Of a stretch of 64,000 nt of DNA, positions 1 through 64,000 are shown one piece after another (position 1 is the first letter of the stretch; each line of letters begins with the position of its first letter). A program made the translations under genes and the position numbers. The notes beneath the pieces were generated by a model, which was given only the letters and a program-made list of their open reading frames with translations, did not search any database and was not told where the DNA came from. The stretch is from Desulfoscipio sp. XC116 (lineage in GTDB: Bacteria > Bacillota > Desulfotomaculia > Desulfotomaculales > Desulfallaceae): NCBI RefSeq assembly GCF_039851975.1, contig NZ_CP156660.1:1302001-1366000 (forward strand). The letters run 5' to 3'.

Positions 1-2
1 GC

Positions 3-1181
3 CAAATAATCAGACGTCCTTTGGGAAGTCCTAAAAAGATACCCGATTTTGACGGTATTATGTTTAACTTTGCCCAGTTACATCGATTGCCCACTGATGA
101 AGGAATGCCCATAGATACCAGGGTGACTATCGGACCCTGTGCCCGGAGACCTATGCAAATAGATATGCCCATCATGATTGCCGGGATGGCTTATGCTCTG
201 TCACTGTCCGCCAAGACCAAAATAGCATTGGCTAAAGGGAGCAAAGCGGCCGGTACTGCCACTAATACCGGCGAAGGACCCTTTTTGCCGGGGGAAAGGA
301 AAGCCGCGGGCAAGCTTATCATTCAATATAACAGAGGTAAGTGGAATAAATCCGCCGAGATTCTAAAACAGGCGGATATGATTGAAATCTATATTGGACA
401 GGGAGCAACCGGAGGGGTTGGATATTACATTGACGATAAAGAAATCGACTGGAAAATAAGAAATATGATGGGCCTGGGATGGGGGGAAAAGGGGGTGGTT
501 CATTCTGCTCTCCCCGGAATAAAAGAAAATAAAGATAAATTGAGGGACCTGGTAACGTACCTTAAAGAAATTACCCGGGGGGTGCCGGTTGGAGTAAAAA
601 TGGCGGCAAGTAAGTACTTGGAAGAGGATCTTCGTATAGCCTGTGCATCCGGTGTGGATTTCTTGACACTTGACGGCAGCAATGCGGGTTCTAAAGGGAC
701 AGCGCCAATACTGCAGGATGACTTTGGGCTGCCAACTTTATTCGCTGTGGTTAGAGCTGCTAATTTTCTTAAAAAGCACGAATTAAACAATAAAGTAAGT
801 CTGATAGTCTCCGGCGGCTTGGTAACCCCGGGCGATTATCTTAAAGCTATTGCTCTAGGGGCGAATGCCGTATATATCGGCACTATTGCTTTATTTGCCA
901 TGAGTCACACCCAGGTTTTAAAGCCGTTCCCCTGGGAACCGCCTCCGGAATTAATCTGGTACAGGGGAAAATATCAAAGTAAGTTAAATGTAGAAAAGGG
1001 TGCCAAAACCCTGGCTAATTATCTTATCTCCTGTAACAAAGAAATAAAAGATGCAGTGAAAGCCTTGGGTAAAAGTAATATTAGTGAGGTTGATAAAAGT
1101 GATTTATTCGCTCTGGATCATTTGACAGCGGAGGTTGCGGATATACCTTTAGGTTATAAGGAAATACGTTGGACAAATTAA
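3..1181 (+). CDS. FMN-binding glutamate synthase family protein (5' end outside window)
   Basis: The frame is open to the left edge, so the gene is 5'-truncated by the window. The visible part matches the FMN/synthase domain of glutamate synthase large subunits (GltB-type, TIM barrel): an early GPCARRP-like segment, the glycine-rich GQGATGG stretch, VGVKMAAS, the LDGSNAGSKG loop, and a late phosphate-binding VSGGLVTPGDYLKA...GANAVYIG region. No glutamine amidotransferase domain is visible. Stand-alone proteins of this type are common in anaerobes and archaea and may form glutamate or act on other substrates with FMN; the substrate here is not determined. A hairpin with a T-rich tail follows within about 10 bases. 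Family call is firm, exact reaction is not. Confidence 0.85.
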   Translation, partial: QIIRRPLGSPKKIPDFDGIMFNFAQLHRLPTDEGMPIDTRVTIGPCARRPMQIDMPIMIAGMAYALSLSAKTKIALAKGSKAAGTATNTGEGPFLPGERKAAGKLIIQYNRGKWNKSAEILKQADMIEIYIGQGATGGVGYYIDDKEIDWKIRNMMGLGWGEKGVVHSALPGIKENKDKLRDLVTYLKEITRGVPVGVKMAASKYLEEDLRIACASGVDFLTLDGSNAGSKGTAPILQDDFGLPTLFAVVRAANFLKKHELNNKVSLIVSGGLVTPGDYLKAIALGANAVYIGTIALFAMSHTQVLKPFPWEPPPELIWYRGKYQSKLNVEKGAKTLANYLISCNKEIKDAVKALGKSNISEVDKSDLFALDHLTAEVADIPLGYKEIRWTN

Positions 1182-1192
1182 TCAAATTCCAA

Positions 1193-1227
1193 GACTCTCA
1201 CTTCTATAAGTGGGAGTTTCTATTTTT
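1193..1227 (+). terminator. Rho-independent terminator
   Basis: A 10-bp stem (ACTCTCACTT / AAGTGGGAGT, one G-T wobble) with a CTAT loop is followed by TTTCTATTTTTA. It lies 12 bases after the glutamate-synthase-like stop. The same bases also form the outer part of a reverse-oriented repeat (1193-1300). Confidence 0.7.
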
Positions 1228-1305
1228 ACTTCAGGTGGGCAGAACCCCCATCTGAAGCCCCGATGTTCAGCCTTGGCTGAACGAGTTCACTAGCGTTCTT
1301 AGAGA
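1193..1305 (-). repeat. IS200/IS605-like end (tnpB 3'-end/omegaRNA-like) remnant, copy 1
   Basis: Read on the minus strand, this has a perfect GTTCAGCC-aa-GGCTGAAC hairpin, then CGGGGCTTCAG, a second hairpin (CTTCAGATGGG / CCCACCTGAAG), then TAAAAATAGAAACTCCC. A clearly related block in the same order occurs at 39719-39792. Such paired hairpins after GTTCAGC and GCTTCAGGTGGG typically follow tnpB in IS200/IS605 elements of clostridia; that assignment is from memory of the family. No tnpB or tnpA coding remnant is visible here. Confidence 0.45.
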
Positions 1306-1545
1306 GGCTTTTCAATTTATAAGTATCCCTGAATTGTCCATTTATACGCGAAACGGCTTTTGTAAATTGGTGGATTGATGCTTTAAAGGGGGAGCTGCCG
1401 TTTTGACGTGTTTATCGTAGATCATACGGGCCGCTAAGCTTTATGCGGCTTAATTTTGACCACTCAAGGACGATTTGTGGCGAATTATGGATTCCAAGAA
1501 TACATATACTAAAGATTACAATTAAACTTAAAGGATGTGGCATAT
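1306..1545. other. Non-coding stretch before the unknown duplicated protein
   Basis: No credible ORF. It holds an imperfect inverted repeat (GCCGC at about 1430 with GCGGC at about 1446) followed by TTAATTTT, which could be a weak terminator. The RBS of the next gene (AAAGGAT) ends the stretch. Confidence 0.4.
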
Positions 1546-2220
1546 ATGTATAATAAACCTCAGATTAATGTATTTTCTCCTAATACGAAGCAAGATAAGA
1601 TTCAGAAGGTTGCCGAGGTTTGTAACGAAGAGAATTTGGATTGGCGTCATTTACTGGACATAGGCGCTTCAAAATTGCTAAGTTCATTATTGGATGAAAA
1701 TGATCTGGAGGATCATATTAGATATTCCGCATGCCGCAATTATGCGGATGAGGCCGTTCAATACTTAAACGATAAAATAGGGAATGACAGACTTCGTTTT
1801 CGAGGCATTGTCTATCTGTTAAAGTCAATGTGCGGTACCATGTCTCAAGTAGGATATAATATTCCTTGTCATATAGAACCCGAGCTGCAGATTAATTTTT
1901 TTACTCCGGTAACGTCCTCTATAAGTCTGGAAGTTATTTCGCAATGCTGCCTGGAGAACGAGATAACAGCGCTTGAGCTGCTGGACGTCGGACTTTCTCT
2001 TTACGGTGTGGAAGAGGTTGTTGCAGATTATTCTCCCCCTCGAGAAATTGCCATGCTTGATGCCGACAGAATCGGAAGCGGAGCTCAGGCCGGGAAAATG
2101 TTAAATGGTTATTTAAGATTTATGGGGGCCTCCGTATTGGACAGAGTGATAGTTGCTTTAATGATGACTAAAGCCGGAGCGGTAAACTTGCTGGGTGTAT
2201 GCGGGAAAAAGTGCGGTTGA
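1546..2220 (+). CDS. Hypothetical protein with an internal duplication
   Basis: The 224-residue protein is not recognised. ATG at 1546 is chosen because AAAGGAT ends about nine bases upstream; the in-frame GTG at 1537 would sit on top of it. The protein repeats itself: residues 5-42 (PQINVFSPNT... then HLLDIGASKL) align with residues 114-150 (LQINFFTPVT... then ELLDVGLSL), sharing Q-I-N-x-F-[ST]-P, a central helix with V-x-x-x-C-x-x-E, and L-L-D-[IV]-G. The C-terminus is glycine- and methionine-rich and ends in VCGKKCG. No signal peptide or clear membrane segment. The monocistronic setting gives no functional hint. A structural or regulatory role is possible but unsupported. Confidence 0.65.
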   Translation: MYNKPQINVFSPNTKQDKIQKVAEVCNEENLDWRHLLDIGASKLLSSLLDENDLEDHIRYSACRNYADEAVQYLNDKIGNDRLRFRGIVYLLKSMCGTMSQVGYNIPCHIEPELQINFFTPVTSSISLEVISQCCLENEITALELLDVGLSLYGVEEVVADYSPPREIAMLDADRIGSGAQAGKMLNGYLRFMGASVLDRVIVALMMTKAGAVNLLGVCGKKCG

Positions 2221-2317
2221 GATCTTTCTTTTCTTGCACATACCATTGATACACAGAAGAGGATATAATGTTAATGTAAGTTGAAAAGCCCCTGTCAATA
2301 AAGAAGGATAGAATTTA

Positions 2318-3220
2318 ATGCATACAAAATTATTAGCAGACTGTATATTATGCCCGAGGAATTGTCATGTAGACCGTGCGCATGGACAGAAGGGATACTG
2401 CGGAGCAACAGCAGAATTGGTGGTTGCAAGAGCTGCGCTGCATATGTGGGAGGAGCCTTGCATTTCCGGTAAAAATGGATCGGGGACCGTGTTTTTCTCC
2501 GGATGTTCCATGGGTTGTGTATATTGTCAAAATTATAACGTTGCCAAAGGACTGGCGGGTAAGAAAATAGCGGTAGATCGGCTGGCGGATATTTTTATCG
2601 AGCTTCAGAGGCAACAGGCAAACAATATTAATTTAGTCACCCCAAGCCATTACGTGCCGCAGATTGTTGAAGCCATAACCCTGGCAAGGGGAAAAGGGCT
2701 TTATTTACCGATTGTTTATAATTGCGGCGGATACGAAAAGGCGGAGACATTGAAACTGCTGGAGGGCTATATAGATATTTATCTTCCGGATTTTAAATAT
2801 ATGTCGAAAGAGATCTCCCAAAAATATTCCAATGCCGGAGATTATTTTGATTATGCCTCCGAAGCAATCAAGGAAATGGTGCGTCAAATAGGTGAGCCTG
2901 CTTTTAATGAGGATGGGGTAATGATAAGAGGTGTGCTTGTCAGACATTTAACGCTGCCGGGGTATCTAAAAGATTCAAAGAAAGTTGTAAAATATTTGTA
3001 TGAAACCTTTGGAAACACAATTTTTATCAGTATTATGAATCAGTACACACCGTTATCAAATGTAGAGCGGTATCTGGAAATTAATCGGAAAGTAACTGAT
3101 AAAGAATATAATGAATTGGTAAACTATGCTATCTGCATAGGTGTAGAGAATGGTTTTATTCAAGATGGAGAAACGGCATTAGAAAGCTTTATCCCTGAAT
3201 TTGACGAAGAGGGAGTATAG
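2318..3220 (+). CDS. Radical SAM protein, PflX (COG1313) type
   Basis: The 300-residue protein has a first cysteine cluster (C9, C12, C16, C28) and then the radical SAM motif C63-SMG-C67-VY-C70, which binds a [4Fe-4S] cluster and S-adenosylmethionine. The length, the FFSGCSMGCVYCQNY core and the FIPEFDEEGV ending match the pyruvate-formate-lyase-activase-like PflX family, whose substrates are mostly unknown. It should be cytoplasmic and oxygen-sensitive. It appears monocistronic, with a small membrane-protein gene converging on its 3' end. It is unlikely to be a true PFL activase, because no formate lyase gene is nearby and the N-terminal cysteine cluster is typical of PflX. Confidence 0.85.
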   Translation: MHTKLLADCILCPRNCHVDRAHGQKGYCGATAELVVARAALHMWEEPCISGKNGSGTVFFSGCSMGCVYCQNYNVAKGLAGKKIAVDRLADIFIELQRQQANNINLVTPSHYVPQIVEAITLARGKGLYLPIVYNCGGYEKAETLKLLEGYIDIYLPDFKYMSKEISQKYSNAGDYFDYASEAIKEMVRQIGEPAFNEDGVMIRGVLVRHLTLPGYLKDSKKVVKYLYETFGNTIFISIMNQYTPLSNVERYLEINRKVTDKEYNELVNYAICIGVENGFIQDGETALESFIPEFDEEGV

Positions 3221-3247
3221 TGGTAAGCGAATGGGTAGATGCGTGAA

Positions 3248-3409
3248 TTATCTCTTTTCGGCTGATCTTCTTATTTTATACAACATATCCTGTAGGAATT
3301 TTACAATTTGTTCACCAATGTAATTTGCAATAATCATAACAATCTTGATAATAAATACCATCATTAAAAAAATTAATAGGAATCTTAAAATATAAAGCAA
3401 AGTATCCAT
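3248..3409 (-). CDS. Small membrane protein (53 aa)
   Basis: ATG at 3409 follows AAGGAG at a good distance. The product begins MDTLLYILRFLLIFLMM and carries one long hydrophobic stretch over roughly residues 4-30, then a basic tail with Lys/Arg clusters (YKIRRSAEKR). It is predicted as a single-pass or hairpin membrane peptide. No family is recognised. It lies downstream of and on the same strand as the CapA-like gene, 41 bases after that stop, so it may be the last gene of that operon. Confidence 0.5.
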   Translation of the reverse strand: MDTLLYILRFLLIFLMMVFIIKIVMIIANYIGEQIVKFLQDMLYKIRRSAEKR

Positions 3410-3450
3410 TATAATTTTCTCCTTAGGGGATAAATAAAATCACTCGTTTT

Positions 3451-5070
3451 CTAAGAAATGCGGGAAAAGCCCCAACCGTTCCACTTCCATAAAGTTACTT
3501 GTCTTTGGGCGGGGTCGGTATAACTGCCCTCGGTAACTACCAGCTCATTTTCACCGTCGTCGTCAAGGTCAATGAGAGCGGCACGGTAATTGGGACAATC
3601 CAGGTTGGACGACTGCCACACCGGTTTAACGCTGCCTGCTTCCAGCTTGAAGATAAAGAGGTGGTTTTTAATGCCTGTATCTTCCTCTTCCAGCCAAAAG
3701 GGTTTTTGAGTACCGAAACTTCCTTCTTTCCAAACCAAAAGGTTAAATTCCGGCTTGCCATCGTTATTGACGTCACCCGGGAAGAAATAATCCACCCACC
3801 AGTCTGCCGGTGACTGCCAGATAATATGGGAACCGGCTTGTACTGTTATGCTCCCGTTCTTTAAAATAAATTCTTCCTGGATGCCGTCGCCGTCCACGTC
3901 GAACTTTTGGTTTTGCATCAATCTATATTCCGGCAGAGACTTGGGGGCCGGGAATACAGATTGTTCCCTTGTCGCGAAAATTTTTTTTTCGTTATCCCAT
4001 GCCGGTATAGTTGCCATATCCAGTTCCAGTCCCAGTTTTTTCAGCATTCTCCGTGCCTCCGGCCCGCTTAGAGGCACGGGACGTGCATCGTCGTTGATGT
4101 ATACCGGCAGAAATTCCAGCTTTTCTATATTGTTTTCGCTGATATAGATTCTGGCGACAACACCCTCCCGGGTGTTTTCGGACCACAGCTGGTCAAAGAT
4201 GAAGTTGCCCAGGCTATAAAGGATGTATTTTCCCCGGTATTGCTCGACTTTTTGTACCACATGCGGGTGGCTGCCCAACACCAGGTCGGCCCCGGCATCT
4301 ATGGCCAGGTGGGCAAAATATACCTGGGTATCATCCGGTTCGGAAGCATACTCAATGCCGGCATGCAGGGAAACTACCGTGAAATCGGCGTTATCAGCCG
4401 CCTTTCTGACGGCGGCAGCTACTTTTCCCGGTTCCATTACAGCGGTGCCGGGGCCATCCCCGGCCAGGTAGGAATCCGGTACAACCGCCGCATCGTTAAA
4501 GGCTAAGAAAGCAAGTCTTACGTCCTTTACGTCCATATACCGGGGAGCAAAAGCTGCTTCCTCATTTCTGCCGGCGCCGGCATAATTGATGGCGGTACTG
4601 TCCAGATAATGCATGGTGTCCAGTATCCCCTGTTTGCCAAAATCGGGCACATGGTTGTTGGCCAGCGACAGGATATCAAAACCGGCGTCTTTAAGGGCTG
4701 GAGCCATACAGGGGTCAGCCCTTAAAACCATTTCGGGAATCTGAATTTCCCGCCCCGGGGTTACCGGACCCTCCAAGTTGCCGAAGACAATGTCCCCGCC
4801 TTGCAAGTACCATTTAACTCCCGCAAAGGGAAAGCTTGGGTCGTCGTATTCTTTTATCTTTTGAGCTACGTACCGGGAGAGCATGATATCCCCCACAGCT
4901 ACGAGACACACGGAATCCTGTTTTTCCGGAAGCGTCATGTGATATTTCTTAAAAGCCGCGAGGTCGTGGTAATCCCTGTTGCTGGCGCATCGCTGCGGGG
5001 CACAGGCACTAAAACCGCACAGCAGTCCCAGCGCCAGTGAGAGGACCGTTATTAACCTGTACAACCTCAT
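3451..5070 (-). CDS. CapA family metallophosphatase-like protein with C-terminal FG-GAP/VCBS-like repeats
   Basis: The start at ATG 5070 overlaps the upstream stop as ATGA, so the pair is translationally coupled; an in-frame ATG at 5094 lies inside the upstream gene. The 539-residue product starts with a hydrophobic signal ending in FSAC, a weak lipobox, so it may be a lipoprotein. The PGA_cap (calcineurin-like) domain shows AVGDIMLSR, GNLEGPVT, LANNH, VVSLHAG and GSHPHVVQ, the expected metal ligands. After about residue 390 come Asp-rich loops (DVDGDGIQEE, DVNNDGKPE, DLDDDGENE) like calcium-binding FG-GAP repeats. Family members are tied to poly-gamma-glutamate or envelope functions; no pgs genes lie nearby. 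Confidence 0.8.
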   Translation of the reverse strand: MRLYRLITVLSLALGLLCGFSACAPQRCASNRDYHDLAAFKKYHMTLPEKQDSVCLVAVGDIMLSRYVAQKIKEYDDPSFPFAGVKWYLQGGDIVFGNLEGPVTPGREIQIPEMVLRADPCMAPALKDAGFDILSLANNHVPDFGKQGILDTMHYLDSTAINYAGAGRNEEAAFAPRYMDVKDVRLAFLAFNDAAVVPDSYLAGDGPGTAVMEPGKVAAAVRKAADNADFTVVSLHAGIEYASEPDDTQVYFAHLAIDAGADLVLGSHPHVVQKVEQYRGKYILYSLGNFIFDQLWSENTREGVVARIYISENNIEKLEFLPVYINDDARPVPLSGPEARRMLKKLGLELDMATIPAWDNEKKIFATREQSVFPAPKSLPEYRLMQNQKFDVDGDGIQEEFILKNGSITVQAGSHIIWQSPADWWVDYFFPGDVNNDGKPEFNLLVWKEGSFGTQKPFWLEEEDTGIKNHLFIFKLEAGSVKPVWQSSNLDCPNYRAALIDLDDDGENELVVTEGSYTDPAQRQVTLWKWNGWGFSRIS

Positions 5071-7226
5071 GGGGCGATAAAGGTATTGGTCCACCCGGCC
5101 GGGGGTGGCGCCTGCCCGGAGTCCAACAGCTCATGCCATTTTTTGTCGGTTAAACGGTCGTTGAGCGGCCAGGAGAATTCATAGTGGGAGTAAACACCGC
5201 CCCGGGCAATTCTCAGACTGCCATCAACGGGTACTACGGCATAGATTTCAAAGATGTGGCCCGTAGCTTCCTGCAGTACCCGGCCTTCCGGATCGGTAGC
5301 CACATCGGCTGCCAGTGCCGCAGGGTTTTCGCTTATAGCGGAGCGGTGGTCCACTCCGATATCCTTTAGGGCTTCCAGCCAGAAATGTTCCAGCTGTCCA
5401 CCGTAAGAACGGATCAAATCATATTCCTCATCAGTAAGCGGGATATTGGCAAGTTCCTTCTCTGAAATGGTCTTTAATGACAGGGCCAGCTGTTCCAGCC
5501 GGTCCAGGCTGTCTCGATCTGTCTGTTCCAGAAGACCCCGCGCTGATAATCCCTCCCGCGTCATGTCTGTCAGTGCGGCCAGGCGGGCATAAAGGAGGGG
5601 ATTGGGCTCCACGTAGCCACGGTCGTCCACACCGGCCATACCGCCGCCCATTTCAGCGTAAACCTGTTTAGCATACAGAATGGTGTCGTGTTTGAGCTCG
5701 GTCCAGCTGGATAAAAGGGTATTCAAGTCCTTTCTGGTCCAGGCCTGACTTTGCATAAATGAGGGATAGCCTTTGCCTCTTTCCTGCAGCAGGGGTTCAA
5801 GGGTATAAAGCCAGCCCCAGTATAGGTTCTGAGTCCAATTTTCTTTATCCAGACCGGCGATGTATTGTTGCAGTTTATTCATGTTAGCCGGGTAGCCCGC
5901 GTACTTTGTTTCCCCTTCGGACTCCAGTATGGCGTAAGCTTCCTCGGAGCCCATAGCTGCAGGGAGGTCCAGGCCCCTGGGCAGCATCCTGCGCTCGCCT
6001 TCATTATTTTCTTTTACTTCGCGGTAAACCAGGCGCTGGAAAACGGCGGCATCAAGAGTAAACCGCTGTCCCATAAAGCGGAAGCCTTTAATTTCCTTTT
6101 CGCGATCGGGCTGTGTTTCCTCATCAAAGATGGGAATGGAGTTAATAACCGGGGGTTCCAGTTCCGCCGCCGCCTTCATAAAGGCCATCCATTTATCGTC
6201 AGCGGAGGTCAGGTCCTTAAGCCCGATACCGGCGGCATAGATTTTATCCAGCAGTTCCCGGTACTGTATATAGGAAAGGTCGTCGGCTTTGCCTACAAAG
6301 AAGTTGGTGGGCCGGTATATTTTATCCCATTTTTGTCCGTTGTCGTTTTCACCAAGAGCCAGGGTCACCAAAACCGCGGATTTGGTTTCATCCTCGCTCT
6401 TGAGTCGAAAAGTCATTCTTCCGTACCACATCATAGCCTTGAAATATGACTGCAATTGCTTGTCAGTAGTATAGTGGCCCCGGGGAATGTACTGGGAGTA
6501 ATCTTCTTGCAGGGTCTCCGGGCTTTTCAAGTTCTGTCCCATATTCATCAAAGGGGAGTCATGGATGCCGTCACTTGCTTTGATAAGCAGCAGTTCTTCT
6601 TTTACCTCTTGCTCTATCTGTTCAGGTACAGGCATTTGAGAATCTAAAAGCTTTCCGGCCACGGCGAAAAAGCCAAGGTTTCTTCTGGCGGCGTTTTCCC
6701 AATCGCTGCCTTTAAGGGCGTTATATTGTTTTTCGGATGCGGAGAGCATAGCTTTGGTAAGTTCTTTTAATTCCGGGGTCAGTCTATCCTTTTCTACAAT
6801 TCGCAGCAGGTGGCTGAAGAACAGGTGGTAATTATGCAGCATGGAGTCAGTCGTGATGAAGCTGGGCACCGGTTCATAACGGTTGATTTCATAGAGCATA
6901 AAAAACTCCCGGTGGTATTGATTGGGCACCACTACAAATCCGTTTTTCACCAGCAACTGCTCCGCCCCCGAAGAGAGTTGAAACATTTCCTTATTAGTTA
7001 CATTGGCTAGTTCCGGGTCTACCTTATAGGGTTCCAGTGCCGGGGTAAAGTTCACCGGTACATCTTTATAAATAGCGAAATCCGAGGCCGGGGTTACCGA
7101 CGTTGCATTCTTTGCTTCGGCATAATTCTGTCCCTTTTGTCCCGAGTCATTGCTGCACCCCGATGCAATGGTAACAAGCAGCAACATGCTGATTACCCAT
7201 ATACAGATTACTCCTTTTCTTTGCAT
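5067..7226 (-). CDS. DUF3160 domain lipoprotein
   Basis: The 719-residue product has an N-terminal signal (hydrophobic residues 8-22) ending in the lipobox IASGC, so it should be exported and lipidated. The rest is soluble and reads as a DUF3160 protein, a family of large secreted clostridial proteins of unknown function. GGGAGG precedes ATG 7226. Its stop overlaps the CapA-like start, implying that the two surface proteins are made together. An A/T-rich 328-base region upstream is the likely promoter. No catalytic motif could be picked out by eye. Confidence 0.75.
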   Translation of the reverse strand: MQRKGVICIWVISMLLLVTIASGCSNDSGQKGQNYAEAKNATSVTPASDFAIYKDVPVNFTPALEPYKVDPELANVTNKEMFQLSSGAEQLLVKNGFVVVPNQYHREFFMLYEINRYEPVPSFITTDSMLHNYHLFFSHLLRIVEKDRLTPELKELTKAMLSASEKQYNALKGSDWENAARRNLGFFAVAGKLLDSQMPVPEQIEQEVKEELLLIKASDGIHDSPLMNMGQNLKSPETLQEDYSQYIPRGHYTTDKQLQSYFKAMMWYGRMTFRLKSEDETKSAVLVTLALGENDNGQKWDKIYRPTNFFVGKADDLSYIQYRELLDKIYAAGIGLKDLTSADDKWMAFMKAAAELEPPVINSIPIFDEETQPDREKEIKGFRFMGQRFTLDAAVFQRLVYREVKENNEGERRMLPRGLDLPAAMGSEEAYAILESEGETKYAGYPANMNKLQQYIAGLDKENWTQNLYWGWLYTLEPLLQERGKGYPSFMQSQAWTRKDLNTLLSSWTELKHDTILYAKQVYAEMGGGMAGVDDRGYVEPNPLLYARLAALTDMTREGLSARGLLEQTDRDSLDRLEQLALSLKTISEKELANIPLTDEEYDLIRSYGGQLEHFWLEALKDIGVDHRSAISENPAALAADVATDPEGRVLQEATGHIFEIYAVVPVDGSLRIARGGVYSHYEFSWPLNDRLTDKKWHELLDSGQAPPPAGWTNTFIAP

Positions 7227-7554
7227 TTGATGCGCCTCCCTTTATTAATAGGATGATTATGCTGATTATAAGGTTAATTAAATAATTGCATTTCTGAAAT
7301 TTTGTGTTTGCCAACCGGAATTAACTATTGAATTATATGTTATATATGGTTTTCCTGCAAAGAAATAGCTCCGCGGGTTAAAAATTAATACCCGAAATAT
7401 AATTAACATACTTTATCTAAGTTCATATGCATGGTATTGAGCATAAGCCAATGAAAGAATGGATTGAAAGTGATAGGAAAAAGTTTTATTCGGACGAGTT
7501 TTGCACTTGAATGTGCAATTTTCAGGGTCATGCGTATTATGGCTAAAATGAAAC
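7227..7554. promoter_or_regulatory. Intergenic region with the presumed promoter of the DUF3160-capA pair
   Basis: A/T-rich with no credible gene. It contains small inverted repeats: CGGGT/ACCCG near 7375-7395, and TTGCAC/GTGCAA at 7502-7519, just past the ABC transporter stop, which could be a weak terminator for that gene. Exact promoter boxes could not be assigned. Confidence 0.35.
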
Positions 7555-9291
7555 CTACTCCAAACCCTCAAACTGCAGGTTATAATAATGGGCATAGAGA
7601 CCGTTTTGTTGAAGCAGCTCTTTGTGGCTGCCTCTTTCCTTCAGGCCATCATCGGTGATGACAACGATTTCATCGGCATTTTTAATGCTGCTGAGACGGT
7701 GGGCGATGACAATGGTGGTGCGGTTTCGGGATAGTTTTTCCAAAGAGTGCTGAATGTATTTTTCGCTTTCATTGTCCAGGGCCGAGGTCGCTTCGTCGAG
7801 AATGAGGATGGGCGGGTTCTTCAGGAAAACCCTGGCAATGGAGAGACGTTGCTTTTGCCCGCCGGAGAGGCGGACGCCGCGTTCCCCGACATAAGTGTCG
7901 TAGCCCTGCTCCAATGACAGGATGAAATCATGGATATTGGCCTTACGGGCCGCTTCCATGATTTCTTCATCCGTGGCGCCCGGTTTGCCGTAAGCGATGT
8001 TATCCCCGACTGTTCCGCTGAACATATAGACATCCTGCTGGACGATGCCGATAGCCTGCCGCAGGGAGTCCAAGGTTATCTCGCGGATATCCAGGCCGTC
8101 GATCAGAATGGAGCCTTGCGTAACGTCGTAAAAGCGGGGCAAAAGGGAGCATAGTGTTGTCTTGCCGCCTCCGGAAGGTCCGACCAGAGCGATGCTCCTG
8201 CCGGGAGCGATCCTGATGCTGACATTGTGCAGAACGTCGTAATCGTTGTTATAGCGGAAAGATACGTTTCTGTATTCGATTTCGCCGCGGACACGGGTTA
8301 AGGGCACGGCGCCGTCCTGATCGGTAATCTCCGGCATGGTTTCCATAACATCCTGGAAACGTTTAAAGCCGGCAAAGCCCTTTTGGAACTGTTCCGTGAA
8401 ATTGATCAGCACCTCCAGCGGGTTTACATAAATGTTGATGTAGAGGATATAGATAGCCAGCTCGGTGACCTGAAGCTCGCCCCGGGCAATAAACAGGCCG
8501 CCGCTGACTATGACAACCAGATAAAGAAGACCGGAGAAAAAAGAATTCCAGGCGTGATAGCCGCCCATCATTTTATAGGCGTTGGATTTGGATGCCAGGA
8601 ATTCCTCATTGCTCCGGCCAAATTTTTTTCTCTCCGTTTTTTCGTTGGCGAAGGATTTGACGACGCGGATTCCCGCCAAGCTGTCCTGAAGGCTGGAGTT
8701 GACTTTGGCTATTTTTACCCGGTTATCCGTGAAGACGGTTCTCATTTTCAAATTCCGGTGAACGCTGTAAACGACCATGATCAGGGTCACCAGGAATAAC
8801 AGCAGGGTCATTTTGATATTTAACAGGAGTAGGAGAAGAAAAGAACCGATAATTTTGATTGCGGAAATAAAGATATTTTCCGGGCCGTGGTGGGCCAGCT
8901 CGGAGATATCGAAGAGGTCGTTGACGAGCCGGGACATCATTTCCCCGGTATTATTTTTGTCGTAATAAGAAAAAGACAGGCGCTGAAACTGGTTGAACAA
9001 ATCCCGGCGCATGTCCGCTTCCATTCTGGCGCCCATGATATGTCCCCAGCAGGTAATAAAATACTGACAAAAATATTTGATGACGTACAAGGCAAGCAGG
9101 GCGAGCCCGACAAATGAGATCCCCTGCAGAATTACCGTTTTGTCCCGAAGAAACAAATCCTTGCTTAAGTAGTGCAGGACCTGCGGAAAGGATAAATCAA
9201 CCGCCGAGACGATCAAGGCGCAGACCATATCGGCGAAAAAAAGGAAACGGTACGGGCGATAGTATTGCGCGAATAATTTTAGGACTCTCAT
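7555..9291 (-). CDS. ABC exporter, fused permease and ATPase (MsbA/LmrA type)
   Basis: The 578-residue half-transporter has about six membrane segments in its first 310 residues, then a nucleotide-binding domain with Walker A GPSGGGKTT, Q-loop GIVQQDVYMF, signature LSGGQKQR, Walker B ILILDEATSALD and the H-loop IVIAHRL. Domain order and length match homodimeric type I exporters for drugs, lipids or peptides. It stands alone, with no regulator or partner half-transporter next to it, so it probably works as a homodimer in the cytoplasmic membrane. The cargo cannot be inferred. Confidence 0.9.
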   Translation of the reverse strand: MRVLKLFAQYYRPYRFLFFADMVCALIVSAVDLSFPQVLHYLSKDLFLRDKTVILQGISFVGLALLALYVIKYFCQYFITCWGHIMGARMEADMRRDLFNQFQRLSFSYYDKNNTGEMMSRLVNDLFDISELAHHGPENIFISAIKIIGSFLLLLLLNIKMTLLLFLVTLIMVVYSVHRNLKMRTVFTDNRVKIAKVNSSLQDSLAGIRVVKSFANEKTERKKFGRSNEEFLASKSNAYKMMGGYHAWNSFFSGLLYLVVIVSGGLFIARGELQVTELAIYILYINIYVNPLEVLINFTEQFQKGFAGFKRFQDVMETMPEITDQDGAVPLTRVRGEIEYRNVSFRYNNDYDVLHNVSIRIAPGRSIALVGPSGGGKTTLCSLLPRFYDVTQGSILIDGLDIREITLDSLRQAIGIVQQDVYMFSGTVGDNIAYGKPGATDEEIMEAARKANIHDFILSLEQGYDTYVGERGVRLSGGQKQRLSIARVFLKNPPILILDEATSALDNESEKYIQHSLEKLSRNRTTIVIAHRLSSIKNADEIVVITDDGLKERGSHKELLQQNGLYAHYYNLQFEGLE

Positions 9292-9382
9292 AGGATCATT
9301 ATACCATTTTTCGCAGGCCCGTGCTCTTTAGTTTCCCTTAGCCTCTGGCAGGACCCTCGGAAAACCGATTTTTTTAGTTGTT

Positions 9383-9700
9383 TTAAATAAAACCCGCCAT
9401 GTATTTTATTTGGTCCGCGGGGATGTTCACTGCCTCCTGACGGCGGTTGGGATAGTTCTCCACTGCCGTAAGCCTTTCTTTGCCTGGCCTTGGCCAGCAG
9501 TTTATCGTCCTTGGCGGTATAAACAATAATATCGGAAACCCTGAGTTGCTTGTCAACCGGGGCCACCGTATCTGTGTCCTGTTGAACATTTTCAAGCGGG
9601 CATCTGCCAAACTGCTTGCCCTTATATGTTTTGCAAAAGGCACTACAAGCAAAGCCTGAATATGGCTGTTTCGATGCCGGAAATGAGTAATGCTTTTGAA
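9383..9700 (-). pseudogene. Decayed gene fragment with two frame changes
   Basis: No single frame gives a convincing protein, but joining segments from two frames does. PFAKHIRASSLADARLKMFN in one frame leads to DTVAPVDKQLRVSDIIVYT and KDDKLLAKARQR in another, and back to LTAVENYPNRRQEAVN and IPADQIKYMAGFI. The parts read like a soluble helical protein that has lost its frame at about 9600 and 9490. No start with an RBS is visible. The family is not recognised. It could instead be chance coding-like sequence. Confidence 0.3.
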
Positions 9701-9825
9701 GGGGCATACGCGAACACGGAAGTCTAAGGGAAGTTAAGCGCTTCGAGAAATAATAGCTTTATTGCATAAAAGCCGGGGCAAATTGGAAAATTAATATTGG
9801 AAACTTAATAGTGGAGGTGTTGAAA

Positions 9826-10056
9826 TTGCTAACTATAGCATTGGATGATAACCTGAGCAGACTGCGCGATGACCTGGTAAAAGAAGGGTTTAGAGTGGTG
9901 GATAAAAAAATGGCTGATCACGCGGACGCACTTATTGTATCAGGCATGGAAAATAACTTTATGAATATGCAGGATATTAAAACGGATAAAAAGGTTATCA
10001 ATGCCAGCGGAAAAAGTGTCGGGGAAATTGCCGACGAACTTCGCGGGTTTATGTAA
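9826..10056 (+). CDS. YkuS/UPF0180 family small protein
   Basis: TTG at 9826 is chosen because GGAGGTG lies six bases upstream; earlier in-frame GTG and TTG codons overlap this RBS. The 76-residue protein has the family pattern: an N-terminal LSRLRDDLVKEGFRVVD segment, a central DALIVSGMENNFMNM segment, and the closing VINASGKSVGEIADEL. The fold suggests a small alpha/beta cytoplasmic protein; function is unknown. A strong terminator follows 30 bases downstream, so the gene is monocistronic and convergent with copA. Confidence 0.75.
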   Translation: MLTIALDDNLSRLRDDLVKEGFRVVDKKMADHADALIVSGMENNFMNMQDIKTDKKVINASGKSVGEIADELRGFM

Positions 10057-10086
10057 AACGGGTTTATGTAAAAGCTGGAAACAAAT

Positions 10087-10129
10087 AAAACAGTCCGGCG
10101 GCTCGGGAGCTTTCGGACTGTTTTATTTT
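10087..10129. terminator. Bidirectional terminator between ykuS-like gene and copA
   Basis: An 11-bp stem (AAAACAGTCCG / CGGACTGTTTT) with a GC-rich loop is flanked by A-rich and T-rich tracts, so it can stop transcription from both convergent genes. Confidence 0.8.
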
Positions 10130-10158
10130 CAGCCTGTTGCATTGATGCTTTTGCAAGG

Positions 10159-12633
10159 TTACCATTCCGGCTTGAAACGCTTAATCCGCAGTGCATTGGA
10201 TACCACCGATACAGAGCTGAAAGCCATGGCGGTGCCGGCCACTACGGGGCTTAAAAATCCCATGGCGGCGACGGGGATGCCGATGGTGTTGTAAGCCAGC
10301 GCCCAGAACAGGTTTTGCCGGATGTTTCGAATGGTGGCCCGGCTTAGGGCAATGCTGTCCACCACGCTTCTCAAGTCGCCCTGAACCAGAATAATATCAG
10401 CGGTCTCGACGGCTATGTCCGTTCCGCTGCCGATGGCAAAGCCGACGTCGGCAGCGGCCAGGGCGGGAGCATCATTAATGCCGTCGCCCACCATACCGAC
10501 CACCAATCCTCTGGCCCGCAGTTCGGAAACCTTTCGGGCTTTATCCTCAGGCAGAACTTGGGCCAGCACATGGTCTCCCTTGATCCCGACCGACTGGGCA
10601 ATCGCCTGGGCGGTCAGCATATTATCTCCGGTAAGCATCCACACTTCAATACCCATTTTATGCATTTTGGCTACCGCTTCCACAGAGGTTTCCTTAATGC
10701 TGTCGGCTACCGCCAGAACAGCAGCCGGTAAGCCGTCCAGTGCCATGAGCATAACGGTTTTGCCTTCGCTTTCCAGCTTTTTGATTTCACTTTCGAAAAC
10801 TTCAGGCAGCGTTATACTCTTTTCCTGCATCAGTCTTTCGGTACCCACCAGGACGTTTTTTCCGTTGACAATGACCTCAATGCCCCGGCCCGGAACCGCT
10901 GAAAAAGAAGTGGCCGCTCCCATCTCCTGACAACCGGAGCCTGCTTTTTTCACGATAGCCTGGGCAATGGGATGTTCGGAATTTTGCTCCGCCGCACCGG
11001 CCAGCTTAAGCAGATAGTCCTCTTGGTTGGCAAAGCCCGGGGCCGGGATCAAGTCGGTAAGAACCGGCTCCCCATGGGTGATGGTGCCCGTTTTATCCAG
11101 CACCACGGCATTAATGCGGTGGGCCTGCTCCAGATGTTCCCCCCCCTTGATCAGAATACCGTATTCCGCTCCTTTGCCCGTGCCGACCATAATGGAAGTG
11201 GGAGTGGCCAGGCCGAGGGCGCAGGGGCACGCGATGACCAGGACGGCGGTGAAGTTTAAAATGGCCCTGGTTAGGTTGCCGGGGTCTCCAATAAAATACC
11301 AGACCAGGAAAGTAGCGGCGGCAATACCAATGACCGCGGGTACGAAGTACCCGGAAATGACGTCCGCCATCCGTTGGATGGGAGCTTTGGAACCCTGGGC
11401 TTCTTCCACAAAACGGATAATCTGCGCCAGGGCTGTATCCCGCCCGATTCGCACGGCCTCAAAGCGAAAGGTGCCTAACTTGTTTAAAGTGGCGCCGGTT
11501 ACGGGATCACCTGCTTTTTTGTCCACCGGCAGGCTTTCCCCGGTAAGCATGGATTCGTCCACCGTGGAGTGTCCTTCCTTGATAATTCCGTCCACCGGCA
11601 CTTTTTCGCCGGGGCGCACCACCACTAGATCACCAACCACAACTTCTTCCACCGGGACGTCTGTTTCATTGCCGTTTCGAATTACCCGGGCTGTTTTCGC
11701 CTGCAGGCCGGCCAGCTTCTTTAAAGCTTCGGACGTTTTGCCCTTGGCTCTTGCTTCCAGCATTTTGCCCAGTAAAATGAGAGTCAACAGCACGGCGCTG
11801 CTTTCAAAGTAAACGTGGTGCAGACCCAAACTAGGACCCCAAAAAGTTACCACTGTGCTGTATATATAAGCGACACTGGTTCCCATAGCTACCAGGACCG
11901 ACATGTTGGCGCTCCGGTTCTTTAAGGCCATGAAAGCATCCCGGTAAAAATGGTAGCCGGCTATTACTTGTACCGGCGTGGCAAACCCAAACTGAAACCA
12001 GGAGTTGTGTAGTATTTGAGGAAAGATTTTTTCAAAAGGCGCCAGCATGCCAAGCATACCGGCAAATAGCGGGGCGGAGAATACTGCCGCGAAGACAAAT
12101 AGGAATAACTGTCTTTTAATTTCTTTTTCCCGCTCATCCTTTTCCCGGTCGGGATTTACTTCACCCACTTTGCGGGCCTCGTAGCCCAGCAGTACCACTG
12201 CGTTGATCAGATCGGCGGCGCTGACTTCGGCGGGATGATATACAACGGAGGCTTTTTCCGTAGCCAGGTTGACAGCAACGTTCGCTACACCGGGAAGCGT
12301 TTTTAACTTCTTTTCAATCCTGGCCGCGCAGGCCGCGCAGCTCATGCCGCCAATGCTCATATCAAGCTTTTCCTGTGGGACATCAAAACCAAACTGTCTG
12401 ATTTTATCTACCATTTGTTGGGGTTTTACCCGGCTGGGGTCGAAGTCAACCGTGGCTTTTTCAGCCGCTAAATTAACCCGGGCTGCGCTCACTCCTTCTA
12501 TTCCGGACAAACCCTTCTCCAATCTGGCGGCACAGGCCGCGCAGCTCATCCCCTTGACCTGTATTCCAATTTTGGAGAGTTCCCGCTCATTTTGTACGCA
12601 TTGCCTGGAACAGGCAGCGTCATTTTCAGTCAT
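10159..12633 (-). CDS. copA: Copper-exporting P1B-type ATPase CopA
   Basis: The 824-residue pump has two N-terminal heavy-metal-binding domains (GMSCAAC with C31/C34 and C99/C102), eight expected membrane helices, the actuator TGES (about 364), the transport CPC motif (469-471), the phosphorylation motif DKTGT (Asp513) and the GDGINDAP hinge. CPC with twin CxxC domains is the pattern of Cu(I) export ATPases. It lies downstream of copZ and csoR on the same strand, 164 bases after copZ, and is expected to be copper-induced. GGAAAGGGG precedes the start. Confidence 0.95.
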
Positions 12634-12636
12634 GCG

Positions 12637-12777
12637 CTATATACCCCTTTCCGGTTTAAAACTGAGCTCCTGCCCAAGCCTGGGTTGCAACACCGGCGGT
12701 TGTCCCGGGTTATTATTGCAAATATATGTCGCGCTGTTATGCTGCAACAGTGAGTATGCCGCTTGTTTTTTCAGCAT
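12637..12777 (-). CDS. Possible 46-aa peptide between copZ and copA
   Basis: An ATG at 12777 opens a frame of 46 residues beginning MLKKQAAYSLLQHN and ending LSFKPERGI, with its stop four bases before the copA start. It has a single cysteine and a PVLQPRLGQEL segment. The only Shine-Dalgarno-like sequence is a weak GCCGGGG. It would explain the unusual 164-base gap inside an otherwise tight operon, but coding status is unproven. Confidence 0.25.
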   Translation of the reverse strand: MLKKQAAYSLLQHNSATYICNNNPGQPPVLQPRLGQELSFKPERGI

Positions 12778-12797
12778 GCCCCGGCTTACTTAAAAAG

Positions 12798-12998
12798 TTA
12801 CCTCTTTACTTCATACCCGGCTTTTGTTATTGCCTCAATCAACTGCTCAGGGGTGGCCGTGCCCGTTACCGCTAATTCCTTCTCTTCCAGATTCACCTGG
12901 GCATCTTCCACGCCTTTTACTTCCTTAGCCGCTTTTTCCACTGCCATCTTGCAGTGATTGCAACTCATGCCTTCTACTTTTAAGATTGTTTTATTCAT
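12798..12998 (-). CDS. copZ: Copper chaperone CopZ
   Basis: The 66-residue protein is a single heavy-metal-associated domain with the Cu(I) site GMSCNHC near residues 10-16 and the usual ferredoxin-like pattern ending in AGYEVKR. It should carry Cu(I) in the cytoplasm to the CopA N-terminal domains or to CsoR. GGAGGTTGG precedes ATG 12998, and only 17 bases separate it from the csoR stop, so csoR-copZ-copA is read as one operon. Confidence 0.92.
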   Translation of the reverse strand: MNKTILKVEGMSCNHCKMAVEKAAKEVKGVEDAQVNLEEKELAVTGTATPEQLIEAITKAGYEVKR

Positions 12999-13015
12999 TT
13001 AGTAACCAACCTCCG

Positions 13016-13354
13016 TTAAGATTTATTAAGCAACCTGGCAATTGTTTTAGTTAATTCGAAAACAACTTCCTCGTCACCCGCCATTAATTGATCCTTAATA
13101 CAAAATTTAATGTGTTTTTCCAGCAGCAGCTTGGCTACTCCGCTCAGTGCAGACTGAGCCGAAGCAATCTGATTTAATACATCGTCACAGTATACTCCCT
13201 CTTCGATCATTCTTTTAATACCGCGCACCTGTCCTTCAATGCGGTTTAGACGTTTGGACAAATCCTGCGCCGTTTTTTCATCACGCCAATTTCTATGCTT
13301 CTTTTTCCCAGTATTTTGACAGCACGGAAATTGTTTGGGGTCTTGTGTTTCCAG
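13016..13354 (-). CDS. csoR: Copper-sensing transcriptional repressor CsoR (probable CTG start)
   Basis: A DUF156/CsoR protein with LSKRLNRIEGQVRGI and the Cu(I) triad C56, H81, C85, spaced exactly as in known CsoR (25 and 4 residues). An in-frame ATG at 13420 cannot be used because it lies upstream of the visible promoter. The strong RBS TGGGAGGTG (13362-13370) is followed after seven bases by an in-frame CTG at 13354, giving 112 residues with a short Cys-containing N-terminal tail (PCCQ). CTG starts are rare, so this needs proof. It should repress its own operon until copper binds. Confidence 0.85.
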   Translation of the reverse strand: METQDPKQFPCCQNTGKKKHRNWRDEKTAQDLSKRLNRIEGQVRGIKRMIEEGVYCDDVLNQIASAQSALSGVAKLLLEKHIKFCIKDQLMAGDEEVVFELTKTIARLLNKS

Positions 13355-13376
13355 TTCTTCGCACCTCCCAAAATAG

Positions 13377-13405
13377 ATAGTATACCCCCCTACCCTATGT
13401 GTCAA
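13377..13405 (-). promoter_or_regulatory. csoR promoter and CsoR-type operator
   Basis: Minus strand: -35 TTGACA (13400-13405) and -10 TATACT (13379-13384) with a 15-base spacer, or TACTAT at a 17-base spacing. The spacer is ATAGGGTAGGGGGGTATACT, the G-tract, TATAC-flanked sequence typical of CsoR operators, so a bound repressor would cover the promoter. Confidence 0.7.
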
Positions 13406-13506
13406 GGGGTTATTTAACAAATCATTAAATAAACATTAAAGTAAAACCCTAACGGCCTTAACCTTTGTCCATTATGATTGTTTTAAAATTATTGGAGGTG
13501 TTGTAT

Positions 13507-13831
13507 TTGAACAGCAGGTTTAAAAGCTGGCAGGGGATTGCCGCCTTGTTGGCGGCATTGGTCTATGATTTCAGCCGATGAGAGGGAAAAATCCTTTACC
13601 GAGCAGGAAAAAGTTCTATACGGCAGTTACGAGCCTCTAAGCGTAACCCTTTCCCACATCGTGAACAATAGAGCCGGTCTCAGCTTTACTTCATATTCCC
13701 ATACCGGTCTTCCCGTTCCGGTATACGCTATAGGCGTGGGAGCCGAAATGTTTGACGGTTTTTATGATAACACACTGATTTACCATAAGCTGGCTGCCAT
13801 TACCAAAATCAAGCTTAATAAGGCCGCTTAG
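13507..13831 (+). pseudogene. Alkaline phosphatase relic with most of the enzyme deleted
   Basis: GGAGGTG six bases before TTG 13507 starts a signal-like peptide (MNSRFKSWQGIAALLAALV) that stops at 13579. From about 13565 another frame continues to 13831. It ends with SYSHTGLPVPVYAIGVG and AEMFDGFYDNTLIY, the C-terminal metal-binding (HTG) and dimer region of PhoA-family alkaline phosphatases. The normal enzyme is about 450-550 residues, so some 350-400 residues, including the catalytic serine, are missing and the ends are out of frame. A good terminator follows, consistent with a once-complete gene. Confidence 0.7.
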
Positions 13832-13891
13832 TCTTAGTCTTGATCTAATGTAATTTCTCTTTTTGCTGGAAAACCATATATTATAAATTAT

Positions 13892-13925
13892 CCTGAGTGG
13901 GAGCCAACCGCTCAGGTTTTTTTAA
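13892..13925 (+). terminator. Terminator after the alkaline phosphatase relic
   Basis: CCTGAGtGG ... CCgCTCAGG stem followed by seven T residues. Confidence 0.75.
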
Positions 13926-13945
13926 AACTAACGGAGGTAGTTAGA

Positions 13946-15155
13946 TTGTCCAATAAAATTATGATATCTGCTAATATAGCTTCGCTGCGCGGCATCCCGG
14001 CGCACGAACTTATCTTTAATATGATTGTTATTATCTTTATAGCAGTTCTAGCTGTAATACCCACCGGATTCCCAACCAATACTTATCCCGACAGTGTCCA
14101 GGCGGTTGCCAGAGTCCTGGAAGTGAACAATGATAACGCATTTAGCACGGTTGGCTTTGTTTTTGAGGGCGAACAGGTTTGTAAAGTGGAAATAATAAAC
14201 AGTGCTTTTAAAGGGCGGCAGGCTTATGCCGAAAACAGGTTCACGGGCAGGCTTGAGGCGGACAAGGTATTTGCCAAGGGAGATAAGGCATTGGTGGTTA
14301 TAGACTACACCGGACAAAAGATCAGGCATGTTAATATGATTGACCATTATCGGGTTAATCTGGAGGCCCTGCTGGCGGGTATCTTTGCTTTGTTTTTGAT
14401 ATTATTTGCGCGGTGGACCGGGGTTAAGGCACTGTTGTCCTTTATATTGGTCATTTTAATGATTTGGAAATTATTAATTCCCATGCTGCTTAACGGCTGG
14501 AATCCCATAATAATTTCTTTATTATTTGTAGTTACTTCTATCTCTTTGGTGCTTGTTCTAGTGGGGGGGGCTGAATAGAAAATCTTTAGCGGCCATTCTT
14601 GGTTCCCTCTCGGGAACTTTACTAACCACTATACTGGCCGTTCTATTTGGCAACAGTTTCAAAGTGCACGGCGCTGTGCTGCCACACTCCGAAACGTTGC
14701 TTTATGCGGGTTACGCTCATCTTAATCTTACCGATATCCTTATTGCAGTGGTTTTCATTGCTTCGGCGGGCGCCCTGATGGACCTGGCCATCGACATTTC
14801 CGCGGCTGTATATGAGGTGGTGGAAAAAAATCCTTGTATCAGCCGGGCGGAGGCTATCCAAAGCGGTTTCAACGTTGGCAGGACCGTTGTAGGTACAATG
14901 ACCACCACTTTATTATTTGCCTATACGGGCGGCTACATAGCTTTATTAATGATTTTTATGGCCCAGGGAACCCCTGTCATGAGCATTTTGAATTTAAAGT
15001 ACGTGTCCAAGGAAATTATGCATACCATTGTGGGCAGCTTCGGTCTGGTGGCGGTGGCTCCTTTTACCGCTCTAATAGCGGGCACGCTTTTTACCGGGGA
15101 AAATTTCACCAAAAACCTGGTGAAAAAAAAAGAATGTGCGAACGCACATGAATAG
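13946..15155 (+). pseudogene. YibE/F family membrane protein, frameshifted at a G8 tract
   Basis: GGAGGT precedes TTG 13946. The first frame (210 aa) has one N-terminal membrane helix, an extracellular beta-rich region and then further helices, and stops at 14578 just after eight G residues (14563-14570). Dropping one G joins it to the second frame (LNRKSLAAILGSLSG...), which carries the rest of the YibE/F-like domain to 15155 (about 400 aa in total). Both halves look intact and conserved, so this may be a sequencing error, a recent mutation or a phase-variable tract. Family function is unknown; it is a polytopic membrane protein. Confidence 0.8.
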
Positions 15156-15181
15156 TTTCTCAAGCTGGCTCCGAAAGTGGG

Positions 15182-15222
15182 GAAAGGGTGGGGAATAGCA
15201 ATCCCCACCCTTTGTCTTTATT
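15182..15222 (+). terminator. Strong terminator after the YibE/F gene
   Basis: An 11-12-bp stem AAAGGGTGGGG / CCCCACCCTTT with a short loop, then GTCTTTATT. Confidence 0.8.
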
Positions 15223-15439
15223 GATTATGGCTCATTTTCATAGCAACAACCCATCAGTTGGGTTTCGCATTATCGGCCGGATGGAGTGGCCCAAGTGTAA
15301 TTATAAATTTAATTTTTTAGGGTACCGGTTTGGTATACTTTTAGAGTAGCGAATTCGTTTCCAAAACAGAAGGTATATTTTGAGCAAGGGTGAAGTCATT
15401 TTTATTAATACGCTAATATGCTTAGGGAGGGTTTATTAA

Positions 15440-16030
15440 ATGAACTGCAAGGGATGTAAAGATAGAAAATGTTATGTTGAGGGGAAAACCTGCTTTCCGT
15501 GGACCGAAGAATTGGAAAAAGCCTATAGCGATCCTGTAAACAAAAAGCTGTTGGCAACGGCTACTGCGCTTGAGGCTAACTTTTATATGCAGTTGACGAG
15601 GGTGGAGGAAGTCATTCGGTTCGCTCAAGAAATGGAATACCATACTATTGGTATTGCTCATTGTATTGGATTAGCCAGAGAGGCTGAAGTTATTGCTTCT
15701 ATCTTTGAGCAGTGGTTTGCTGTGAAAGTGGTTTGTTGCAAGATTTGCGGAAAAGATAAAAAAGAGATGGATCTGTTGCAGATTAATAATGATAAATTTG
15801 AAGCTATGTGTAATCCGGTAGGGCAGGCGATGAATTTAAACAAGGAAAAAACAGATCTTAATTTGCTTGTCGGCCTTTGTGTGGGACATGATATTTTATT
15901 TATCAAATATTCCGACGCCCCTGTGACTACATTGGTGGTCAAAGACCGCGTATTAGCTCATAACCCGCTGGGGGTAATTTATTCCCGGTATTATTTAAAG
16001 AATAAGTTTCATGTTCCCGGCATCATATAG
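15440..16030 (+). CDS. DUF1847 (metal-binding, cysteine-rich) protein
   Basis: The 196-residue protein begins MNCKGCKDRKC and has further conserved cysteines (VKVVCCKICGKDKKEM, FEAMCNP, LCVGHDI), as in DUF1847 proteins of anaerobes. It contains the family core HTIGIAHCIGLAREAE, and NPLGVIYSRYYLKNKF near the end. Cysteine placement suggests metal or Fe-S binding; no reaction is known. GGAGGG lies before ATG 15440. It is single and convergent with the next gene. Confidence 0.8.
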   Translation: MNCKGCKDRKCYVEGKTCFPWTEELEKAYSDPVNKKLLATATALEANFYMQLTRVEEVIRFAQEMEYHTIGIAHCIGLAREAEVIASIFEQWFAVKVVCCKICGKDKKEMDLLQINNDKFEAMCNPVGQAMNLNKEKTDLNLLVGLCVGHDILFIKYSDAPVTTLVVKDRVLAHNPLGVIYSRYYLKNKFHVPGII

Positions 16031-16123
16031 CAAATTCAGTCGGCAAATATAGCTGATAAATAATGGGCTTGCCGCAATTAAACCCCTGCCGCTTTTGGCA
16101 AGGTCAAGTATATCAATAGCTGG

Positions 16124-18373
16124 TTACTCCAATTCGTTATAATGACTAGGATAAAGGTTAAATAAAAGGAGGCTGAAAACGGGGTAGATAACAGCCGTAG
16201 CCGCTGCGACTATGCCGGCATCATTTGTAAACAAGGCAACCGCTGCTCCAAATAATCCCGCATAGCAACCGTTTAATATATTGGGAGTATTAATGCGTAA
16301 ATGCTCTAAAAAATTTAGCCTGAATTTAAACATAAGCAGCATTAAAAATATGGAAGCTACCAATACACCACTCCAGTAGGAATAACGCATTAACCTTAAA
16401 TCCATTTCCAGCTTTCGCACAATAATGTCCAGCATACTGGTTAAACCGCTTGACTGAATATCCTTAATGGCCCTGCCTACATGGGTTTTAGGCACCCCCA
16501 ACGAATCGGCGATAGAGATGAAGGCGAGGACGGAAAAAACTGCGGCAATAACAATAAGCAGCTGTTTTTTGCCGGTACGATAACCCATGCTTAGCCAAAA
16601 TAGTGTTACAAAGGCTGCTGTGACAGAAATGGATGCACCGGCTTTAGACCCCAGGCCTGGAAAGACCATGATCAGTAAAATACCGGCCATAACCAAGCCT
16701 ACCATGGCAATTTGTCCACGGAATCGTTTCAGATCCAGGAAAGCAGCCAGACCCAGGGTGGAGGCGCCGATGACAGCTCCCATTAATTCGTTGCCGATAC
16801 CATAAAAACGGGCACCACGCTGTGGGTCGTAACCCAGGGGTGAATTTAAAATTATATTAGCCCCTGTAAACAAATCAAAAAATAATAATATCAGAAAGGA
16901 CAAGCAAATAAATAAAATGGACGTTTCTATATTAAAATGTTTATAAAGAAAGCTCATGATCACAGTCAATACAATTACAATCGCAACCAGAGTAATGAAA
17001 GATAATAAAATATTAATTGCACCAAATGTACCCATAATTAAAAGTGCCAGCGGAAGGGTAAGGATGGCTAAAAAATTGTAAAAAAGGGTTCTTTTTAAAA
17101 TGTTTGAAATATCCACATTAAAAAGGCGCAGTACAGATAAAACTAAGCTGAATGCCAATACGGCCAGAATATAATAAGCAACCGTACTTAATATGGGCAC
17201 CCGTCGTATGGTGTTATTTACCAGCTTAGCCTTTAAGTCTGTCATAAACCTTAGTTTTTCATTTTGATCTGCGTTCTCAACGGATATAGATTCGCCAATC
17301 ATGGTGGAAGGCCGGTCAATATAAAAGTATTTTAAAACAGTTGATGCCAGATCAATATTAGCTACAATGCCGCGACGGTGTGTTGTACTTGATGTAAGCA
17401 AACCGGGTGCAATACCGGAACCGGTAAGGATGACGGGAGTAAGCGTGTCTTTTAAATTTTTATTGATTGTTGATGGAGTTGGTGCCACCACTGCCAGGCA
17501 ATCTTTATTTAAGTTAATATTTTTTAGCAGCTGCCCCAATAAATTGTCGGCCCTGATTAAAGACTGCTGTAAATGGTGATTGGCCGTTTTTTCCCCCGGT
17601 GCGGAAGCGTAAACAGCCGTTCTGGAGGTATCACCGAAATTAATTAACAGGACCTGGCTATGAGCGTAATGCTGCCGAAATAGGTCGACGATTTTTTCCT
17701 CGTTGGCACGTATTCCAAAAGGAGCTGTATAATCCGTGATATTTGTATTGTTGGAAATATCACCGTAGTCCACCAATCCCCGATTGTCCATCAGGAGTGT
17801 AACGGCCTGGCGGCCATAAATATACTTGGGGAAAATTGCGTCCTCCGGGGGCATGTCTGAATTTCCGATCACAGAGGTCTTTATGCCGGCTCTGTGTAAT
17901 GCTTCGCCCAGTGCGCCAATATCCACAGTATAGTGCTGATCCTCATTTAATGTTTTAATTTGTTCCACTGTAAGGCTTATAATATTTTCCGGGTTTACTT
18001 CTACGTTATTAGTACGACGCATGTATATGCCTGTTACAGGTTCTCCGTTTAGTTCATCTTTCGCGTTAAAAGCCTGAGAGGCGGCGGGATACCCAACGGC
18101 CCTGTTTCCTGTGCCAATGGTTACAAAAGAATTGTCCGGTGTTTGAGCACCACCGGTGGAGGTGTTCATAACCGCAATGGCGCCTTCTTTAATGATAGTC
18201 TTAAAATGCGGCAAGTCGGAGTTGGTTAAATCCTCCAAACTAATCTGATCAACTACCAGAATTATAAAATGACCTTGCTTGTTTGAATCTGCTATCGCAG
18301 TTTGTGGGAGAGCGGTTATTAAAAGAGCCGCCAAAAATAATTGAAGCAAGTTAAACACAAATCTGTATTTCAT
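16124..18373 (-). CDS. Polytopic membrane protein with an alkaline-phosphatase-superfamily-like extracytoplasmic domain
   Basis: The 749 residues open with a signal/anchor (LLQLFLAALLITALPQ), then about 370 extracytoplasmic residues shaped like the alkaline phosphatase superfamily. An Asp follows a beta strand (ILVVDQIS), a TGGAQTPDNSF segment sits at the nucleophile position, and GIVANIDLASTVL resembles the typical late motif. The usual DHG metal motif is not visible (VVAPTPST stands there), so the domain may be inactive. From about residue 395 on there are about ten membrane helices. It could act on cell-envelope polymers or sense them. It is on the same strand as the lactate permease, 110 bases downstream. 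Confidence 0.6.
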   Translation of the reverse strand: MKYRFVFNLLQLFLAALLITALPQTAIADSNKQGHFIILVVDQISLEDLTNSDLPHFKTIIKEGAIAVMNTSTGGAQTPDNSFVTIGTGNRAVGYPAASQAFNAKDELNGEPVTGIYMRRTNNVEVNPENIISLTVEQIKTLNEDQHYTVDIGALGEALHRAGIKTSVIGNSDMPPEDAIFPKYIYGRQAVTLLMDNRGLVDYGDISNNTNITDYTAPFGIRANEEKIVDLFRQHYAHSQVLLINFGDTSRTAVYASAPGEKTANHHLQQSLIRADNLLGQLLKNINLNKDCLAVVAPTPSTINKNLKDTLTPVILTGSGIAPGLLTSSTTHRRGIVANIDLASTVLKYFYIDRPSTMIGESISVENADQNEKLRFMTDLKAKLVNNTIRRVPILSTVAYYILAVLAFSLVLSVLRLFNVDISNILKRTLFYNFLAILTLPLALLIMGTFGAINILLSFITLVAIVIVLTVIMSFLYKHFNIETSILFICLSFLILLFFDLFTGANIILNSPLGYDPQRGARFYGIGNELMGAVIGASTLGLAAFLDLKRFRGQIAMVGLVMAGILLIMVFPGLGSKAGASISVTAAFVTLFWLSMGYRTGKKQLLIVIAAVFSVLAFISIADSLGVPKTHVGRAIKDIQSSGLTSMLDIIVRKLEMDLRLMRYSYWSGVLVASIFLMLLMFKFRLNFLEHLRINTPNILNGCYAGLFGAAVALFTNDAGIVAAATAVIYPVFSLLLFNLYPSHYNELE

Positions 18374-18483
18374 AAATACCTCATGCTACTCAAAGATTTC
18401 CGCTGCAGAACTATTTTCTGGTAATAAGCTAAAGCTTATAATATCAGGTTAACTTAAAAATGTAAAATGTTGCGAAGCATTTT

Positions 18484-20046
18484 TTATACAAACAGCATCG
18501 CCATTATAGCGGAAGCGGTTGTTAACAGTATAGAGATTGTAAATGCCGTTTTAATAACTTGGCTTTCTATACCCAGCGCATCAATGGTAGCAGCAGCGTT
18601 CTGCAATTTGGCCGGTGATATTACACTGGCCAATCCTCCACCTATGGCGGTTGCCGCGATTACTATCAGGGGGTCGGCATGGAGCATTTCTGAAGTTAAT
18701 AAATGGTATTTGGTGAACATGGCAATAGTTGATGCCTCACTGCCGCTTACAAAGCCCCCAAACAGCCCCAGAAAACTGCTGACAAACGGATACAGGGAGC
18801 CGAAGGTGTTTGCCGACGCCTGGGCTAAAACAGCAATCATATTTGAATCGGGGTTAGTAACCTTCCAAACATCACCCGTGTTCTGCACACCAGAGTTGTT
18901 TAATACAAAGGCTATGGCGAAAAACACACCTGCTGCAATAGTTGGCCTGGGAGCCCGGGTTATCCATTTGGACCAGGTTTCTTTGATGGCTTTGCCGGAA
19001 GGTTTAATGAATAAAGCCGCTAAGACGGTACTAATAAATACCCAGGTGTATGCGTTCCAGAGCATCCTGGTTTTAATAATTTGGCCGGGAATGATGGCAA
19101 TCGGCATGGCTATGCTGTTAAATAACAGATCAAATATTGGTTTATAAAAATTGAGCGCTAATAATATGCAAACTAAAACCAACCAGGGAGAAAGCGCGGT
19201 TAATAAAGACATCTCCCTTTCTATACTCCGGTCTTCTTTAGTTAAATTAGACCGGTCAATAATTGGCTGTCCGGTGATTATTAAATAGACAAGCATCATT
19301 AAAATTGTGCAAATACCTGCAACTACACCCGTTAATACCACTCCTGAACTCAGGAAGGGAATATAACTCATGGCAATGGCGACACCACCGTTGGTCACTC
19401 CGGCCAGGATGCAGGGTATAAACCCTTCCTTAATTAGTTTGAACCGGCCTACAATCCACAACATGCCAAAGCCAATTAAGGTAGATATAACCGGCAGGAA
19501 TTTGGAAAACACCTGGGCCGACTCCACCAGTGGAGTACCGGTTAAGTCTCCAAAGACAACCAGTGGGGCACCGAGCAGTGCAAAAGTACACAAAGCATCA
19601 AAGCCAATTGCCGGCAGGGCAACTGCAACAAAGGTAGAGTAACCCAGAGCCAATAAAATAGGAGGCAAAATGGATACGGGAGTTGCGCCAATAGATACTA
19701 AAAGAGTTCCCGCACCTACATTGAGCAGCATAATTTGAGCTGCTTTATTATTAGGGGCCAGTGTTTTAATGAATACTACGATTCTTTGCAGAGCACCGGT
19801 AGCCTGCATAAAGGTTATTTGAAAAATTGAGGCCAGAACCATGACGGAAACAGGAAAGGAAGAAACGAGACCGGCCAGACTGGACTTGAGGCTAACCTCA
19901 AGTGAGGTGTTAAAAAAAAGTAAAGCAATAATGATTGTCAATACCCAACCTGCCGCACCGCTGACATCTGCCGGCAATTGTCTTCTGATCATTAAATACA
20001 CAATAAACATAATTGGCAACAGTGTCAAAAAAACCAATAATGCCAT
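18484..20046 (-). CDS. L-lactate permease family transporter
   Basis: A 520-residue polytopic protein with about 12-14 helices and the LctP/LldP hallmark segments: TGALQRIVVFIKTLAPN, SIGATPVSILPPILLALG, the FALLGAPLVVFGDLTG stretch, and the late GGFVSGSEASTIAMF and ISPAKLQNAAATIDA motifs. It should import lactate or a related 2-hydroxy acid with protons. No lactate dehydrogenase gene is near. The gene starts at ATG 20046 with a long A/T-rich upstream region shared divergently with the kimA leader. Confidence 0.88.
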   Translation of the reverse strand: MALLVFLTLLPIMFIVYLMIRRQLPADVSGAAGWVLTIIIALLFFNTSLEVSLKSSLAGLVSSFPVSVMVLASIFQITFMQATGALQRIVVFIKTLAPNNKAAQIMLLNVGAGTLLVSIGATPVSILPPILLALGYSTFVAVALPAIGFDALCTFALLGAPLVVFGDLTGTPLVESAQVFSKFLPVISTLIGFGMLWIVGRFKLIKEGFIPCILAGVTNGGVAIAMSYIPFLSSGVVLTGVVAGICTILMMLVYLIITGQPIIDRSNLTKEDRSIEREMSLLTALSPWLVLVCILLALNFYKPIFDLLFNSIAMPIAIIPGQIIKTRMLWNAYTWVFISTVLAALFIKPSGKAIKETWSKWITRAPRPTIAAGVFFAIAFVLNNSGVQNTGDVWKVTNPDSNMIAVLAQASANTFGSLYPFVSSFLGLFGGFVSGSEASTIAMFTKYHLLTSEMLHADPLIVIAATAIGGGLASVISPAKLQNAAATIDALGIESQVIKTAFTISILLTTASAIMAMLFV

Positions 20047-20344
20047 AAACTTACCATCCTTCCATTCTACAATGATGATTTAAGCAGCTAATTACTTATT
20101 ATACTAAAAAAATGTAATTCGGCAATAAAAAAATTCGATTATGGTATTTGGTCATTTTTATTGGATGATTATTGATTAAGTGGCAAATTATTAAACTAAT
20201 AAAATAGATAATCTCAATAAAGCCTGCATTGGCCAAGATTTAATGATTTTTTTTAAAAATTTTACAGTAAATTGACCTAAAATACAGATTGCAGTTCTTA
20301 TACCAACGAGTATTATTGTATTGATAATATAAATTTAAAAATTA

Positions 20345-20470
20345 ATACGCTTAATCCAATTGGAGCGGGGGAACCAACTTTTGGGGGTGAATCTCACTTG
20401 TGTGGGTAGGGTTACTCTTTCGACCCGAATCCGTCAGCTAACCTCGTCAGCGTTGAAAGGGGCTAAACGG
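20345..20470 (+). ncRNA. c-di-AMP riboswitch (ydaO-yuaA type)
   Basis: The conserved ydaO blocks are present in order: GAGCGGGGGAACCAA, GGGGGTGAATCT, GTAGGGTTAC, TTTCGACCCGAATCCGTCAG and CTAACCTCGTCAGCG. It lies on the same strand as, and about 270 bases upstream of, a YdaO/KimA-type potassium importer, the classical target. With the terminator at 20525-20556 it fits an OFF switch in which c-di-AMP binding stops transcription. Confidence 0.92.
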
Positions 20471-20524
20471 TCTAATCCGGGTGCTGTTAAAATTATTTTA
20501 ACGCCTGGCTTATTTGTGCTGTTT

Positions 20525-20556
20525 AAAAAGTCCTGTTCAACAGGGCTTTTTATTTT
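20525..20556 (+). terminator. Riboswitch expression-platform terminator
   Basis: AAAAAGTCCTGT / ACAGGGCTTTTT stem followed by TATTTT, between the c-di-AMP aptamer and the start of kimA. Confidence 0.85.
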
Positions 20557-20734
20557 GGTAAAACTAAGCTTCAGGTTATTAAGGAGTCTATTAAGGGAGG
20601 TGTACATTAGGTAAGGGATATAAGTAAATTATAATTATGGATTTAGTTTTTTGGCGAATCAACCTTTAGGTTTATCTGTTTATTTCCGCTAGTGGTGCTC
20701 ACAATTACAAATATAGCTGAAAGTAGGGAGAAAA

Positions 20735-22633
20735 ATGTTTGGCGGATTAGGTCGCCGTATACTGGGTTCAAAGATTGAAACAAATCAACTCGGCAATGAA
20801 AGATTTAGTGTTTTTTGGGGCCTGCCAATACTGGCAAGCGATGCCATCTCTTCTGTAGCTTATGCGGTGGATGAGATCCTCTGGGCTTTAATACCGGCAA
20901 TTGGTATGCTTTCATATTTATGGGTACCTGAAATCGCTGGAGTTATAATTTTTCTTTTATTGGTATTAACCGTCTCCTACCGTCAAATTGTTGCAACATA
21001 CCCCGGAGGTGGGGGGGCTTATATCGTTGCCAGGGAAAACCTTAAACCTATTTACGGTCTAATTGTGGGGGCTTCCCTATCCATCGATTATATCTTAACT
21101 GTGGCTGTTAGTATCTGTGCTGGAACAGCTGCAATTATTTCAGCTTTTCCTTTGCTGCAGACACATCGGGTGGCCATAGCCATAACTATAATTACTCTTA
21201 TGGTTATTGGCAATCTAAGAGGTATAAGAGAATCATCCAGGTGGTTTAGTCTTCCAACTTATGCTTTTATGGTGGCTATTTTAACACTTATATTCACAGG
21301 TATCTTAAAAGGCGGGGATAATATTGCCGGTTTGCCCAACACGCAAGTATCGGATATAGCATTTGGCACACAGGCGGTTACAATCTTTTTGCTTCTTAAG
21401 GCATTTTCCTCCGGGTGTGCCGCTTTGACCGGAGTTGAAGCCATCGCTGATGCAGCGCCTAATTTCAAAGAGCCGGCTGCCAAAAATGCTAAAAAAGCTT
21501 ATATTCTATTAGCATGTGCGGTGCTTCTGACGTTTGGTGGAATTGTCCATCTAAGCACAATTTACCATCCCGTACCGTCTGCCGAGCAAACCGTGATCAG
21601 CCAGATTGCCACGGATGTATTTGGCAGGGGGGTGATGTACTACATCATTCAGAGTACCACGGCAATTCTTTTGGCAATGGCCGCCAATACAGCCTTTGCC
21701 GGATTTCCAACCCTGTTTTCCGTTATTGCACGCGATGGTTACGCTCCAAGGCAGTTTACCCTGCGGGGACACCGGCTGAATTACTCCAATGGCATCATAG
21801 CACTGGGTTTAATGGCCATACTGCTGGTTGTTCTTTTTCATGGTGATACACACTTGCTTATACCATTATACGCGGTAGGTGTGTTCACTTCGTTTACTCT
21901 TGCTCAATTTGGCATGCTGTTTCGCTGGTTTCGCTTAAAACCTGAAGGTTGGTATATTAAGGCCATCATTAACGGTGTGGGTGCGGTGATTACCCTGGTA
22001 GCGGTAATTATTATTGGCTTTGAGAAATTTACTGCGGGAGCCTGGATAGTATTCTTGGTGATTCCAATACTTGTTGCTTTGATGTTAAAGGTAAAGAACC
22101 ACTATAATGTTATAGCCAAGCAATTGGACATTCCCAATGAGCACTTGAGCGATATGTCCCTTGACGCCAAATATGAACATCATTTTATAATACCGATCGC
22201 CAGTCTTAACGGTTCGGTCATATTGGCCTTAAGGTATGCCAGAAGCCTTACAGCCAATGTCGTTGCCTTCCACGTTGAACCATACGAAGGGGAGGCCGAT
22301 AAACTGAGACAGAAATGGTCGAAACTCAAAACAGATGTTGAGCTGTTTGTTAAGCCTTCTCCATTTAGAGAGATTATCGGCCCGCTTGTGGAATTTATTG
22401 ATTCTGAAGAACATGCATCCAAACAGGGAGATATGATAACCGTATTATTGCCCCAGTTTATTGTATCAAAGAGATGGGAAGTATTGCTGCATAACAACAC
22501 CAGTATTTTTATTGCTAGATCCCTGTTTGATAAAAGGAATGTTACATTGGCGGTTCTGCCTTTTTATCTGGAAGACCTGCCGGGCAGCAGAAGGCGGAAA
22601 AAATCCAATGGCAGCAAGAATGGTGAGAGTTAG
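20735..22633 (+). CDS. kimA: KimA/YdaO-type potassium importer (APC superfamily)
   Basis: The 632-residue protein has about 12 membrane helices followed by a cytoplasmic C-terminal domain from about residue 460. The ASDAISSVAYAVDEIL start of helix 1 and the CAALTGVEAIADAAPNF segment match the KUP-like KimA family, which imports K+ with protons. GGGAG precedes ATG 20735. The upstream c-di-AMP riboswitch with terminator indicates shut-off when c-di-AMP (a high-potassium signal) is abundant; the B. subtilis orthologue is controlled the same way and is also inhibited by c-di-AMP at the protein level. Confidence 0.92.
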   Translation: MFGGLGRRILGSKIETNQLGNERFSVFWGLPILASDAISSVAYAVDEILWALIPAIGMLSYLWVPEIAGVIIFLLLVLTVSYRQIVATYPGGGGAYIVARENLKPIYGLIVGASLSIDYILTVAVSICAGTAAIISAFPLLQTHRVAIAITIITLMVIGNLRGIRESSRWFSLPTYAFMVAILTLIFTGILKGGDNIAGLPNTQVSDIAFGTQAVTIFLLLKAFSSGCAALTGVEAIADAAPNFKEPAAKNAKKAYILLACAVLLTFGGIVHLSTIYHPVPSAEQTVISQIATDVFGRGVMYYIIQSTTAILLAMAANTAFAGFPTLFSVIARDGYAPRQFTLRGHRLNYSNGIIALGLMAILLVVLFHGDTHLLIPLYAVGVFTSFTLAQFGMLFRWFRLKPEGWYIKAIINGVGAVITLVAVIIIGFEKFTAGAWIVFLVIPILVALMLKVKNHYNVIAKQLDIPNEHLSDMSLDAKYEHHFIIPIASLNGSVILALRYARSLTANVVAFHVEPYEGEADKLRQKWSKLKTDVELFVKPSPFREIIGPLVEFIDSEEHASKQGDMITVLLPQFIVSKRWEVLLHNNTSIFIARSLFDKRNVTLAVLPFYLEDLPGSRRRKKSNGSKNGES

Positions 22634-22664
22634 TTTTTCAGTGTTGTGGGGATTGGCTAAAAAG

Positions 22665-22699
22665 CACAGCACCTCTAAATAGAGGTGCTGCGTTTCTTA
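22665..22699 (+). terminator. Terminator after kimA
   Basis: CAGCACCTCT-aaat-AGAGGTGCTG perfect stem, then CGTTTCTT. It also lies close to the end of the converging aldolase gene. Confidence 0.75.
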
Positions 22700-22743
22700 G
22701 CCGGGCGTTTAATGGCCTTGGTGTATAAAGGTTTGCTTAACGA

Positions 22744-23550
22744 CTATTCGTTATTTTGCCTTTCCGCGAGCAGTTCGAATGCCTCCTGTGCGGCCAGATT
22801 CCGGTGGATAATACCGTCTACCGCGGCCAGCAGCGCCTCGGGATGGGGGCTTTGCCAGATATTCCTTCCCATAACAATGCCCCGGGCCCCGCCCTGGATG
22901 GCGCCGTGCACCATTTTCAGAGTGTCCAGGTCGGTTTCACACTTGGGGCCGCCGGCAATGAGCACCGGCACGGGGCAACCCGCCACTACCCGGTCAAAAT
23001 TCCTTTCGGTATAATAGGTTTTTACCAGGTCGACGCCGTGCTCTGCCGCTACTCTGGCGCCCAGGGCGATGAAGCGGGGGTCTTGCTTTTTGTCCTCGTT
23101 GATTTTGCCTACTCCCACCACACCCAGCAAGGGCATATTCCAGCGGTGGCACTGCCCGGCTACCCCGGCCAGGTTAATTAGCGTTTCATGCTCATAGGGA
23201 GAACCAATAAAAGCCGACACGGCTACTCCGTCAGCCCCCAGCGCCAGGCCTTCTTCTACCGTGCCGGTGAGCCCCTCCCTGGTCAGTTCCGGTCCCGCAA
23301 TGGTGGCCCCGCCGCTGATGCGCAGCAGGGTACCCGGGCAGCCCCGGGGATTAAAGGCATATTTGAAAATCCCTTTGGTTAACAGCCAGGTATCCACCAA
23401 TCCCGTGGCATCCAACCGGTCAATGGTCTCTTTAATGTTTAGAAGGCCCGTCATGGGTCCCAGCGCCATGCCGTGATCCACGGCCACTACCAGCGAGCGC
23501 CCGGTCTCGCCGCGAAATATTCTGCGCAGGCGCATTTGCATGCCGTCCAT
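22744..23550 (-). CDS. DhnA-type class I aldolase (FbaB / ADH synthase / LsrF family)
   Basis: ATG 23550 follows GAAAGGGGA at seven bases; the longer frame starts inside the upstream gene. The 268-residue TIM barrel has AVDHGMALGP (Asp25), the Schiff-base lysine in DLVKTYY (Lys177), the sugar-phosphate-binding VLIAGGPKC and GIVMGRNIWQ segments. The family includes archaeal-type fructose-bisphosphate aldolase and 2-amino-3,7-dideoxy-heptulosonate synthase. It is the last gene of a four-gene operon with a GHMP-like, a TrpF-like and an alcohol dehydrogenase gene. No 3-dehydroquinate synthase II is present, so a shikimate role is unproven; a C-C bond step in a sugar-phosphate pathway is likely. 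Confidence 0.85.
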   Translation of the reverse strand: MDGMQMRLRRIFRGETGRSLVVAVDHGMALGPMTGLLNIKETIDRLDATGLVDTWLLTKGIFKYAFNPRGCPGTLLRISGGATIAGPELTREGLTGTVEEGLALGADGVAVSAFIGSPYEHETLINLAGVAGQCHRWNMPLLGVVGVGKINEDKKQDPRFIALGARVAAEHGVDLVKTYYTERNFDRVVAGCPVPVLIAGGPKCETDLDTLKMVHGAIQGGARGIVMGRNIWQSPHPEALLAAVDGIIHRNLAAQEAFELLAERQNNE

Positions 23551-23575
23551 TTGAAAATCCCCTTTCATCAAAGCG

Positions 23576-24610
23576 CTAGCTGAACAGCACAACGCCTTTA
23601 ATCATTTTTTGCTGCTTTACTTGATCCACCGCGTCCAAAAGATTATACAGGCTGAAGCGGTGGGAAATCATGTCCTCAACTTCAATAGCTCCGCTGGTAA
23701 TCAGCTCCAGAGCGAGATGAAAGTCTGCCGGAGTTGAGGCGAAGGTGCCGGTAAGGGTAATTTCCCCGTAGTGCAGCCAGCGAGGGTCTATGGTAAGCGG
23801 CTGCCCCGCCGGCGGCCCGCCGAATATATTGAATATGCCGCCCTTGCGCACGGCAGGTAAATACTTTTCCATTATCGCAGGGATACCCAATGCGGCAATT
23901 ACCAGATCGGCACCCCGTCCGCCGGTAATTTCCCCAACCCGGGACACTAAATCACTATTGTTGGTATTGATGCAATAGTTCGCCCCCATGCGGCGGGCTG
24001 TGTTCAACCGCTCTTCCAGTACATCGGCCATAATCACCTGCGCACCTGCCCATTGCGCCGCTTTCAGGTGAAACAGTCCCATTGGGCCGGCGCCGATTAC
24101 AACTGCCACGTCCCCCGCGGCTATATCCGCCGTTCTGGCCGCGGCCAGGCAGCAGGAAAGGGGCTCGGCTAGGGCCGCCTGTTCGAAGGAGATCTGCGGC
24201 TTCAGCTCACTGACTCCACCAATGGCCACTATTTGACCCGGGATGCGCACAAACTCGGCAAAGGCGCCGTCAGCGCCGTGCCCCAGCCCGAATTCACTTT
24301 CACAAAGGTTATGCCTTCCCCGGCGGCAGTAAAAACAATCGCCGCATACTGCAATGGGGTAAGCGGCCACCCGTTGCCCCGGGATAAGTTCCGACACACC
24401 GCGGCCTATTTCGTATATTTCTCCCGCAACCTCGTGGCCCAAAATGGTGGGCAAGTTCTTGGGCAATCCCTGGCCCAGCAGCATTTTAACATCAGTGGCG
24501 CAAATCCCCGCAGCCCGCACTTTGATGATCACTTCCCCGGGAGCGGGCCGGGGACGGGGCACATCTTCAATGCGTATATCGTTCATACCATGTACTACGG
24601 CTGCTTTCAT
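23576..24610 (-). CDS. Zinc-dependent alcohol/polyol dehydrogenase (MDR family)
   Basis: The 344-residue protein has the catalytic zinc pattern (CATDVKM, GHEVAGE), the structural zinc cluster CGDCFYCRRGRHNLC, and the NAD(P)-binding VVIGAGPMGLFHLKAAQWAG with DV at the end of the second strand, which suggests NAD. It resembles sorbitol/threonine dehydrogenases and would oxidise a secondary alcohol or reduce a ketone. Its ATG overlaps the stop of the TrpF-like gene as ATGA, and its stop is 25 bases before the aldolase start. The substrate probably belongs to the pathway of this operon. Confidence 0.85.
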   Translation of the reverse strand: MKAAVVHGMNDIRIEDVPRPRPAPGEVIIKVRAAGICATDVKMLLGQGLPKNLPTILGHEVAGEIYEIGRGVSELIPGQRVAAYPIAVCGDCFYCRRGRHNLCESEFGLGHGADGAFAEFVRIPGQIVAIGGVSELKPQISFEQAALAEPLSCCLAAARTADIAAGDVAVVIGAGPMGLFHLKAAQWAGAQVIMADVLEERLNTARRMGANYCINTNNSDLVSRVGEITGGRGADLVIAALGIPAIMEKYLPAVRKGGIFNIFGGPPAGQPLTIDPRWLHYGEITLTGTFASTPADFHLALELITSGAIEVEDMISHRFSLYNLLDAVDQVKQQKMIKGVVLFS

Positions 24611-25308
24611 CCTTGTCCATTCCTTTCGTTATTAGCTTCCCTGACTGCCTGCATCAAGGCTTTAAGTTTATCGGGGCTCTTTTTGCCCGGCTGTGCCTCA
24701 ACTCCCGAGCAGAGATCAATGCCGTCCGGGTTCACTGCTTTAATGGCCGCTCCGACATTGGCCGGGTCGATTCCTCCCGCCAAAAACACGGGCACCGGGC
24801 AGTCTTCTTTCAGTTCCCGTGCTATCTGCCAGTCGCTTACCCGGCCCGTGCCGCCATACCTTTGCGTACCGTCTACCACTGCCGCCGTATCCGGGACAAT
24901 TACATCGGCACCCGCCGCGCAGCCGGCCCTTATCTGCGCCGATATAAATTCCCGGTTAGACCCTTCGCCTGCAGGGGGCAGGTGCAGGGACTGCCAGCAT
25001 TCAATCCGGGGGAACTCCTTTTTACACCAGGTGATAATTTTTTGCGCCGGGTTAAGAAATTGCAAGGCATGGGGATGCAATGACTCCACCAAATACTGAA
25101 TCCGCTCCGTGGATATCTGGTACACCAGTGCCACTGCGGGCCGGGGGGCGCGGGAAAAGATTTCTCGGGCCCCTTCAACAGTGAGAGAGCGGGGAGAGTA
25201 GGGCACTTCTACCACCACTCCCAGGTAATCCGCCCCTTCTCCGGCGGCCAGCAGTGCATCTCCAACATTGGTAATCCCACATATTTTAACTTTGCAACCA
25301 TCCTTCAT
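24607..25308 (-). CDS. TrpF-like phosphoribosylanthranilate isomerase paralog
   Basis: The 233-residue TIM barrel keeps the TrpF signature KICGIT with the catalytic Cys10, Asp140 (VIVPD), GGTG (152-155), DW (159-160), FLAGGI (176-180) and GIDLCSGVE. The usual QLHG of strand 3 is replaced by LQFLN at about residues 82-86, so it is divergent. TrpF performs an Amadori rearrangement of N-(phosphoribosyl)anthranilate. No other trp genes are in the operon, so a related isomerisation of a ribosylated amine is a reasonable inference, not a demonstrated one. It overlaps the GHMP-like gene by 23 bases and the dehydrogenase by 4. Confidence 0.8.
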   Translation of the reverse strand: MKDGCKVKICGITNVGDALLAAGEGADYLGVVVEVPYSPRSLTVEGAREIFSRAPRPAVALVYQISTERIQYLVESLHPHALQFLNPAQKIITWCKKEFPRIECWQSLHLPPAGEGSNREFISAQIRAGCAAGADVIVPDTAAVVDGTQRYGGTGRVSDWQIARELKEDCPVPVFLAGGIDPANVGAAIKAVNPDGIDLCSGVEAQPGKKSPDKLKALMQAVREANNERNGQG

Positions 25309-26506
25309 GCTGATAAGTCCTTTCTTTGCCGCTTTCCAACACCCGTGCGCCGGTGTTATCTATATGCGTTTCGATAATTCTGTTGGCCGGTACATTTTCC
25401 GCTGCCAAAAACTTTAACATGCGCCGGTAAACCTCATCATTGCGGGTTAACGCATAAACCGTGGGTCCTACTGAGCTCATGCCCACCACCTCGGCACCGA
25501 TTTGCCTCAGGCTGCCGATGTACCGGTAAATGGGCGCGCCGCTCAGCCCGTGCTGCTCGCATTCGGCCCGTTTGGAGCCCAGAAAAGCCAGGTCAAAGAT
25601 CGCGTTGCCTATCCCTTTAAGATCGCCTCTGACCATAGCGGGCAGCAGGTCCAGTAAAACGATTTGCGATTTGGTGCCGCACTGCAGGTTGTCCAGGTAC
25701 CTGGCCCGGCGCATAAGCAGTTCCACTTCCGATTGAGCGGCGGTGTCCTTGCCGGTAAATTCATCTTCCAGGGTGGGCACATCGGGGATGACAATCAATG
25801 CCCGGGTGTCGGGTAAGGCGATGCGATAAATCAGCTCCATATCATCGGTGCCCAGCACCATGCCGCCGTTGATGCCGGTCATTGCCCCCAGGCCGGTCTC
25901 AAAGCCGCGAATCAGGCAGGCATTATTCAGTGGGCTTTCCTCACAGGCGTTAAAGCCCAGAATGCGTCGCAGTTCCCGATTATTGAAGGGCCGTCCCAGC
26001 ACTTCGTTAATTCCGACGCAGGCTGCGCACATGGATCCCGTGGAGGAACCCATACCCACATGGCGGCGTCCGTGGTCATACAGCTCGATTTCCAGGCCGC
26101 CGGTGTAGCCCAGAATCTCCTTGAAAACCCGGGCAAAGTGTCCGACAATAAGCGTGCGCTGTCCTTTAACCACTATGTCGGGTCTTTTGGTGGCCCGTAC
26201 CCGTACCCTAAAGTATATACCTACGGCAAAGCCGATGCCGCCTCCGCCGGGACGGGTGGTATTGAACCTGTTCATATCCAGTACCGAGGTGTGCAGGCGG
26301 GCCGGAACGGTAACTTCTACTTCCCCTTCTTCAACACTGGCTACCGTTCGGGGTTCCACGCTAAAATCCTGAGGGTAAACGATAAAATCTTTTTGCCCCG
26401 GCTCAAATTCCTCCAATATTGTGGTAATGCGGTCAAAGGGCCCACCGATAATACCTATTTCAATAGTTTGCTTGCGCGGGGTCAAAACCGCCTGGTTAAT
26501 TACCAT
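25286..26506 (-). CDS. GHMP-kinase-fold protein related to beta-RFAP synthase
   Basis: First gene of the operon; GGGAGGAT precedes ATG 26506. The 406-residue protein has an N-terminal segment of about 70 residues, then a GHMP-type domain: VTVPARLHTSVLDMN, TTRPGGGGIGFAVG, the ATP/phosphate loop-like HVGMGSSTGSMCAACVG, and a late GAEVVGMSSVGPTVYA segment. This pattern is closest to archaeal beta-ribofuranosylaminobenzene 5'-phosphate synthase (COG1907), which couples PRPP with p-aminobenzoate in methanopterin synthesis. It is longer than the archaeal enzymes (about 330 residues). It could instead be a sugar or inositol kinase-like enzyme. Confidence 0.7.
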   Translation of the reverse strand: MVINQAVLTPRKQTIEIGIIGGPFDRITTILEEFEPGQKDFIVYPQDFSVEPRTVASVEEGEVEVTVPARLHTSVLDMNRFNTTRPGGGGIGFAVGIYFRVRVRATKRPDIVVKGQRTLIVGHFARVFKEILGYTGGLEIELYDHGRRHVGMGSSTGSMCAACVGINEVLGRPFNNRELRRILGFNACEESPLNNACLIRGFETGLGAMTGINGGMVLGTDDMELIYRIALPDTRALIVIPDVPTLEDEFTGKDTAAQSEVELLMRRARYLDNLQCGTKSQIVLLDLLPAMVRGDLKGIGNAIFDLAFLGSKRAECEQHGLSGAPIYRYIGSLRQIGAEVVGMSSVGPTVYALTRNDEVYRRMLKFLAAENVPANRIIETHIDNTGARVLESGKERTYQHEGWLQS

Positions 26507-27131
26507 ACTACTATCCTCCCGTATGATTATAGATTAATTAATTGAAATTAATCTGCCTGCAAACGTTTCATTTAATAAATCAAACTAACATAGATAATCA
26601 ACTATCATAGATGATTTGCGTTATATGCAAGCAATATTGTAACATTCGTTGGCGCTAATAATGCTTGATACTGTTTAATATCGCCTCCTTGTCTTTAATA
26701 ACGTACCTAAAAACAAAAAAACACGCTCCGAAAGACGCAGCGTGGCTTATGATGCATAGGGCAGAGGGTTTTAAGACTGCTTAATAACAAAAAAACACCC
26801 CCGCAGGGGTATGCAAAGGCAATGTATGAATAACCGGCTCAGATCAAAACACCGATTCCATACTGCAATACTATCGTAAAATTCTAGACTTTGCCCTAAT
26901 TACCATCCTGCCATGCTACGAATTTATTATAAACCGACCGGGCAGTTATGACAATATGAATACACATTTTTTCGGTTGGCCACCATCGGACCCGGAAAAG
27001 TTATGCACAGGTAATAGAAAAAATTGTCGAAAATTATAATAAAGCGGAAACAAAAAGGAGTGTCGTCATAACGGTTGTTTCCTTATGGGACTTAGTTTCT
27101 GATTAGGCATTTTGAGACCTCAGCGTAGTTT
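26507..27131 (-). promoter_or_regulatory. Leader/intergenic region of the four-gene operon with tandem terminator-like hairpins
   Basis: No convincing gene. On the minus strand two hairpins followed by T7 tracts lie in tandem: ACCCC-tgc-GGGGT at about 26796-26815 and CACGCT...AGCGTG at about 26715-26746. They could end a short transcript or form a leader attenuator. Nearer the operon are a repeated ATCTATGAT/ATTATCTATG element (about 26590-26615) and a strong AAGGAGG at about 26690 followed by a possible ATT-started 24-codon leader. None of these is proven. Confidence 0.35.
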
Positions 27132-27701
27132 TTAAGTTAATCCTATTTGATTCTGAGGATACGGAACTTGTTGATAGGTTTGTCCGTATAGGTTTAAACT
27201 TGACTGCTGTGCCGGTTCAACAGGATAGTATCCCATGTTTGCCATGTATTGCCACACTTCAAAAGCATGATGGGAGCTCATCTGAAAAGCGTTTTCAAGG
27301 AATGAGCGGATTTCCGCATTTGAAGATTCCATTGCGGCCCATGCATATTCGCGACCGGCACGTTTTAGTGTTAATAAATAAGCGGTAGCAATTTCTCTAT
27401 CATTAAATTGCTGAACGTTTACCCTGGGGGTTACTGGTTGTGGGTTTATTGGTTGGCTTTGGATTGAATTAATCTGTTGCATTTGTGGTACAGACAAGTG
27501 TTGAGTGGATATTCCCGCCTTCTGCAGCAGGTCTACTTTAATATTGTAATCCTGCACATGGAAAGGAAAATGTTTTAGAAGTAAGGCTTTAAGCTGCGGA
27601 TCTTGAGCTTGATTAACAAAGCAAGCCATGTTTGTAATGGAATTAACACAACTCATCGTTAGTTCATGCAGATCGTGCACTTCATGAGCCGATAATCTCA
27701 T
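27132..27701 (-). CDS. CotF-type spore coat protein
   Basis: The 189-residue protein is mainly helical, with two halves joined by a Gln/Pro-rich linker (about residues 75-100, many QP and PQ). The first half (LHELTMSCVNSITNMACF) and the second (FNDREIATAYLLTLKRAGREYAWAA, then MANMGYYPVEPA) match coat F/ferritin-like spore coat proteins. The C-terminus is Tyr/Gln-rich, common in coat proteins. Expected in the mother cell late in sporulation and deposited on the spore. Monocistronic. Confidence 0.8.
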   Translation of the reverse strand: MRLSAHEVHDLHELTMSCVNSITNMACFVNQAQDPQLKALLLKHFPFHVQDYNIKVDLLQKAGISTQHLSVPQMQQINSIQSQPINPQPVTPRVNVQQFNDREIATAYLLTLKRAGREYAWAAMESSNAEIRSFLENAFQMSSHHAFEVWQYMANMGYYPVEPAQQSSLNLYGQTYQQVPYPQNQIGLT

Positions 27702-27900
27702 AACAACACTCCCTTATGTTTTTTAGCTATGCATATATGGTGCTTAAAAAGTTGCTATTCTATGATAAAGAATTTTAGTAAATAATGTGTTCCGTGGAAT
27801 AAATGCGGAGAGATTGTCAGCCGATGTCAGTTGCGCAATTATGTAATATATCAATTTTGGTGATCACGATGCTATTATTCATTATCGGTAAGGATATTAA

Positions 27901-28350
27901 CTAAATCTTGACCCTGTTGATTTTATCTAGCCAGCGAAGAGAGGCTGCAGTTGCTGCGCCGAATATTATAGATCCGATAAAATGAGAAAACTGTGTGTTT
28001 GATCCTGTCTCATGCAAGTGAGGAACTTGGTATAATACTGGAATCGTATAAATAATAAAAAAACTTATCAGACCGTAAAATATACCTTTTAGTAAATAAC
28101 CCCTGGATTTGATTATTGGTATAAAGAAGGCAAAAATAATACCCAATAATCCGGCCCATATTACTTGCATAGTAAAGGACATTATAGTTTCATAAATACT
28201 TTGAGGTGGTTCTCCATAGATCATCATTGCGGCCCAGTCAAGGTAACGAAATGAGCCGAAGTCCAAGTAATAATAAGAAAATAAGTCCCATAGTTCCATA
28301 GATAACCCGCCGATAATTCCAGCTATTGCTCCTCTAAATGTTCTATCCAT
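27901..28350 (-). CDS. Four-helix membrane protein, paralog of the gene at 52218
   Basis: The 149 residues have about four membrane helices. It shares its whole layout with the product of 52218-52685: a short polar start, RGAIAGIIGGLSMELWDLFSYY, a [FR]-[RY]-[FY]-LDW segment, GLLGIIFAFFIP, KGIFYG, and GSIIFGAATAASLRWLD at the end. Function unknown; similar small proteins occur in Desulfotomaculum-type genomes and may be linked to spores, but this is only an impression. No RBS stronger than AAGG is seen. Confidence 0.6.
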   Translation of the reverse strand: MDRTFRGAIAGIIGGLSMELWDLFSYYYLDFGSFRYLDWAAMMIYGEPPQSIYETIMSFTMQVIWAGLLGIIFAFFIPIIKSRGYLLKGIFYGLISFFIIYTIPVLYQVPHLHETGSNTQFSHFIGSIIFGAATAASLRWLDKINRVKI

Positions 28351-28377
28351 AAAATATCTTACAACCTTTCTGAACAG

Positions 28378-28650
28378 TTATGATCTTATGATTTCGTACC
28401 TGGGCACCGGATGAAGCCAATTTTTCGTTTTACCGTACCTAAATATCTTTTCTGCCATATCTAAATCATTAAAAAGTAAATCCTTAAAAAGACTTCTGAT
28501 TCTGTCATTGGTTGTGGATTTATCTAAAGTCTGAACATGCACTGTTATTGCACATTGTATGCCGGGCGGCACATTCCTAAACATGGAGTCACCTTCTAAC
28601 AAACAGGTATTTTTAGCGGGTGGCATAAGACTGGGCGGTCTAATAGGCAA
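28378..28650 (-). CDS. Hypothetical protein, possibly 5'-truncated
   Basis: The frame runs from a TTG at 28650 without RBS; an ATG at 28584 does have AGAAGGTG upstream. The stretch before that ATG (RPPSLMPPAKNTCLLEGDSM) reads as protein, so either translation starts at the TTG or the gene has lost its 5' end. The C-terminal part (LFNDLDMAEKIFRYGKTKNW) resembles the helical end of ferritin-like spore proteins. It follows the membrane protein gene closely on the same strand. Family not established. Confidence 0.4.
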   Translation of the reverse strand: MPIRPPSLMPPAKNTCLLEGDSMFRNVPPGIQCAITVHVQTLDKSTTNDRIRSLFKDLLFNDLDMAEKIFRYGKTKNWLHPVPRYEIIRS

Positions 28651-29108
28651 CGTTATGCTACTTTAAAGCAAAATATAAGTTTAGTATATAACTTAAAAAG
28701 CTTTTAATGCATATTTTTATTTTTGGCGCGACCGTTGTCTGATGCCTGCTGTCTGTCGGTCGGTGGAGGCTTGCTGTTAAGCTTTGATGTGAAGCTTTGG
28801 TGGCGGGTGTTGAACAAAAAATTACTATAAAGGATTATAACTGTGGTACAATTAACCAAAACTGCGGTGCCGGCAGTTTCTGCCGCGGTATTGCCGGTTA
28901 CATGTACATAACTTTTTCCTCGTTACTTCTTGCAAATTGAGTACTGAACAAGCAGCGGAAGTGCCGGGTAAATACAATCGGCAGCGATTGTCGCGGGTAT
29001 GAACAATAACTAAAACAAAAAGAAGCCCAACTCGCAATCCAGTCGGGCTTCTTTTTTTAAATTTGCTGATGGTTGCTAGTGGGGCAGTGAAAATGATGGA
29101 CTACCGAC
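28651..29108. other. Non-coding stretch, possibly a small plus-strand transcript
   Basis: No long ORF. On the plus strand AAAGGA precedes a GTG (28841) that opens a 22-codon frame (MVQLTKTAVPAVSAAVLPV...), too short to call. The stretch ends with a strong hairpin (29017-29058), suggesting that a short plus-strand RNA stops there. Confidence 0.3.
29017..29058. terminator. Bidirectional terminator
   Basis: AAAAAGAAGCCC / GGGCTTCTTTTTTT stem with a partly paired loop, T tracts on both sides. It serves the CNNM/CorC-like gene on the minus strand and possibly a small plus-strand transcript. Confidence 0.75.
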
Positions 29109-30446
29109 TTATACTGCTTGATTAATCAATTCCGTATCATCCAGTATGCGCAGCCTGATGCGGCGAATACTGAGGCGATTAATCTCCGCAACTTCGAGCT
29201 TAAACCCAGACAACTCCACGGTGTCACCGACTCGAGGTCTCTTGCCCAGACGGCCGAACATATACCCGGCAAGGGTATCATATTCCTGCTCATCCTTTAC
29301 CGGCAGGTTAAATTTTTGTGCGGCCTCATCCAATAGCAGCCGACCGTCTACCAGGTAGGTTTTTTCATCCTCAGTAATAATTTGCGGCTGTTCCTGGTCA
29401 AATTCATCCTGGATTTCTCCCACCAGTTCCTCCAGTATGTTTTCCATCGTGATGATACCGGCGGTTCCTCCATATTCGTCTACAACCAAAGCCATATGTT
29501 GATGTTGCTGTTGGAAGTTATGCAACAGTTGCCCCAGCGGCATACCTTCAGGTACCAGCATAATATTGCGGCGCACGTTATTTAAACCTCCCTCTGCTTC
29601 TAAACGGAAAAGGTCTTTAATATGGATTAACCCCAACACATTATCCCGGTCGCCTTCACAAAGGGGAAAACGGGTATGACCGGATCTCCTGGCAATGTCT
29701 ATATTTTCTTCAATAGACTTGGTCAAATCCAGGTATACTACCTCCGGTCTGGGCACCATTACATCCCGCACCACTTTATCTTCAAAATCAAATACGTTTT
29801 GCAGCAGTCGCCATTCTTCTTTATCCAGGTGTCCGCCGCGGTAACTTTCCTGCACCAGCATTTGCAGTTCTTCCTCGCTGTGACTTTCCTCATGTTCGCT
29901 GGCGGGCTTTACGTTAAAAAGTTTTAAAATATGGTTGGCGGTGCCGTTGAATACTACAATGCCCGGGTAAAAGATGAGATAAAAAAACCGCATAGGCATT
30001 GCCAGCCACAAGGTGACTGTCTCAGCCCGCTGGATGGCCAGTGATTTAGGCACGAGTTCGCCAAAAACCACGTGTATGAAAGTAACCAAAGAGAAAGCTA
30101 TGACAAAGGAAATGGAGTGAATAGCAGTCGCGGAGGTGATGCCCAATAAGAACATCAGCGGCTCAAGGAGTTTGGCTACTACCGGTTCACCCAGCCAGCC
30201 CAAGCCAAGGCTGGAAACGGTAATGCCGAGCTGACATACCGATAGGTAGGCGTCAATGTTTTTAACACAGCACTGGGCGGTTTTAGCCGCTTTGTTGCCT
30301 TCTTCCACCAGTTGTGCCAATCGCGTAGGTCTAACCTTGACGAATGAAAATTCGGCGGACACAAAGATGCCGTTTAAAAGTACTAGAAATAGAGCCAATA
30401 TTATTTGAAGCGCGGTTATAATACTGAATGACAATCCGTCATCCAT
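29109..30446 (-). CDS. CNNM/CorC family membrane protein (DUF21-CBS-CorC_HlyC)
   Basis: The 445-residue protein has a DUF21 membrane domain (about four helices, residues 10-185, with FVSAEFSFVKVRPTRL), a CBS pair (VRDVMVPRPEV and MALVVDEYGGTAGIITMENILEELVG) and a C-terminal CorC_HlyC domain (DTLAGYMFGRLGKRPRVGD). Such proteins are linked to Mg2+ or Co2+ efflux/homeostasis; the old name hemolysin is misleading. A second member lies 228 bases upstream on the same strand (30675), so this is a tandem paralog pair. Confidence 0.88.
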   Translation of the reverse strand: MDDGLSFSIITALQIILALFLVLLNGIFVSAEFSFVKVRPTRLAQLVEEGNKAAKTAQCCVKNIDAYLSVCQLGITVSSLGLGWLGEPVVAKLLEPLMFLLGITSATAIHSISFVIAFSLVTFIHVVFGELVPKSLAIQRAETVTLWLAMPMRFFYLIFYPGIVVFNGTANHILKLFNVKPASEHEESHSEEELQMLVQESYRGGHLDKEEWRLLQNVFDFEDKVVRDVMVPRPEVVYLDLTKSIEENIDIARRSGHTRFPLCEGDRDNVLGLIHIKDLFRLEAEGGLNNVRRNIMLVPEGMPLGQLLHNFQQQHQHMALVVDEYGGTAGIITMENILEELVGEIQDEFDQEQPQIITEDEKTYLVDGRLLLDEAAQKFNLPVKDEQEYDTLAGYMFGRLGKRPRVGDTVELSGFKLEVAEINRLSIRRIRLRILDDTELINQAV

Positions 30447-30674
30447 AGTAACTTATCCAATCCCCCTCAAAATATATTTTTGGGCTTTTGCTTTGTTATT
30501 TATATTATCATATATATTAGCAGGTTAACTAATTTAAACAAAACCCTCAACCGGTCAATATGACCGCTCTAAAACCCACTGGTTCCTATTATAGCAGGTA
30601 AGCCCCTGATTTTGTCCTTTATCTCGCCCACTCGCAACCGGATACGTCTTTGGCAATGTGCGATACGATTGTAA

Positions 30675-31949
30675 TTACGATTTGGAGCTGATTAGCACCT
30701 TTTTTATTCTTCTATTGCCCATTTCTCTTACTTGAAACATATATCCAGCCCAAGATAAAGTTTCGCCGTTTACAGGCAGGTGTCCCAATTTTTCAAGCAT
30801 AAACCCGGCGATTGTTTCATATTCAGCATCAGGTGAGATGCTTTTTAAGTCAAGTGCTTCTATGATATCCTCAATTGGTGTATCACCTTCCACTAACCAC
30901 TGACCCTCCGAAGTTTTGATAATGTGACTTTGGTCTTCAATAATATCGCCTATTATTTCGTCCACCAGGTCTTCGAGAGTTACTATCCCTGCAATGCCGC
31001 CATATTCATCTACAACGGCAGCCATACCCAACTTTTTCTGTCGAAACTCTTTTAACAATTCCACTGTATGCTTGGTCTCAGGTACAAGCAAAGTTGATGA
31101 CATAATGTCTTCCACCTTGCGGTTCTGATTCACTAAGAACTCACAAGCCAGATTGTGAATTCCGATCATGCCAACTACATTTTCATAATTACTCTTATAT
31201 ACCGGGAATGCAGAGTAACAGACTTTGCAAGCCTTTTCCAGAGCCTCTTTAATGCTTTCATCGGCATCTAAATAAAAAATTTCGGTTCTTGGTACCATAA
31301 CCTGCCGCACAATCCGATCGCCAAAATCAAAGACAGCTTCAATCATACGCTTTTCTTCTTCCGGGAGGGTTCTGTGCTCTGTAATATAGAGCCGAATTTC
31401 TTCTTCCGTTATTTCTTTTTCTCGTTGCTGGGGATTCCCGCCCAGCAACCTTACAACTACGTTTGTGGAAAAAGTCAAAAAACGTGTTAATGGGATGGTT
31501 GCTTTGGCGATGAGGTTGATAGGTCTTGCCGCTGCCAATGCAATTTTTTCGGACCACTGCATGGCCAGACGCTTAGGTGCCAGTTCCCCGAAAACCAATG
31601 TTATGTAAGAGATGATTACCGTGACGATTAATACCCCCAGAGTGTTGGAGATACCTGTCGGAATGCCGATTTCCCTAAGTTCACGTGCCATAGCTGTTGA
31701 TAAACCAACCGCAGCAGTTGCGCTGGCCAAAAATCCGGCCAGTGTTATACCAACCTGAATGGTTGCCAGAAAAAGGCTGGGGTTTTCGATTAACCCGATA
31801 AGTACTTGAGCCGATTTGTTTCCGTCATTTTTTAGTTGTTCTATTATTACCCGTCGTGTGGTAAGCACAGCTATTTCACTGGCAGCGAAGAAAGCATTAA
31901 ATAATATGAGTATAAATATAAGCAATAAACCCGTCCAATTGACTTCCAA
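30675..31949 (-). CDS. CNNM/CorC family membrane protein, second copy
   Basis: TTG 31949 is chosen because AAAGGTG lies six bases upstream; the ATG at 31994 would add 15 polar residues and has no RBS. The 424-residue protein repeats the architecture of its neighbour: DUF21 (NAFFAASEIAVLTTRR, LVFGELAPKRLAMQW), CBS pair (RQVMVPRTEI, MAAVVDEYGGIAGIVTLEDLVDE) and CorC_HlyC (ETIAGFMLEKLGHLPVNGE). Similarity to the downstream gene is clear but far from identity, so the duplication is old. Confidence 0.88.
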   Translation of the reverse strand: MEVNWTGLLLIFILILFNAFFAASEIAVLTTRRVIIEQLKNDGNKSAQVLIGLIENPSLFLATIQVGITLAGFLASATAAVGLSTAMARELREIGIPTGISNTLGVLIVTVIISYITLVFGELAPKRLAMQWSEKIALAAARPINLIAKATIPLTRFLTFSTNVVVRLLGGNPQQREKEITEEEIRLYITEHRTLPEEEKRMIEAVFDFGDRIVRQVMVPRTEIFYLDADESIKEALEKACKVCYSAFPVYKSNYENVVGMIGIHNLACEFLVNQNRKVEDIMSSTLLVPETKHTVELLKEFRQKKLGMAAVVDEYGGIAGIVTLEDLVDEIIGDIIEDQSHIIKTSEGQWLVEGDTPIEDIIEALDLKSISPDAEYETIAGFMLEKLGHLPVNGETLSWAGYMFQVREMGNRRIKKVLISSKS

Positions 31950-32359
31950 ATTAAACACCTTTACATAATAATTTTTGCGCTTTACGTTTAGCATGTATGA
32001 AATTATTTATTCATATGCAAAACGGTATATTATTTTATATTTTAATAAGATTTTCCTCATCCTGGTATTGAGTGGCGTTTTATTCGTAGCAAAAGGTATC
32101 TTCAGTAATATTGCACATCCGCTGTCATCTTAAACTATTGATCTATTATTCTCTGGTAATAGTTTTTTGAATCAAGTGAAGATTTTTTGTTGATAATGCA
32201 AATGCGCTCTGATCGCTTGGAGAGGGACATTCAAATTGAAATATATTTCTTCACTATTTCTTGCTGCATTGAACAATCCGCGGGCTAAAAGATCTCACCC
32301 GTTTTTGTCCAACTGAATAATATATTCTAAAGGAACTGTTGCAAAATGGGGGGATTAGC
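31950..32359. other. Divergent intergenic region
   Basis: A/T-rich; holds the promoters of the CNNM gene (minus) and the hydrolase (plus). A hairpin CGGG...CCCG followed by TTTTTG lies at 32281-32307. A short TTG-started frame (MKYISSLFLAALNNPRAK, about 32237-32317) runs through it and may be a gene fragment. No supported gene. Confidence 0.35.
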
Positions 32360-33172
32360 TTGGGTTACTTTGTTAGAGTAGAACAAGATGTGAATATTTA
32401 CGTGGAAGACCTTAACCCGGGGAATGGGAAGCCAATCTTATTTATACACGGTTGGCCGGCAAATTATAAAATGTTCGAATATCAGTTTAATAAGCTTCCC
32501 CAAATGGGATATCGTTGCATCGGAATGGATTGCAGAGGATTTGGTAAATCCGATAAACCTTGGAGAGGCTACAATTACGATCGAATGGCAGATGATATTC
32601 GAGGTGTGGTTGAAGCACTCAACTTACGTGATTTTACACTCGGAGGGCACTCTACGGGGGGAGCTATTGCCATTCGATATATGGCCCGTCACAATGGATA
32701 TGGGGTATCCAGGCTAGCCCTTTTTGCGGCTGCGGCTCCCAGTCTTATTCAGCGTCCATATTTCCCTTATGGTTTAACAAAAGAAGACGTAAATAAGATC
32801 ATTCAGGGAACATGTGAAGACCGTCCTAATATGTTGCAGGAATTCGGAAATATGTTTTTTTTCCAGTATGTGACTAAGCCTTTCTCGGCTTGGTTTTTTC
32901 AATTAGGACTTCAGGCGGCAGGTTGGGCCACCGCAGCGGTTGCATTCTCCTGGTTGGACGAAGAAGGCTTATTTTCCGACCTCGGAAAAATAAACGTTCC
33001 TACATTAATTCTTCACGGTATTCATGACAGAGTTTGTCTTTTCCCTCTGGCCGAAGCACAAAACCGGGGAATAAAAAATTCCAAGCTTGTACCGTTTAAA
33101 TACAGTGGCCACGGATTATTTTACGATGAGCGTGACAAATTCAACAAGGAGTTGATACAATTTATTGGATAA
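32360..33172 (+). CDS. Alpha/beta hydrolase
   Basis: TTG 32360 follows GGGGGGA at five bases; a TTG at 32339 lies upstream of this RBS. The 270-residue enzyme has the oxyanion-hole HGWP, the substrate-strand segment DCRGFGKSDKP, the nucleophile elbow GHSTGG, the acid ILHGIHDRV and the base histidine in YSGHGLF. This matches non-haem haloperoxidase/esterase-type hydrolases. A cap region lies between about residues 130 and 205. The natural substrate is unknown; it stands alone, so context does not help. Confidence 0.88.
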   Translation: MGYFVRVEQDVNIYVEDLNPGNGKPILFIHGWPANYKMFEYQFNKLPQMGYRCIGMDCRGFGKSDKPWRGYNYDRMADDIRGVVEALNLRDFTLGGHSTGGAIAIRYMARHNGYGVSRLALFAAAAPSLIQRPYFPYGLTKEDVNKIIQGTCEDRPNMLQEFGNMFFFQYVTKPFSAWFFQLGLQAAGWATAAVAFSWLDEEGLFSDLGKINVPTLILHGIHDRVCLFPLAEAQNRGIKNSKLVPFKYSGHGLFYDERDKFNKELIQFIG

Positions 33173-33294
33173 CACAAGTTGTTGAATCCAGCCTAATCTG
33201 CCGTCAGTAAAGAATAAGGTGCTAAATGTACATGTCGCAAGTCTAAGGGTAAGAGAGTCTGTGAAAATATGAAAGCGAGAAATCGTCGGGTAGG

Positions 33295-33377
33295 GTAGGG
33301 AGGCTATCCATTAGCTGAGTAGTCTCCCTGCCACACACCGTGTGTATCGTTCGGTATGCGGTGGTTTTTTAAATTCT
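33295..33377 (+). repeat. Structured non-coding remnant, possibly group II intron-associated
   Basis: Two nested hairpins follow each other: GGGAGgCTA ... TAGtCTCCC (about 33298-33330) and CCACACACC ... GGTATGCGGTGG (about 33331-33366), then TTTTTT. The wording GGGTAGGGTAGGGAGG...CTGCCACACACCG...CGGTATGCGGTGG resembles sequences seen beside group II intron reverse transcriptase genes in Firmicutes. No RT gene is present. Assignment is from recall and weak. Confidence 0.35.
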
Positions 33378-33406
33378 TATGAACAGGAGATGGTATAAAA
33401 TAAAAA

Positions 33407-33757
33407 TTATTCACTTTTTGTTTTAATATACTCTAAATTATACTCTAAATTCTTTTTTGCATCCGGAACGTATTTAAATACCTCATCAAGCTTACTACAT
33501 GCATAATCATTACATTTAGAACATGTTTGTAGATTTCTCCCTTTTGCACACTTTCTAATTTTACACATATACTCACAGTGATATGTCTTAATACCATCCG
33601 ATAAACAACCACTACAATTAATTTGTTCCGGCAGTATTTTAACGTTATAGTGATTTGACCAGTTTTTGGCAACCTTGGCGCGTAGCTTATCATCGTTTTT
33701 CTGTGTTGCAGTGAAAGCTTCGCATTTCGTGCAATCTATTCCGCAAAATGCTATCAT
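33407..33757 (-). CDS. DUF3795 cysteine-rich protein
   Basis: ATG 33757 follows AAGGGAGAG; an ATG at 33778 would include the RBS. The 116-residue protein begins MIAFCGIDCTKCEAF and continues with cysteine pairs (INCSGCLSDG, CEYMCKIRKCAKGR, LQTCSKCNDYAC), the DUF3795 pattern, likely binding zinc or an Fe-S cluster. Small, soluble, function unknown. The hairpin-rich remnant lies downstream. Base composition is A/T-rich compared with housekeeping genes in the window, as for the neighbouring SDR, suggesting acquired DNA. Confidence 0.85.
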   Translation of the reverse strand: MIAFCGIDCTKCEAFTATQKNDDKLRAKVAKNWSNHYNVKILPEQINCSGCLSDGIKTYHCEYMCKIRKCAKGRNLQTCSKCNDYACSKLDEVFKYVPDAKKNLEYNLEYIKTKSE

Positions 33758-34158
33758 ATTTTTCTCTCCCTTAAACATATTGTCAGAATATCTAACTTAT
33801 GGCTATTATATTTTAAAATTCTATTTAAATAAAGGCCATAATCTGTCGCATTCTATTGGCGAGATTTATTGTATTATACAGGCATACTGTAATACAATTA
33901 GACTTAAATTTTCGTAGAAATACGGGATTTTTCTTTTTGAGTGGGTGATGCCAATGGTACTGTAAGCAACATTTATATGTTGCAATATCAAGCGGGCTGT
34001 CATAAAAAGTACACAGAACCTTAAGTAAAAAACATGGGATTTGCCGGTGAACAGTATGGTTGTATTGTAGCATAATGATTGCTGAAGGATGTAAAATACA
34101 TATTATAATAAATAAGAATATGCTTTAATCGGGAGGCGGCAGAGTGGAGGATAATAAT
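33758..34158. other. Divergent A/T-rich intergenic region
   Basis: No gene. Contains a small perfect hairpin GCAACAT-ttat-ATGTTGC (33968-33985) and presumably the promoters of the DUF3795 gene and the SDR gene. Confidence 0.4.
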
Positions 34159-34893
34159 ATGAAAAATAGAGTAGCTGTAATAACGGGAGCTACAAAAGGA
34201 ATTGGCAAGGGTTTATTTATCAGATTAGCTGAAGCTGGAGTGAATACAGCAACGGTTTATCATGAAGATGAAAAGGCAGCTGAAGAGTTTGCGGAAATTG
34301 CACAAAAGATGAATATTAGATATCACATTGAGAAGTTTGATGTTTGTGATATTGTAAAACTGCCCATCTATATTAATAATATATACGAGGAATTTGGCAG
34401 GATAGATTACTTGATTAATAACGTTGGTTTAAATGTTTATAAAACAATACATGATTGCAGTTTGAAAGAATGGGAAAAAGCCCAGGACATTATATTAAAT
34501 GTTCCTTTCCAATTAATGAAATTAGTTATACCTGTTATGAGGCGGCAAAAATTTGGCCGCATTGTAAATATTGGAGCATCATCAAATGATTATTTGAAAG
34601 GGGTTGCAGGTGTTGGGCCTTTTGGGGTGCACAAAGCAGCCTTGACAGTTTTAACAAAAACTTTAGCCTTGGAAGAAATAAAATACGGGATAACAGTAAA
34701 CATGGTGGCACCTGGAAGTACAGAAAAAGCAGGAACAATACCAGAAGGGGGTAGGATACCAATTTCTAATATTCCGATTGGCAGGAGGATTGAGATAGAA
34801 GAAGTGGTGGAGTCCATCATGTTCTTTTTAGCTGATAACGTAGGTGGTATAACAGGGCAGTTCATTGGAGTAAACGGGGGACTGTCTACCTGA
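34159..34893 (+). CDS. SDR family protein lacking the catalytic tyrosine
   Basis: ATG 34159 follows GGAGG (34146-34150). The 244-residue protein is a FabG-like short-chain dehydrogenase: cofactor motif TGATKGIG (residues 9-16), NNVG, Ser141/Ser142, Lys159, and the VNGG C-terminal motif. The YxxxK position reads F155-G-V-H-K159 (codon TTT at 34621), so the catalytic Tyr is Phe. Everything else is preserved, including spacing. It may still bind NAD(P)H but should be a poor reductase; it could be a regulatory or structural homologue, or a damaged enzyme. No pathway partners adjoin it. Confidence 0.85.
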   Translation: MKNRVAVITGATKGIGKGLFIRLAEAGVNTATVYHEDEKAAEEFAEIAQKMNIRYHIEKFDVCDIVKLPIYINNIYEEFGRIDYLINNVGLNVYKTIHDCSLKEWEKAQDIILNVPFQLMKLVIPVMRRQKFGRIVNIGASSNDYLKGVAGVGPFGVHKAALTVLTKTLALEEIKYGITVNMVAPGSTEKAGTIPEGGRIPISNIPIGRRIEIEEVVESIMFFLADNVGGITGQFIGVNGGLST

Positions 34894-35117
34894 CAGTCAA
34901 TTTGAGCCTATAAAAAAACAACATATAGCAACCAAGAAGTGTAATTGCTAATGGGTAGCCTACCCGCTTAAAATGTTCACGAGCACAAGAGTATTTAATT
35001 TTACCGGCAACGTCTAAGTGAGGGCTTTAGTGGCTCCTTAAGAAATCGTAGTTAAAGAAGACAATAGCACATCATCCTATCACTGGCTCCGAACTCACTG
35101 GACAATAGTTATTTGTG

Positions 35118-35753
35118 TTATTTTATTTTTTTAGGTTTAATCGTTTTAACAAAACGAACATCTGTATCCTGTTGTAAAATCTTTTTAGCTGGTTTTAGAA
35201 TTAAGCGATCTTTATTAATTTTATGTTTATTGAATATTTCTAAATTGGTTGATTGCTTTTCAACGTAGTTTCTGTTTAATACACTTTGTTGAGCAAAATT
35301 ATCAACAAGTAAATATAAGTAAGTGGCAAACAGTATATGAGCAATATAAAATGCAGTTATAGATAATGGTTCGTTACGGGCGTAATCGGCAATATTTAAT
35401 AAATTCATTATAAACCCTGCAACTAATAACCAAATGCTATTAACGATAATAATAGCTTTCAACCAAAGATTATTCCATCCGGTTAAGTCCAGGGCTGCCA
35501 CATAAAGCAATGCATAAATTCCTCCAACAATTGTACTCCAAATTACGCCGAGTGTTTTTATTGAAAGAGATTGGGCAACTTCATTATTTAAAAAAAATTC
35601 CATTGTAACTTGAGGCATATTTACGTTTTGGCCTGGTATGGCTTGATTAATTAGATACAGCGATAAGTCGGCTGCTAAAGCTGCTATAGGACCTGCAAAA
35701 GCAGCTAGTAAAAGTTTATCTCTTATTTTAAATAGATCCTCAATTTTTCTCAT
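35118..35753 (-). CDS. Hypothetical membrane protein
   Basis: ATG 35753 follows GGGAGG at a good distance; an upstream ATG at 35807 lacks an RBS. The 211-residue product has about four membrane helices between residues 15 and 150 and a basic cytoplasmic tail (many Lys, ending KTIKPKKIK). Its layout (short amphipathic start, four helices) recalls the small paralogs at 27901 and 52218, but direct similarity is weak. It is A/T-rich and flanked by non-coding DNA and a MITE copy. Function unknown. Confidence 0.55.
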   Translation of the reverse strand: MRKIEDLFKIRDKLLLAAFAGPIAALAADLSLYLINQAIPGQNVNMPQVTMEFFLNNEVAQSLSIKTLGVIWSTIVGGIYALLYVAALDLTGWNNLWLKAIIIVNSIWLLVAGFIMNLLNIADYARNEPLSITAFYIAHILFATYLYLLVDNFAQQSVLNRNYVEKQSTNLEIFNKHKINKDRLILKPAKKILQQDTDVRFVKTIKPKKIK

Positions 35754-35925
35754 AAAGATCCTCCCTACCTTAAATATCTTGTTATTATTACTTTTTTCTA
35801 AAAGCAATATGTCTGTTCATCATTTTTGGGGGATATTGGCTTAAAGGAATGTATTTTCATTCAAACTAAATAATGCTTTATTGTATGTATATTACGGTGG
35901 CTTGGTGGAGTTATCAAAAATAAAA

Positions 35926-36063
35926 GGGGCTGTTGTACAACGGGCTAAATAGTTCATAGTGCCGCAGCTTTTTATAAAGGTATCAAATTATTATCGGAAT
36001 TGGCTGAATTTAGGAAAGGGAGTATCGCTTACTACTCTAAGAAAGTAGTTTTGCGACACCCTC
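35926..36063 (+). mobile_element. MITE-like repeat, copy 1
   Basis: 138 bp bounded by imperfect terminal inverted repeats: GGGGCTGTTGTACAAC at the left and the complement of GAGGGTGTCGCAAAAC at the right. Inside are a left hairpin (GGCTGTTGTAC with GTGCCGCAGC), a TTATTATCGGAATT segment and a right hairpin (CTTACTACT / AAAGTAGT). Copies 2 (39793-39932, inverted) and 3 (52119-52210, lacking the right part) share this order. No transposase is encoded. Confidence 0.75.
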
Positions 36064-36388
36064 TTTTGCTAAAAGTTAAATTACGTTCGAATATCCTCAC
36101 AATGTGTGGTATCCGGTTGTGGTACGAGGCAAACGAATATTACTATAAAATGGGGTTTGATAGCTCGCAAGGCATTGCCTCAATTAGATAATTTAGTCTA
36201 TATTAGCTTAATTGACAAGCTCTTAAATTATGTTTCGGCAACGTAGTATATGGCTTGCAGGACTTCTTTTTTGTCAAAGTAAGAGCTTTTGCGAAATGGC
36301 ATAAAAGAGCAACATCATACAAGAAAACACGGCGGGTATCCAGTATTATTATGAATAAGTTTCCCAATAAAAATAAAGGAGAATAGTT
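36064..36388. other. Non-coding stretch between the MITE and the decarboxylase relic
   Basis: No supported gene. AAAGGAGA at about 36378 is the ribosome binding site of the truncated decarboxylase. Confidence 0.4.
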
Positions 36389-36847
36389 ATGCTTAAAGGA
36401 TATACACAGCCGCGTACCCCCTTGGGAAAATCCAGCCTGCTGTCCGAACCGCCCTGGCATTTTGCCGGAGATGCCCTGGTTGTGGAGTATGAAACGGACG
36501 AAGCGAAAGCGGCGGCATTTTTGCCGGAAGGCTTGGAACTGGAATCTGCCCGCTGCGCCGTATACTTTATGGACTGGCAGTACGCCAGTGATCAAGAATA
36601 CATGGACCCCGTTTGCAGCCAGTACAGGGAAACGCTATTTCTGCTCAGTGCACGATATGAGGGTAAGCCTATTGCATATTGTCCCTTTATCTGGGTAAGT
36701 CAAGATAAATCCATGATGCGCGGGTTGATTCAGGGCTGGCCCAAATCCGGAATGCTCGCTGGATGTCCTCGAAAATTCCCCGCTTTTCCGTTAAATAGCT
36801 ATGGCGTTTCCGATACCGGTCCGGAATACCGGGGTCCAGGTATTTAA
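36389..36847 (+). pseudogene. Acetoacetate decarboxylase family gene, 3'-truncated
   Basis: AAAGGAGA precedes ATG 36389. The first roughly 118 residues fit an acetoacetate decarboxylase-like protein: LSEPPWHFAGDALVVEYETD, FLPEGLELE, YFMDWQYASD, CPFIWVSQDKSMMRGLIQGWPK. Family members are about 245-265 residues; here similarity ends after GWPK (about 36743) and a short unrelated tail follows. The expected catalytic-lysine and C-terminal regions are missing. Its end meets the end of a dead integrase (36844), so a deletion or insertion event probably joined them. Confidence 0.7.
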
Positions 36848-37085
36848 CGTCCCCGTCTCCAGTCCGGAGGTCCAGTTTTAACCATGTAGCGTTTTAATGT
36901 GTCTTTGGTTATGGTATTAAAAAATACATAGCGTTTTTTCGCACCCTTGCCCATAACTTTGATTCTTCACTGTTGCAGGTCGACATCTTCCATGCTGATA
37001 CTTAACAACTCCGATAGCCTTAAACCCGCACCAACATTATACAGTAGTCTCTAAACCACTGTTCAGTAAGTTTCTCCGTCTTGCC
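36844..37085 (-). pseudogene. Tyrosine recombinase (phage integrase family) relic
   Basis: On the minus strand LYNVGAGLRLSELLSISMEDVD then LQQ-stop-RIKVMGKGAKKRYVFF and TLKRYM reads as the catalytic-domain start of a XerC/D-like integrase (Arg in GLRLSEL, Lys in VMGKG). It has an in-frame TGA where QGRI is normal, and the upstream piece (KLTEQWFRD) lies in another frame. The rest, including the HxxR and Tyr motifs, is gone. It lies about 160 bases beyond the 3' end of tRNA-Leu, where island integrases usually sit. Confidence 0.7.
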
Positions 37086-37122
37086 ATGATTGTAACCCCC
37101 TGTAATTTTACTTACAGGGCAC

Positions 37123-37176
37123 GCGTACGTTTCTATCGGATACGTTTTCTACGCATACGTTTTACGCGTACGTTCA
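37123..37176. repeat. Four near-direct repeats of ACGYRTACGTT
   Basis: ACGCGTACGTTTC, TCGGATACGTTTTC, ACGCATACGTTTT and ACGCGTACGTTCAG follow one another within 54 bases between the integrase relic and tRNA-Leu. The unit matches, in inverted orientation, part of the anticodon arm of the adjacent tRNA (AAACGTACGCGT on the plus strand at about 37290). Confidence 0.7.
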
Positions 37177-37181
37177 GAAAC

Positions 37182-37215
37182 AAAAAGGCCGAACGTGTTA
37201 ATTTCACGTTTGGCC
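37182..37215 (-). terminator. Terminator of tRNA-Leu
   Basis: Minus strand GGCCAAACGTG / CACGTTCGGCC stem (one mismatch) followed by TTTTTG. Confidence 0.7.
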
Positions 37216-37241
37216 TCAAATCCCGTTATATCGGGCTTTCC

Positions 37242-37324
37242 TGGTGTCGGAGGCGGGACTTGAACCCGCACGGTCGCCCATACGCCCCTCAAACGTACGC
37301 GTCTGCCTATTCCGCCACTCCGAC
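37242..37324 (-). tRNA. tRNA-Leu (anticodon GAG)
   Basis: A cloverleaf with acceptor GTCGGAG/CTCCGAC, encoded CCA, T-loop GTTCAAGTC, an anticodon stem TACGT/GCGTA with loop TTGAGGG (anticodon GAG), and a long variable arm (TGGGCGACCGT) as expected for leucine. The gene appears intact and lies beside an integrase relic. Confidence 0.95.
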
Positions 37325-37448
37325 ATAGTTTGTCATGGCAAATAAAATTATATGATTATGTCCCCGGTTTGTCAAGAGTGTATATCTAACCAGCCAAATT
37401 ATTGCGGCGGCTTTCGTGTCATTCGAAGACTGCACACGAACATGTTGA

Positions 37449-38021
37449 TCACTGCCTGTCGTAAAGCCAGGTATATACCTTGTAATTCCACAGCACCTTG
37501 CGCACAAAGTTTTTGGTTTCCGGGAAGGGGATCACGGCTATGTCGGAGATGCCGCCGGATATTTTATCTTCCTCCAGCCATTTGCGCACATTGCCCCGTC
37601 CGCCGTTATAGGCGGCCAGTACCATTATTCTATTACCGGCGAATTCATCCTCTAAATTGGCGATGTACCAGGCACCCAGCCGGATGTTGGTTTCCGGGTC
37701 AAAAAGCAGGTCCGGGTGGTAGGGGTTAAGATAGATTTGCTTAGCTATCCATTCACCGGTATCCGGCATGATCTGCATCAGACCCCTGGCGTCTTTGGGG
37801 GAAACAGCGTCAGGGTCAAAACTGCTTTCAGTTCTCATGATAGCGGTTAAAAAATACGGGTTAACCTCGGCCATGGCGGCATATTTCAATATTTTATCGC
37901 TGTAAGGCATGGGGTAAAGTAGTTTCATTATATTAGTAAAATTAAAAATTACTACTATAAGCAGTATAAATAAAGTGAATCTAAATTTATTCAGCCTGCG
38001 CTTGTGGGCGGTCAATTGCAT
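37449..38021 (-). CDS. Membrane-anchored lytic transglycosylase (SLT domain)
   Basis: The 190-residue protein has an N-terminal membrane anchor (about residues 14-32) and a goose-lysozyme-like SLT domain: AIMRTESSFDP with the catalytic Glu, GLMQIMPDTGEWIA, NIRLGAWYIANL and LAAYNGGRGNV. It cleaves the glycan strands of peptidoglycan outside the membrane. The start overlaps the end of coaE; GTG 38024, ATG 38021 and TTG 38015 are all close to the GGAG, so the exact start is uncertain. Last gene of the polA-mutM-ytaF-coaE-slt row. Confidence 0.9.
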   Translation of the reverse strand: MQLTAHKRRLNKFRFTLFILLIVVIFNFTNIMKLLYPMPYSDKILKYAAMAEVNPYFLTAIMRTESSFDPDAVSPKDARGLMQIMPDTGEWIAKQIYLNPYHPDLLFDPETNIRLGAWYIANLEDEFAGNRIMVLAAYNGGRGNVRKWLEEDKISGGISDIAVIPFPETKNFVRKVLWNYKVYTWLYDRQ

Positions 38022-38604
38022 CACTCCATATTTGCTGCACTTGTTGTAAGGTAGACTCGGGGGTGCCGCTGTTGTCGATAACCTTCTGAGCGTAGGGAAG
38101 CTTGTCTGTCTGGGGCATCTGGGCTGCCAGGCGACCGGCTACTTGCTCTGCGGTGGCGGCATCTCTTTCGATCACCCGCTGGATCTGTGTTTGAGCATCC
38201 ACGATGACCAGCCAGACTTGGTCCACTAATTTATACATTCCCGTTTCAATGAGCAGGGGTGCTTCAATAACCAGCAGCGGGGCGTCGGGAATATTTTTAT
38301 AATCTGTGATAGCCTCTAATACCTCGGCTCTAATGGCTGGGTGTACAATGGAGTTGAGGAGTTCTAAAGCCTGGCGGTTATTAAAGACTATTTGCGCCAT
38401 TTGGGGCCGGTCCAAGGTGCCGTCGGCATTTAATACGCCGGTGCCGAAATGTAGCGTGATTTGCTGTAATCCCGGCGTGCCCGGGGCCACCACGTTCCTG
38501 GCCACCTGGTCGGTATCAATTACTTTGGCCCCCATGTCCTTTAGAAAACGGGCCACGCTGCTTTTGCCGCTGCCGATGTTGCCGGTAAGTCCAACTACTA
38601 GCAT
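37987..38604 (-). CDS. coaE: Dephospho-CoA kinase CoaE
   Basis: The 205-residue enzyme starts MLVVGLTGNIGSGKSS (P-loop) and has DTDQVARNVVAPGTPG, the IVHPAIR segment and the RDAATAEQVAGRLAAQMP lid region. It phosphorylates dephospho-CoA, the last step of coenzyme A synthesis, in the cytoplasm. GGGGAGG precedes the ATG. Its last 35 bases overlap the transglycosylase gene, so the two are translationally linked. Confidence 0.95.
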   Translation of the reverse strand: MLVVGLTGNIGSGKSSVARFLKDMGAKVIDTDQVARNVVAPGTPGLQQITLHFGTGVLNADGTLDRPQMAQIVFNNRQALELLNSIVHPAIRAEVLEAITDYKNIPDAPLLVIEAPLLIETGMYKLVDQVWLVIVDAQTQIQRVIERDAATAEQVAGRLAAQMPQTDKLPYAQKVIDNSGTPESTLQQVQQIWSDAIDRPQAQAE

Positions 38605-38873
38605 ATCTTATTCCTCCCCAAGAACAATTATTAATATTTCTCCCGGGTTTTAATCTGTCCTGCTATTCGTGTCGAAATTAGATAAAAATTTTTGTCCGGC
38701 TTGCGCCGGACGTAGCGAGTAGGTGGATGGATATCGTTAATAAGCTTGAATTAGTGTTAAGAGATATTTTTATTTTATGTGTATATTGTTGTTGTATAGG
38801 GTAGCAAATGTGCATTGTTATTGGATGATATTTTTGTCTTATGTGATGATTGCTATGGCCGTTATATAGTTAC
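38605..38873. other. Gap between ytaF and coaE with one hairpin
   Basis: Contains GTCCGGC-ttgc-GCCGGAC at 38695-38712 bordered by an A/T tract; on the minus strand it may be a weak ytaF terminator. No gene. Confidence 0.4.
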
Positions 38874-39539
38874 TTAGTGCATTTTGAAGAGCCCCAAAGC
38901 GATGAGTATGAAACCGGGCAAGGTGGTGACTTTCTGGCTGAGACCATTGGTTCCCACGCTCATACCGGTCAGCAGGCCCAGGTAGGTGAGTACGAAGTGC
39001 CCCAAACCCACCATCAGAGCGGTGTAGAGTAAGTTAAAGCCCAGCATGGATACGGCAAATCCTGCGGCGAAGGCGTCCATGGCCAGGGCCAGGCCCAGCA
39101 GCACTGCTTCTCGCCCCGAGATTATGCCGGACCGGTCCAGGTCCGCCCGGTATGGTTCCCGGAGGATCTGAATAACCAGTCCCAGCGAGCGGATATGGAT
39201 TTGTAGCATCGGGTCGGGTATTTCAGCTTCATTTTCCATTTCTCCGGCGGATTTAGCCCGAGCTTTTTTGCGGTTTTCCTGCAGGGATTGTATCAGCACC
39301 CACACTCCGATAAACAGTAAAATAACCCCGCCCAGCCTGTGGGCAAAGGTTGCGGAAAAGTAACCGGCTACTGCGTTGCCCAGCACCATGGAAATGGTGA
39401 TGGCCGTCATGGACATAATGCTTATAATAGCCAGGGATGTGATAGGTACTTCTATTTTACGCACCCCATAGGCCACGCCTGCCGCAAAGGAGTCCATGTT
39501 CAGCGCCAGCGCAAACACTGCCAGAGCGATAAGCTCCAT
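38874..39539 (-). CDS. ytaF: Sporulation membrane protein YtaF (MntP-like)
   Basis: ATG 39539 follows AGGGGGGAAAG; an ATG at 39581 lies before the RBS. The 221-residue protein has six predicted helices in two repeats, each with the MntP-type motif: ALALNMDSFAAGVAYG near the start and LALAMDAFAAGFAVSM in the second half, separated by a charged cytoplasmic loop (about residues 95-135). MntP exports Mn2+; YtaF is the sporulation-linked relative, usually placed near polA, mutM and coaE as here. Transport substrate unproven. Confidence 0.88.
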   Translation of the reverse strand: MELIALAVFALALNMDSFAAGVAYGVRKIEVPITSLAIISIMSMTAITISMVLGNAVAGYFSATFAHRLGGVILLFIGVWVLIQSLQENRKKARAKSAGEMENEAEIPDPMLQIHIRSLGLVIQILREPYRADLDRSGIISGREAVLLGLALAMDAFAAGFAVSMLGFNLLYTALMVGLGHFVLTYLGLLTGMSVGTNGLSQKVTTLPGFILIALGLFKMH

Positions 39540-39718
39540 ATGACTTTCCCCCCTTGTCGCTATAAATTTTGTTCTTTTCATAACTTCTTTTCATACTATG
39601 GTGGGGAAAGTTTAAGTGTGCATTTGGGCATCCCGGTACGGGTTAACGACAGCAAAGCGGCGGCAGCATCCAGTTGCAACCGAGATTTATATAACGTGAA
39701 CTGCTTTTCATCCTCAAG

Positions 39719-39792
39719 GTAAACTTGTTCAGTTAAAGCTGAACAGCGGAGCTTCAGGTGGGGATTCTACCCCACCGGGGTAAAAATAGGAA
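39719..39792 (+). repeat. IS200/IS605-like end remnant, copy 2
   Basis: GTTCAG-ttaaa-GCTGAAC hairpin, GCGGAGCTTCAGGTGGGG, a second hairpin with ACCCCACC, then TAAAAATAGG, in the same order as the minus-strand reading of 1193-1305. It abuts MITE copy 2 exactly at 39793. No transposase or tnpB remnant is recognised before it. Confidence 0.5.
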
Positions 39793-39932
39793 GGGAGTGT
39801 CGCTTACTACTTTCTTGAAGTAGTAAGCGACGCTCCCCTTCTTAGATTCAACCAATTATTCCGATAATAATCCGGTATCCTTACAAAAAGCTGCCGCACT
39901 ATGAATTATTTAGCCCGTTGTGCGACAGCCCC
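39793..39932 (-). mobile_element. MITE-like repeat, copy 2
   Basis: 140 bp, inverted relative to copy 1. Read on the minus strand it begins GGGGCTGTCGCACAAC and ends GCGACACTCCC. Near its right end is a 20-bp stem (GGGAGcGTCGCTTACTACTT with its complement, one wobble). Between the ends is the shared GGATTATTATCGGAATAATT core. It separates mutM from ytaF. Confidence 0.8.
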
Positions 39933-40053
39933 TCTTGGAATTTGATCAATAATCATTTTTCTTCTGACGTTGCATTAAAAGGCATGCATTATTATTGTTG
40001 CCTGGAACAATTAAAAGCCGGTGCCATACTGAACGCTGGAAGCGGTCTTTATA
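39933..40053. other. Remaining non-coding part of the mutM-ytaF gap
   Basis: No gene is supported between the MITE and the mutM stop. Confidence 0.4.
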
Positions 40054-40884
40054 TTATTGCTCCCGCTGGCAGGCGGGGCAAAAGTATGAGCTGCGTCCGC
40101 CTATCTTAATTCTTGCAACAGCAGTACCGCAGTGGGGGCATGGGCTGCCCTCGCGGTTATACACGCGCAGCAGTTCCTGATAGTTGCCTCTGCGGCCGTC
40201 GCCGTCTACGTAATCCCTGAATGATGTGCCCCGGTTTTGAATGCCTTCCTGCAGCACTGCTATGATAGAGTGATAGAGGCCGGCTATTTCCCGGGGAGAC
40301 AGTGAATTGGCCGTGCGCTGGGGATTAAGGCGGGCTCGATGTAAAGCTTCATCAGCGTAAATATTGCCCAGGCCGGCAATAAAGGTTTGATCCAGCAGCA
40401 GTGATTTAATACGCACCCGTTTGCGTTTTAGTTCCCGGCGCAAAAAATCCCTGGAGAACTCCTGCCCCAAAGGTTCCGGACCCAGGTCCTTTAGCCCTTT
40501 GACCCGGTCTAAAGCCTGCAGCGGGGCCAACTGCAGGCGTCCGAATTGGCGCATATCAATAAAACGCAGTTCATGACCGTCACTGAGTAAAAAGACAACG
40601 TGGGTATGCTTGGACAGCGGTTCGTCCGGTGCAGTGTAAACCAGGCGTCCGGTCATGCGCAGGTGTATAATCAGCACATTATCATCGGTTAAATACAGCA
40701 GCAGGTATTTGCCCCGCCGTCCCAGCCGGGTGATTTTGCGGCCCGTAACTTGCGCGCTGAATTCTTCCGGCGAGGGCTCCCGGATAATTTTAGCCATCAT
40801 TATATTGACGCCGTTTATAGTAAGCCCGGCTATTTTCTTTTCCAGAGTTCTTTTTACTGTCTCAACTTCGGGTAGTTCCGGCAT
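40054..40884 (-). CDS. mutM: Formamidopyrimidine-DNA glycosylase MutM (Fpg)
   Basis: The 276-residue enzyme begins PELPEVETVKR after the initiator Met, so the catalytic Pro2 and Glu3 are present. It has the H2TH region (LLLDQTFIAGLGNIYADEAL) and the C-terminal zinc finger CPHC...FCPAC. It removes 8-oxoguanine and other oxidised purines and nicks the strand. It starts two bases after the polA stop, so the repair polymerase and glycosylase are co-transcribed. Confidence 0.96.
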   Translation of the reverse strand: MPELPEVETVKRTLEKKIAGLTINGVNIMMAKIIREPSPEEFSAQVTGRKITRLGRRGKYLLLYLTDDNVLIIHLRMTGRLVYTAPDEPLSKHTHVVFLLSDGHELRFIDMRQFGRLQLAPLQALDRVKGLKDLGPEPLGQEFSRDFLRRELKRKRVRIKSLLLDQTFIAGLGNIYADEALHRARLNPQRTANSLSPREIAGLYHSIIAVLQEGIQNRGTSFRDYVDGDGRRGNYQELLRVYNREGSPCPHCGTAVARIKIGGRSSYFCPACQREQ

Positions 40885-40886
40885 GT

Positions 40887-43532
40887 TTACGGCACCTTTC
40901 TAACGTCATACCAGTTGGGGCCCAGCTTTAAATCCACGACCAGCGGCACATCCAGCTGCAGGGCGTTTTCCATGTATTCCCTTACCATATCCTTTATCAC
41001 AGGCAATTCCTCGGGAGGCACGTCGAAGATAAGTTCGTCGTGTACCTGTAATATCATTTTTGTGGCCATGTGCCGGCTTTTTAATTCATTATGTATTCTT
41101 ACCATTGCCAGCTTAATTATGTCTGCAGCGCTGCCCTGGATTGGCGTATTGATGGCCGTGCGCTCGCCGAAGGCTCTGATGACCCGGTTGCGGTTTAAAA
41201 TGTCCGGCAGGTAGCGGCGCCGGTTAAGCAAAGTAGTGGCGTAACCCTTATCCCGGGCTTCGGCAATTTTGCGGTCGATAAATTCTTTAACACCCGAGTA
41301 GCGTTCAAAGTAACTGCGGATGTATTGGCCCGCCTCAGCACGGCTGACTTTAATATCCCGGGATAGGCCAAAGTCGCTGATACCATACACAATGCCGAAG
41401 TTGACCGCTTTGGCCCGGCCGCGCATTTCCGGTGTTACTTGCTCCATAGGTACGCCAAACACCTCGGCGGCGGTGCGGCTATGGATGTCCTGACCTTCAT
41501 TAAACGCATTGACCAGGTTTAAGTCTCCGGACATGTGCGCCAGTATGCGCAGCTCAATTTGCGAATAATCCGCGGTAAGAATCAGGTTGCCTGGTTGGCA
41601 GGGGACAAATACCCGCCTGATCAGCCGCCCTTCTGCCAGCCGAATGGGTATGTTCTGTAAATTGGGATTGGAGCTTGACAACCGTCCGGTGGCAGTTACA
41701 TTCTGGTGAAAGGTGGTATGAATTCTGCCGCTGGTGGGGTTAATCAGCCCGAACAGACCGTCAATATAGGTTGATTTTAATTTGGCCAGCTGGCGATAAG
41801 CCAGAATTTTAGCCACGATATCGTGAGACGGGGCCAGTTCTTCCAGCACTGAGGCATCAGTGGAAAAACCGGTTTTGGTTTTCTTAATTACCGGCAGTTC
41901 CATTTTGTTGAATAGTATATCTCCCAGTTGTTTGGGCGAGTTAATATTGAATTGTTCACCGGCCAGCCGGTAAATTTCCTGTACCAACAGATCAATTTGC
42001 CGTCCCGTTTCCTCCGCCATGCTGCTTAATATCGGAGGGTTCACAGCCACCCCTTCCATTTCCATATCCGCCAATACTGCCACCAGCGGCAGTTCAACGT
42101 CGTAGTACAGCCTATCCATATCGGTTTCCACCATTTTTTGATGCAGCAGCTGCGCAAGGCGCCCCAGCACATCCACCCGGGCCGCCGCTGCGGCTTCTCC
42201 CTCGGTGGGCAAAACCAGCTGTAAATACTGCAGGGCCAGGTCGGTTAATGTGTTCTGTGACAGACTGGGGTTAAGCAGGTAGGCGGCAAGCTGAATATCA
42301 AATGCCAGACCCTGCATGGTGCGGTTGTGGCGATGCAGCAGCCATAGAACCTCTTTGCCGTCGGCACAGATTTTTTTTATCTGCGGGTCGGCACAAATAT
42401 CTGCTATGGCATCCAGTGCCTCAGCTTTTTCCTTGACCGGCAGCAGGTAGATGATATCACCAACAGCGGCGGATAGGGCCGCCTGACTAATTCCGGTCTC
42501 CCGGGTGCCCAAAAGTTCCAGCACAGCCTGGCCGGATGTGCTGACTGCTTTTCTTATTTGCAGCAATTCTTCCGCTGAAGACACCCTTTGATAATCCACG
42601 CTGTAAGTATCCAGCTTATCCGGCCCACCGGCGGCCTGGCCGGGCAGCTTGCCTGTTTTATCGCTGTGGCCTGCTTTGTCCATAATGTTGTGGACCAGGG
42701 TTTTAAACTCCAGCTTGCTGAATATGTCCAAAAGTGCCGGGTAATCCGGTCCCGGCCATTTAAATTGCTGAACTTCTATATTTAACGGTACCTGGCGGTC
42801 GATGGTGGCCAGTTTCTTGGATAATACCGCCTGGTCCTGGTGTTCTGTTAACTTGTTGCGCCAGCGAGTGGGCAGTTTTTCCCGGTCGGCAATTACATCC
42901 TCGAGACTACCGTGTTCCTGAATCAGCCTGAGCGCGGTTTTTTCGCCGATGCCCGGCACACCGGGGATATTATCGGACGCATCTCCCATCAGTCCTTTAA
43001 TATCAATAATCTGCGGCGGGTTGACCCCGTAGCGGTCCCAGACTCCCCCCTCATCGTATTCTTCCATTTCGGTGATGCCTTTTTTGGTGAGCAATACGCG
43101 CACCCGCGGGGAAACCAGCTGCAGGGCGTCCCGGTCGCCGGTAAGTACAAACGACTCTATATCCTCGCCCTCGGCCAATTTGGTGAGGGTGCCGATAATA
43201 TCATCCGCTTCGTAGTTTTCCAGTTCCAGGGTTTGAATACGCATATGGCGCAGCACCTCTTTCAGCAGGGGGAACTGGCTGCGTAGCTCGGGCGGGGTTG
43301 CCTTGCGTTTGGCCTTGTAATCTGCGTAGCTTGCATGTCTGAAGGTAATTTTGCCTTTGTCAAAGGCCACGGCAATGTAACCGGGCTCTACTTTTTGCAG
43401 CACTTTAAACAGCATATTGGTAAATCCATATACGGCGTTGGTAATTGTGCCATCACTGGTGGTCAGCGGGGGAATGGCGTGGAAAGCCCGGTGGATCAGG
43501 CTGTTGCCATCTATAATAAGAAATTTGTTCAT
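40887..43532 (-). CDS. polA: DNA polymerase I
   Basis: The 881-residue protein contains a 5'-3' exonuclease/flap domain (residues 1-290, GLMGDASDNIPGVPGIGEKTA), a 3'-5' exonuclease-like middle region whose acidic DxE residues are not preserved (so probably no proofreading, as in Bacillus Pol I), and a family A polymerase domain with motif A DYSQIELR, motif B RAKAVNFGIVYG and motif C QVHDELIFD. It fills gaps and removes primers. First gene of a repair row with mutM. Confidence 0.96.
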   Translation of the reverse strand: MNKFLIIDGNSLIHRAFHAIPPLTTSDGTITNAVYGFTNMLFKVLQKVEPGYIAVAFDKGKITFRHASYADYKAKRKATPPELRSQFPLLKEVLRHMRIQTLELENYEADDIIGTLTKLAEGEDIESFVLTGDRDALQLVSPRVRVLLTKKGITEMEEYDEGGVWDRYGVNPPQIIDIKGLMGDASDNIPGVPGIGEKTALRLIQEHGSLEDVIADREKLPTRWRNKLTEHQDQAVLSKKLATIDRQVPLNIEVQQFKWPGPDYPALLDIFSKLEFKTLVHNIMDKAGHSDKTGKLPGQAAGGPDKLDTYSVDYQRVSSAEELLQIRKAVSTSGQAVLELLGTRETGISQAALSAAVGDIIYLLPVKEKAEALDAIADICADPQIKKICADGKEVLWLLHRHNRTMQGLAFDIQLAAYLLNPSLSQNTLTDLALQYLQLVLPTEGEAAAAARVDVLGRLAQLLHQKMVETDMDRLYYDVELPLVAVLADMEMEGVAVNPPILSSMAEETGRQIDLLVQEIYRLAGEQFNINSPKQLGDILFNKMELPVIKKTKTGFSTDASVLEELAPSHDIVAKILAYRQLAKLKSTYIDGLFGLINPTSGRIHTTFHQNVTATGRLSSSNPNLQNIPIRLAEGRLIRRVFVPCQPGNLILTADYSQIELRILAHMSGDLNLVNAFNEGQDIHSRTAAEVFGVPMEQVTPEMRGRAKAVNFGIVYGISDFGLSRDIKVSRAEAGQYIRSYFERYSGVKEFIDRKIAEARDKGYATTLLNRRRYLPDILNRNRVIRAFGERTAINTPIQGSAADIIKLAMVRIHNELKSRHMATKMILQVHDELIFDVPPEELPVIKDMVREYMENALQLDVPLVVDLKLGPNWYDVRKVP

Positions 43533-43757
43533 GAATATACCGGCACCTGCCTTTAGTTTTGATAGTGGTTCTAATCAGTATTTTCACCGGTTAGATACAA
43601 AATACCTGCAGGCTTTCGGCTAGTAATATGTTTGGTTCTAGAAACTAATTTTTTATGGCAGGATTTTTTAGTTCACCAAGCGAAGTAGATGTAAAGCAGA
43701 TATGATTTGTCGGATGACAAAGTATGTCAGGGTTGTCTTTGGAGAGGTGGGTCATAA

Positions 43758-45215
43758 ATGAATAGGCGGATTTTGATTTTGGTATGCGTGTTACTGGTTG
43801 TCTTCGGTTGGTTTAAGCCGGCTCAGGCTGCCGATGATTTGGAGAGTGACGCTGCTTTGGTGCTGGAATTAATGGATTTGATGCATGAGTACCACCTGAA
43901 CAATCCTGATGCCGACACTTTGACGAACGGGGCAATTCAAGGCTTGCTGGACAGTCTGGAAGATCCTTATGCCGATTATTTCAGCGCTGACACATTAAAG
44001 GATTACATTGATTCGTTAAATGGCTATCTTGAAGGTATTGGTATAGAGATACTGGCTGGTGAGCAATATCCATGCGTGTATAGTGTTATACCAGGTACCC
44101 CTGCCGCCAAGAGCGGTATCATGGCCGGGGATATTATTGTGGCCGTGGATGGGAAAAGTACTGTTGGCTGGACTTTGGCTGATGTGGTTGAAAAGATAAA
44201 AGGTCCCAGCGGTTCAGTGGTGGTTCTAACCATTCAGCGTGGTGAGGATGATTCCTTGGATGTTGACCTTAAGCGGGCTGATATTCATCTGCCTTCCGTA
44301 CACCAGGAGATGCTGGCCGGTCAAACCGGTTATATTAATTTAACTTTCTTTGGTTCCGATACCGGCAGGGAATTTAACAAAGCTGTTCGCGACCTGAAAG
44401 CCGCCGGTATGACCAGCCTGATAATCGATCTGCGTAATAATGGCGGTGGCTATGCTCAGGAAGCGGTGGATATAATCGGTGATTTTGTTGCTAAGGATAC
44501 CCTGGCGGTCAGTACGGTGGACCGGCAGGGCAACCGGGAGGAGGTACGCACCTGGGATAAGCCTGTTGCTGATAGTCTGCCCGTTGTGGTTATAGTCAAT
44601 GAACTTAGTGCCAGCGCTTCTGAATTACTGGCCGGCGCGTTGCAGGATTATAAAATAGCTTCTTTGGTGGGCACTGCAACCTTTGGCAAAGGTGTTGTGC
44701 AGACTATTATACCGCTGAGCTCCGGAGGTGCTCTTAAAATGACGGTGTTCAAATATCTGACCCCGGCGGGACAGGATATTGACTCGGTAGGCTTAACTCC
44801 GGATCACTATGTTTTTACATGGGAGTTGCAGAAGGAAGTGGCCTGGCAAACATTGCATCCGGAGCATATGCCCCGGCTTACCTTTGATCTAGCCACAGGC
44901 AGGACGACATTAAACGACCGGGTACTGGAGATAAATATAAAAGCCAGGATAAAAGACGGCGCGTATATGCTCCCGCTGCGCCCGGTATTGGAAGCCATGT
45001 TCTACCAAGTATTTTGGCAGGACGGTGTGATTAAAGTTTTTGCGGGTCAAAAGGAAGTATGGCGTGCTAACCTGCCCAAGGGCGGGACCGGTGGTCAGTC
45101 TGACATTATTGTGCAGGATGGAGTTAGCTATCTGTCTGAGAATATTTTGAGGCAATTGAATATTGATATTAGTAAGGAAGAAAGTAAAATCACTTTAACC
45201 AGATCAATGCAGTAA
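43758..45215 (+). CDS. S41 carboxy-terminal processing protease with a C-terminal copper-amine-oxidase-N-like domain
   Basis: The 485-residue protein has a signal peptide (to about AQA, residue 24), a PDZ domain (about 85-170), the S41 core (IIDLRNNGGGYAQEA, then the catalytic Ser within 284-289 and Lys311 in FGKGVVQT), and from about residue 385 a domain with VLEINIKARIKDGAYMLPLRPVLEA, typical of copper-amine-oxidase N-terminal-like (stalk) modules of clostridial surface proteins. It should act outside the membrane, trimming proteins; CtpB-type relatives act in sporulation signalling. GGAGAGG precedes the start. Confidence 0.9.
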   Translation: MNRRILILVCVLLVVFGWFKPAQAADDLESDAALVLELMDLMHEYHLNNPDADTLTNGAIQGLLDSLEDPYADYFSADTLKDYIDSLNGYLEGIGIEILAGEQYPCVYSVIPGTPAAKSGIMAGDIIVAVDGKSTVGWTLADVVEKIKGPSGSVVVLTIQRGEDDSLDVDLKRADIHLPSVHQEMLAGQTGYINLTFFGSDTGREFNKAVRDLKAAGMTSLIIDLRNNGGGYAQEAVDIIGDFVAKDTLAVSTVDRQGNREEVRTWDKPVADSLPVVVIVNELSASASELLAGALQDYKIASLVGTATFGKGVVQTIIPLSSGGALKMTVFKYLTPAGQDIDSVGLTPDHYVFTWELQKEVAWQTLHPEHMPRLTFDLATGRTTLNDRVLEINIKARIKDGAYMLPLRPVLEAMFYQVFWQDGVIKVFAGQKEVWRANLPKGGTGGQSDIIVQDGVSYLSENILRQLNIDISKEESKITLTRSMQ

Positions 45216-45298
45216 CTGGTTATGGTATTAGTGGGTAGACTATATAAGGACTATTTAAATTATGATATTTAATGATTTTTTTGGGGGGAGGTGCTTGG

Positions 45299-46678
45299 AT
45301 GCATGATAAACAGTGCCTGAGCGGTAATGGTAAAAGAACTGGTGCGGGCTATGGACAAAAGGATAATGTGATTGATATAAATAAATACCGCTGGTGGCGT
45401 GCAGGGCAGCATCTCCGTACAAAGCTGGCCGAGTTTGCCGATCATGAAATGCTCATAGATGAGGTTGGTAAGGCAAGGGAACTATACTTTAGCGTTATGG
45501 AGCCGGATTTGGCGGATGAAGAAGACGAGTTTTTAATGGAACGTTTTTTTGAATGGTTTATATTTGATTACAGGATTCGCGGCCGGACTTTAATGGAGTA
45601 TGTTAATATAGCCGGAAAATTTACCGGTGAGGAAACAAAACTTCTTGAAAAATGGGAAAGAACCAGGAGCTCGGTATATCAGGTGACCAAAATTAAGAAT
45701 GAACAGGCTGTGGTTTTAAAAAATTTGCTTTACGGCGGTGAAGTGACGGTATGTGATCATGAAGTAGTAGAGGAACTGGCACCGGGACAGATATTATTTA
45801 TTAGGGTATTGCCGGTGGGTGATGAATATGAGTTTTCCACCGGTGGACTCATTTTACCGGCCTACAGCAAGGATTATATTATTAGCAGGGTAAAGCTTGA
45901 TGCCGAATTATACTGGAGCCAAAAGGGTGAGCGCGGTAAGTGGGATATCTATTTGCAGCGCAGGGCTCATGTTATTAATGCGTTGGTTATGGAAACCGCG
46001 TCGATTGTTTGGGGCCTTGAGGAACATTACGATAATGAGCTAGGTGGCAAGGAACAACAGGCCGGTAATTTTTCACCTCACGTAGCTCAGCGGGTAACCA
46101 GTTTGTTTTTAGATTATTTTTACGAACGCTGGATTAATGAGCCAATGGATATTTTGCAGGGGCAAACACCTTTGGAGGCTTCTCGCAACGAGGCCGGGCG
46201 TAAGAAGCTTAATACATTGTTGCGGGAACTGCTGAAAATAGAGAAGAAAAGAGCTCAAAAAGGCGAGCCGTTTTATGATTTATCCAAAGTCTTTCAGAAG
46301 TTGAACCTCCCGGTTAGAGAAGACTTATTTGAAGCGGGAAAAGGCAGGGAAGACTTGGGCGTTACTTCAGAATCTGAGCACGGCTATGCCAGGGTTACCA
46401 AATTAATTAGAGATGGTTTGACGGGAATGGGCTACCTGCCCAAGCAGGTAAATAACGCGGAAAAACTGTGGCAGGATTACAGCCGGTTGGTTTCGCCGAC
46501 TTTCAAAAAACCGGAAACCTGGGCGGCAGCGGTGATTTATGCCGTAGTCAGGCGTACCGGTAACAAGTTGGTAAATCAAAATACCCTGGCCCGTCAGTAT
46601 AATATATCCGCCTCTACAATCTCCAACAACTACAGGAATATATGCCGTACTTTGCGGATAAATGAAGATGGGGAATAG
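45299..46678 (+). CDS. Unknown protein with a TFIIB/cyclin-like HTH C-terminus
   Basis: ATG 45299 follows GGGGGGAGGTG. The 459-residue soluble protein is acidic in its first third (MEPDLADEEDEFLMERFFEWF). The middle has a short MbcA/ParS-like segment (MDILQGQTPLEASRNEAGR) and the last about 90 residues read as a cyclin-fold repeat of the TFIIB kind: KPETWAAAVIYAVVRRTG, then an HTH NQNTLARQYNISASTISNNY. TFIIB uses the same helix pattern for DNA binding. In bacteria such a C-terminus is unusual. It follows the S41 protease by 83 bases on the same strand and ends at a strong terminator. Likely a DNA-binding regulator; not established. Confidence 0.6.
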   Translation: MHDKQCLSGNGKRTGAGYGQKDNVIDINKYRWWRAGQHLRTKLAEFADHEMLIDEVGKARELYFSVMEPDLADEEDEFLMERFFEWFIFDYRIRGRTLMEYVNIAGKFTGEETKLLEKWERTRSSVYQVTKIKNEQAVVLKNLLYGGEVTVCDHEVVEELAPGQILFIRVLPVGDEYEFSTGGLILPAYSKDYIISRVKLDAELYWSQKGERGKWDIYLQRRAHVINALVMETASIVWGLEEHYDNELGGKEQQAGNFSPHVAQRVTSLFLDYFYERWINEPMDILQGQTPLEASRNEAGRKKLNTLLRELLKIEKKRAQKGEPFYDLSKVFQKLNLPVREDLFEAGKGREDLGVTSESEHGYARVTKLIRDGLTGMGYLPKQVNNAEKLWQDYSRLVSPTFKKPETWAAAVIYAVVRRTGNKLVNQNTLARQYNISASTISNNYRNICRTLRINEDGE

Positions 46679-46711
46679 TAGCTGGCTGTATAAATCGGCT
46701 AGGATTAATCG

Positions 46712-46758
46712 AAAAAATGCGGAGGAGAACATTAAACTGTTCCCTTCGCATTTTTTGT
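46712..46758. terminator. Terminator between convergent genes
   Basis: AAAAAATGCG-GAGG-AGAAC pairs imperfectly with GTTCCCTTCGCATTTTTT; A and T tracts on both sides allow use from either direction. Confidence 0.75.
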
Positions 46759-46800
46759 TGCCGATTGTTTCATAATAAGTTTTAATCCGTTGACGGCGGC

Positions 46801-47553
46801 TTAGTCGACGACGCCGGGCCCGAGTTTAAGCAGCTCACTTACAGTTACCAGGCTGTAGCCCTTTTCGCGCAGCCCGTCGATCACTGCGGGCAGTGCGGCC
46901 GGGGTGCGGTCACAGGTATCGCTGGCGTGCATCAATATAATGGCACCGGGGTGAGCCTTTTCCAGTACCCGGCCGGTGATTTGATCCACTGATTTATCCT
47001 TTTGCCAATCCAGTGAATCAGTGCTCCATTTAATGGACTTATAGCCTAAATCATCAATGGTTTGGCGTACCATATCGTTCCAATCGCCGTTGGGAGTACG
47101 GATAAGATTGGGTTCGGTACCGGTTACTGCTTTAATGGACTTATGAGCGGTCATAATGTCATTTTTAATCCACTGGGGGTCATGTTCGCTGTAGTTAACA
47201 TGTTCATTGCCGTGGCTGGCGATTTCGTGGCTTTCGGCGGCAATTCTTTTAGGAATTTCCGGGTATTTCGTTACCCAGGGACCACTTAGAAAAAAGGTTG
47301 ATTTGACATCCTTTTCTTTTAATATATCCAGCACCGGTCCCGGGACCTTCGTGCCCCAGCTGATATCAAAGGTAAGCGCCACAACCGGTTTATCGGTCTG
47401 TACCTTATAGATTTCGTAAGGTTGGGGTTTTACATTAGCGGCTATGTTATTTTGCTGCAGCATGACCATAAACAGGCCTGCCGTGAAAAGTAAAAGTGCA
47501 CCCAGCAGAATATTGCGTTTAATCCTTTTTAGGTTGAGCAGGTAAATACGCAT
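46801..47553 (-). CDS. pdaB: PdaB-type polysaccharide deacetylase
   Basis: ATG 47553 follows GAGGTGAAGGAT; a longer in-frame ATG lies far upstream without RBS. The 250-residue protein has an N-terminal membrane anchor (residues 12-32) and a NodB domain with TFDISWG (the second Asp of the usual TFDD is Ile, as is normal for PdaB), SHGNEH, RTPNG, WSTDSLDW and LMHASD. PdaB-like proteins are made in the spore lineage and help keep spores intact. Divergent from dacF with 116 bases between them. Confidence 0.85.
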   Translation of the reverse strand: MRIYLLNLKRIKRNILLGALLLFTAGLFMVMLQQNNIAANVKPQPYEIYKVQTDKPVVALTFDISWGTKVPGPVLDILKEKDVKSTFFLSGPWVTKYPEIPKRIAAESHEIASHGNEHVNYSEHDPQWIKNDIMTAHKSIKAVTGTEPNLIRTPNGDWNDMVRQTIDDLGYKSIKWSTDSLDWQKDKSVDQITGRVLEKAHPGAIILMHASDTCDRTPAALPAVIDGLREKGYSLVTVSELLKLGPGVVD

Positions 47554-47669
47554 ATCCTTCACCTCTTTTGTACAATTCAAGTTATTTATATCGTATTTCC
47601 AGAGAAAGGCCGTTATGTTAAATTTTTTTGTATTCACTAATGAAAATAATGCCAAAGGTGGTGCTTGGT

Positions 47670-48830
47670 GTGACAAGATTGCCGGTGATGAAAATCCAAT
47701 TGAAAATTTGTCTGCCGGTCGTTTTTTTAATTGCTCTTTTAAACTGTACAGCCGCAGCTGCTGGACCCGCCAGGGCTGACAGCCCTAATATTAATGCCCG
47801 GGCCGCTATTTTAATGGATGCTGAAACCGGCCAGGTTTATTACGCTAAGGATGCCGGTAATAGGCGATCCCCCGCAAGTTTGACCAAGCTAATGACCGCT
47901 GTTTTAGCTGTGGAATATGGCAAACTAAGCGATGTGGTTGAAGTTAGCGAGCGGGCTGCCTCGGTATCCGTGGGCTCTACTATAGGTTTAGCCAAGGGAG
48001 ACCGCATAACTTTGGATAATTTACTAAAAGCGGCACTGGTTACTTCGGCAAATGATGCCACGGTAGCCATAGCCGAACATATCGGGGGCAACCACGACAG
48101 TTTTATCTACCAGATGAATAGAAAGGCGGTTTTGCTGGGTGCCGCGGATACCAGGTTTGCCAACACAAATGGCTACTATGATCCGCAGCACTATACCACA
48201 GCTTATGACCTGGGGCTGATTACCCGTTACGCGCTGCAAAAACCTTATATTAATGAACTGGTTGCCACCAAAGAAGCCGTAGTCAGTTGGGTTAAGCCGG
48301 AAAAGGAAAGGGAAGTAAATAACACCAACCGGTTGCTGCGTGGAGACGAAGTGGAGGGGGTAGACGGGGTAAAAACCGGTAGTACGGCCCGGGCCGGTAA
48401 TTGCCTGATAGCTTCGGCCACCAGGGGGGACAAAAGGTTCATAGCGGTGGTGCTGCATGCCGGCGACCGGTATCGGGAAGCGAGTAAATTGTTGGAATAC
48501 GGTTTTGCCGAAGTGCGCTCGGTAACTATTTTTCCGGCCGGTAAAGAAATGGCTGAGATACAGGTTGCAGGCGGTGTTAATGAAGTGGTGCCCTTAACTG
48601 TGGCGGATCCGGTGCGAGTTGACATAGCCAGGGACCAACAGCAAAACATTAAGCTGGATATATCGTTGTCTGACGGGCCCGCTGCCGCACCGGTGCGTGA
48701 GGGACAGCGGCTCGGTCACGCCGTATTTTCCATAAACGGTTACCGGCTGATTAAGGTACCCCTGGTGGCGGCCCGGGAAGTGCCCCCGGCATCTTTATTC
48801 GCCCGTTTGATGTACTGGTTTTCCAAGTAA
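47670..48830 (+). CDS. dacF: D-alanyl-D-alanine carboxypeptidase (DacF/PBP5 type)
   Basis: GTG 47670 follows AAAGGTGG at eight bases; a TTG at 47628 lacks an RBS. The 386-residue protein has a signal peptide (cleavage near ARA, residue 36), the peptidase S11 domain with S70-LT-K73, S126-A-N128 and VKTGST, and a C-terminal PBP5-C beta domain (about 285-365) followed by an amphipathic membrane anchor. It trims the terminal D-Ala of peptidoglycan stems. The name DacF is given for its likeness to the sporulation enzyme; a vegetative DacA role is possible. Confidence 0.88.
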   Translation: MTRLPVMKIQLKICLPVVFLIALLNCTAAAAGPARADSPNINARAAILMDAETGQVYYAKDAGNRRSPASLTKLMTAVLAVEYGKLSDVVEVSERAASVSVGSTIGLAKGDRITLDNLLKAALVTSANDATVAIAEHIGGNHDSFIYQMNRKAVLLGAADTRFANTNGYYDPQHYTTAYDLGLITRYALQKPYINELVATKEAVVSWVKPEKEREVNNTNRLLRGDEVEGVDGVKTGSTARAGNCLIASATRGDKRFIAVVLHAGDRYREASKLLEYGFAEVRSVTIFPAGKEMAEIQVAGGVNEVVPLTVADPVRVDIARDQQQNIKLDISLSDGPAAAPVREGQRLGHAVFSINGYRLIKVPLVAAREVPPASLFARLMYWFSK

Positions 48831-48856
48831 TAAAACTTTGCTTTAACGCGGGTGCA

Positions 48857-48891
48857 AACTGCTCCTTTAGAAACCGGGGGCAGTTTTTTAT
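48857..48891 (+). terminator. Terminator after dacF
   Basis: AAACTGCtCC / GGgGGCAGTTT stem followed by TTTATT. The remaining region to 49136 holds no gene, only the presumed promoter of the aldo-keto reductase. Confidence 0.75.
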
Positions 48892-49136
48892 TGCGTGGCA
48901 ACCGTCATTTGTTGCCTTCCTTAATGCGCCATGACTACGGTACTGGACAAATAAAGCCGGACTATATACACTATATATTGCAAAGTAATTAGCATGTATT
49001 GTTTTCATCCTTCCGCCGGTGCCGCGTTAGCGTATGGGCAAAGGTTTTGATTCCCGCTTTTTCGCTTATTCATCAAACACCAAAATAGCAAGGTGTGTCA
49101 TGTTTTTATATAATACATAACTGGGGGGAAATTCAA

Positions 49137-50147
49137 ATGCATTACAGACAACTGGGACGTACGGGACTTAATGTATCGGTTATTGGATTTGGGGGAATCC
49201 CCATTCAACGGGTATCCCAAAAGGAAGCCACCGCTATTGTGCACCGGGCCCTGGATAAAGGTATTAACTTTTTTGACACTGCTCGTGGATATACCGACAG
49301 TGAGGCTAAACTGGGTGAGGTCTTTAAAAACTGCAGATCAAAAGTAATCATCGCCACCAAATCAATGGCCCGGACTAAAGACGGTATGGCTGCGGATATT
49401 AAAAAGAGCCTGGATACACTGGGTGTGGATTATATTGATCTTTATCAGTTGCATAACGTTAAAGACCGGGCCGCTCTTGAACAGGTGTTTAAACCGGACG
49501 GCGCTTTGGCTGCCCTAAAGGAAGCTAAAAAGGCGGGGGTAATAAAGCATATCGGCATTACCGGGCATATCAGAGATTACTTGGTGGAAGCTTTGAAGTC
49601 AGGTGAGTTGGAAACAGTTCAGTTCCCCTTTAATGCGGTGGAAGCCGGTGGGGCACAGGAATTGTTTGATCAGGCCGAGCAAGCGCGGGCCGGCATTATT
49701 ATTATGAAACCGCTGGCCGGGGGCGCTATCAGAAACACGAATCTAGCCCTGCGTTTTATCCTGGAACATAACGTATCTACTGTCATACCCGGTATGGATT
49801 CGCCGGTTCAGGTAGATGAAAACGCTATGGCAGGCCAGGAACTGCTTCCCTTATCCGCCGCTGAAAAAAAAGTTCTGGATGAGGAGTCCGGAACATTGGG
49901 GGCCGTTTTCTGCAGACGCTGTGAATATTGCCAGCCCTGCCCCCAAGGTATTGATATACCGACGGTATTTTTGCTGGACGGATACTATACCAGATATGAC
50001 TTAAAAGACTGGGCCAAGGAACGCTACCGGGCGTTGCCCACCAAAGCAGATTCCTGTGCCGAATGCGGTGAATGCGAAGAAAAATGCCCCTATAACCTGC
50101 CTATACGCCGTATGCTTGCCGAATCGGCAATAAGGCTGGGAAAATAG
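49137..50147 (+). CDS. Aldo/keto reductase with C-terminal 4Fe-4S cluster region
   Basis: ATG 49137 follows GGGGGGAAA. The 336-residue protein has an AKR TIM barrel (residues 1-250: YRQLGRTGLNVSVIGFGG, the Asp/Tyr pair in FFDTARGYTDSE, Lys in IIATKS, His in LYQLHN). About 80 residues follow with CRRCEYCQPCPQGI and CAECGECEEKCPY, the cluster-binding tail of ferredoxin-like AKRs. Such enzymes occur in anaerobes and may move electrons between NAD(P)H or ferredoxin and a carbonyl. Substrate unknown; monocistronic. Confidence 0.88.
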   Translation: MHYRQLGRTGLNVSVIGFGGIPIQRVSQKEATAIVHRALDKGINFFDTARGYTDSEAKLGEVFKNCRSKVIIATKSMARTKDGMAADIKKSLDTLGVDYIDLYQLHNVKDRAALEQVFKPDGALAALKEAKKAGVIKHIGITGHIRDYLVEALKSGELETVQFPFNAVEAGGAQELFDQAEQARAGIIIMKPLAGGAIRNTNLALRFILEHNVSTVIPGMDSPVQVDENAMAGQELLPLSAAEKKVLDEESGTLGAVFCRRCEYCQPCPQGIDIPTVFLLDGYYTRYDLKDWAKERYRALPTKADSCAECGECEEKCPYNLPIRRMLAESAIRLGK

Positions 50148-50250
50148 CACCTCCATCCAGTACGTAATTAAATACCCGTTTACTCCCCTTGACATTTGGC
50201 CTGCAATGCGGCATAATAAGTGTTGCAGCGAATGGAACAGTCTAATATGC

Positions 50251-50325
50251 GGGTGCATAGCTCAGGGGGAGAGCACTTCCTTGACGCGGAAGGGGTCGTA
50301 GGTTCAATTCCTACTGCACCCACCA
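50251..50325 (+). tRNA. tRNA-Val (anticodon GAC)
   Basis: Acceptor GGGTGCA/TGCACCC with encoded CCA, D-arm AGCTCAGGGGGAGAGC, anticodon arm CTTCC-TTGACGC-GGAAG (anticodon GAC), and T-arm GTAGG-TTCAATT-CCTAC. All stems pair. Confidence 0.97.
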
Positions 50326-50336
50326 GTAAAATCAAC

Positions 50337-50377
50337 GGTTCCGGCATCACTAAGTGGTGCCGGAACTTCGTTTTGGT
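50337..50377 (+). terminator. Terminator of tRNA-Val
   Basis: GTTCCGGCAtCAC / GTGgTGCCGGAAC stem followed by TTCGTTTT. Confidence 0.8.
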
Positions 50378-50416
50378 GCCCGATTGGTGCGGGAGCACTA
50401 CTGATATATTTTAATG

Positions 50417-50459
50417 TTATCAACAGAAATCGATAAACTGTGGATAAACCTGTGAATAA
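50417..50459. other. Cluster of three DnaA-box-like sequences
   Basis: TTATCAACA (50417-50425, one mismatch), TGTGGATAA (50439-50447, perfect reverse DnaA box) and TGTGAATAA (50451-50459, one mismatch). The area lies between two gene ends and needs no promoter. The rest of 50378-50648 has an inverted repeat GTTCCTAT...ATAGGAAC (about 50470-50515) and no gene. Confidence 0.4.
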
Positions 50460-50648
50460 AATAGGACCAAGTTCCTATTGACGGTCATCTATTGGTCTAT
50501 TGTTTTATAGGAACAACGTCTCATAAAGGTCGTCACAGTGTATGGAAGTGAAAGGGCAATGATTGTTTTATTTCCGTCCTTTTCCCGCCTTTTCCTTAGC
50601 GGTAGGCTGATAAAATACTAAATCACCGGCTGTTTTGCATCTCGCATT

Positions 50649-51908
50649 CTACATTGGATTTGTTTCGTTGCCCAAAATATAGCAATTACCGCCGTGACTT
50701 TTCGCACTATATAAGGCTTTATCTGCTAATTCTATAAGATTCTTAGGCAGTTCTTTACTATTGGATGGCGTTGCCCAAGCTATGCCAATACTTATGCTTA
50801 ACCGACCGGCTGGAACTGATGGATGTTTAATATCTAACAACTCGACAGCCTTAATCATGCGCTTCGCGATTAAGCAACCATCGCTTAAATTGGTTTTTGG
50901 TAAAACGATTATAAATTCTTCCCCACCATAACGGGCAATCAGATCACCCGGTCGTTTAATGACGCCGTTCAATTCCTGGGCTACTTTAACTAAAATATCG
51001 TCTCCAGCCTGATGGCCAAATGTATCGTTGTAAAGTTTGAATTGGTCAATATCAACCATAAGTAAACATAAAGATTCCTTCTCCCTATAGGCCCGTTTCC
51101 ATTCTCTATTTAAAAAATCGTTAAAGTAACGCCTGTTGGGTATGTTTGTCAAAGGGTCAAAAAAAGACAGTTGTTTTAACTTATTATTCGATATTGCCAG
51201 CTCTTTCTTTTGCCTTTCAATTAATCGATAATTTAGGAGGTTCTTTACACTGTTGATATACATAATCTGCGAAATTATAAAAGCTAAGATAGTATTAATA
51301 CTTCCATTAACAAAGGCGGATGAAGCTATAATCCAGTCTGGTTGGTAAGTCCAGACCATTATACTCATAACTATCCAGGCCAATCCGAAAACTATAATAG
51401 CTTCGAGCCAACTTAAATAAAGGAATGAAGCAGCAATTAATACTGCCATTATGTAAGATGATGCTATACCTGGTCCTACAGACTGTATAAGCCCGGATAA
51501 AACTGCAAAACCAATAAGATTAATAATCAGGTAGGATAACTCATAATAGTAATGCTTCTGTAAAATTGCATCAGGAGAAGTTAAGCGGTTGGATATTTTT
51601 AGAAAGATAATTGCCAATCCAATTATTATTAATCTCAGAGTTATAATATTGGGGCCAATATCGAGAATGCGCGTTAGATTAAGCTTGCTAATATACGAAA
51701 GGCTTAAATCTATTTTATTTATATAAAATAGTTGAGTAAATACAAGAACTAGCATAAATGTTATTATAAGCCATGCAATAACTCTCAAACGACATATGTT
51801 TATAAAAAGTAAAGTATTGTCAATAGTTGGCTTATCAATCTCAGATATTTCAGCAAACCATAGATTGCGTTTATTTTTAAGCAACATTTTTATTCTATTT
51901 GTAAACAT
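50649..51908 (-). CDS. Membrane diguanylate cyclase (GGDEF)
   Basis: The 419-residue protein has about six helices in residues 35-240 (an uncharacterised sensory region), a short coiled linker (about 230-255) and a GGDEF domain with DPLTNIPNRRYF, DIDQFKLYNDTFGHQAGD and the active YGGEEF. An intact RxxD inhibitory site (RPGD) lies five residues before GGEEF, so it should make c-di-GMP and be product-inhibited. Monocistronic; a MITE lies in its upstream region. Confidence 0.92.
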   Translation of the reverse strand: MFTNRIKMLLKNKRNLWFAEISEIDKPTIDNTLLFINICRLRVIAWLIITFMLVLVFTQLFYINKIDLSLSYISKLNLTRILDIGPNIITLRLIIIGLAIIFLKISNRLTSPDAILQKHYYYELSYLIINLIGFAVLSGLIQSVGPGIASSYIMAVLIAASFLYLSWLEAIIVFGLAWIVMSIMVWTYQPDWIIASSAFVNGSINTILAFIISQIMYINSVKNLLNYRLIERQKKELAISNNKLKQLSFFDPLTNIPNRRYFNDFLNREWKRAYREKESLCLLMVDIDQFKLYNDTFGHQAGDDILVKVAQELNGVIKRPGDLIARYGGEEFIIVLPKTNLSDGCLIAKRMIKAVELLDIKHPSVPAGRLSISIGIAWATPSNSKELPKNLIELADKALYSAKSHGGNCYILGNETNPM

Positions 51909-52118
51909 GTATACTTAGCCTCTTAAATAAAAGTAGTAATGAAAATATTATTACACCTATTAGACAAATCTATTAACTACCCTTTATTTTATGGCTAAAA
52001 CACGCTGGATATTATGATTGATTAGTGCTGTTTATCTGTCGGCAAAGATAATGGGGTGAGCTTGTCTGACTATAAATATGCTGTCTTCGCAACGCAGGTG
52101 ATTATTTATATAGAATAA

Positions 52119-52210
52119 GGAGCTGTTGCACAATGAGCTAAACAGTTCGTAATGCAACAGCTTTTTATAAAGATACCAGATTATTATCAGAATAATTTAC
52201 TGAATTGTGC
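52119..52210 (+). mobile_element. MITE-like repeat, copy 3 (short)
   Basis: About 92 bp in the same orientation as copy 1: GGAGCTGTTGCACAATGAGC, a perfect AGCTGTTGCA / TGCAACAGCT hairpin, TTTTTATAAAGATACC and TTATTATCAGAATAATT. It lacks the right-end hairpin of copies 1 and 2. It sits eight bases beyond the stop of the membrane protein gene at 52218 and could serve as its terminator. The rest of 51909-52118 shows no gene. Confidence 0.75.
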
Positions 52211-52217
52211 AAATGCT

Positions 52218-52685
52218 CTACGGAACATTTTGAATTAATTCTTTTCCGGTGTCTAATCGATTTAGTGCTTCAGATAATGTGATCCCAAAAACTATAGCAC
52301 CTAAAAAGTCAGTAACTGCCGTACCCAAGGTTAGCGGTGTAAGCTTAGGCACATCTGCTACATATGTTATTCCATATATAGCAAACCAGGATATTGCGCC
52401 AAAAAGAACTCCTTTAAAAATATGATTTGTATCTGTTAGCACTCTGGAAATAAGCAAGGCAAACACAAACCCTAAAAAGCCTACAAATATTAGTTGTACG
52501 ATGAGGAAAAACAAAACTGATAAAACATTGGTTGGATTGTGGCCCGTAATAATAATGCTAGGCCAATCTAAAAACCGCAAATTTGCAATACCAAGGTAAT
52601 AGGATATGTAGCTTACTATATTCATTAGTACACCACCAATTACGCCGGCGATAAAACCTCTTGTAGTCGTATCTTTAATTACCAA
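52218..52685 (-). CDS. Four-helix membrane protein, paralog of the gene at 27901
   Basis: TTG 52685 follows GGAGG at nine bases and makes the protein (155 aa) match its 149-residue paralog; an ATG at 52727 would add 14 residues. Shared features include RGFIAGVIGGVLMNIVSYISYY, LRFLDW, VGFLGFVFALLI, FKGVLFGAISWFAIY and AIVFGITLSEALNRLD. About four helices. The substrate or role is unknown. A MITE copy abuts its 3' end. Confidence 0.6.
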   Translation of the reverse strand: MVIKDTTTRGFIAGVIGGVLMNIVSYISYYLGIANLRFLDWPSIIITGHNPTNVLSVLFFLIVQLIFVGFLGFVFALLISRVLTDTNHIFKGVLFGAISWFAIYGITYVADVPKLTPLTLGTAVTDFLGAIVFGITLSEALNRLDTGKELIQNVP

Positions 52686-52777
52686 GCTTACCAACCTCCA
52701 GGCAAGTATTTTATATACTTTGCCCATATGGATTTAAAGTAATTCAATTTATGGTCCGGCATTAAAAGCTATTATCA

Positions 52778-53059
52778 ATGGAAATCAAAACTAGTGGTTC
52801 GTTTGGATGTTTGACAGAATTCGGCCACATGCTGGGGTCGGGTTTTTCTTATAATAATCGGGGAGATGCGGGGCGTGTCAATACGCTGCAGGTGGAAATC
52901 GTTGATATAACGACTGTCCGGGAAAGCGAAGATTGCGTGCAATTGACTGTGATTATAAAAGCCATGGAAAAAACTCGGACCGGTAAAGTAATCAGTTCTT
53001 ATTGGGCCGGCTATCAGGTGGTGTTGATAATGATGACAATTAAAGATGCTATCCGGTAA
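52778..53059 (+). CDS. Hypothetical protein, weakly supported
   Basis: A 93-residue frame from ATG 52778 without a clear RBS. The central part (GRVNTLQVEIVDITTVRESED) reads as beta-rich and the last 20 residues are hydrophobic (GYQVVLIMMTIKDAIR). It may be the remnant of a larger gene whose 5' part is lost. No family recognised. Confidence 0.35.
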   Translation: MEIKTSGSFGCLTEFGHMLGSGFSYNNRGDAGRVNTLQVEIVDITTVRESEDCVQLTVIIKAMEKTRTGKVISSYWAGYQVVLIMMTIKDAIR

Positions 53060-53149
53060 AGCCGGTAAAATTTAATGATCGGTTGGACATTCGCATTATA
53101 AAAGGTCAGGTAATGGTGCATATTAATGAAAACTATAAAAGGTGGTATT

Positions 53150-53326
53150 ATGTACAGGATAAATGAACGGACGGAAGATGTCACGGGCATAAAGGATCAC
53201 GAAGGACCGTCAGTAGCAGTCGGAGACGATGATTTTCTTAAAAAAGATGCCGGCAATAAGGAGAAAGCCAAAGGCGATTACACCCGTGTAACAATTCTTT
53301 CTTACGATGAGGCAGATCCGGGTTGA
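53150..53326 (+). CDS. Small acidic hydrophilic protein (58 aa)
   Basis: ATG 53150 follows AAAGGTGG; an in-frame ATG at 53126 lies before the RBS. The product (MYRINERTEDVTGIKD... ending ILSYDEADPG) is highly charged, without cysteine or membrane segments, and probably disordered. Size and composition would suit a spore-associated small protein, but no family motif is seen. A terminator follows at 53334. Confidence 0.5.
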   Translation: MYRINERTEDVTGIKDHEGPSVAVGDDDFLKKDAGNKEKAKGDYTRVTILSYDEADPG

Positions 53327-53333
53327 TTAAGCT

Positions 53334-53372
53334 AAAGTAAGCCACACTTTCAGAGGTGCGGCTTGCTTTAAT
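53334..53372 (+). terminator. Terminator
   Basis: AAAGTAAGCCaCAC / GTGcGGCTTGCTTT stem followed by AATTATA. Confidence 0.65.
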
Positions 53373-53478
53373 TATACGCTAGCTGCTCTGGTTATAAGTC
53401 CTGCGATTTGCGTATACTAATCCGCAAGCATCGGCCACAAAGGTTCAAAAAGTAGCATGACAACCCGGAGGGATATTG

Positions 53479-53667
53479 GTGTATTATAAAGGATATAATT
53501 TTGATAACCCTTTATTGACAGAAGCGCTTACTAATTTGCTAATCGCCCAAAATCAATTTAACAATGCCGGCACCCCGGATATGGTAGACATAGCTATCTA
53601 CGAAATATCGGCCGCTGAGATGCACCTGAAAGCTGTTTTAAAAAAAGTGCGCGATGGTGAAGTATGA
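53479..53667 (+). CDS. Hypothetical small helical protein (62 aa)
   Basis: GTG 53479 is preferred because GGAGGGA ends five bases upstream. The protein is helical and soluble: LLTEALTNLLIAQNQFNNA, PDMVDIAIYEISAAEMHL and KAVLKKVRDG. The pattern of a small helical hairpin resembles short conserved proteins of Desulfotomaculum-type genomes. It is recalled without a family name. Monocistronic. Confidence 0.55.
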   Translation: MYYKGYNFDNPLLTEALTNLLIAQNQFNNAGTPDMVDIAIYEISAAEMHLKAVLKKVRDGEV

Positions 53668-53770
53668 CGAGCTGCCGGTTCCATTAATGTAATTTGGCCA
53701 GTGCCATCGGGCAGTCAATAGATATTGGTTTTATAGAAAACACCTTCATTTTCGTCACCTATTTTTCCTA

Positions 53771-54043
53771 TCACTTGTTGTGTTTTAACCATTCCATATA
53801 GATCCAGAACAAGACTGCTGAATCAATATTATAATGTACGGACATTTTATAAAATCCAACCATAACCGCAGGATAAGCTTTGTCTAATGGTAAACTAATG
53901 TCTTTTATCATTTTATCTATTTCGGGGCAAATTTTTTCTTTTGCTTCCTCACTTATACTTCCTACCATGGTGAATAATTCTTGATTGCTCAGTTTACTGC
54001 CAGTCATTCGTCGGGCTATTTCAGCCTGTTTATTAAGTGCCAT
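53771..54043 (-). CDS. Hypothetical helical protein (90 aa)
   Basis: ATG 54043 follows AAAGGTGG (spacing about 11) and AAAAGG close to the start. The protein is helical and soluble with ALNKQAEIARRMTGS, SKLSNQELFTMVGSISEEAK, and a C-terminal aromatic segment (VLFWIYMEWLKHNK). No family recognised. It diverges from the histidine kinase gene. Confidence 0.5.
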   Translation of the reverse strand: MALNKQAEIARRMTGSKLSNQELFTMVGSISEEAKEKICPEIDKMIKDISLPLDKAYPAVMVGFYKMSVHYNIDSAVLFWIYMEWLKHNK

Positions 54044-54284
54044 CCTTTTGTACCACCTTTCCACCATTTATTATCATATTTCGTCAAAAAGAAAGCTTAT
54101 CCTTGATAATTTTTTAGATAAAATATTTAACTTATCATTAATAAAACCCAATGGCAAAAAAAGAAATTTTGTTTAATCTGCCTACCCCCCTGACATGATT
54201 GCTGAATTTAGACTAATTATAGCAGGATATAGCAAAAAAATGTCCAATTGTTAACATGTATACTTATGAAGGGGTGGGTATGAC

Positions 54285-55781
54285 ATGACGCAGTTGCATC
54301 CCGCGCTGGACCTGCAATCATTTCCTTTAACCATGATAGTAAGCCACATTTTAGACCCCGGCAGCAATGGTCTTATAAAAAAAATTTCCAGTGACATATT
54401 ATATCGCAGTACCCAACCTATTCTTGTGTTGGACCCGCAAGGCCAGGTAATAACCACCAATAAGGCTTTTAACGAACTTTGCTGCGCTGATAATTTAGCA
54501 TTAAAAAGCGATGTATGTCTCAATGAACTTGACTTTAGGGATGAAGAAATCTCTAAAATTCTGGATTTTGGTATCCCCATTATGAATTATCGGGACAATC
54601 TGATTATTGACGAAAACACCAGTATACCAATTAATGTACATATTTATCCTATTTTTAGCGGTAATAAGGTCCGATTGGGGGCTGTCTGTCAGGTTTACGA
54701 TGTTACCAGTGAGGTTAGCTATAACAAGCTGTTAAAACAGTCCGAAATTATTTTAAACACCATCAACACCGGTGTTATTGCGGTGGATAATAGCTTTAAG
54801 ATTACTATGGTAAACAAATACGCTGAAAAATGTTTCAGTATTACTAAGCGGCAGGTAGTTGATCAGCCCTTTTGTGAATTCATTAGGCAATTTATCCAGA
54901 ATCATGAGCAAATGGTAAACGATTTAACCGAGCAAAGGGAAATCCGGGATCGTGAGCTGGTTTTTTACATAAACAACAATAAGCACTACTACATCTGCGA
55001 CACCTATCTGTTAAAAAACGACGCGGATGAATCAGATGGAACAATGATATTTTTCAAAAATATCACCCGGATTAAAGAATTCGAAGCTCAATTGGCTAGA
55101 AGTGAAAAGCTGTCCGCAATTGGTGAGATGGCAGCCGGCATGGCCCACGAAATCAGGAATCCGCTGACTGCCGTACGGGGATTTGTGCAGGTAATTCATC
55201 AAAAGCATCAGCAAATGGGAATCAGCGAATTTGATGAATACGTAAATTTGATGTTGTCAGAAATCGACCGGGTTAATCAAATTATTACCGATTTTTTAAA
55301 CTTGTCCAAGCCCAAACAAACGCAAGTCCAACCACTGGATATCCAAAATTTATTAAACGAAGTTATGCTTTTGATGGAACAAGAGGCTTTGCGTCTGAAT
55401 ATAGAAATTAGACAAGTACGGTCCCCTTCCCTGCCGCTTGTTGCGGGGGATAAGAACCAGCTTAGTCAGGTATTTTTAAACATCATCAATAACGCTTTTC
55501 AGGCAGTGGGTGAAAAAGGTGTTGTAACCATCAGGACGGCGGTATCGGATGACCAATCCCTGGTAACTATTGATTTTATTGATAACGGGACGGGTATTCA
55601 GGAGAACTTGCTGGATAAAATATTTGACCCCTTTTTCAGTACCAAAGATAAGGGTACGGGTCTGGGATTGGCTATTTCCAACCGGATTATTGCCGATCAC
55701 CGGGGAAAAATTAAAGTGAACAGTTCACCGGAAGAAGGAACTACCTTTTCGGTGGTTTTACCGGTCAGCCCCAATTGCTAA
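54285..55781 (+). CDS. Soluble PAS-domain sensor histidine kinase (sporulation-kinase type)
   Basis: The 498-residue protein has no membrane helix, two PAS domains (about 28-130 with ILVLDPQGQVITTNKAF, and 145-260 with VIAVDNSFKITMVNKYAE), a HisKA helix with the phospho-accepting His in MAHEIRNPLTAVRG, and a HATPase domain (N box QVFLNIINNAFQA, DNGTGI, GTGLGLAI). The exact HEIRNPLTAVRGF sequence is typical of KinA-like kinases that feed Spo0A. No response regulator gene is next to it, as expected for an orphan kinase. Confidence 0.9.
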   Translation: MTQLHPALDLQSFPLTMIVSHILDPGSNGLIKKISSDILYRSTQPILVLDPQGQVITTNKAFNELCCADNLALKSDVCLNELDFRDEEISKILDFGIPIMNYRDNLIIDENTSIPINVHIYPIFSGNKVRLGAVCQVYDVTSEVSYNKLLKQSEIILNTINTGVIAVDNSFKITMVNKYAEKCFSITKRQVVDQPFCEFIRQFIQNHEQMVNDLTEQREIRDRELVFYINNNKHYYICDTYLLKNDADESDGTMIFFKNITRIKEFEAQLARSEKLSAIGEMAAGMAHEIRNPLTAVRGFVQVIHQKHQQMGISEFDEYVNLMLSEIDRVNQIITDFLNLSKPKQTQVQPLDIQNLLNEVMLLMEQEALRLNIEIRQVRSPSLPLVAGDKNQLSQVFLNIINNAFQAVGEKGVVTIRTAVSDDQSLVTIDFIDNGTGIQENLLDKIFDPFFSTKDKGTGLGLAISNRIIADHRGKIKVNSSPEEGTTFSVVLPVSPNC

Positions 55782-55974
55782 TATTGAAAGGATTGCTTAA
55801 ACTTGTGCGGCACCGGCCAATGAAGCTCAATCTAGACCGGTGGCTTGGCAAAGAAAGTGATGATTAAACGAGGGTTACATAAAATTAGGTAATAAACCTG
55901 TAAAATGGGGTTGAAGTTAGATTACTTTGATTGTATAATTGTCCTGACAATAATATGTTTGAGGAGATTCAAAA

Positions 55975-56403
55975 GTGAAAATTAGCCTGGATGATAGTCT
56001 TGGTTTCATTCTAAATCGAACTAATATAAGGATGAAAAACATTTTACTACACAAATTTAAAGATTATGATATAACTCCGGAGCAGTGGGCAGTTTTAAAT
56101 TGTTTATGGATACGAGATGGTATTTCCCCTAAAGAATTAGCCGGGCTGACTCACAAGGATCAGCCTACGACAGTACGAATACTTTCAAAATTGGAAACTA
56201 AAGGATCTATTTCGAGACAAGTTAATCCAGGGGACCATAGATCTTTCTTAATTTTTCTTACAACTAAAGGCCGGGCATTAAAAAATATTTTAATACCCTT
56301 GGCAGCTGAAGCTTTAGATAAAGCCACAAAAGATATTGACCAAAGTAAGATAAATCTAGTTAAAGATACTCTTAACCAGATTTATAAAAACTTAGAAGCT
56401 TAA
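55975..56403 (+). CDS. MarR family transcriptional regulator
   Basis: The 142-residue protein has the MarR winged helix: ITPEQWAVLNCLWIRDGISPKELAG, recognition helix DQPTTVRILSKLETKGSI and the wing RQVNPGDHRSFLIFLTTKGR. GGAG precedes GTG 55975. It is followed 52 bases later by a membrane protein gene on the same strand, which it may control. The ligand is unknown. Confidence 0.88.
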   Translation: MKISLDDSLGFILNRTNIRMKNILLHKFKDYDITPEQWAVLNCLWIRDGISPKELAGLTHKDQPTTVRILSKLETKGSISRQVNPGDHRSFLIFLTTKGRALKNILIPLAAEALDKATKDIDQSKINLVKDTLNQIYKNLEA

Positions 56404-56455
56404 ATATTTTAATAAAACAATGTAAAACAATATTTTTAGGGGGTGTCTGGTATTA

Positions 56456-56959
56456 GTGAAAAATCTAAGCTTAAAGGGTAGGGCATGGTTAAAAAGTTTT
56501 CATATCTTGTTTTGTTGTGCCTGGGTTGGCGCCGCTCTTTCCATTGTGCTTCTCGGACTTGTGAAGGGACACGTGCCTAACGGAGATGAACTATATGCTG
56601 TTAATGCTTCTATTAAGCTTGTTGATGACTATATTATTATCCCGGCCGCATTGGGTTCTCTTATTACAGGTTTGTTGATTTGCTGGTTAACTAACTGGGG
56701 ATTTTTTAAGCACAAATGGATAATAGTAAAATTGGTTATGACTGTTGGTCAAATTCTATTCGGAACCTTTTTTCTGGGTAAATGGACAAACGGGGCAGCG
56801 GCCATTACAGATATGGAACGTGCTTTGTCCCTTCAAAACCAAACTTATTTATATTTCAGAGAAATGAGCAGTTATTTTGGCAGTGCTCAGGCATTTTTAC
56901 TCATTGTTCTTGTTTTTATCTCTGTATTTAAACCTTGGAGGGTGAAGAAAGAGAAATAA
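56456..56959 (+). CDS. DUF2269-like membrane protein
   Basis: The 167-residue protein has four helices: LKSFHILFCCAWVGAALSIV (with a His early in helix 1), a second at IIIPAALGSLITGLLICWL, a third at WIIVKLVMTVGQILFG, and a last at SAQAFLLIVLVFISVF. The His and Lys/Trp placement recalls DUF2269 or other cytochrome-b561-like small integral proteins. GTG 56456 is preceded by a GGGGGTG. Likely co-transcribed with the upstream marR gene; a terminator follows. Confidence 0.65.
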   Translation: MKNLSLKGRAWLKSFHILFCCAWVGAALSIVLLGLVKGHVPNGDELYAVNASIKLVDDYIIIPAALGSLITGLLICWLTNWGFFKHKWIIVKLVMTVGQILFGTFFLGKWTNGAAAITDMERALSLQNQTYLYFREMSSYFGSAQAFLLIVLVFISVFKPWRVKKEK

Positions 56960-56996
56960 ATCATTATCCTAACTTCATCTTTGTAAAACTTTGGAG

Positions 56997-57036
56997 AACC
57001 CGATATTCTTAGCGCAGGAATATCGGGTTTTGCTGT
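56997..57036 (+). terminator. Terminator of the marR operon
   Basis: AACCCGATATTC / GAATATCGGGTT perfect stem followed by TTGCTG. Between here and 57227 no gene is supported. Confidence 0.75.
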
Positions 57037-57227
57037 TGCGTGCAAAGCCAATTAAAAGAATCGATGCTCTGAACTTAGAATGGTTTTTATGCTCCAGGGA
57101 GGTTGTCCGTTCTAAATTTTCCCAGGCACAAAACTATATTTCATGTCATTTAACAAGCTTTTATAGACGATAAACGTTAAACTTGTATCATTTTATGCGG
57201 AGTAGCATTGGGGTTGGTGCAATGTGG

Positions 57228-57262
57228 CAGAAAAAAAACCGGGTAAAACATAGCCCGGATTA
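57228..57262 (-). terminator. Terminator of the Lys/Pro/Gly-repeat protein gene
   Basis: Minus strand CCGGG...CCCGG stem followed by eight T residues, 12 bases after the stop at 57274. Confidence 0.65.
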
Positions 57263-57273
57263 AAGCATTCCTT

Positions 57274-57417
57274 TTATTTTTCATTGAGGTCTTCGCTTAC
57301 TATCCTTTTAAACCCACCTTTGACCGGCTTGCCCTTGGGAGATTTGCCGGATGGTTTCCCCTTGGGAGGTTGACCTTTGACAGGTTTTCCTTTTGGCGGT
57401 GGATAACCGAATCCCAT
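57274..57417 (-). CDS. Small basic protein with PKGKP repeats (47 aa)
   Basis: ATG 57417 follows AAGGAGGGG. The product starts MGFGYPPPKGKPVKGQ and is built of repeats of P-K-G-K-P-[VS]-[KG]-G up to residue 35, ending GFKRIVSEDLNEK. It carries about 12 lysines and many Pro and Gly, so it is probably disordered and could bind nucleic acid or polyanions. It is flanked by small sporulation-like genes and has its own terminator. No family recognised. Confidence 0.6.
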   Translation of the reverse strand: MGFGYPPPKGKPVKGQPPKGKPSGKSPKGKPVKGGFKRIVSEDLNEK

Positions 57418-57619
57418 GTATACCCCTCCTTATATTTTATTACTAATATATGGCCGGAAATAAAATGTGTTACATAAAATGCTATCGTAGGATAATTAAC
57501 TTTTTTTAGTTAACATATTGTAACGTTGTTGAATATTATGAGATGGAAAAACTCATCACCTATATTTCTGGCATTAACGCAATTTGCGTTAATCAATAAT
57601 AAAAAAGGAGGCTAAAAAT

Positions 57620-57751
57620 ATGGCTGGCGGAGTTTCAGTTCCGGGGTACACAAACTTTGACGGTAGCTTTATCCTGTTTCTAATCTTGATCCTGCTGGTA
57701 TTTGGCATGGGCTTCATAGGCTTTGGTGGCGTTTATTCTGCAGAAAAGTAA
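57620..57751 (+). CDS. Small YjcZ-like membrane protein (43 aa)
   Basis: AAAGGAGG precedes ATG 57620. The product starts MAGGVSVPGY and has one helix (SFILFLILILLVFGMGF) followed by IGFGGVYSAEK. Tiny Gly-rich single-helix proteins like this are known as YjcZ-type sporulation proteins in Bacilli. A second, broken piece of the same type lies at 59371-59437. A terminator follows. Confidence 0.6.
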   Translation: MAGGVSVPGYTNFDGSFILFLILILLVFGMGFIGFGGVYSAEK

Positions 57752-57788
57752 GCGGGTAGAAAGCAACACACATAATTGATCGCTGCGT

Positions 57789-57829
57789 ATAATAGGGAGC
57801 CGCTTACCGGGCTCCCTATTTCATTCAAT
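57789..57829. terminator. Terminator after the YjcZ-like gene
   Basis: AATAGGGAGCC-gcttacc-GGGCTCCCTATT perfect stem, then TCATT; usable from either strand. No gene is supported between here and 58044. Confidence 0.75.
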
Positions 57830-58044
57830 CCTGGTTTGCGCTTTGATACCGTAATATGTAACGCTAAGCCTTCGAATTGGCGCTCCCGTTGCTCATAATC
57901 CAGTAAAGCTTTAATAAATGCCGACCCGAAATTCAGCCACATGGGGCTTGTAATTTACAAAATCTAATCAAATACTCTTTGCCGGGACGTTGATATATTG
58001 CTGCAGCCGGTTTAAAAACGACCCAACACCATTGATGTACAAAA

Positions 58045-58476
58045 CTAGCTGTAGAAGTTAACTAGAACATTGCTAAAAGTTTTTTCATTTAGTTTTTTTA
58101 ATTTTAGAGTTAAAAGCCCTTTGCTATAAGATGCGCTTGCTGTTTCAGGGCGTACCGGGCAGGGCAGCACGAACGTTTTTTCAAACCTCTCCTGAGCCAA
58201 TCCACTGCCCTGCTGTGCTGCATCTTTTACGATTTGTCTGACCCCCCTGATATTGGCTTTGGTCACCGTAATGGCAAAATTGATGTCTGCTCTATCTTGT
58301 ATGCCAGGTACCTCAAGAGTGATAATGACTTCGTCCTGGACTTCCCTTGTTATAGAACTGAGGCTCTTATTTTTTACCTGCATCACGGCAGCGGCATTAC
58401 TGCTGTTTGGGGTGTTCGCATTGCTCTGGTTTAAGGCATTCATTAGTTGGGTGAGAAATTTATTTGAGTCAAGCAT
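58045..58476 (-). CDS. Hsp20/alpha-crystallin-like protein, probably spore-associated
   Basis: The 143-residue protein has a Gln/Asn/Ser-rich N-terminus (residues 1-35), then a beta-rich part with VIITLEVPGIQDRADI, FEKTFVLPCPVRPETASASYSKGLLTLKL, matching the Hsp20 core (EVPG, and the A-x-x-x-x-G-[VL]-L motif). It lacks the usual C-terminal IxI. Small Hsp20-like proteins of this type occur in spore coats of clostridia; this role is inferred. GGGGGCC lies before the start. Confidence 0.7.
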   Translation of the reverse strand: MLDSNKFLTQLMNALNQSNANTPNSSNAAAVMQVKNKSLSSITREVQDEVIITLEVPGIQDRADINFAITVTKANIRGVRQIVKDAAQQGSGLAQERFEKTFVLPCPVRPETASASYSKGLLTLKLKKLNEKTFSNVLVNFYS

Positions 58477-58617
58477 TTTGAGGCCCCCTATTATTCATTA
58501 TTAGAATAATATGGTTTAGCGCACTTGATGGTGAGGAAAGGAGGGGAAAAAGTACTATTAAAATCACATTTTCCGGCAAATTTAATACTATAAAAAAACC
58601 ACGAAAGGTGTGATAAT

Positions 58618-58755
58618 ATGTCAGACCAACAGTCTGATAAGCTGGAAGAAGCTCAACACGACCTTCTGTTAATTATTTTTACTGCTCTTACAATATTATT
58701 CAGTACCGGTCTTGCAAAGGAAACAACTACGCAAGAACCGATTATCATCGGTTAA
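58618..58755 (+). CDS. Small hypothetical membrane peptide (45 aa)
   Basis: AAAGGTG precedes ATG 58618. The product starts MSDQQSDKLEEAQHD and has one helix (LLLIIFTALTILFSTGLA) before a short polar tail. It lies 24 bases before the next gene on the same strand, so they form a pair. No family recognised. Confidence 0.5.
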   Translation: MSDQQSDKLEEAQHDLLLIIFTALTILFSTGLAKETTTQEPIIIG

Positions 58756-58779
58756 AGTTGGCCGCAAGGGGGAAAACCC

Positions 58780-59133
58780 GTGCTATCGCAAAACCAGTTG
58801 GATGCCCTGATGGAAAAGATAATGAATAGTTTGGGGGATACCGGCGGCAGCACAAGCATGATATGTGGTAACAGTGGAGAAAGTGGTGATGGTGATGCTC
58901 AGGATGGCAGTGTCTGCCCAATATCGTTAACTCCATCAGCTATACTGGTATTGGCCGGAATTTTGGGCGGAGTTTTAAATGTTAATTCAATACTAATAGA
59001 CAATTCACGGCAAGTCCAAATACTTTTAACCGGGTCATTAAAACGCAAAACTGAAATAGATAAAATGCTGGATGCTGTCGGTTGCAAGACCTTTGATGAG
59101 GTCGTGGGGGCTATTGTGGATCGTTTTGCATAA
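58780..59133 (+). CDS. Hypothetical protein, second gene of the pair
   Basis: GTG 58780 follows AAGGGGG. The 117-residue protein starts MLSQNQLDALMEKIMNS, has a Gly/Ser/Asp-rich acidic segment with two cysteines (about 20-45), a hydrophobic helix (PSAILVLAGILGGVLNV) and a soluble helical end (KTEIDKMLDAVGCKTFDE). It is probably membrane-anchored. Location among small spore-like genes suggests but does not show a sporulation role. Confidence 0.55.
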   Translation: MLSQNQLDALMEKIMNSLGDTGGSTSMICGNSGESGDGDAQDGSVCPISLTPSAILVLAGILGGVLNVNSILIDNSRQVQILLTGSLKRKTEIDKMLDAVGCKTFDEVVGAIVDRFA

Positions 59134-59370
59134 TTTGTTTTTTACAGGCAAAGCATGCAAAACGATTAATAATTTTTATAAGCTTTATATAGCAACAAAA
59201 AAGGCGCTTATATTGTACAAAAAAAGATAAATAGTAGTTAATGCCAATTCTTATGTTTATGCCGCTACATTTATGGGAGAGATATCACGGGGATATATTT
59301 GAAGGTAATAATCTGATGCTCGGTAGTACTGGTGATTATCGCCTCAGCCGGGGCGTATCTTGAATTGGTT

Positions 59371-59437
59371 TTAACATCCTTTGCTTATTCCGAACCCCAT
59401 CCCGAACACCAGCAGAATCAGAAAAAGAATAAAGACT
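59371..59437 (-). pseudogene. Fragment of a YjcZ-like membrane protein gene
   Basis: On the minus strand VFILFLILLVFGMGFGISKGC ends at a stop at 59371. It closely resembles residues 16-34 of the 57620 product (FILFLILILLVFGMGF). A stop codon precedes it and no start is present, so it is a broken copy. The remainder of 59134-59561 has no supported gene. Confidence 0.5.
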
Positions 59438-59561
59438 TATTTTAAAGCAGGGTGTAATTAATTTATCCTTGCTTTAAATTTAAAATTGACTAAACTAACC
59501 TTACAGGGTAAAGTTAATTATTAGGCAAGGTATAGGTAAAAAATCAAGGGGAGAAACTAAT

Positions 59562-59852
59562 TTGTACGATATAGTTTACGATATAATTATTGACCCTTTT
59601 GTAATCGGTTTTATAGAAATACCTGTTTTAACTATACTTTTGTGTGGTATTGCTAATTGGCGATTGGAAAATACACGCCTGGTTGCCGGCATATGCTTTT
59701 TAGTTTGCTCGTTTCCGGTTATCGGCAACATAGGTTTTCTGATACTAACTATTTTATATACAATAATTGGCCTATGTAGTGCTTTGGCTGCGGTAAGAAT
59801 AAAAAAAGCGTTGTTGAAAAGGAAGGTGGGCACGCCGAACAAGGTTAAGTAA
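59562..59852 (+). CDS. Hypothetical membrane protein (96 aa)
   Basis: TTG 59562 follows GGGGAGAAA. The product starts MYDIVYDIIIDPFVIGF and has about three helices (IEIPVLTILLCGIANW, TRLVAGICFLVCSFPVI, IGFLILTILYTIIGLCS) and a basic tail ending KVGTPNKVK. No family recognised. A hairpin at 59935 may terminate it. Confidence 0.5.
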   Translation: MYDIVYDIIIDPFVIGFIEIPVLTILLCGIANWRLENTRLVAGICFLVCSFPVIGNIGFLILTILYTIIGLCSALAAVRIKKALLKRKVGTPNKVK

Positions 59853-59934
59853 CTTTTATGTGTAAGAATAGTACTATTGTATTATTGCAGGCGATAGTCT
59901 TTGGTAATATAATATATAACAGTTCATCAGGTGT

Positions 59935-59963
59935 TCCCCGGATTAGCACGGGGATTGTTTTAT
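59935..59963 (+). terminator. Possible terminator
   Basis: CCCCG-gattagca-CGGGG stem followed by ATTGTTTTAT. Confidence 0.45.
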
Positions 59964-60082
59964 CTATAAAACAATCATGTTGGCAGCTGTATTGGATTTA
60001 TTATGTAATTAAGTATAGACAAGTCTCAAGTAAGGTAATTAATGCATAAAATCCATTTTACCAAAATCTCGGGAGGTAGGAA

Positions 60083-60999
60083 ATGTTAGACCATCAATTG
60101 CTGATTTTTGTTACCGTGGCGGAAAAAAAAACTTTTCCCGTGCAGCGGAAACTCTAAATATTTCTCAGCCGGCAATTAGCCAAAATATCCATAACCTGGA
60201 GGATTATTACGGAGCCAAGTTATTTGAACGCTCCAGTAAAAAAGTGGAGTTAACTCAAGCGGGTGCCACACTTTATGGCTATGCCACCGAAATTTTAGAA
60301 CTGCACAGGGTAGCCGAGCGGGCGGTGTCTGATTTGGTTGAATTGGTTACGGGCAAGCTGACTATTGGGGCGAGTTTTACCGTAGGGGAATATGTCTTGC
60401 CGCGGCTCTTGGCGGCCTTTACCCGAAGGTATCCTGAAGTAAAGTTTACTGTTACCATAGGTAATACCGAATTTGTACATGAACACGCCCGGGATTCAAG
60501 TATTGATATAGGCCTGGTAGAAGGTTTGGTGGAAGACCCGCAGTTGAAAGTTACTAAATTTTTGGATGATGAGCTTATTTTAATCGTATCTAAAAACCAC
60601 CCGCTGGCTGATACCATCTCTATTGATCCGGAAGAGATATCCATAAAGTTCAAAAGTATACCGTTTCTATCCAGAGAAGAGGGGTCCGGTACCAGGTTGG
60701 CGGTGGAAAAGGCTTTGCAGAGACTTAATTATCATCCGGAGCATATTATTACTTTGGGCAGTACCCAGGCAATTAAAGAAGCAGTGGAAGCCAATTTGGG
60801 CGTTACTATGTTGTCCAAATGGACTTTACGCAAAGAGTTAAAACTTGGCTCTATAAAGCCAATTAGGTGTTGTGATCCGATAACCCGCGGCTTTTATTTA
60901 CTGCAGCACAAGGAAAAATTTCAGTCCCGAGCTACTGCCGAGTTTGTTAAATTGATATTGCAAAGGGATCTTGCAGCGGTTTTAACAAAATTGATTTAA
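60083..60999 (+). pseudogene. LysR family regulator, frameshifted at an A9 tract
   Basis: GGGAGG precedes ATG 60083. The first frame (MLDHQLLIFVTVAEKK) ends at 60155. Adding one base in the A9 tract (60123-60131) restores NFSRAAETLNISQPAIS and QNIHNLEDYYGAKLFERSSK, a complete LysR helix-turn-helix, leading into the substrate-binding domain to 60999 (about 306 aa in total). All other parts look intact, so the frameshift is recent, an error of sequencing, or a slippage switch. No target operon lies next to it. Confidence 0.85.
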
Positions 61000-61013
61000 G
61001 CTGGTTTATTACC

Positions 61014-61045
61014 ATCAAGCGTCTGTTAGGCGCTTTTTTGTTTAA
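61014..61045 (+). terminator. Terminator of the LysR gene
   Basis: AAGCG...(G)CGCTT stem followed by TTTTTGTTT. From here to 61306 no gene; a hairpin AGATATCC...GGATATCT lies at 61123-61146. Confidence 0.6.
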
Positions 61046-61306
61046 GTAAACGTATAGTGCCGTATGCTGAGAATTATAAGTAATATCAGATAGTTAGCAC
61101 TGTCAAGCCCGGACAGAGACAAAAGATATCCTTTTTCAGGATATCTGTCGGAGATATTTATCTTAAATCGCCAGCCTTATGATGAGCGCTAATAATTTAC
61201 CTCACATTATCGCCTTATTTTTTGATCATACTGGTAGCACAATCGAGTTGTCGTATATCATTTTACAGGCGTACATATAATGTTATAGATAAGGGGGATT
61301 GAGCTC

Positions 61307-62164
61307 ATGATGTCACAGTGCCTTTCCATTGGTACCGAGCACCATAAAGAATTGCTTAAAGACACCCTGGACCAGGAACTTAAGGCGCTTAAAAACAAAG
61401 GTTTGAATGTCCGCATGGAAGAAAGCCCGGTCGGCAGCCTGACTTTTTTAGCTTGCAGTATTTCCGGCAGCGAGCATGTGGAGCCGGTTTTCAAACATCA
61501 AGTAGCGGGTGTAATTACCGATTTAATTATAGGTAAATGGAAGGATAAGCTGCTTAAAGACATTATAAGAACCAATTATTATTATTTCGACGATGATGAG
61601 AAGGGTACTATTTATGATTATGCCCAGAAGAAGTTAAATCTTAATGAAAACAACACGGAGAAGAACAAAGTATGGATACTGCGCCGGCTGACTGAATATC
61701 TGAACTTTAACAGCGATTTAATAATTGACGGTTTTGTTCGTTTTCGGCTCAAAGAATATGTTAGCGATTTGTATGACGTGGCGGATCAAGCCGTGGATGA
61801 TTTTTTAAGTGAGCGCGAATATAATGAATTTATCCAGCTTTTAAGGTATTTTATAGAGATTCAAGAACCTCGTGCTGACCTGGTAAATGTGGTTTTGCGT
61901 CCTGACGGAGTATTTCAATTGTACGATGAGGCGGGCAAGTTTATTAATAGTGACTATTTAAAAGATTTTATGGTAGATTTGGCCGACAATGAAATTAATT
62001 ACGAGGATTTACTGATTAGTGCATTGATCACTATATCTCCCAGAAATATTACAGTTCATTTGGGAAATGGCGATTTTCCGACACATACTTTGGAAACCAT
62101 CAGCAAAGTTTTTATCGGCCGCGTTTCCCAGTGCCGGGGTTGTCCGCTATGCCGGCAGCAATGA
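61307..62164 (+). CDS. ytxC: Sporulation protein YtxC
   Basis: The 285-residue soluble protein fits the YtxC family by length, by its EYLNFNSDLIIDGFVRFRLKEY core, by the FIEIQEPRADLVNVVL segment, and by its position just before thrS, as in Bacillus and Desulfotomaculum-type genomes. Biochemical role unknown; conserved among endospore formers. The C-terminus ends with a cysteine cluster CRGCPLC. AAGGGGG precedes ATG 61307. Confidence 0.85.
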   Translation: MMSQCLSIGTEHHKELLKDTLDQELKALKNKGLNVRMEESPVGSLTFLACSISGSEHVEPVFKHQVAGVITDLIIGKWKDKLLKDIIRTNYYYFDDDEKGTIYDYAQKKLNLNENNTEKNKVWILRRLTEYLNFNSDLIIDGFVRFRLKEYVSDLYDVADQAVDDFLSEREYNEFIQLLRYFIEIQEPRADLVNVVLRPDGVFQLYDEAGKFINSDYLKDFMVDLADNEINYEDLLISALITISPRNITVHLGNGDFPTHTLETISKVFIGRVSQCRGCPLCRQQ

Positions 62165-62283
62165 TTTTACTATTTCGCCGCTTGGTGCTGTAATACTTTT
62201 GTTCGGTATGTCGTTGACAATTAAAATGTGGTCACATATAATATTTTAAGATATTATATGTGATAAATAACATAACTATAAAT

Positions 62284-62545
62284 GTAACGATGAGGAAAAG
62301 TAAACTTCGACCGGTTCCCAGAGAGAAGGTGTCAGTGGCTGGAAGCACCTTTGTACGCGGGAAGCTGAAAACCACCTCTAAACAGCTGCATGGAAATCGT
62401 AGTATATACAGCCGGTCGGCACCGTTATGAGCTTTTAAGTAAAGCCCCATAAAAAAATTGAGGCTTTTTAATCAGGGTGGAACCGTGGGATAACAAAATC
62501 TCGCCCCTGGCACTTGTGCCGGGGGCGTTATTAATTCTTTTGTTT
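62284..62545 (+). ncRNA. T-box leader (threonine) of thrS
   Basis: Stem I features AACGATGAGGAAAAGTA, CAGAGAGAAGG, and a specifier loop area GAAAACCACCTCT containing ACC (Thr). The T-box sequence AGGGTGGAACCGTG lies at about 62474, followed by the CGCCCCTGGCAC / GTGCCGGGGGCG terminator. Uncharged tRNA-Thr should pair and favour the antiterminator, switching on thrS. Confidence 0.95.
62502..62545 (+). terminator. T-box-controlled terminator
   Basis: CGCCCCTGGCAC-tt-GTGCCGGGGGCG stem followed by TTATTAATTCTTTT. Confidence 0.9.
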
Positions 62546-62604
62546 TTAATAATTATTATTTGGCTGCCTAATATGGCCGGCCTGGTTAAGAAAGGGGTAT
62601 CTAA

Positions 62605-64000
62605 ATGATTAACGTGGCATTAAAAGACGGCTCGGTACGCCGTTACGAACCTGACACATCTCTTTTGGAAATGGCTTTTGATATCAGCCCCAGGCTGGCC
62701 AAGGAGGCGCTGGTGGCCAGGGTAAACGGTGAACTAACCGACCTGAGCGAAAAAATTAACGGGGATAGTAGCGTTGAATTTTTGACTTTCGACAGCGACG
62801 AGGGTAAGCACGTTTTTAGACACAGTGCCTCGCACGTATTGGCCCAGGCTGTACAAAGGCTTTTACCCGGCACTAAGTTGGCTATTGGGCCGGCTATTGC
62901 CAACGGTTTTTATTACGATTTTGATACTGCTCAAAGCTTTACTCCGGAACAGCTGGCTAAAATTGAAGCGGAAGTAACCAAGATTATTAAGGAAGATCTG
63001 CCGTTCAGCCGGGTGGAGCTGTCCCGTCAAGAGGCCCTCCGTAAATTTAATGAACGGGGCGAGCGGTATAAAGTAGAACTAATTAACGATTTACCTGAAG
63101 ATGCGGTTATTTCATGTTACCGGCAGGGTGAGTTCGATGATTTATGTGCCGGGCCGCACGTGCCTTCCACCGGGCGGCTTAAGGCACTTAAATTGCTGAG
63201 TGTAGCCGGGGCATACTGGCGTGGCGATGAGCGCAACAAAATGCTGCAGCGTATTTACGGCACGGCGTTCCCCAAAAAATCACTGTTGGAGGAACACCTG
63301 CACCGGTTGGAAGAAGCTAAACGCCGGGATCACCGCAAGCTGGGGGCGGAACTGGACCTATTCAGCATTCAGGATGAAGGCCCCGGGTTTCCCTTTTTTC
63401 ATCCCAAGGGCATGATTTTGCGCAATGAACTGGAAAACTTCTGGCATGAAGAGCATAAAAAACATGGCTATGACGAAATACGCACACCGGTGATACTAAA
63501 CCGCGCGCTTTGGGAGCAAAGCGGCCACTGGGACCATTACCGGGAAAATATGTACTTTACCCGTATTGATGAGGCCGACTATGCTATCAAGCCCATGAAC
63601 TGCCCGGGCAGTATGTTGATTTACAGGAGCCGGATGCACAGTTACCGCGAATTGCCCATACGCATGGCCGAACTGGGCCTGGTGCACCGGCACGAGCTTT
63701 CCGGGGTGCTGCATGGGTTGATGCGGGTGCGCTGTTTTACCCAGGATGACGCGCATATCTTTATGCTGCCCGGGCAGGTAAGAGATGAAATTGTTGGCGT
63801 TATTGATATGGTAAGCGATTTTTACCAGGTGTTTGGATTCAAGTATCATGTTGAATTGTCCACCAAGCCCGAGAAGGCGATAGGCTCCGATGAAATGTGG
63901 GAGCTGGCCACCGGCACTTTGCAAGAGGCTCTGGAGGTGCGGGGGCTGCCTTACAAGATTAATGAAGGGGATGGCGCTTTTTACGGCCCCAAAATTGATT
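62605..64000 (+). CDS. thrS: Threonyl-tRNA synthetase (3' end outside window)
   Basis: ATG 62605 follows AAAGGGG. The visible 465 residues contain the TGS domain (1-60, VALKDGSVRRYEPDTS), the SAD editing domain with the HSASHVLAQAV zinc-type motif and CYRQGEFDDLCAGPHVPSTG, and the class II catalytic core (GPGFPFFHPKG, motif 2 region RHELSGVLHGLMRVRCFTQDDAHIF). It charges tRNA-Thr. The frame is open at the window edge. Expression is governed by the upstream T-box. Confidence 0.97.
   Translation, partial: MINVALKDGSVRRYEPDTSLLEMAFDISPRLAKEALVARVNGELTDLSEKINGDSSVEFLTFDSDEGKHVFRHSASHVLAQAVQRLLPGTKLAIGPAIANGFYYDFDTAQSFTPEQLAKIEAEVTKIIKEDLPFSRVELSRQEALRKFNERGERYKVELINDLPEDAVISCYRQGEFDDLCAGPHVPSTGRLKALKLLSVAGAYWRGDERNKMLQRIYGTAFPKKSLLEEHLHRLEEAKRRDHRKLGAELDLFSIQDEGPGFPFFHPKGMILRNELENFWHEEHKKHGYDEIRTPVILNRALWEQSGHWDHYRENMYFTRIDEADYAIKPMNCPGSMLIYRSRMHSYRELPIRMAELGLVHRHELSGVLHGLMRVRCFTQDDAHIFMLPGQVRDEIVGVIDMVSDFYQVFGFKYHVELSTKPEKAIGSDEMWELATGTLQEALEVRGLPYKINEGDGAFYGPKID

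Follow-up and report, generated by a model that had tools for sequence, protein, structure and literature searches.

A conserved, undescribed four-gene operon in Desulfoscipio sp. XC116 encodes RFAP-synthase-like, TrpF-like, zinc dehydrogenase and LsrF-like aldolase proteins

Results

Organization of the operon

The window analysed here is a 64,000-nucleotide stretch of Desulfoscipio sp. XC116 (NZ_CP156660.1, positions 1,302,001 to 1,366,000). It contains four ORFs, all on the reverse strand between positions 22744 and 26506; two of the junctions overlap, by 23 and 4 bases, and the third is a 25-base gap, exactly the layout that a first-pass annotation of the sequence had claimed. Domain and profile matches assign the products to an RFAP-synthase-like GHMP protein, a PRAI/TrpF isomerase, an MDR zinc dehydrogenase and a DeoC/LacD (DhnA) aldolase. 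The ORF list gives the aldolase a TTG start at 23592, overlapping the upstream gene; the ATG after GAAAGGGG was used here. In the direction of transcription, the locus comprises the following features.

26926..26954, reverse strand: predicted sigma-70 promoter, TTGTCA-17-TATAAT (11/12 matches)
26903..26919, reverse strand: leader repeats GTAGCATGG-CAGGATGG, two 8-nt units YAGNAYGG, conserved in Bacillota leaders
26865-26858, reverse strand: additional YAGNAYGG repeat unit
26796..26821, reverse strand: predicted intrinsic terminator-like hairpin closing the leader, attenuator candidate
26506-25286, reverse strand: RFAP-synthase/ForT-like GHMP-fold protein, 406 residues, with a ~60-residue N-terminal extension (ORF, profile and fold matches)
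25308-24607, reverse strand: TrpF-like (PRAI) isomerase, 233 residues, 23-nt overlap with the GHMP gene
24610-23576, reverse strand: zinc-dependent MDR dehydrogenase, sorbitol/threonine dehydrogenase-like, 344 residues, 4-nt overlap with the TrpF-like gene
23550-22744, reverse strand: LsrF/DhnA-like class I aldolase, 268 residues, ATG start
22692-22665, reverse strand: predicted strong terminator-like hairpin 3' of the operon, 12 pairs followed by a T-rich stretch

Conservation and distribution

The complete gene order, RFAPS-like, TrpF-like, zinc dehydrogenase and DhnA aldolase on one strand, is found in 28 of 41 homologous loci from other genomes, and contig ends interrupt a further 8. Intact copies occur in distantly related anaerobes from at least two phyla, Bacillota and Thermodesulfobacteriota. 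Because order and strand are kept in 28 of the 41 loci, the clustering is not a matter of chance, and the possibility left open by the first-pass annotation, that the four genes are not conserved together in relatives, can be set aside. Across the 41 loci, the operon has no further neighbour that is conserved. Distribution is patchy: the operon is present in 10 of 60 relatives and in 2 of the 7 genomes of the genus, and no plasmid match was found. Pairs of GHMP and TrpF-like genes recur without the dehydrogenase and aldolase; this is seen in gammaproteobacteria and also where the GHMP gene belongs to a third subfamily (GHMP3). The gammaproteobacterial hosts retain the GHMP and TrpF-like genes only and lack the aldolase; the pathway may therefore end earlier there. 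A sister subfamily (GHMP2) sits among phenylphosphate synthase/carboxylase genes, whose clusters are 4-hydroxybenzoate-forming. GHMP2 was considered as a replacement phenol kinase and rejected, as PpsA/PpsB-like proteins are encoded in the same cluster in both of the genomes examined more widely.

The GHMP protein lies on the RFAP synthase side of the family

The GHMP protein scores 82.8 bits with the RFAP synthase model and 32.4 with that of homoserine kinase, and all 35 homologues match RFAPS models (best E-values of 2e-27, compared with 1e-10 for homoserine kinase). ForT is the first PDB match of the GHMP profile (7e-8) and the nearest fold to the predicted structure (Z 28.1, 296 residues aligned, 3.0 Å), with homoserine kinase second (Z 25.6). 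Its description as beta-RFAP-synthase-like thus holds against a grouping with the kinases. In the tree, the protein falls on the RFAPS side of homoserine kinase with weak support (77/12), a split that is weak because of long branches.

In characterized enzymes, the residues for PRPP and the aromatic acid are R19, His99 and Arg135 (5'-phosphate) of ForT and D19 and R26 of MTH0830 (PMC8183095, PMC6787355). By alignment, ForT R19 and His99 and MTH0830 D19 correspond to R70, H149 and D77, invariant in the 35 homologues, and MTH0830 R26 corresponds to R85, kept in 31 of 35. The RFAPS motifs PARLH..LD.N....R..GGGG are likewise invariant or nearly so. ForT Arg135 aligns with Phe/Tyr185, after G184, in a profile alignment whose register is unsure owing to a nearby insertion. 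The protein also scores under the RFAPS cut-offs (TIGR00144, 71.9 compared with 113.5; NF040726, 82.8 compared with 328), as do, for TIGR00144, the GHMP proteins of all operons identified among the 60 relatives. Given these scores and the Phe/Tyr opposite Arg135, PRPP binding is not assured.

The protein shares with MptG, the beta-RFAP synthase of methanogens and bacterial H4MPT makers, the GHMP fold, the residues R70, D77, R85 and H149 and a C-terminal GPT motif; it differs in falling far under the curated cut-offs, in its N-terminal extension and in lying outside an H4MPT cluster. Among the C-nucleoside synthases ForT and PyfQ, ForT is the closest solved structure, whereas identity is ~20%, Arg135 is unmatched by sequence and formycin or pyrazofurin genes are absent nearby. 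The first-pass annotation had noted that the window holds no other trp, methanopterin or shikimate genes; such genes do exist elsewhere in the genome, including a canonical RFAP synthase gene that belongs to an H4MPT cluster. Of 60 relatives, 10 carry the operon, and this genome alone has an RFAPS over cut-off. Because the canonical enzyme has its gene at another locus and its distribution does not follow that of the operon, a role for the operon in H4MPT synthesis was rejected.

The TrpF-like protein, dehydrogenase and aldolase

The second protein matches PF00697 over cut-off (82.7 bits). Its Cys10, Arg40 and Asp140, the equivalents of TrpF Cys7, Arg36 and Asp126, are invariant in 21 TrpF-like copies; in the TrpF-like partners of gammaproteobacteria and of GHMP3, Tyr replaces the catalytic Cys. 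Despite family and residues in common with TrpF, the operon protein falls under all TrpF equivalog cut-offs, carries QFL in place of the QLHG motif, lies outside a trp operon and has a GHMP protein as partner. A place in the tryptophan pathway was rejected, since the genome encodes a separate trpF in its trp operon at 3.23 Mb; the operon gene does not, as the first-pass annotation had allowed, belong to the organism's only trp pathway.

The dehydrogenase has ADH_N and ADH_zinc_N domains, and its structural-zinc residues C89, C92, C95 and C103 are invariant. For the aldolase, the best sequence model is LsrF (NF006081), with 257.8 bits and thus under the cut-off of 297, followed by ADH synthase models with 233 and 194; LsrF is also its best PDB match. 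The structure comparison is tied (LsrF, Z 34.3; ADH synthase, Z 34.4) and fails to separate the two. The Schiff-base Lys177 is invariant in 20 copies and aligns with the LsrF lysine replaced by Ala in 4p2v, an entry whose title names the ligand P-HPD; the predicted substrate here would be a 1-aryl analogue of P-HPD. The DhnA family assignment of the first-pass annotation was retained, with the refinement that the sequence is nearest to LsrF, a C–C thiolase, and not to the shikimate-type ADH synthase. Unlike LsrF, the operon aldolase occurs without lsr genes: LsrK, LsrG and the transporter were not found as recurring neighbours in the 41 loci.

A leader shared with aromatic amino-acid genes

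Upstream of the operon, Bacillota copies share a leader architecture of UAGNAYGG repeats followed by an intrinsic terminator. Two adjacent repeat units, with 0–2 mismatches, precede 19 of 19 Bacillota operon copies tested and 0 of 15 copies from other phyla. A -10-like element before the repeats and a hairpin with a T-run occupy equivalent positions in the other Bacillota leaders. For a candidate helix between repeats and terminator, the own pairing score is 15.2, compared with 12.9 ± 2.9 for mismatched species.

In four genomes the same leader lies upstream of DAHP synthase–TyrA genes, and it also precedes genes for ABC substrate-binding proteins that have no clear aromatic connection; exact-repeat matches inside coding or repeated DNA, such as three identical sites in one genome, were discounted. 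PaaK was not counted as a member of the regulon, its upstream match being no better than background. The leader ties the operon to aromatic amino-acid genes, a link outside the view of the first-pass annotation. An Rfam search for a known riboswitch gave nothing significant, and the shared leader defines a putative regulon and a cis-acting element without an Rfam match. TRAP is a candidate for binding these 8-nt units, and 13 of 14 genomes carry its gene; the trp operon of XC116 itself has a typical GAG/UAG TRAP leader, the period of which differs from that of the 8-nt repeats.

Discussion

That the operon encodes a conserved, undescribed pathway is well supported. Literature searches for RFAPS together with either TrpF or sulfate reducers returned nothing relevant, and neither a described function for the four-enzyme pathway nor an assayed enzyme of the operon GHMP subfamily was found in the literature searched. 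The first-pass annotation's proposal of such a pathway is strengthened by the conserved clustering, the RFAPS affinity of the GHMP protein and the separate trpF. Its order of PRPP ribosylation, Amadori-type isomerization, alcohol oxidation and aldol-type cleavage is coherent; we infer this order, as we do every substrate and product below.

As a whole, the data are best explained by a pathway that turns a small aromatic carboxylate and PRPP into arylacetyl-CoA and DHAP, to which we assign a probability of about 0.4. The starting acid would, at best guess, be 4-hydroxybenzoate, with 4-aminobenzoate as the alternative. The RFAPS/ForT-like protein would attach the aromatic ring to C1' of PRPP, releasing CO2 and PPi and forming an aryl C-riboside 5-phosphate, and the TrpF-like protein would open the furanose in a vinylogous Amadori-type reaction, using the Cys/Asp pair of TrpF, to yield 1-aryl-1-deoxyribulose 5-phosphate. 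The zinc dehydrogenase would oxidize the C4'-OH, producing the 1-aryl homologue of P-HPD, the LsrF substrate, and the LsrF-like aldolase would cleave C2'–C3' with CoA to release arylacetyl-CoA and DHAP. The core of this scheme, in which an aromatic acid is ribosylated at the expense of PRPP and the product then undergoes TrpF-type isomerization, is probably correct; we know of no TrpF homologue that opens a C-riboside. Arylacetyl-CoA as the end product is a tentative assignment. In Bacillota hosts, the product might enter aromatic amino-acid synthesis, for example via indolepyruvate:ferredoxin oxidoreductase, and the genome encodes PaaK–IorA–IorB and an aminotransferase, which together could use arylacetyl-CoA. 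The PaaK/IorAB route by which anaerobes make aromatic amino acids starts from external arylacetates; the operon, by contrast, would assemble the aryl-C2 unit by combining an aromatic carboxylate with carbon from ribose. The net reaction, aryl-COOH + PRPP + NAD+ + CoA -> aryl-CH2-CO-CoA + DHAP + CO2 + PPi + NADH, would extend the aromatic acid by one carbon taken from ribose and could conceivably give anaerobes a way into tyrosine, or into some other aromatic amino acid, that spares shikimate and is under a new attenuator common with DAHP synthase, a doubtful proposition at present.

Other readings divide the same evidence differently. One with the same first two steps, in which the dehydrogenase acts as a reductase to form an aryl-pentitol phosphate like the methanopterin arm and the aldolase supplies a precursor, would lead to an unknown cofactor or signal. 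MptG and ForT, the closest functional relatives of the GHMP protein, do make methanopterin and C-nucleosides, the aldolase structure ties with ADH synthase, the start of an alternative aromatics route, and gammaproteobacteria keep only the first two genes; yet a pterin-joining, ligase or DHQ-synthase-II gene is never a conserved neighbour in the 41 loci, the distribution of the operon does not follow that of canonical RFAPS, the aldolase scores higher as LsrF, and presence in 2 of 7 genomes of the genus is unlike an essential cofactor. We regard this reading as unlikely. A variant in which the GHMP protein attaches the phosphoribosyl group to an aminobenzoate nitrogen, followed by a normal Amadori reaction and formation of N-aryl-glycyl-CoA and DHAP, would suit the Cys, Asp and Arg retained by the TrpF-like protein, Arg36 of tPRAI being the residue that binds the anthranilate carboxylate. 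It is improbable, since TrpD of the same genome already produces the anthranilate N-riboside and, to our knowledge, every characterized RFAPS/ForT enzyme forms a C–C bond with decarboxylation.

The presence of GHMP kinase Pfam domains over cut-off, together with homoserine kinase as second fold match, could instead indicate a true small-molecule kinase in an ordinary sugar- or polyol-phosphate route of kinase, isomerase, dehydrogenase and aldolase; with RFAPS motifs so widely kept, RFAPS models matching best and a TrpF fold with Amadori residues that would be unusual in a sugar isomerase, we consider this very unlikely. There is also a small chance that the module degrades or detoxifies phenolic acids rather than serving biosynthesis. 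Sister GHMP genes do lie in phenol-degradation clusters with a PAS kinase and a sigma-54 regulator, and gammaproteobacterial copies are near an FAD-linked oxidase, cytochrome c and UbiD, but spending PRPP on ring degradation would be costly, the Bacillota leader is common to biosynthetic DAHP synthase–TyrA genes, and some hosts are fatty-acid and acetate oxidizers for which we know of no use of aromatics.

If the pathway to arylacetyl-CoA and DHAP is correct, enzymatic C-ribosylation, a small class of reactions, would reach from cofactors and antibiotics into primary metabolism, TrpF chemistry would extend to a C-riboside substrate and the LsrF fold would gain a second role. The hosts, sulfate reducers and syntrophs of which some are cultured, would then possess an additional route into aromatic amino acids.

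Layout and conservation of the operon

The first-pass annotation had described four open reading frames (ORFs) on one strand, with two overlaps and one gap, and its positions match the ORF calls. Together with the leader, the region in the window comprises the following features:

26954-26926, minus strand: strong predicted promoter, 5′ of the leader repeats
26821-26796, minus strand: predicted intrinsic terminator of the leader, ~85 nt past the repeats and ~290 nt ahead of the first gene
26506-25286, minus strand: GHMP-like gene (ORF)
25308-24607, minus strand: TrpF-like gene (ORF)
24610-23576, minus strand: Zn-dehydrogenase gene (ORF)
23550-22744, minus strand: DhnA aldolase gene (ORF)
22692-22665, minus strand: predicted terminator-like hairpin, 3′ of the operon

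From 5′ to 3′, the genes are joined by a 23-base overlap, a 4-base overlap and a 25-base gap. The G+C content of the operon is 56.6%, against 39-42% in the flanks on both sides, and nearly all copies elsewhere likewise exceed their own flanks. Upstream of the neighbouring AA_permease_2 transporter gene (20735-22633), a c-di-AMP riboswitch is found at 20338-20467 (plus strand, 109.6 bits).

A homologue scan with one genome per species returned 41 further loci with the GHMP gene, and 28 of these retain the complete set in order and strand; the four families are thus conserved together, as the annotation had required. A contig end interrupts a further 8; 4 gammaproteobacterial loci hold only the GHMP gene and a convergent TrpF-like gene, and one Chloroflexi locus has the GHMP gene without the other three. 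That Chloroflexi genome also carries, on a different contig, an LsrF-like aldolase gene adjoining a Zn-dehydrogenase gene (L106:6397-8296). Clustering of all neighbours across the 41 loci yielded no fifth conserved gene. Distribution is patchy: strong matches occur in 10 of 60 relatives, matches in 3 of 199 genomes phylum-wide, and this GHMP subfamily in 3 of 345 genomes of the Desulfobacter phylum. Because gammaproteobacterial copies nest within Desulfobacterota copies in the GHMP tree with high support, the former appear to have been acquired by transfer.

Enzyme assignments

The GHMP protein scores 82.8 and 71.9 bits against RFAP-synthase (RFAPS) models, far under the curated cut-offs, and 32.4 bits against homoserine kinase; each of its 35 homologues is matched by RFAPS models too. 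ForT is the top solved structure for a profile built from these homologues and also the nearest fold to the AlphaFold model (pLDDT 82, pTM 0.85), with Z 28.1 over 296 residues at 3.0 Å, followed by homoserine kinase (Z 25.6). ForT binds PRPP through R19 and H99, and pABA binding in the M. thermautotrophicus enzyme needs D19 and R26 (PMC8183095, PMC6787355). The counterparts R70, H149 and D77 are invariant among the 35 homologues and R85 is kept in 31; for ForT R135, the profile alignment gave no clear counterpart. Bit scores, fold and residue matches together argue for an RFAPS/ForT-like protein outside the curated RFAPS family, and the grouping with RFAPS rather than homoserine kinase foreseen in the annotation is borne out, as is a TrpF-like gene separate from the organism's trp pathway: Desulfoscipio sp. 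XC116 has a regular trpF elsewhere, in a complete trp operon.

A canonical RFAPS over cut-off occurs in this genome alone among 60 relatives. It lies outside the window in an archaeal-type H4MPT/methanofuran C1 cluster in this Bacillota genome (G000:C1:279000-306000; L059, L126), with Mpt_N methylene-H4MPT dehydrogenase, a formylmethanofuran dehydrogenase subunit, Ftr and Mch over cut-offs, an MfnB-like gene and a 594-residue protein (L059:4023-5807) that has no Pfam or NCBIfam match.

In all 21 aligned copies, the TrpF-like protein retains its catalytic Cys and Asp as well as the substrate Arg. Tyr replaces this Cys, with Asp retained, in the partners of gammaproteobacterial and third-subfamily GHMP genes (GHMP3):

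L026:9231-9908, Tyr-type TrpF-like gene
L030:4798-5496, Tyr-type TrpF-like gene
L127:1456-2139, Tyr-type TrpF-like gene
L128:1809-2495, Tyr-type TrpF-like gene

The dehydrogenase belongs to the zinc MDR enzymes, is closest to threonine/sorbitol dehydrogenase types and has invariant structural-zinc cysteines. For the aldolase, whose Schiff-base Lys is invariant among aligned copies, the LsrF model scores best, at 258 bits against a cut-off of 297; ADH synthase models reach 233 and 194 bits, and by structure LsrF and ADH synthase are equal. PDB entry 4p2v is, from its title, LsrF with its substrate P-HPD.

A leader regulon and aromatic-acid contexts

The leader in the window carries two 8-nt YAGNAYGG repeats 3′ of the promoter. 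Despite differing upstream genes, an adjacent pair with 0-2 mismatches lies ahead of all 19 Bacillota copies tested and of none of the 15 tested in other phyla. When ten genomes were searched for two exact units, 20 sites emerged, compared with 3 for the reversed pattern. The 20 sites include all 8 operon leaders tested, and none falls in the two same-genus genomes that lack the operon. DAHP synthase and then TyrA follow this leader arrangement in four genomes (G000, G012, G039 and G042), as does AroA in three. Background sites number a handful per genome, so chance placement this near DAHP synthase in four genomes is very unlikely. Further targets are an ABC_sub_bind transporter gene and a Peripla_BP_6 gene. 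The element has no Rfam match. A one-mismatch repeat copy at 20053-20070 (minus strand), directly ahead of a lactate-permease-like gene, is probably due to chance; no terminator lies between copy and gene. Separately, a TRAP-type leader of typical form (GAG/UAG repeats and terminator) precedes trpE and the trp operon (L060, G000:C1:3226000-3240000), and 13 of 14 genomes searched have a TRAP gene.

A second GHMP subfamily (~40% identical), found in seven Desulfobacterota genomes, adjoins phenylphosphate carboxylase genes (at L098, alpha 689 and beta 647 bits, over cut-offs), with delta- and gamma-like subunits, UbiX, a PaaK-type ligase, a phenol-pathway porin and a two-component system nearby; two wider regions also contain PpsA/PpsB-like proteins. 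As is established for anaerobic phenol degradation, such clusters convert phenol to 4-hydroxybenzoate. A conserved ~181-residue protein of no known family lies beside the ligase in clusters L098-L104 and L121-L124. In the third subfamily a TrpF-like gene again comes next, and two gammaproteobacterial loci (L026, L030) have an FAD-linked oxidase and cytochrome c near the GHMP gene, L030 also UbiD. These contexts point to GHMP plus TrpF-like as the recurrent core and to aromatic acids as the recurrent theme.

Proposed pathway

Gene order may reflect reaction order. By RFAPS/ForT chemistry, the GHMP protein would convert an electron-rich aromatic acid to an aryl C-riboside 5-phosphate, releasing CO2 and PPi. 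The TrpF-like protein would then open the ring by acid-base catalysis via a quinone-methide-like state, which a para-hydroxyl or para-amino group would permit, giving 1-aryl-1-deoxyribulose 5-phosphate. Oxidation of the C4′-OH by the dehydrogenase would yield the 1-aryl homologue of P-HPD, and LsrF-like thiolysis by the aldolase arylacetyl-CoA and DHAP. The genome carries PaaK-IorA-IorB with an aminotransferase upstream, which could in principle convert arylacetyl-CoA to an aromatic amino acid. Starting from 4-hydroxybenzoate, the product would be tyrosine, consistent with TyrA being a member of the same leader regulon. We infer all pathway substrates solely from the regulon and the sister GHMP clusters.

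The locus is a real, conserved and undescribed pathway operon, each part of which is distantly related to known enzymes. Joining of PRPP and an aromatic acid, followed by TrpF-type isomerization, is moderately supported; the arylacetyl-CoA and tyrosine reading is a specific, testable proposal to which we give about one chance in four.
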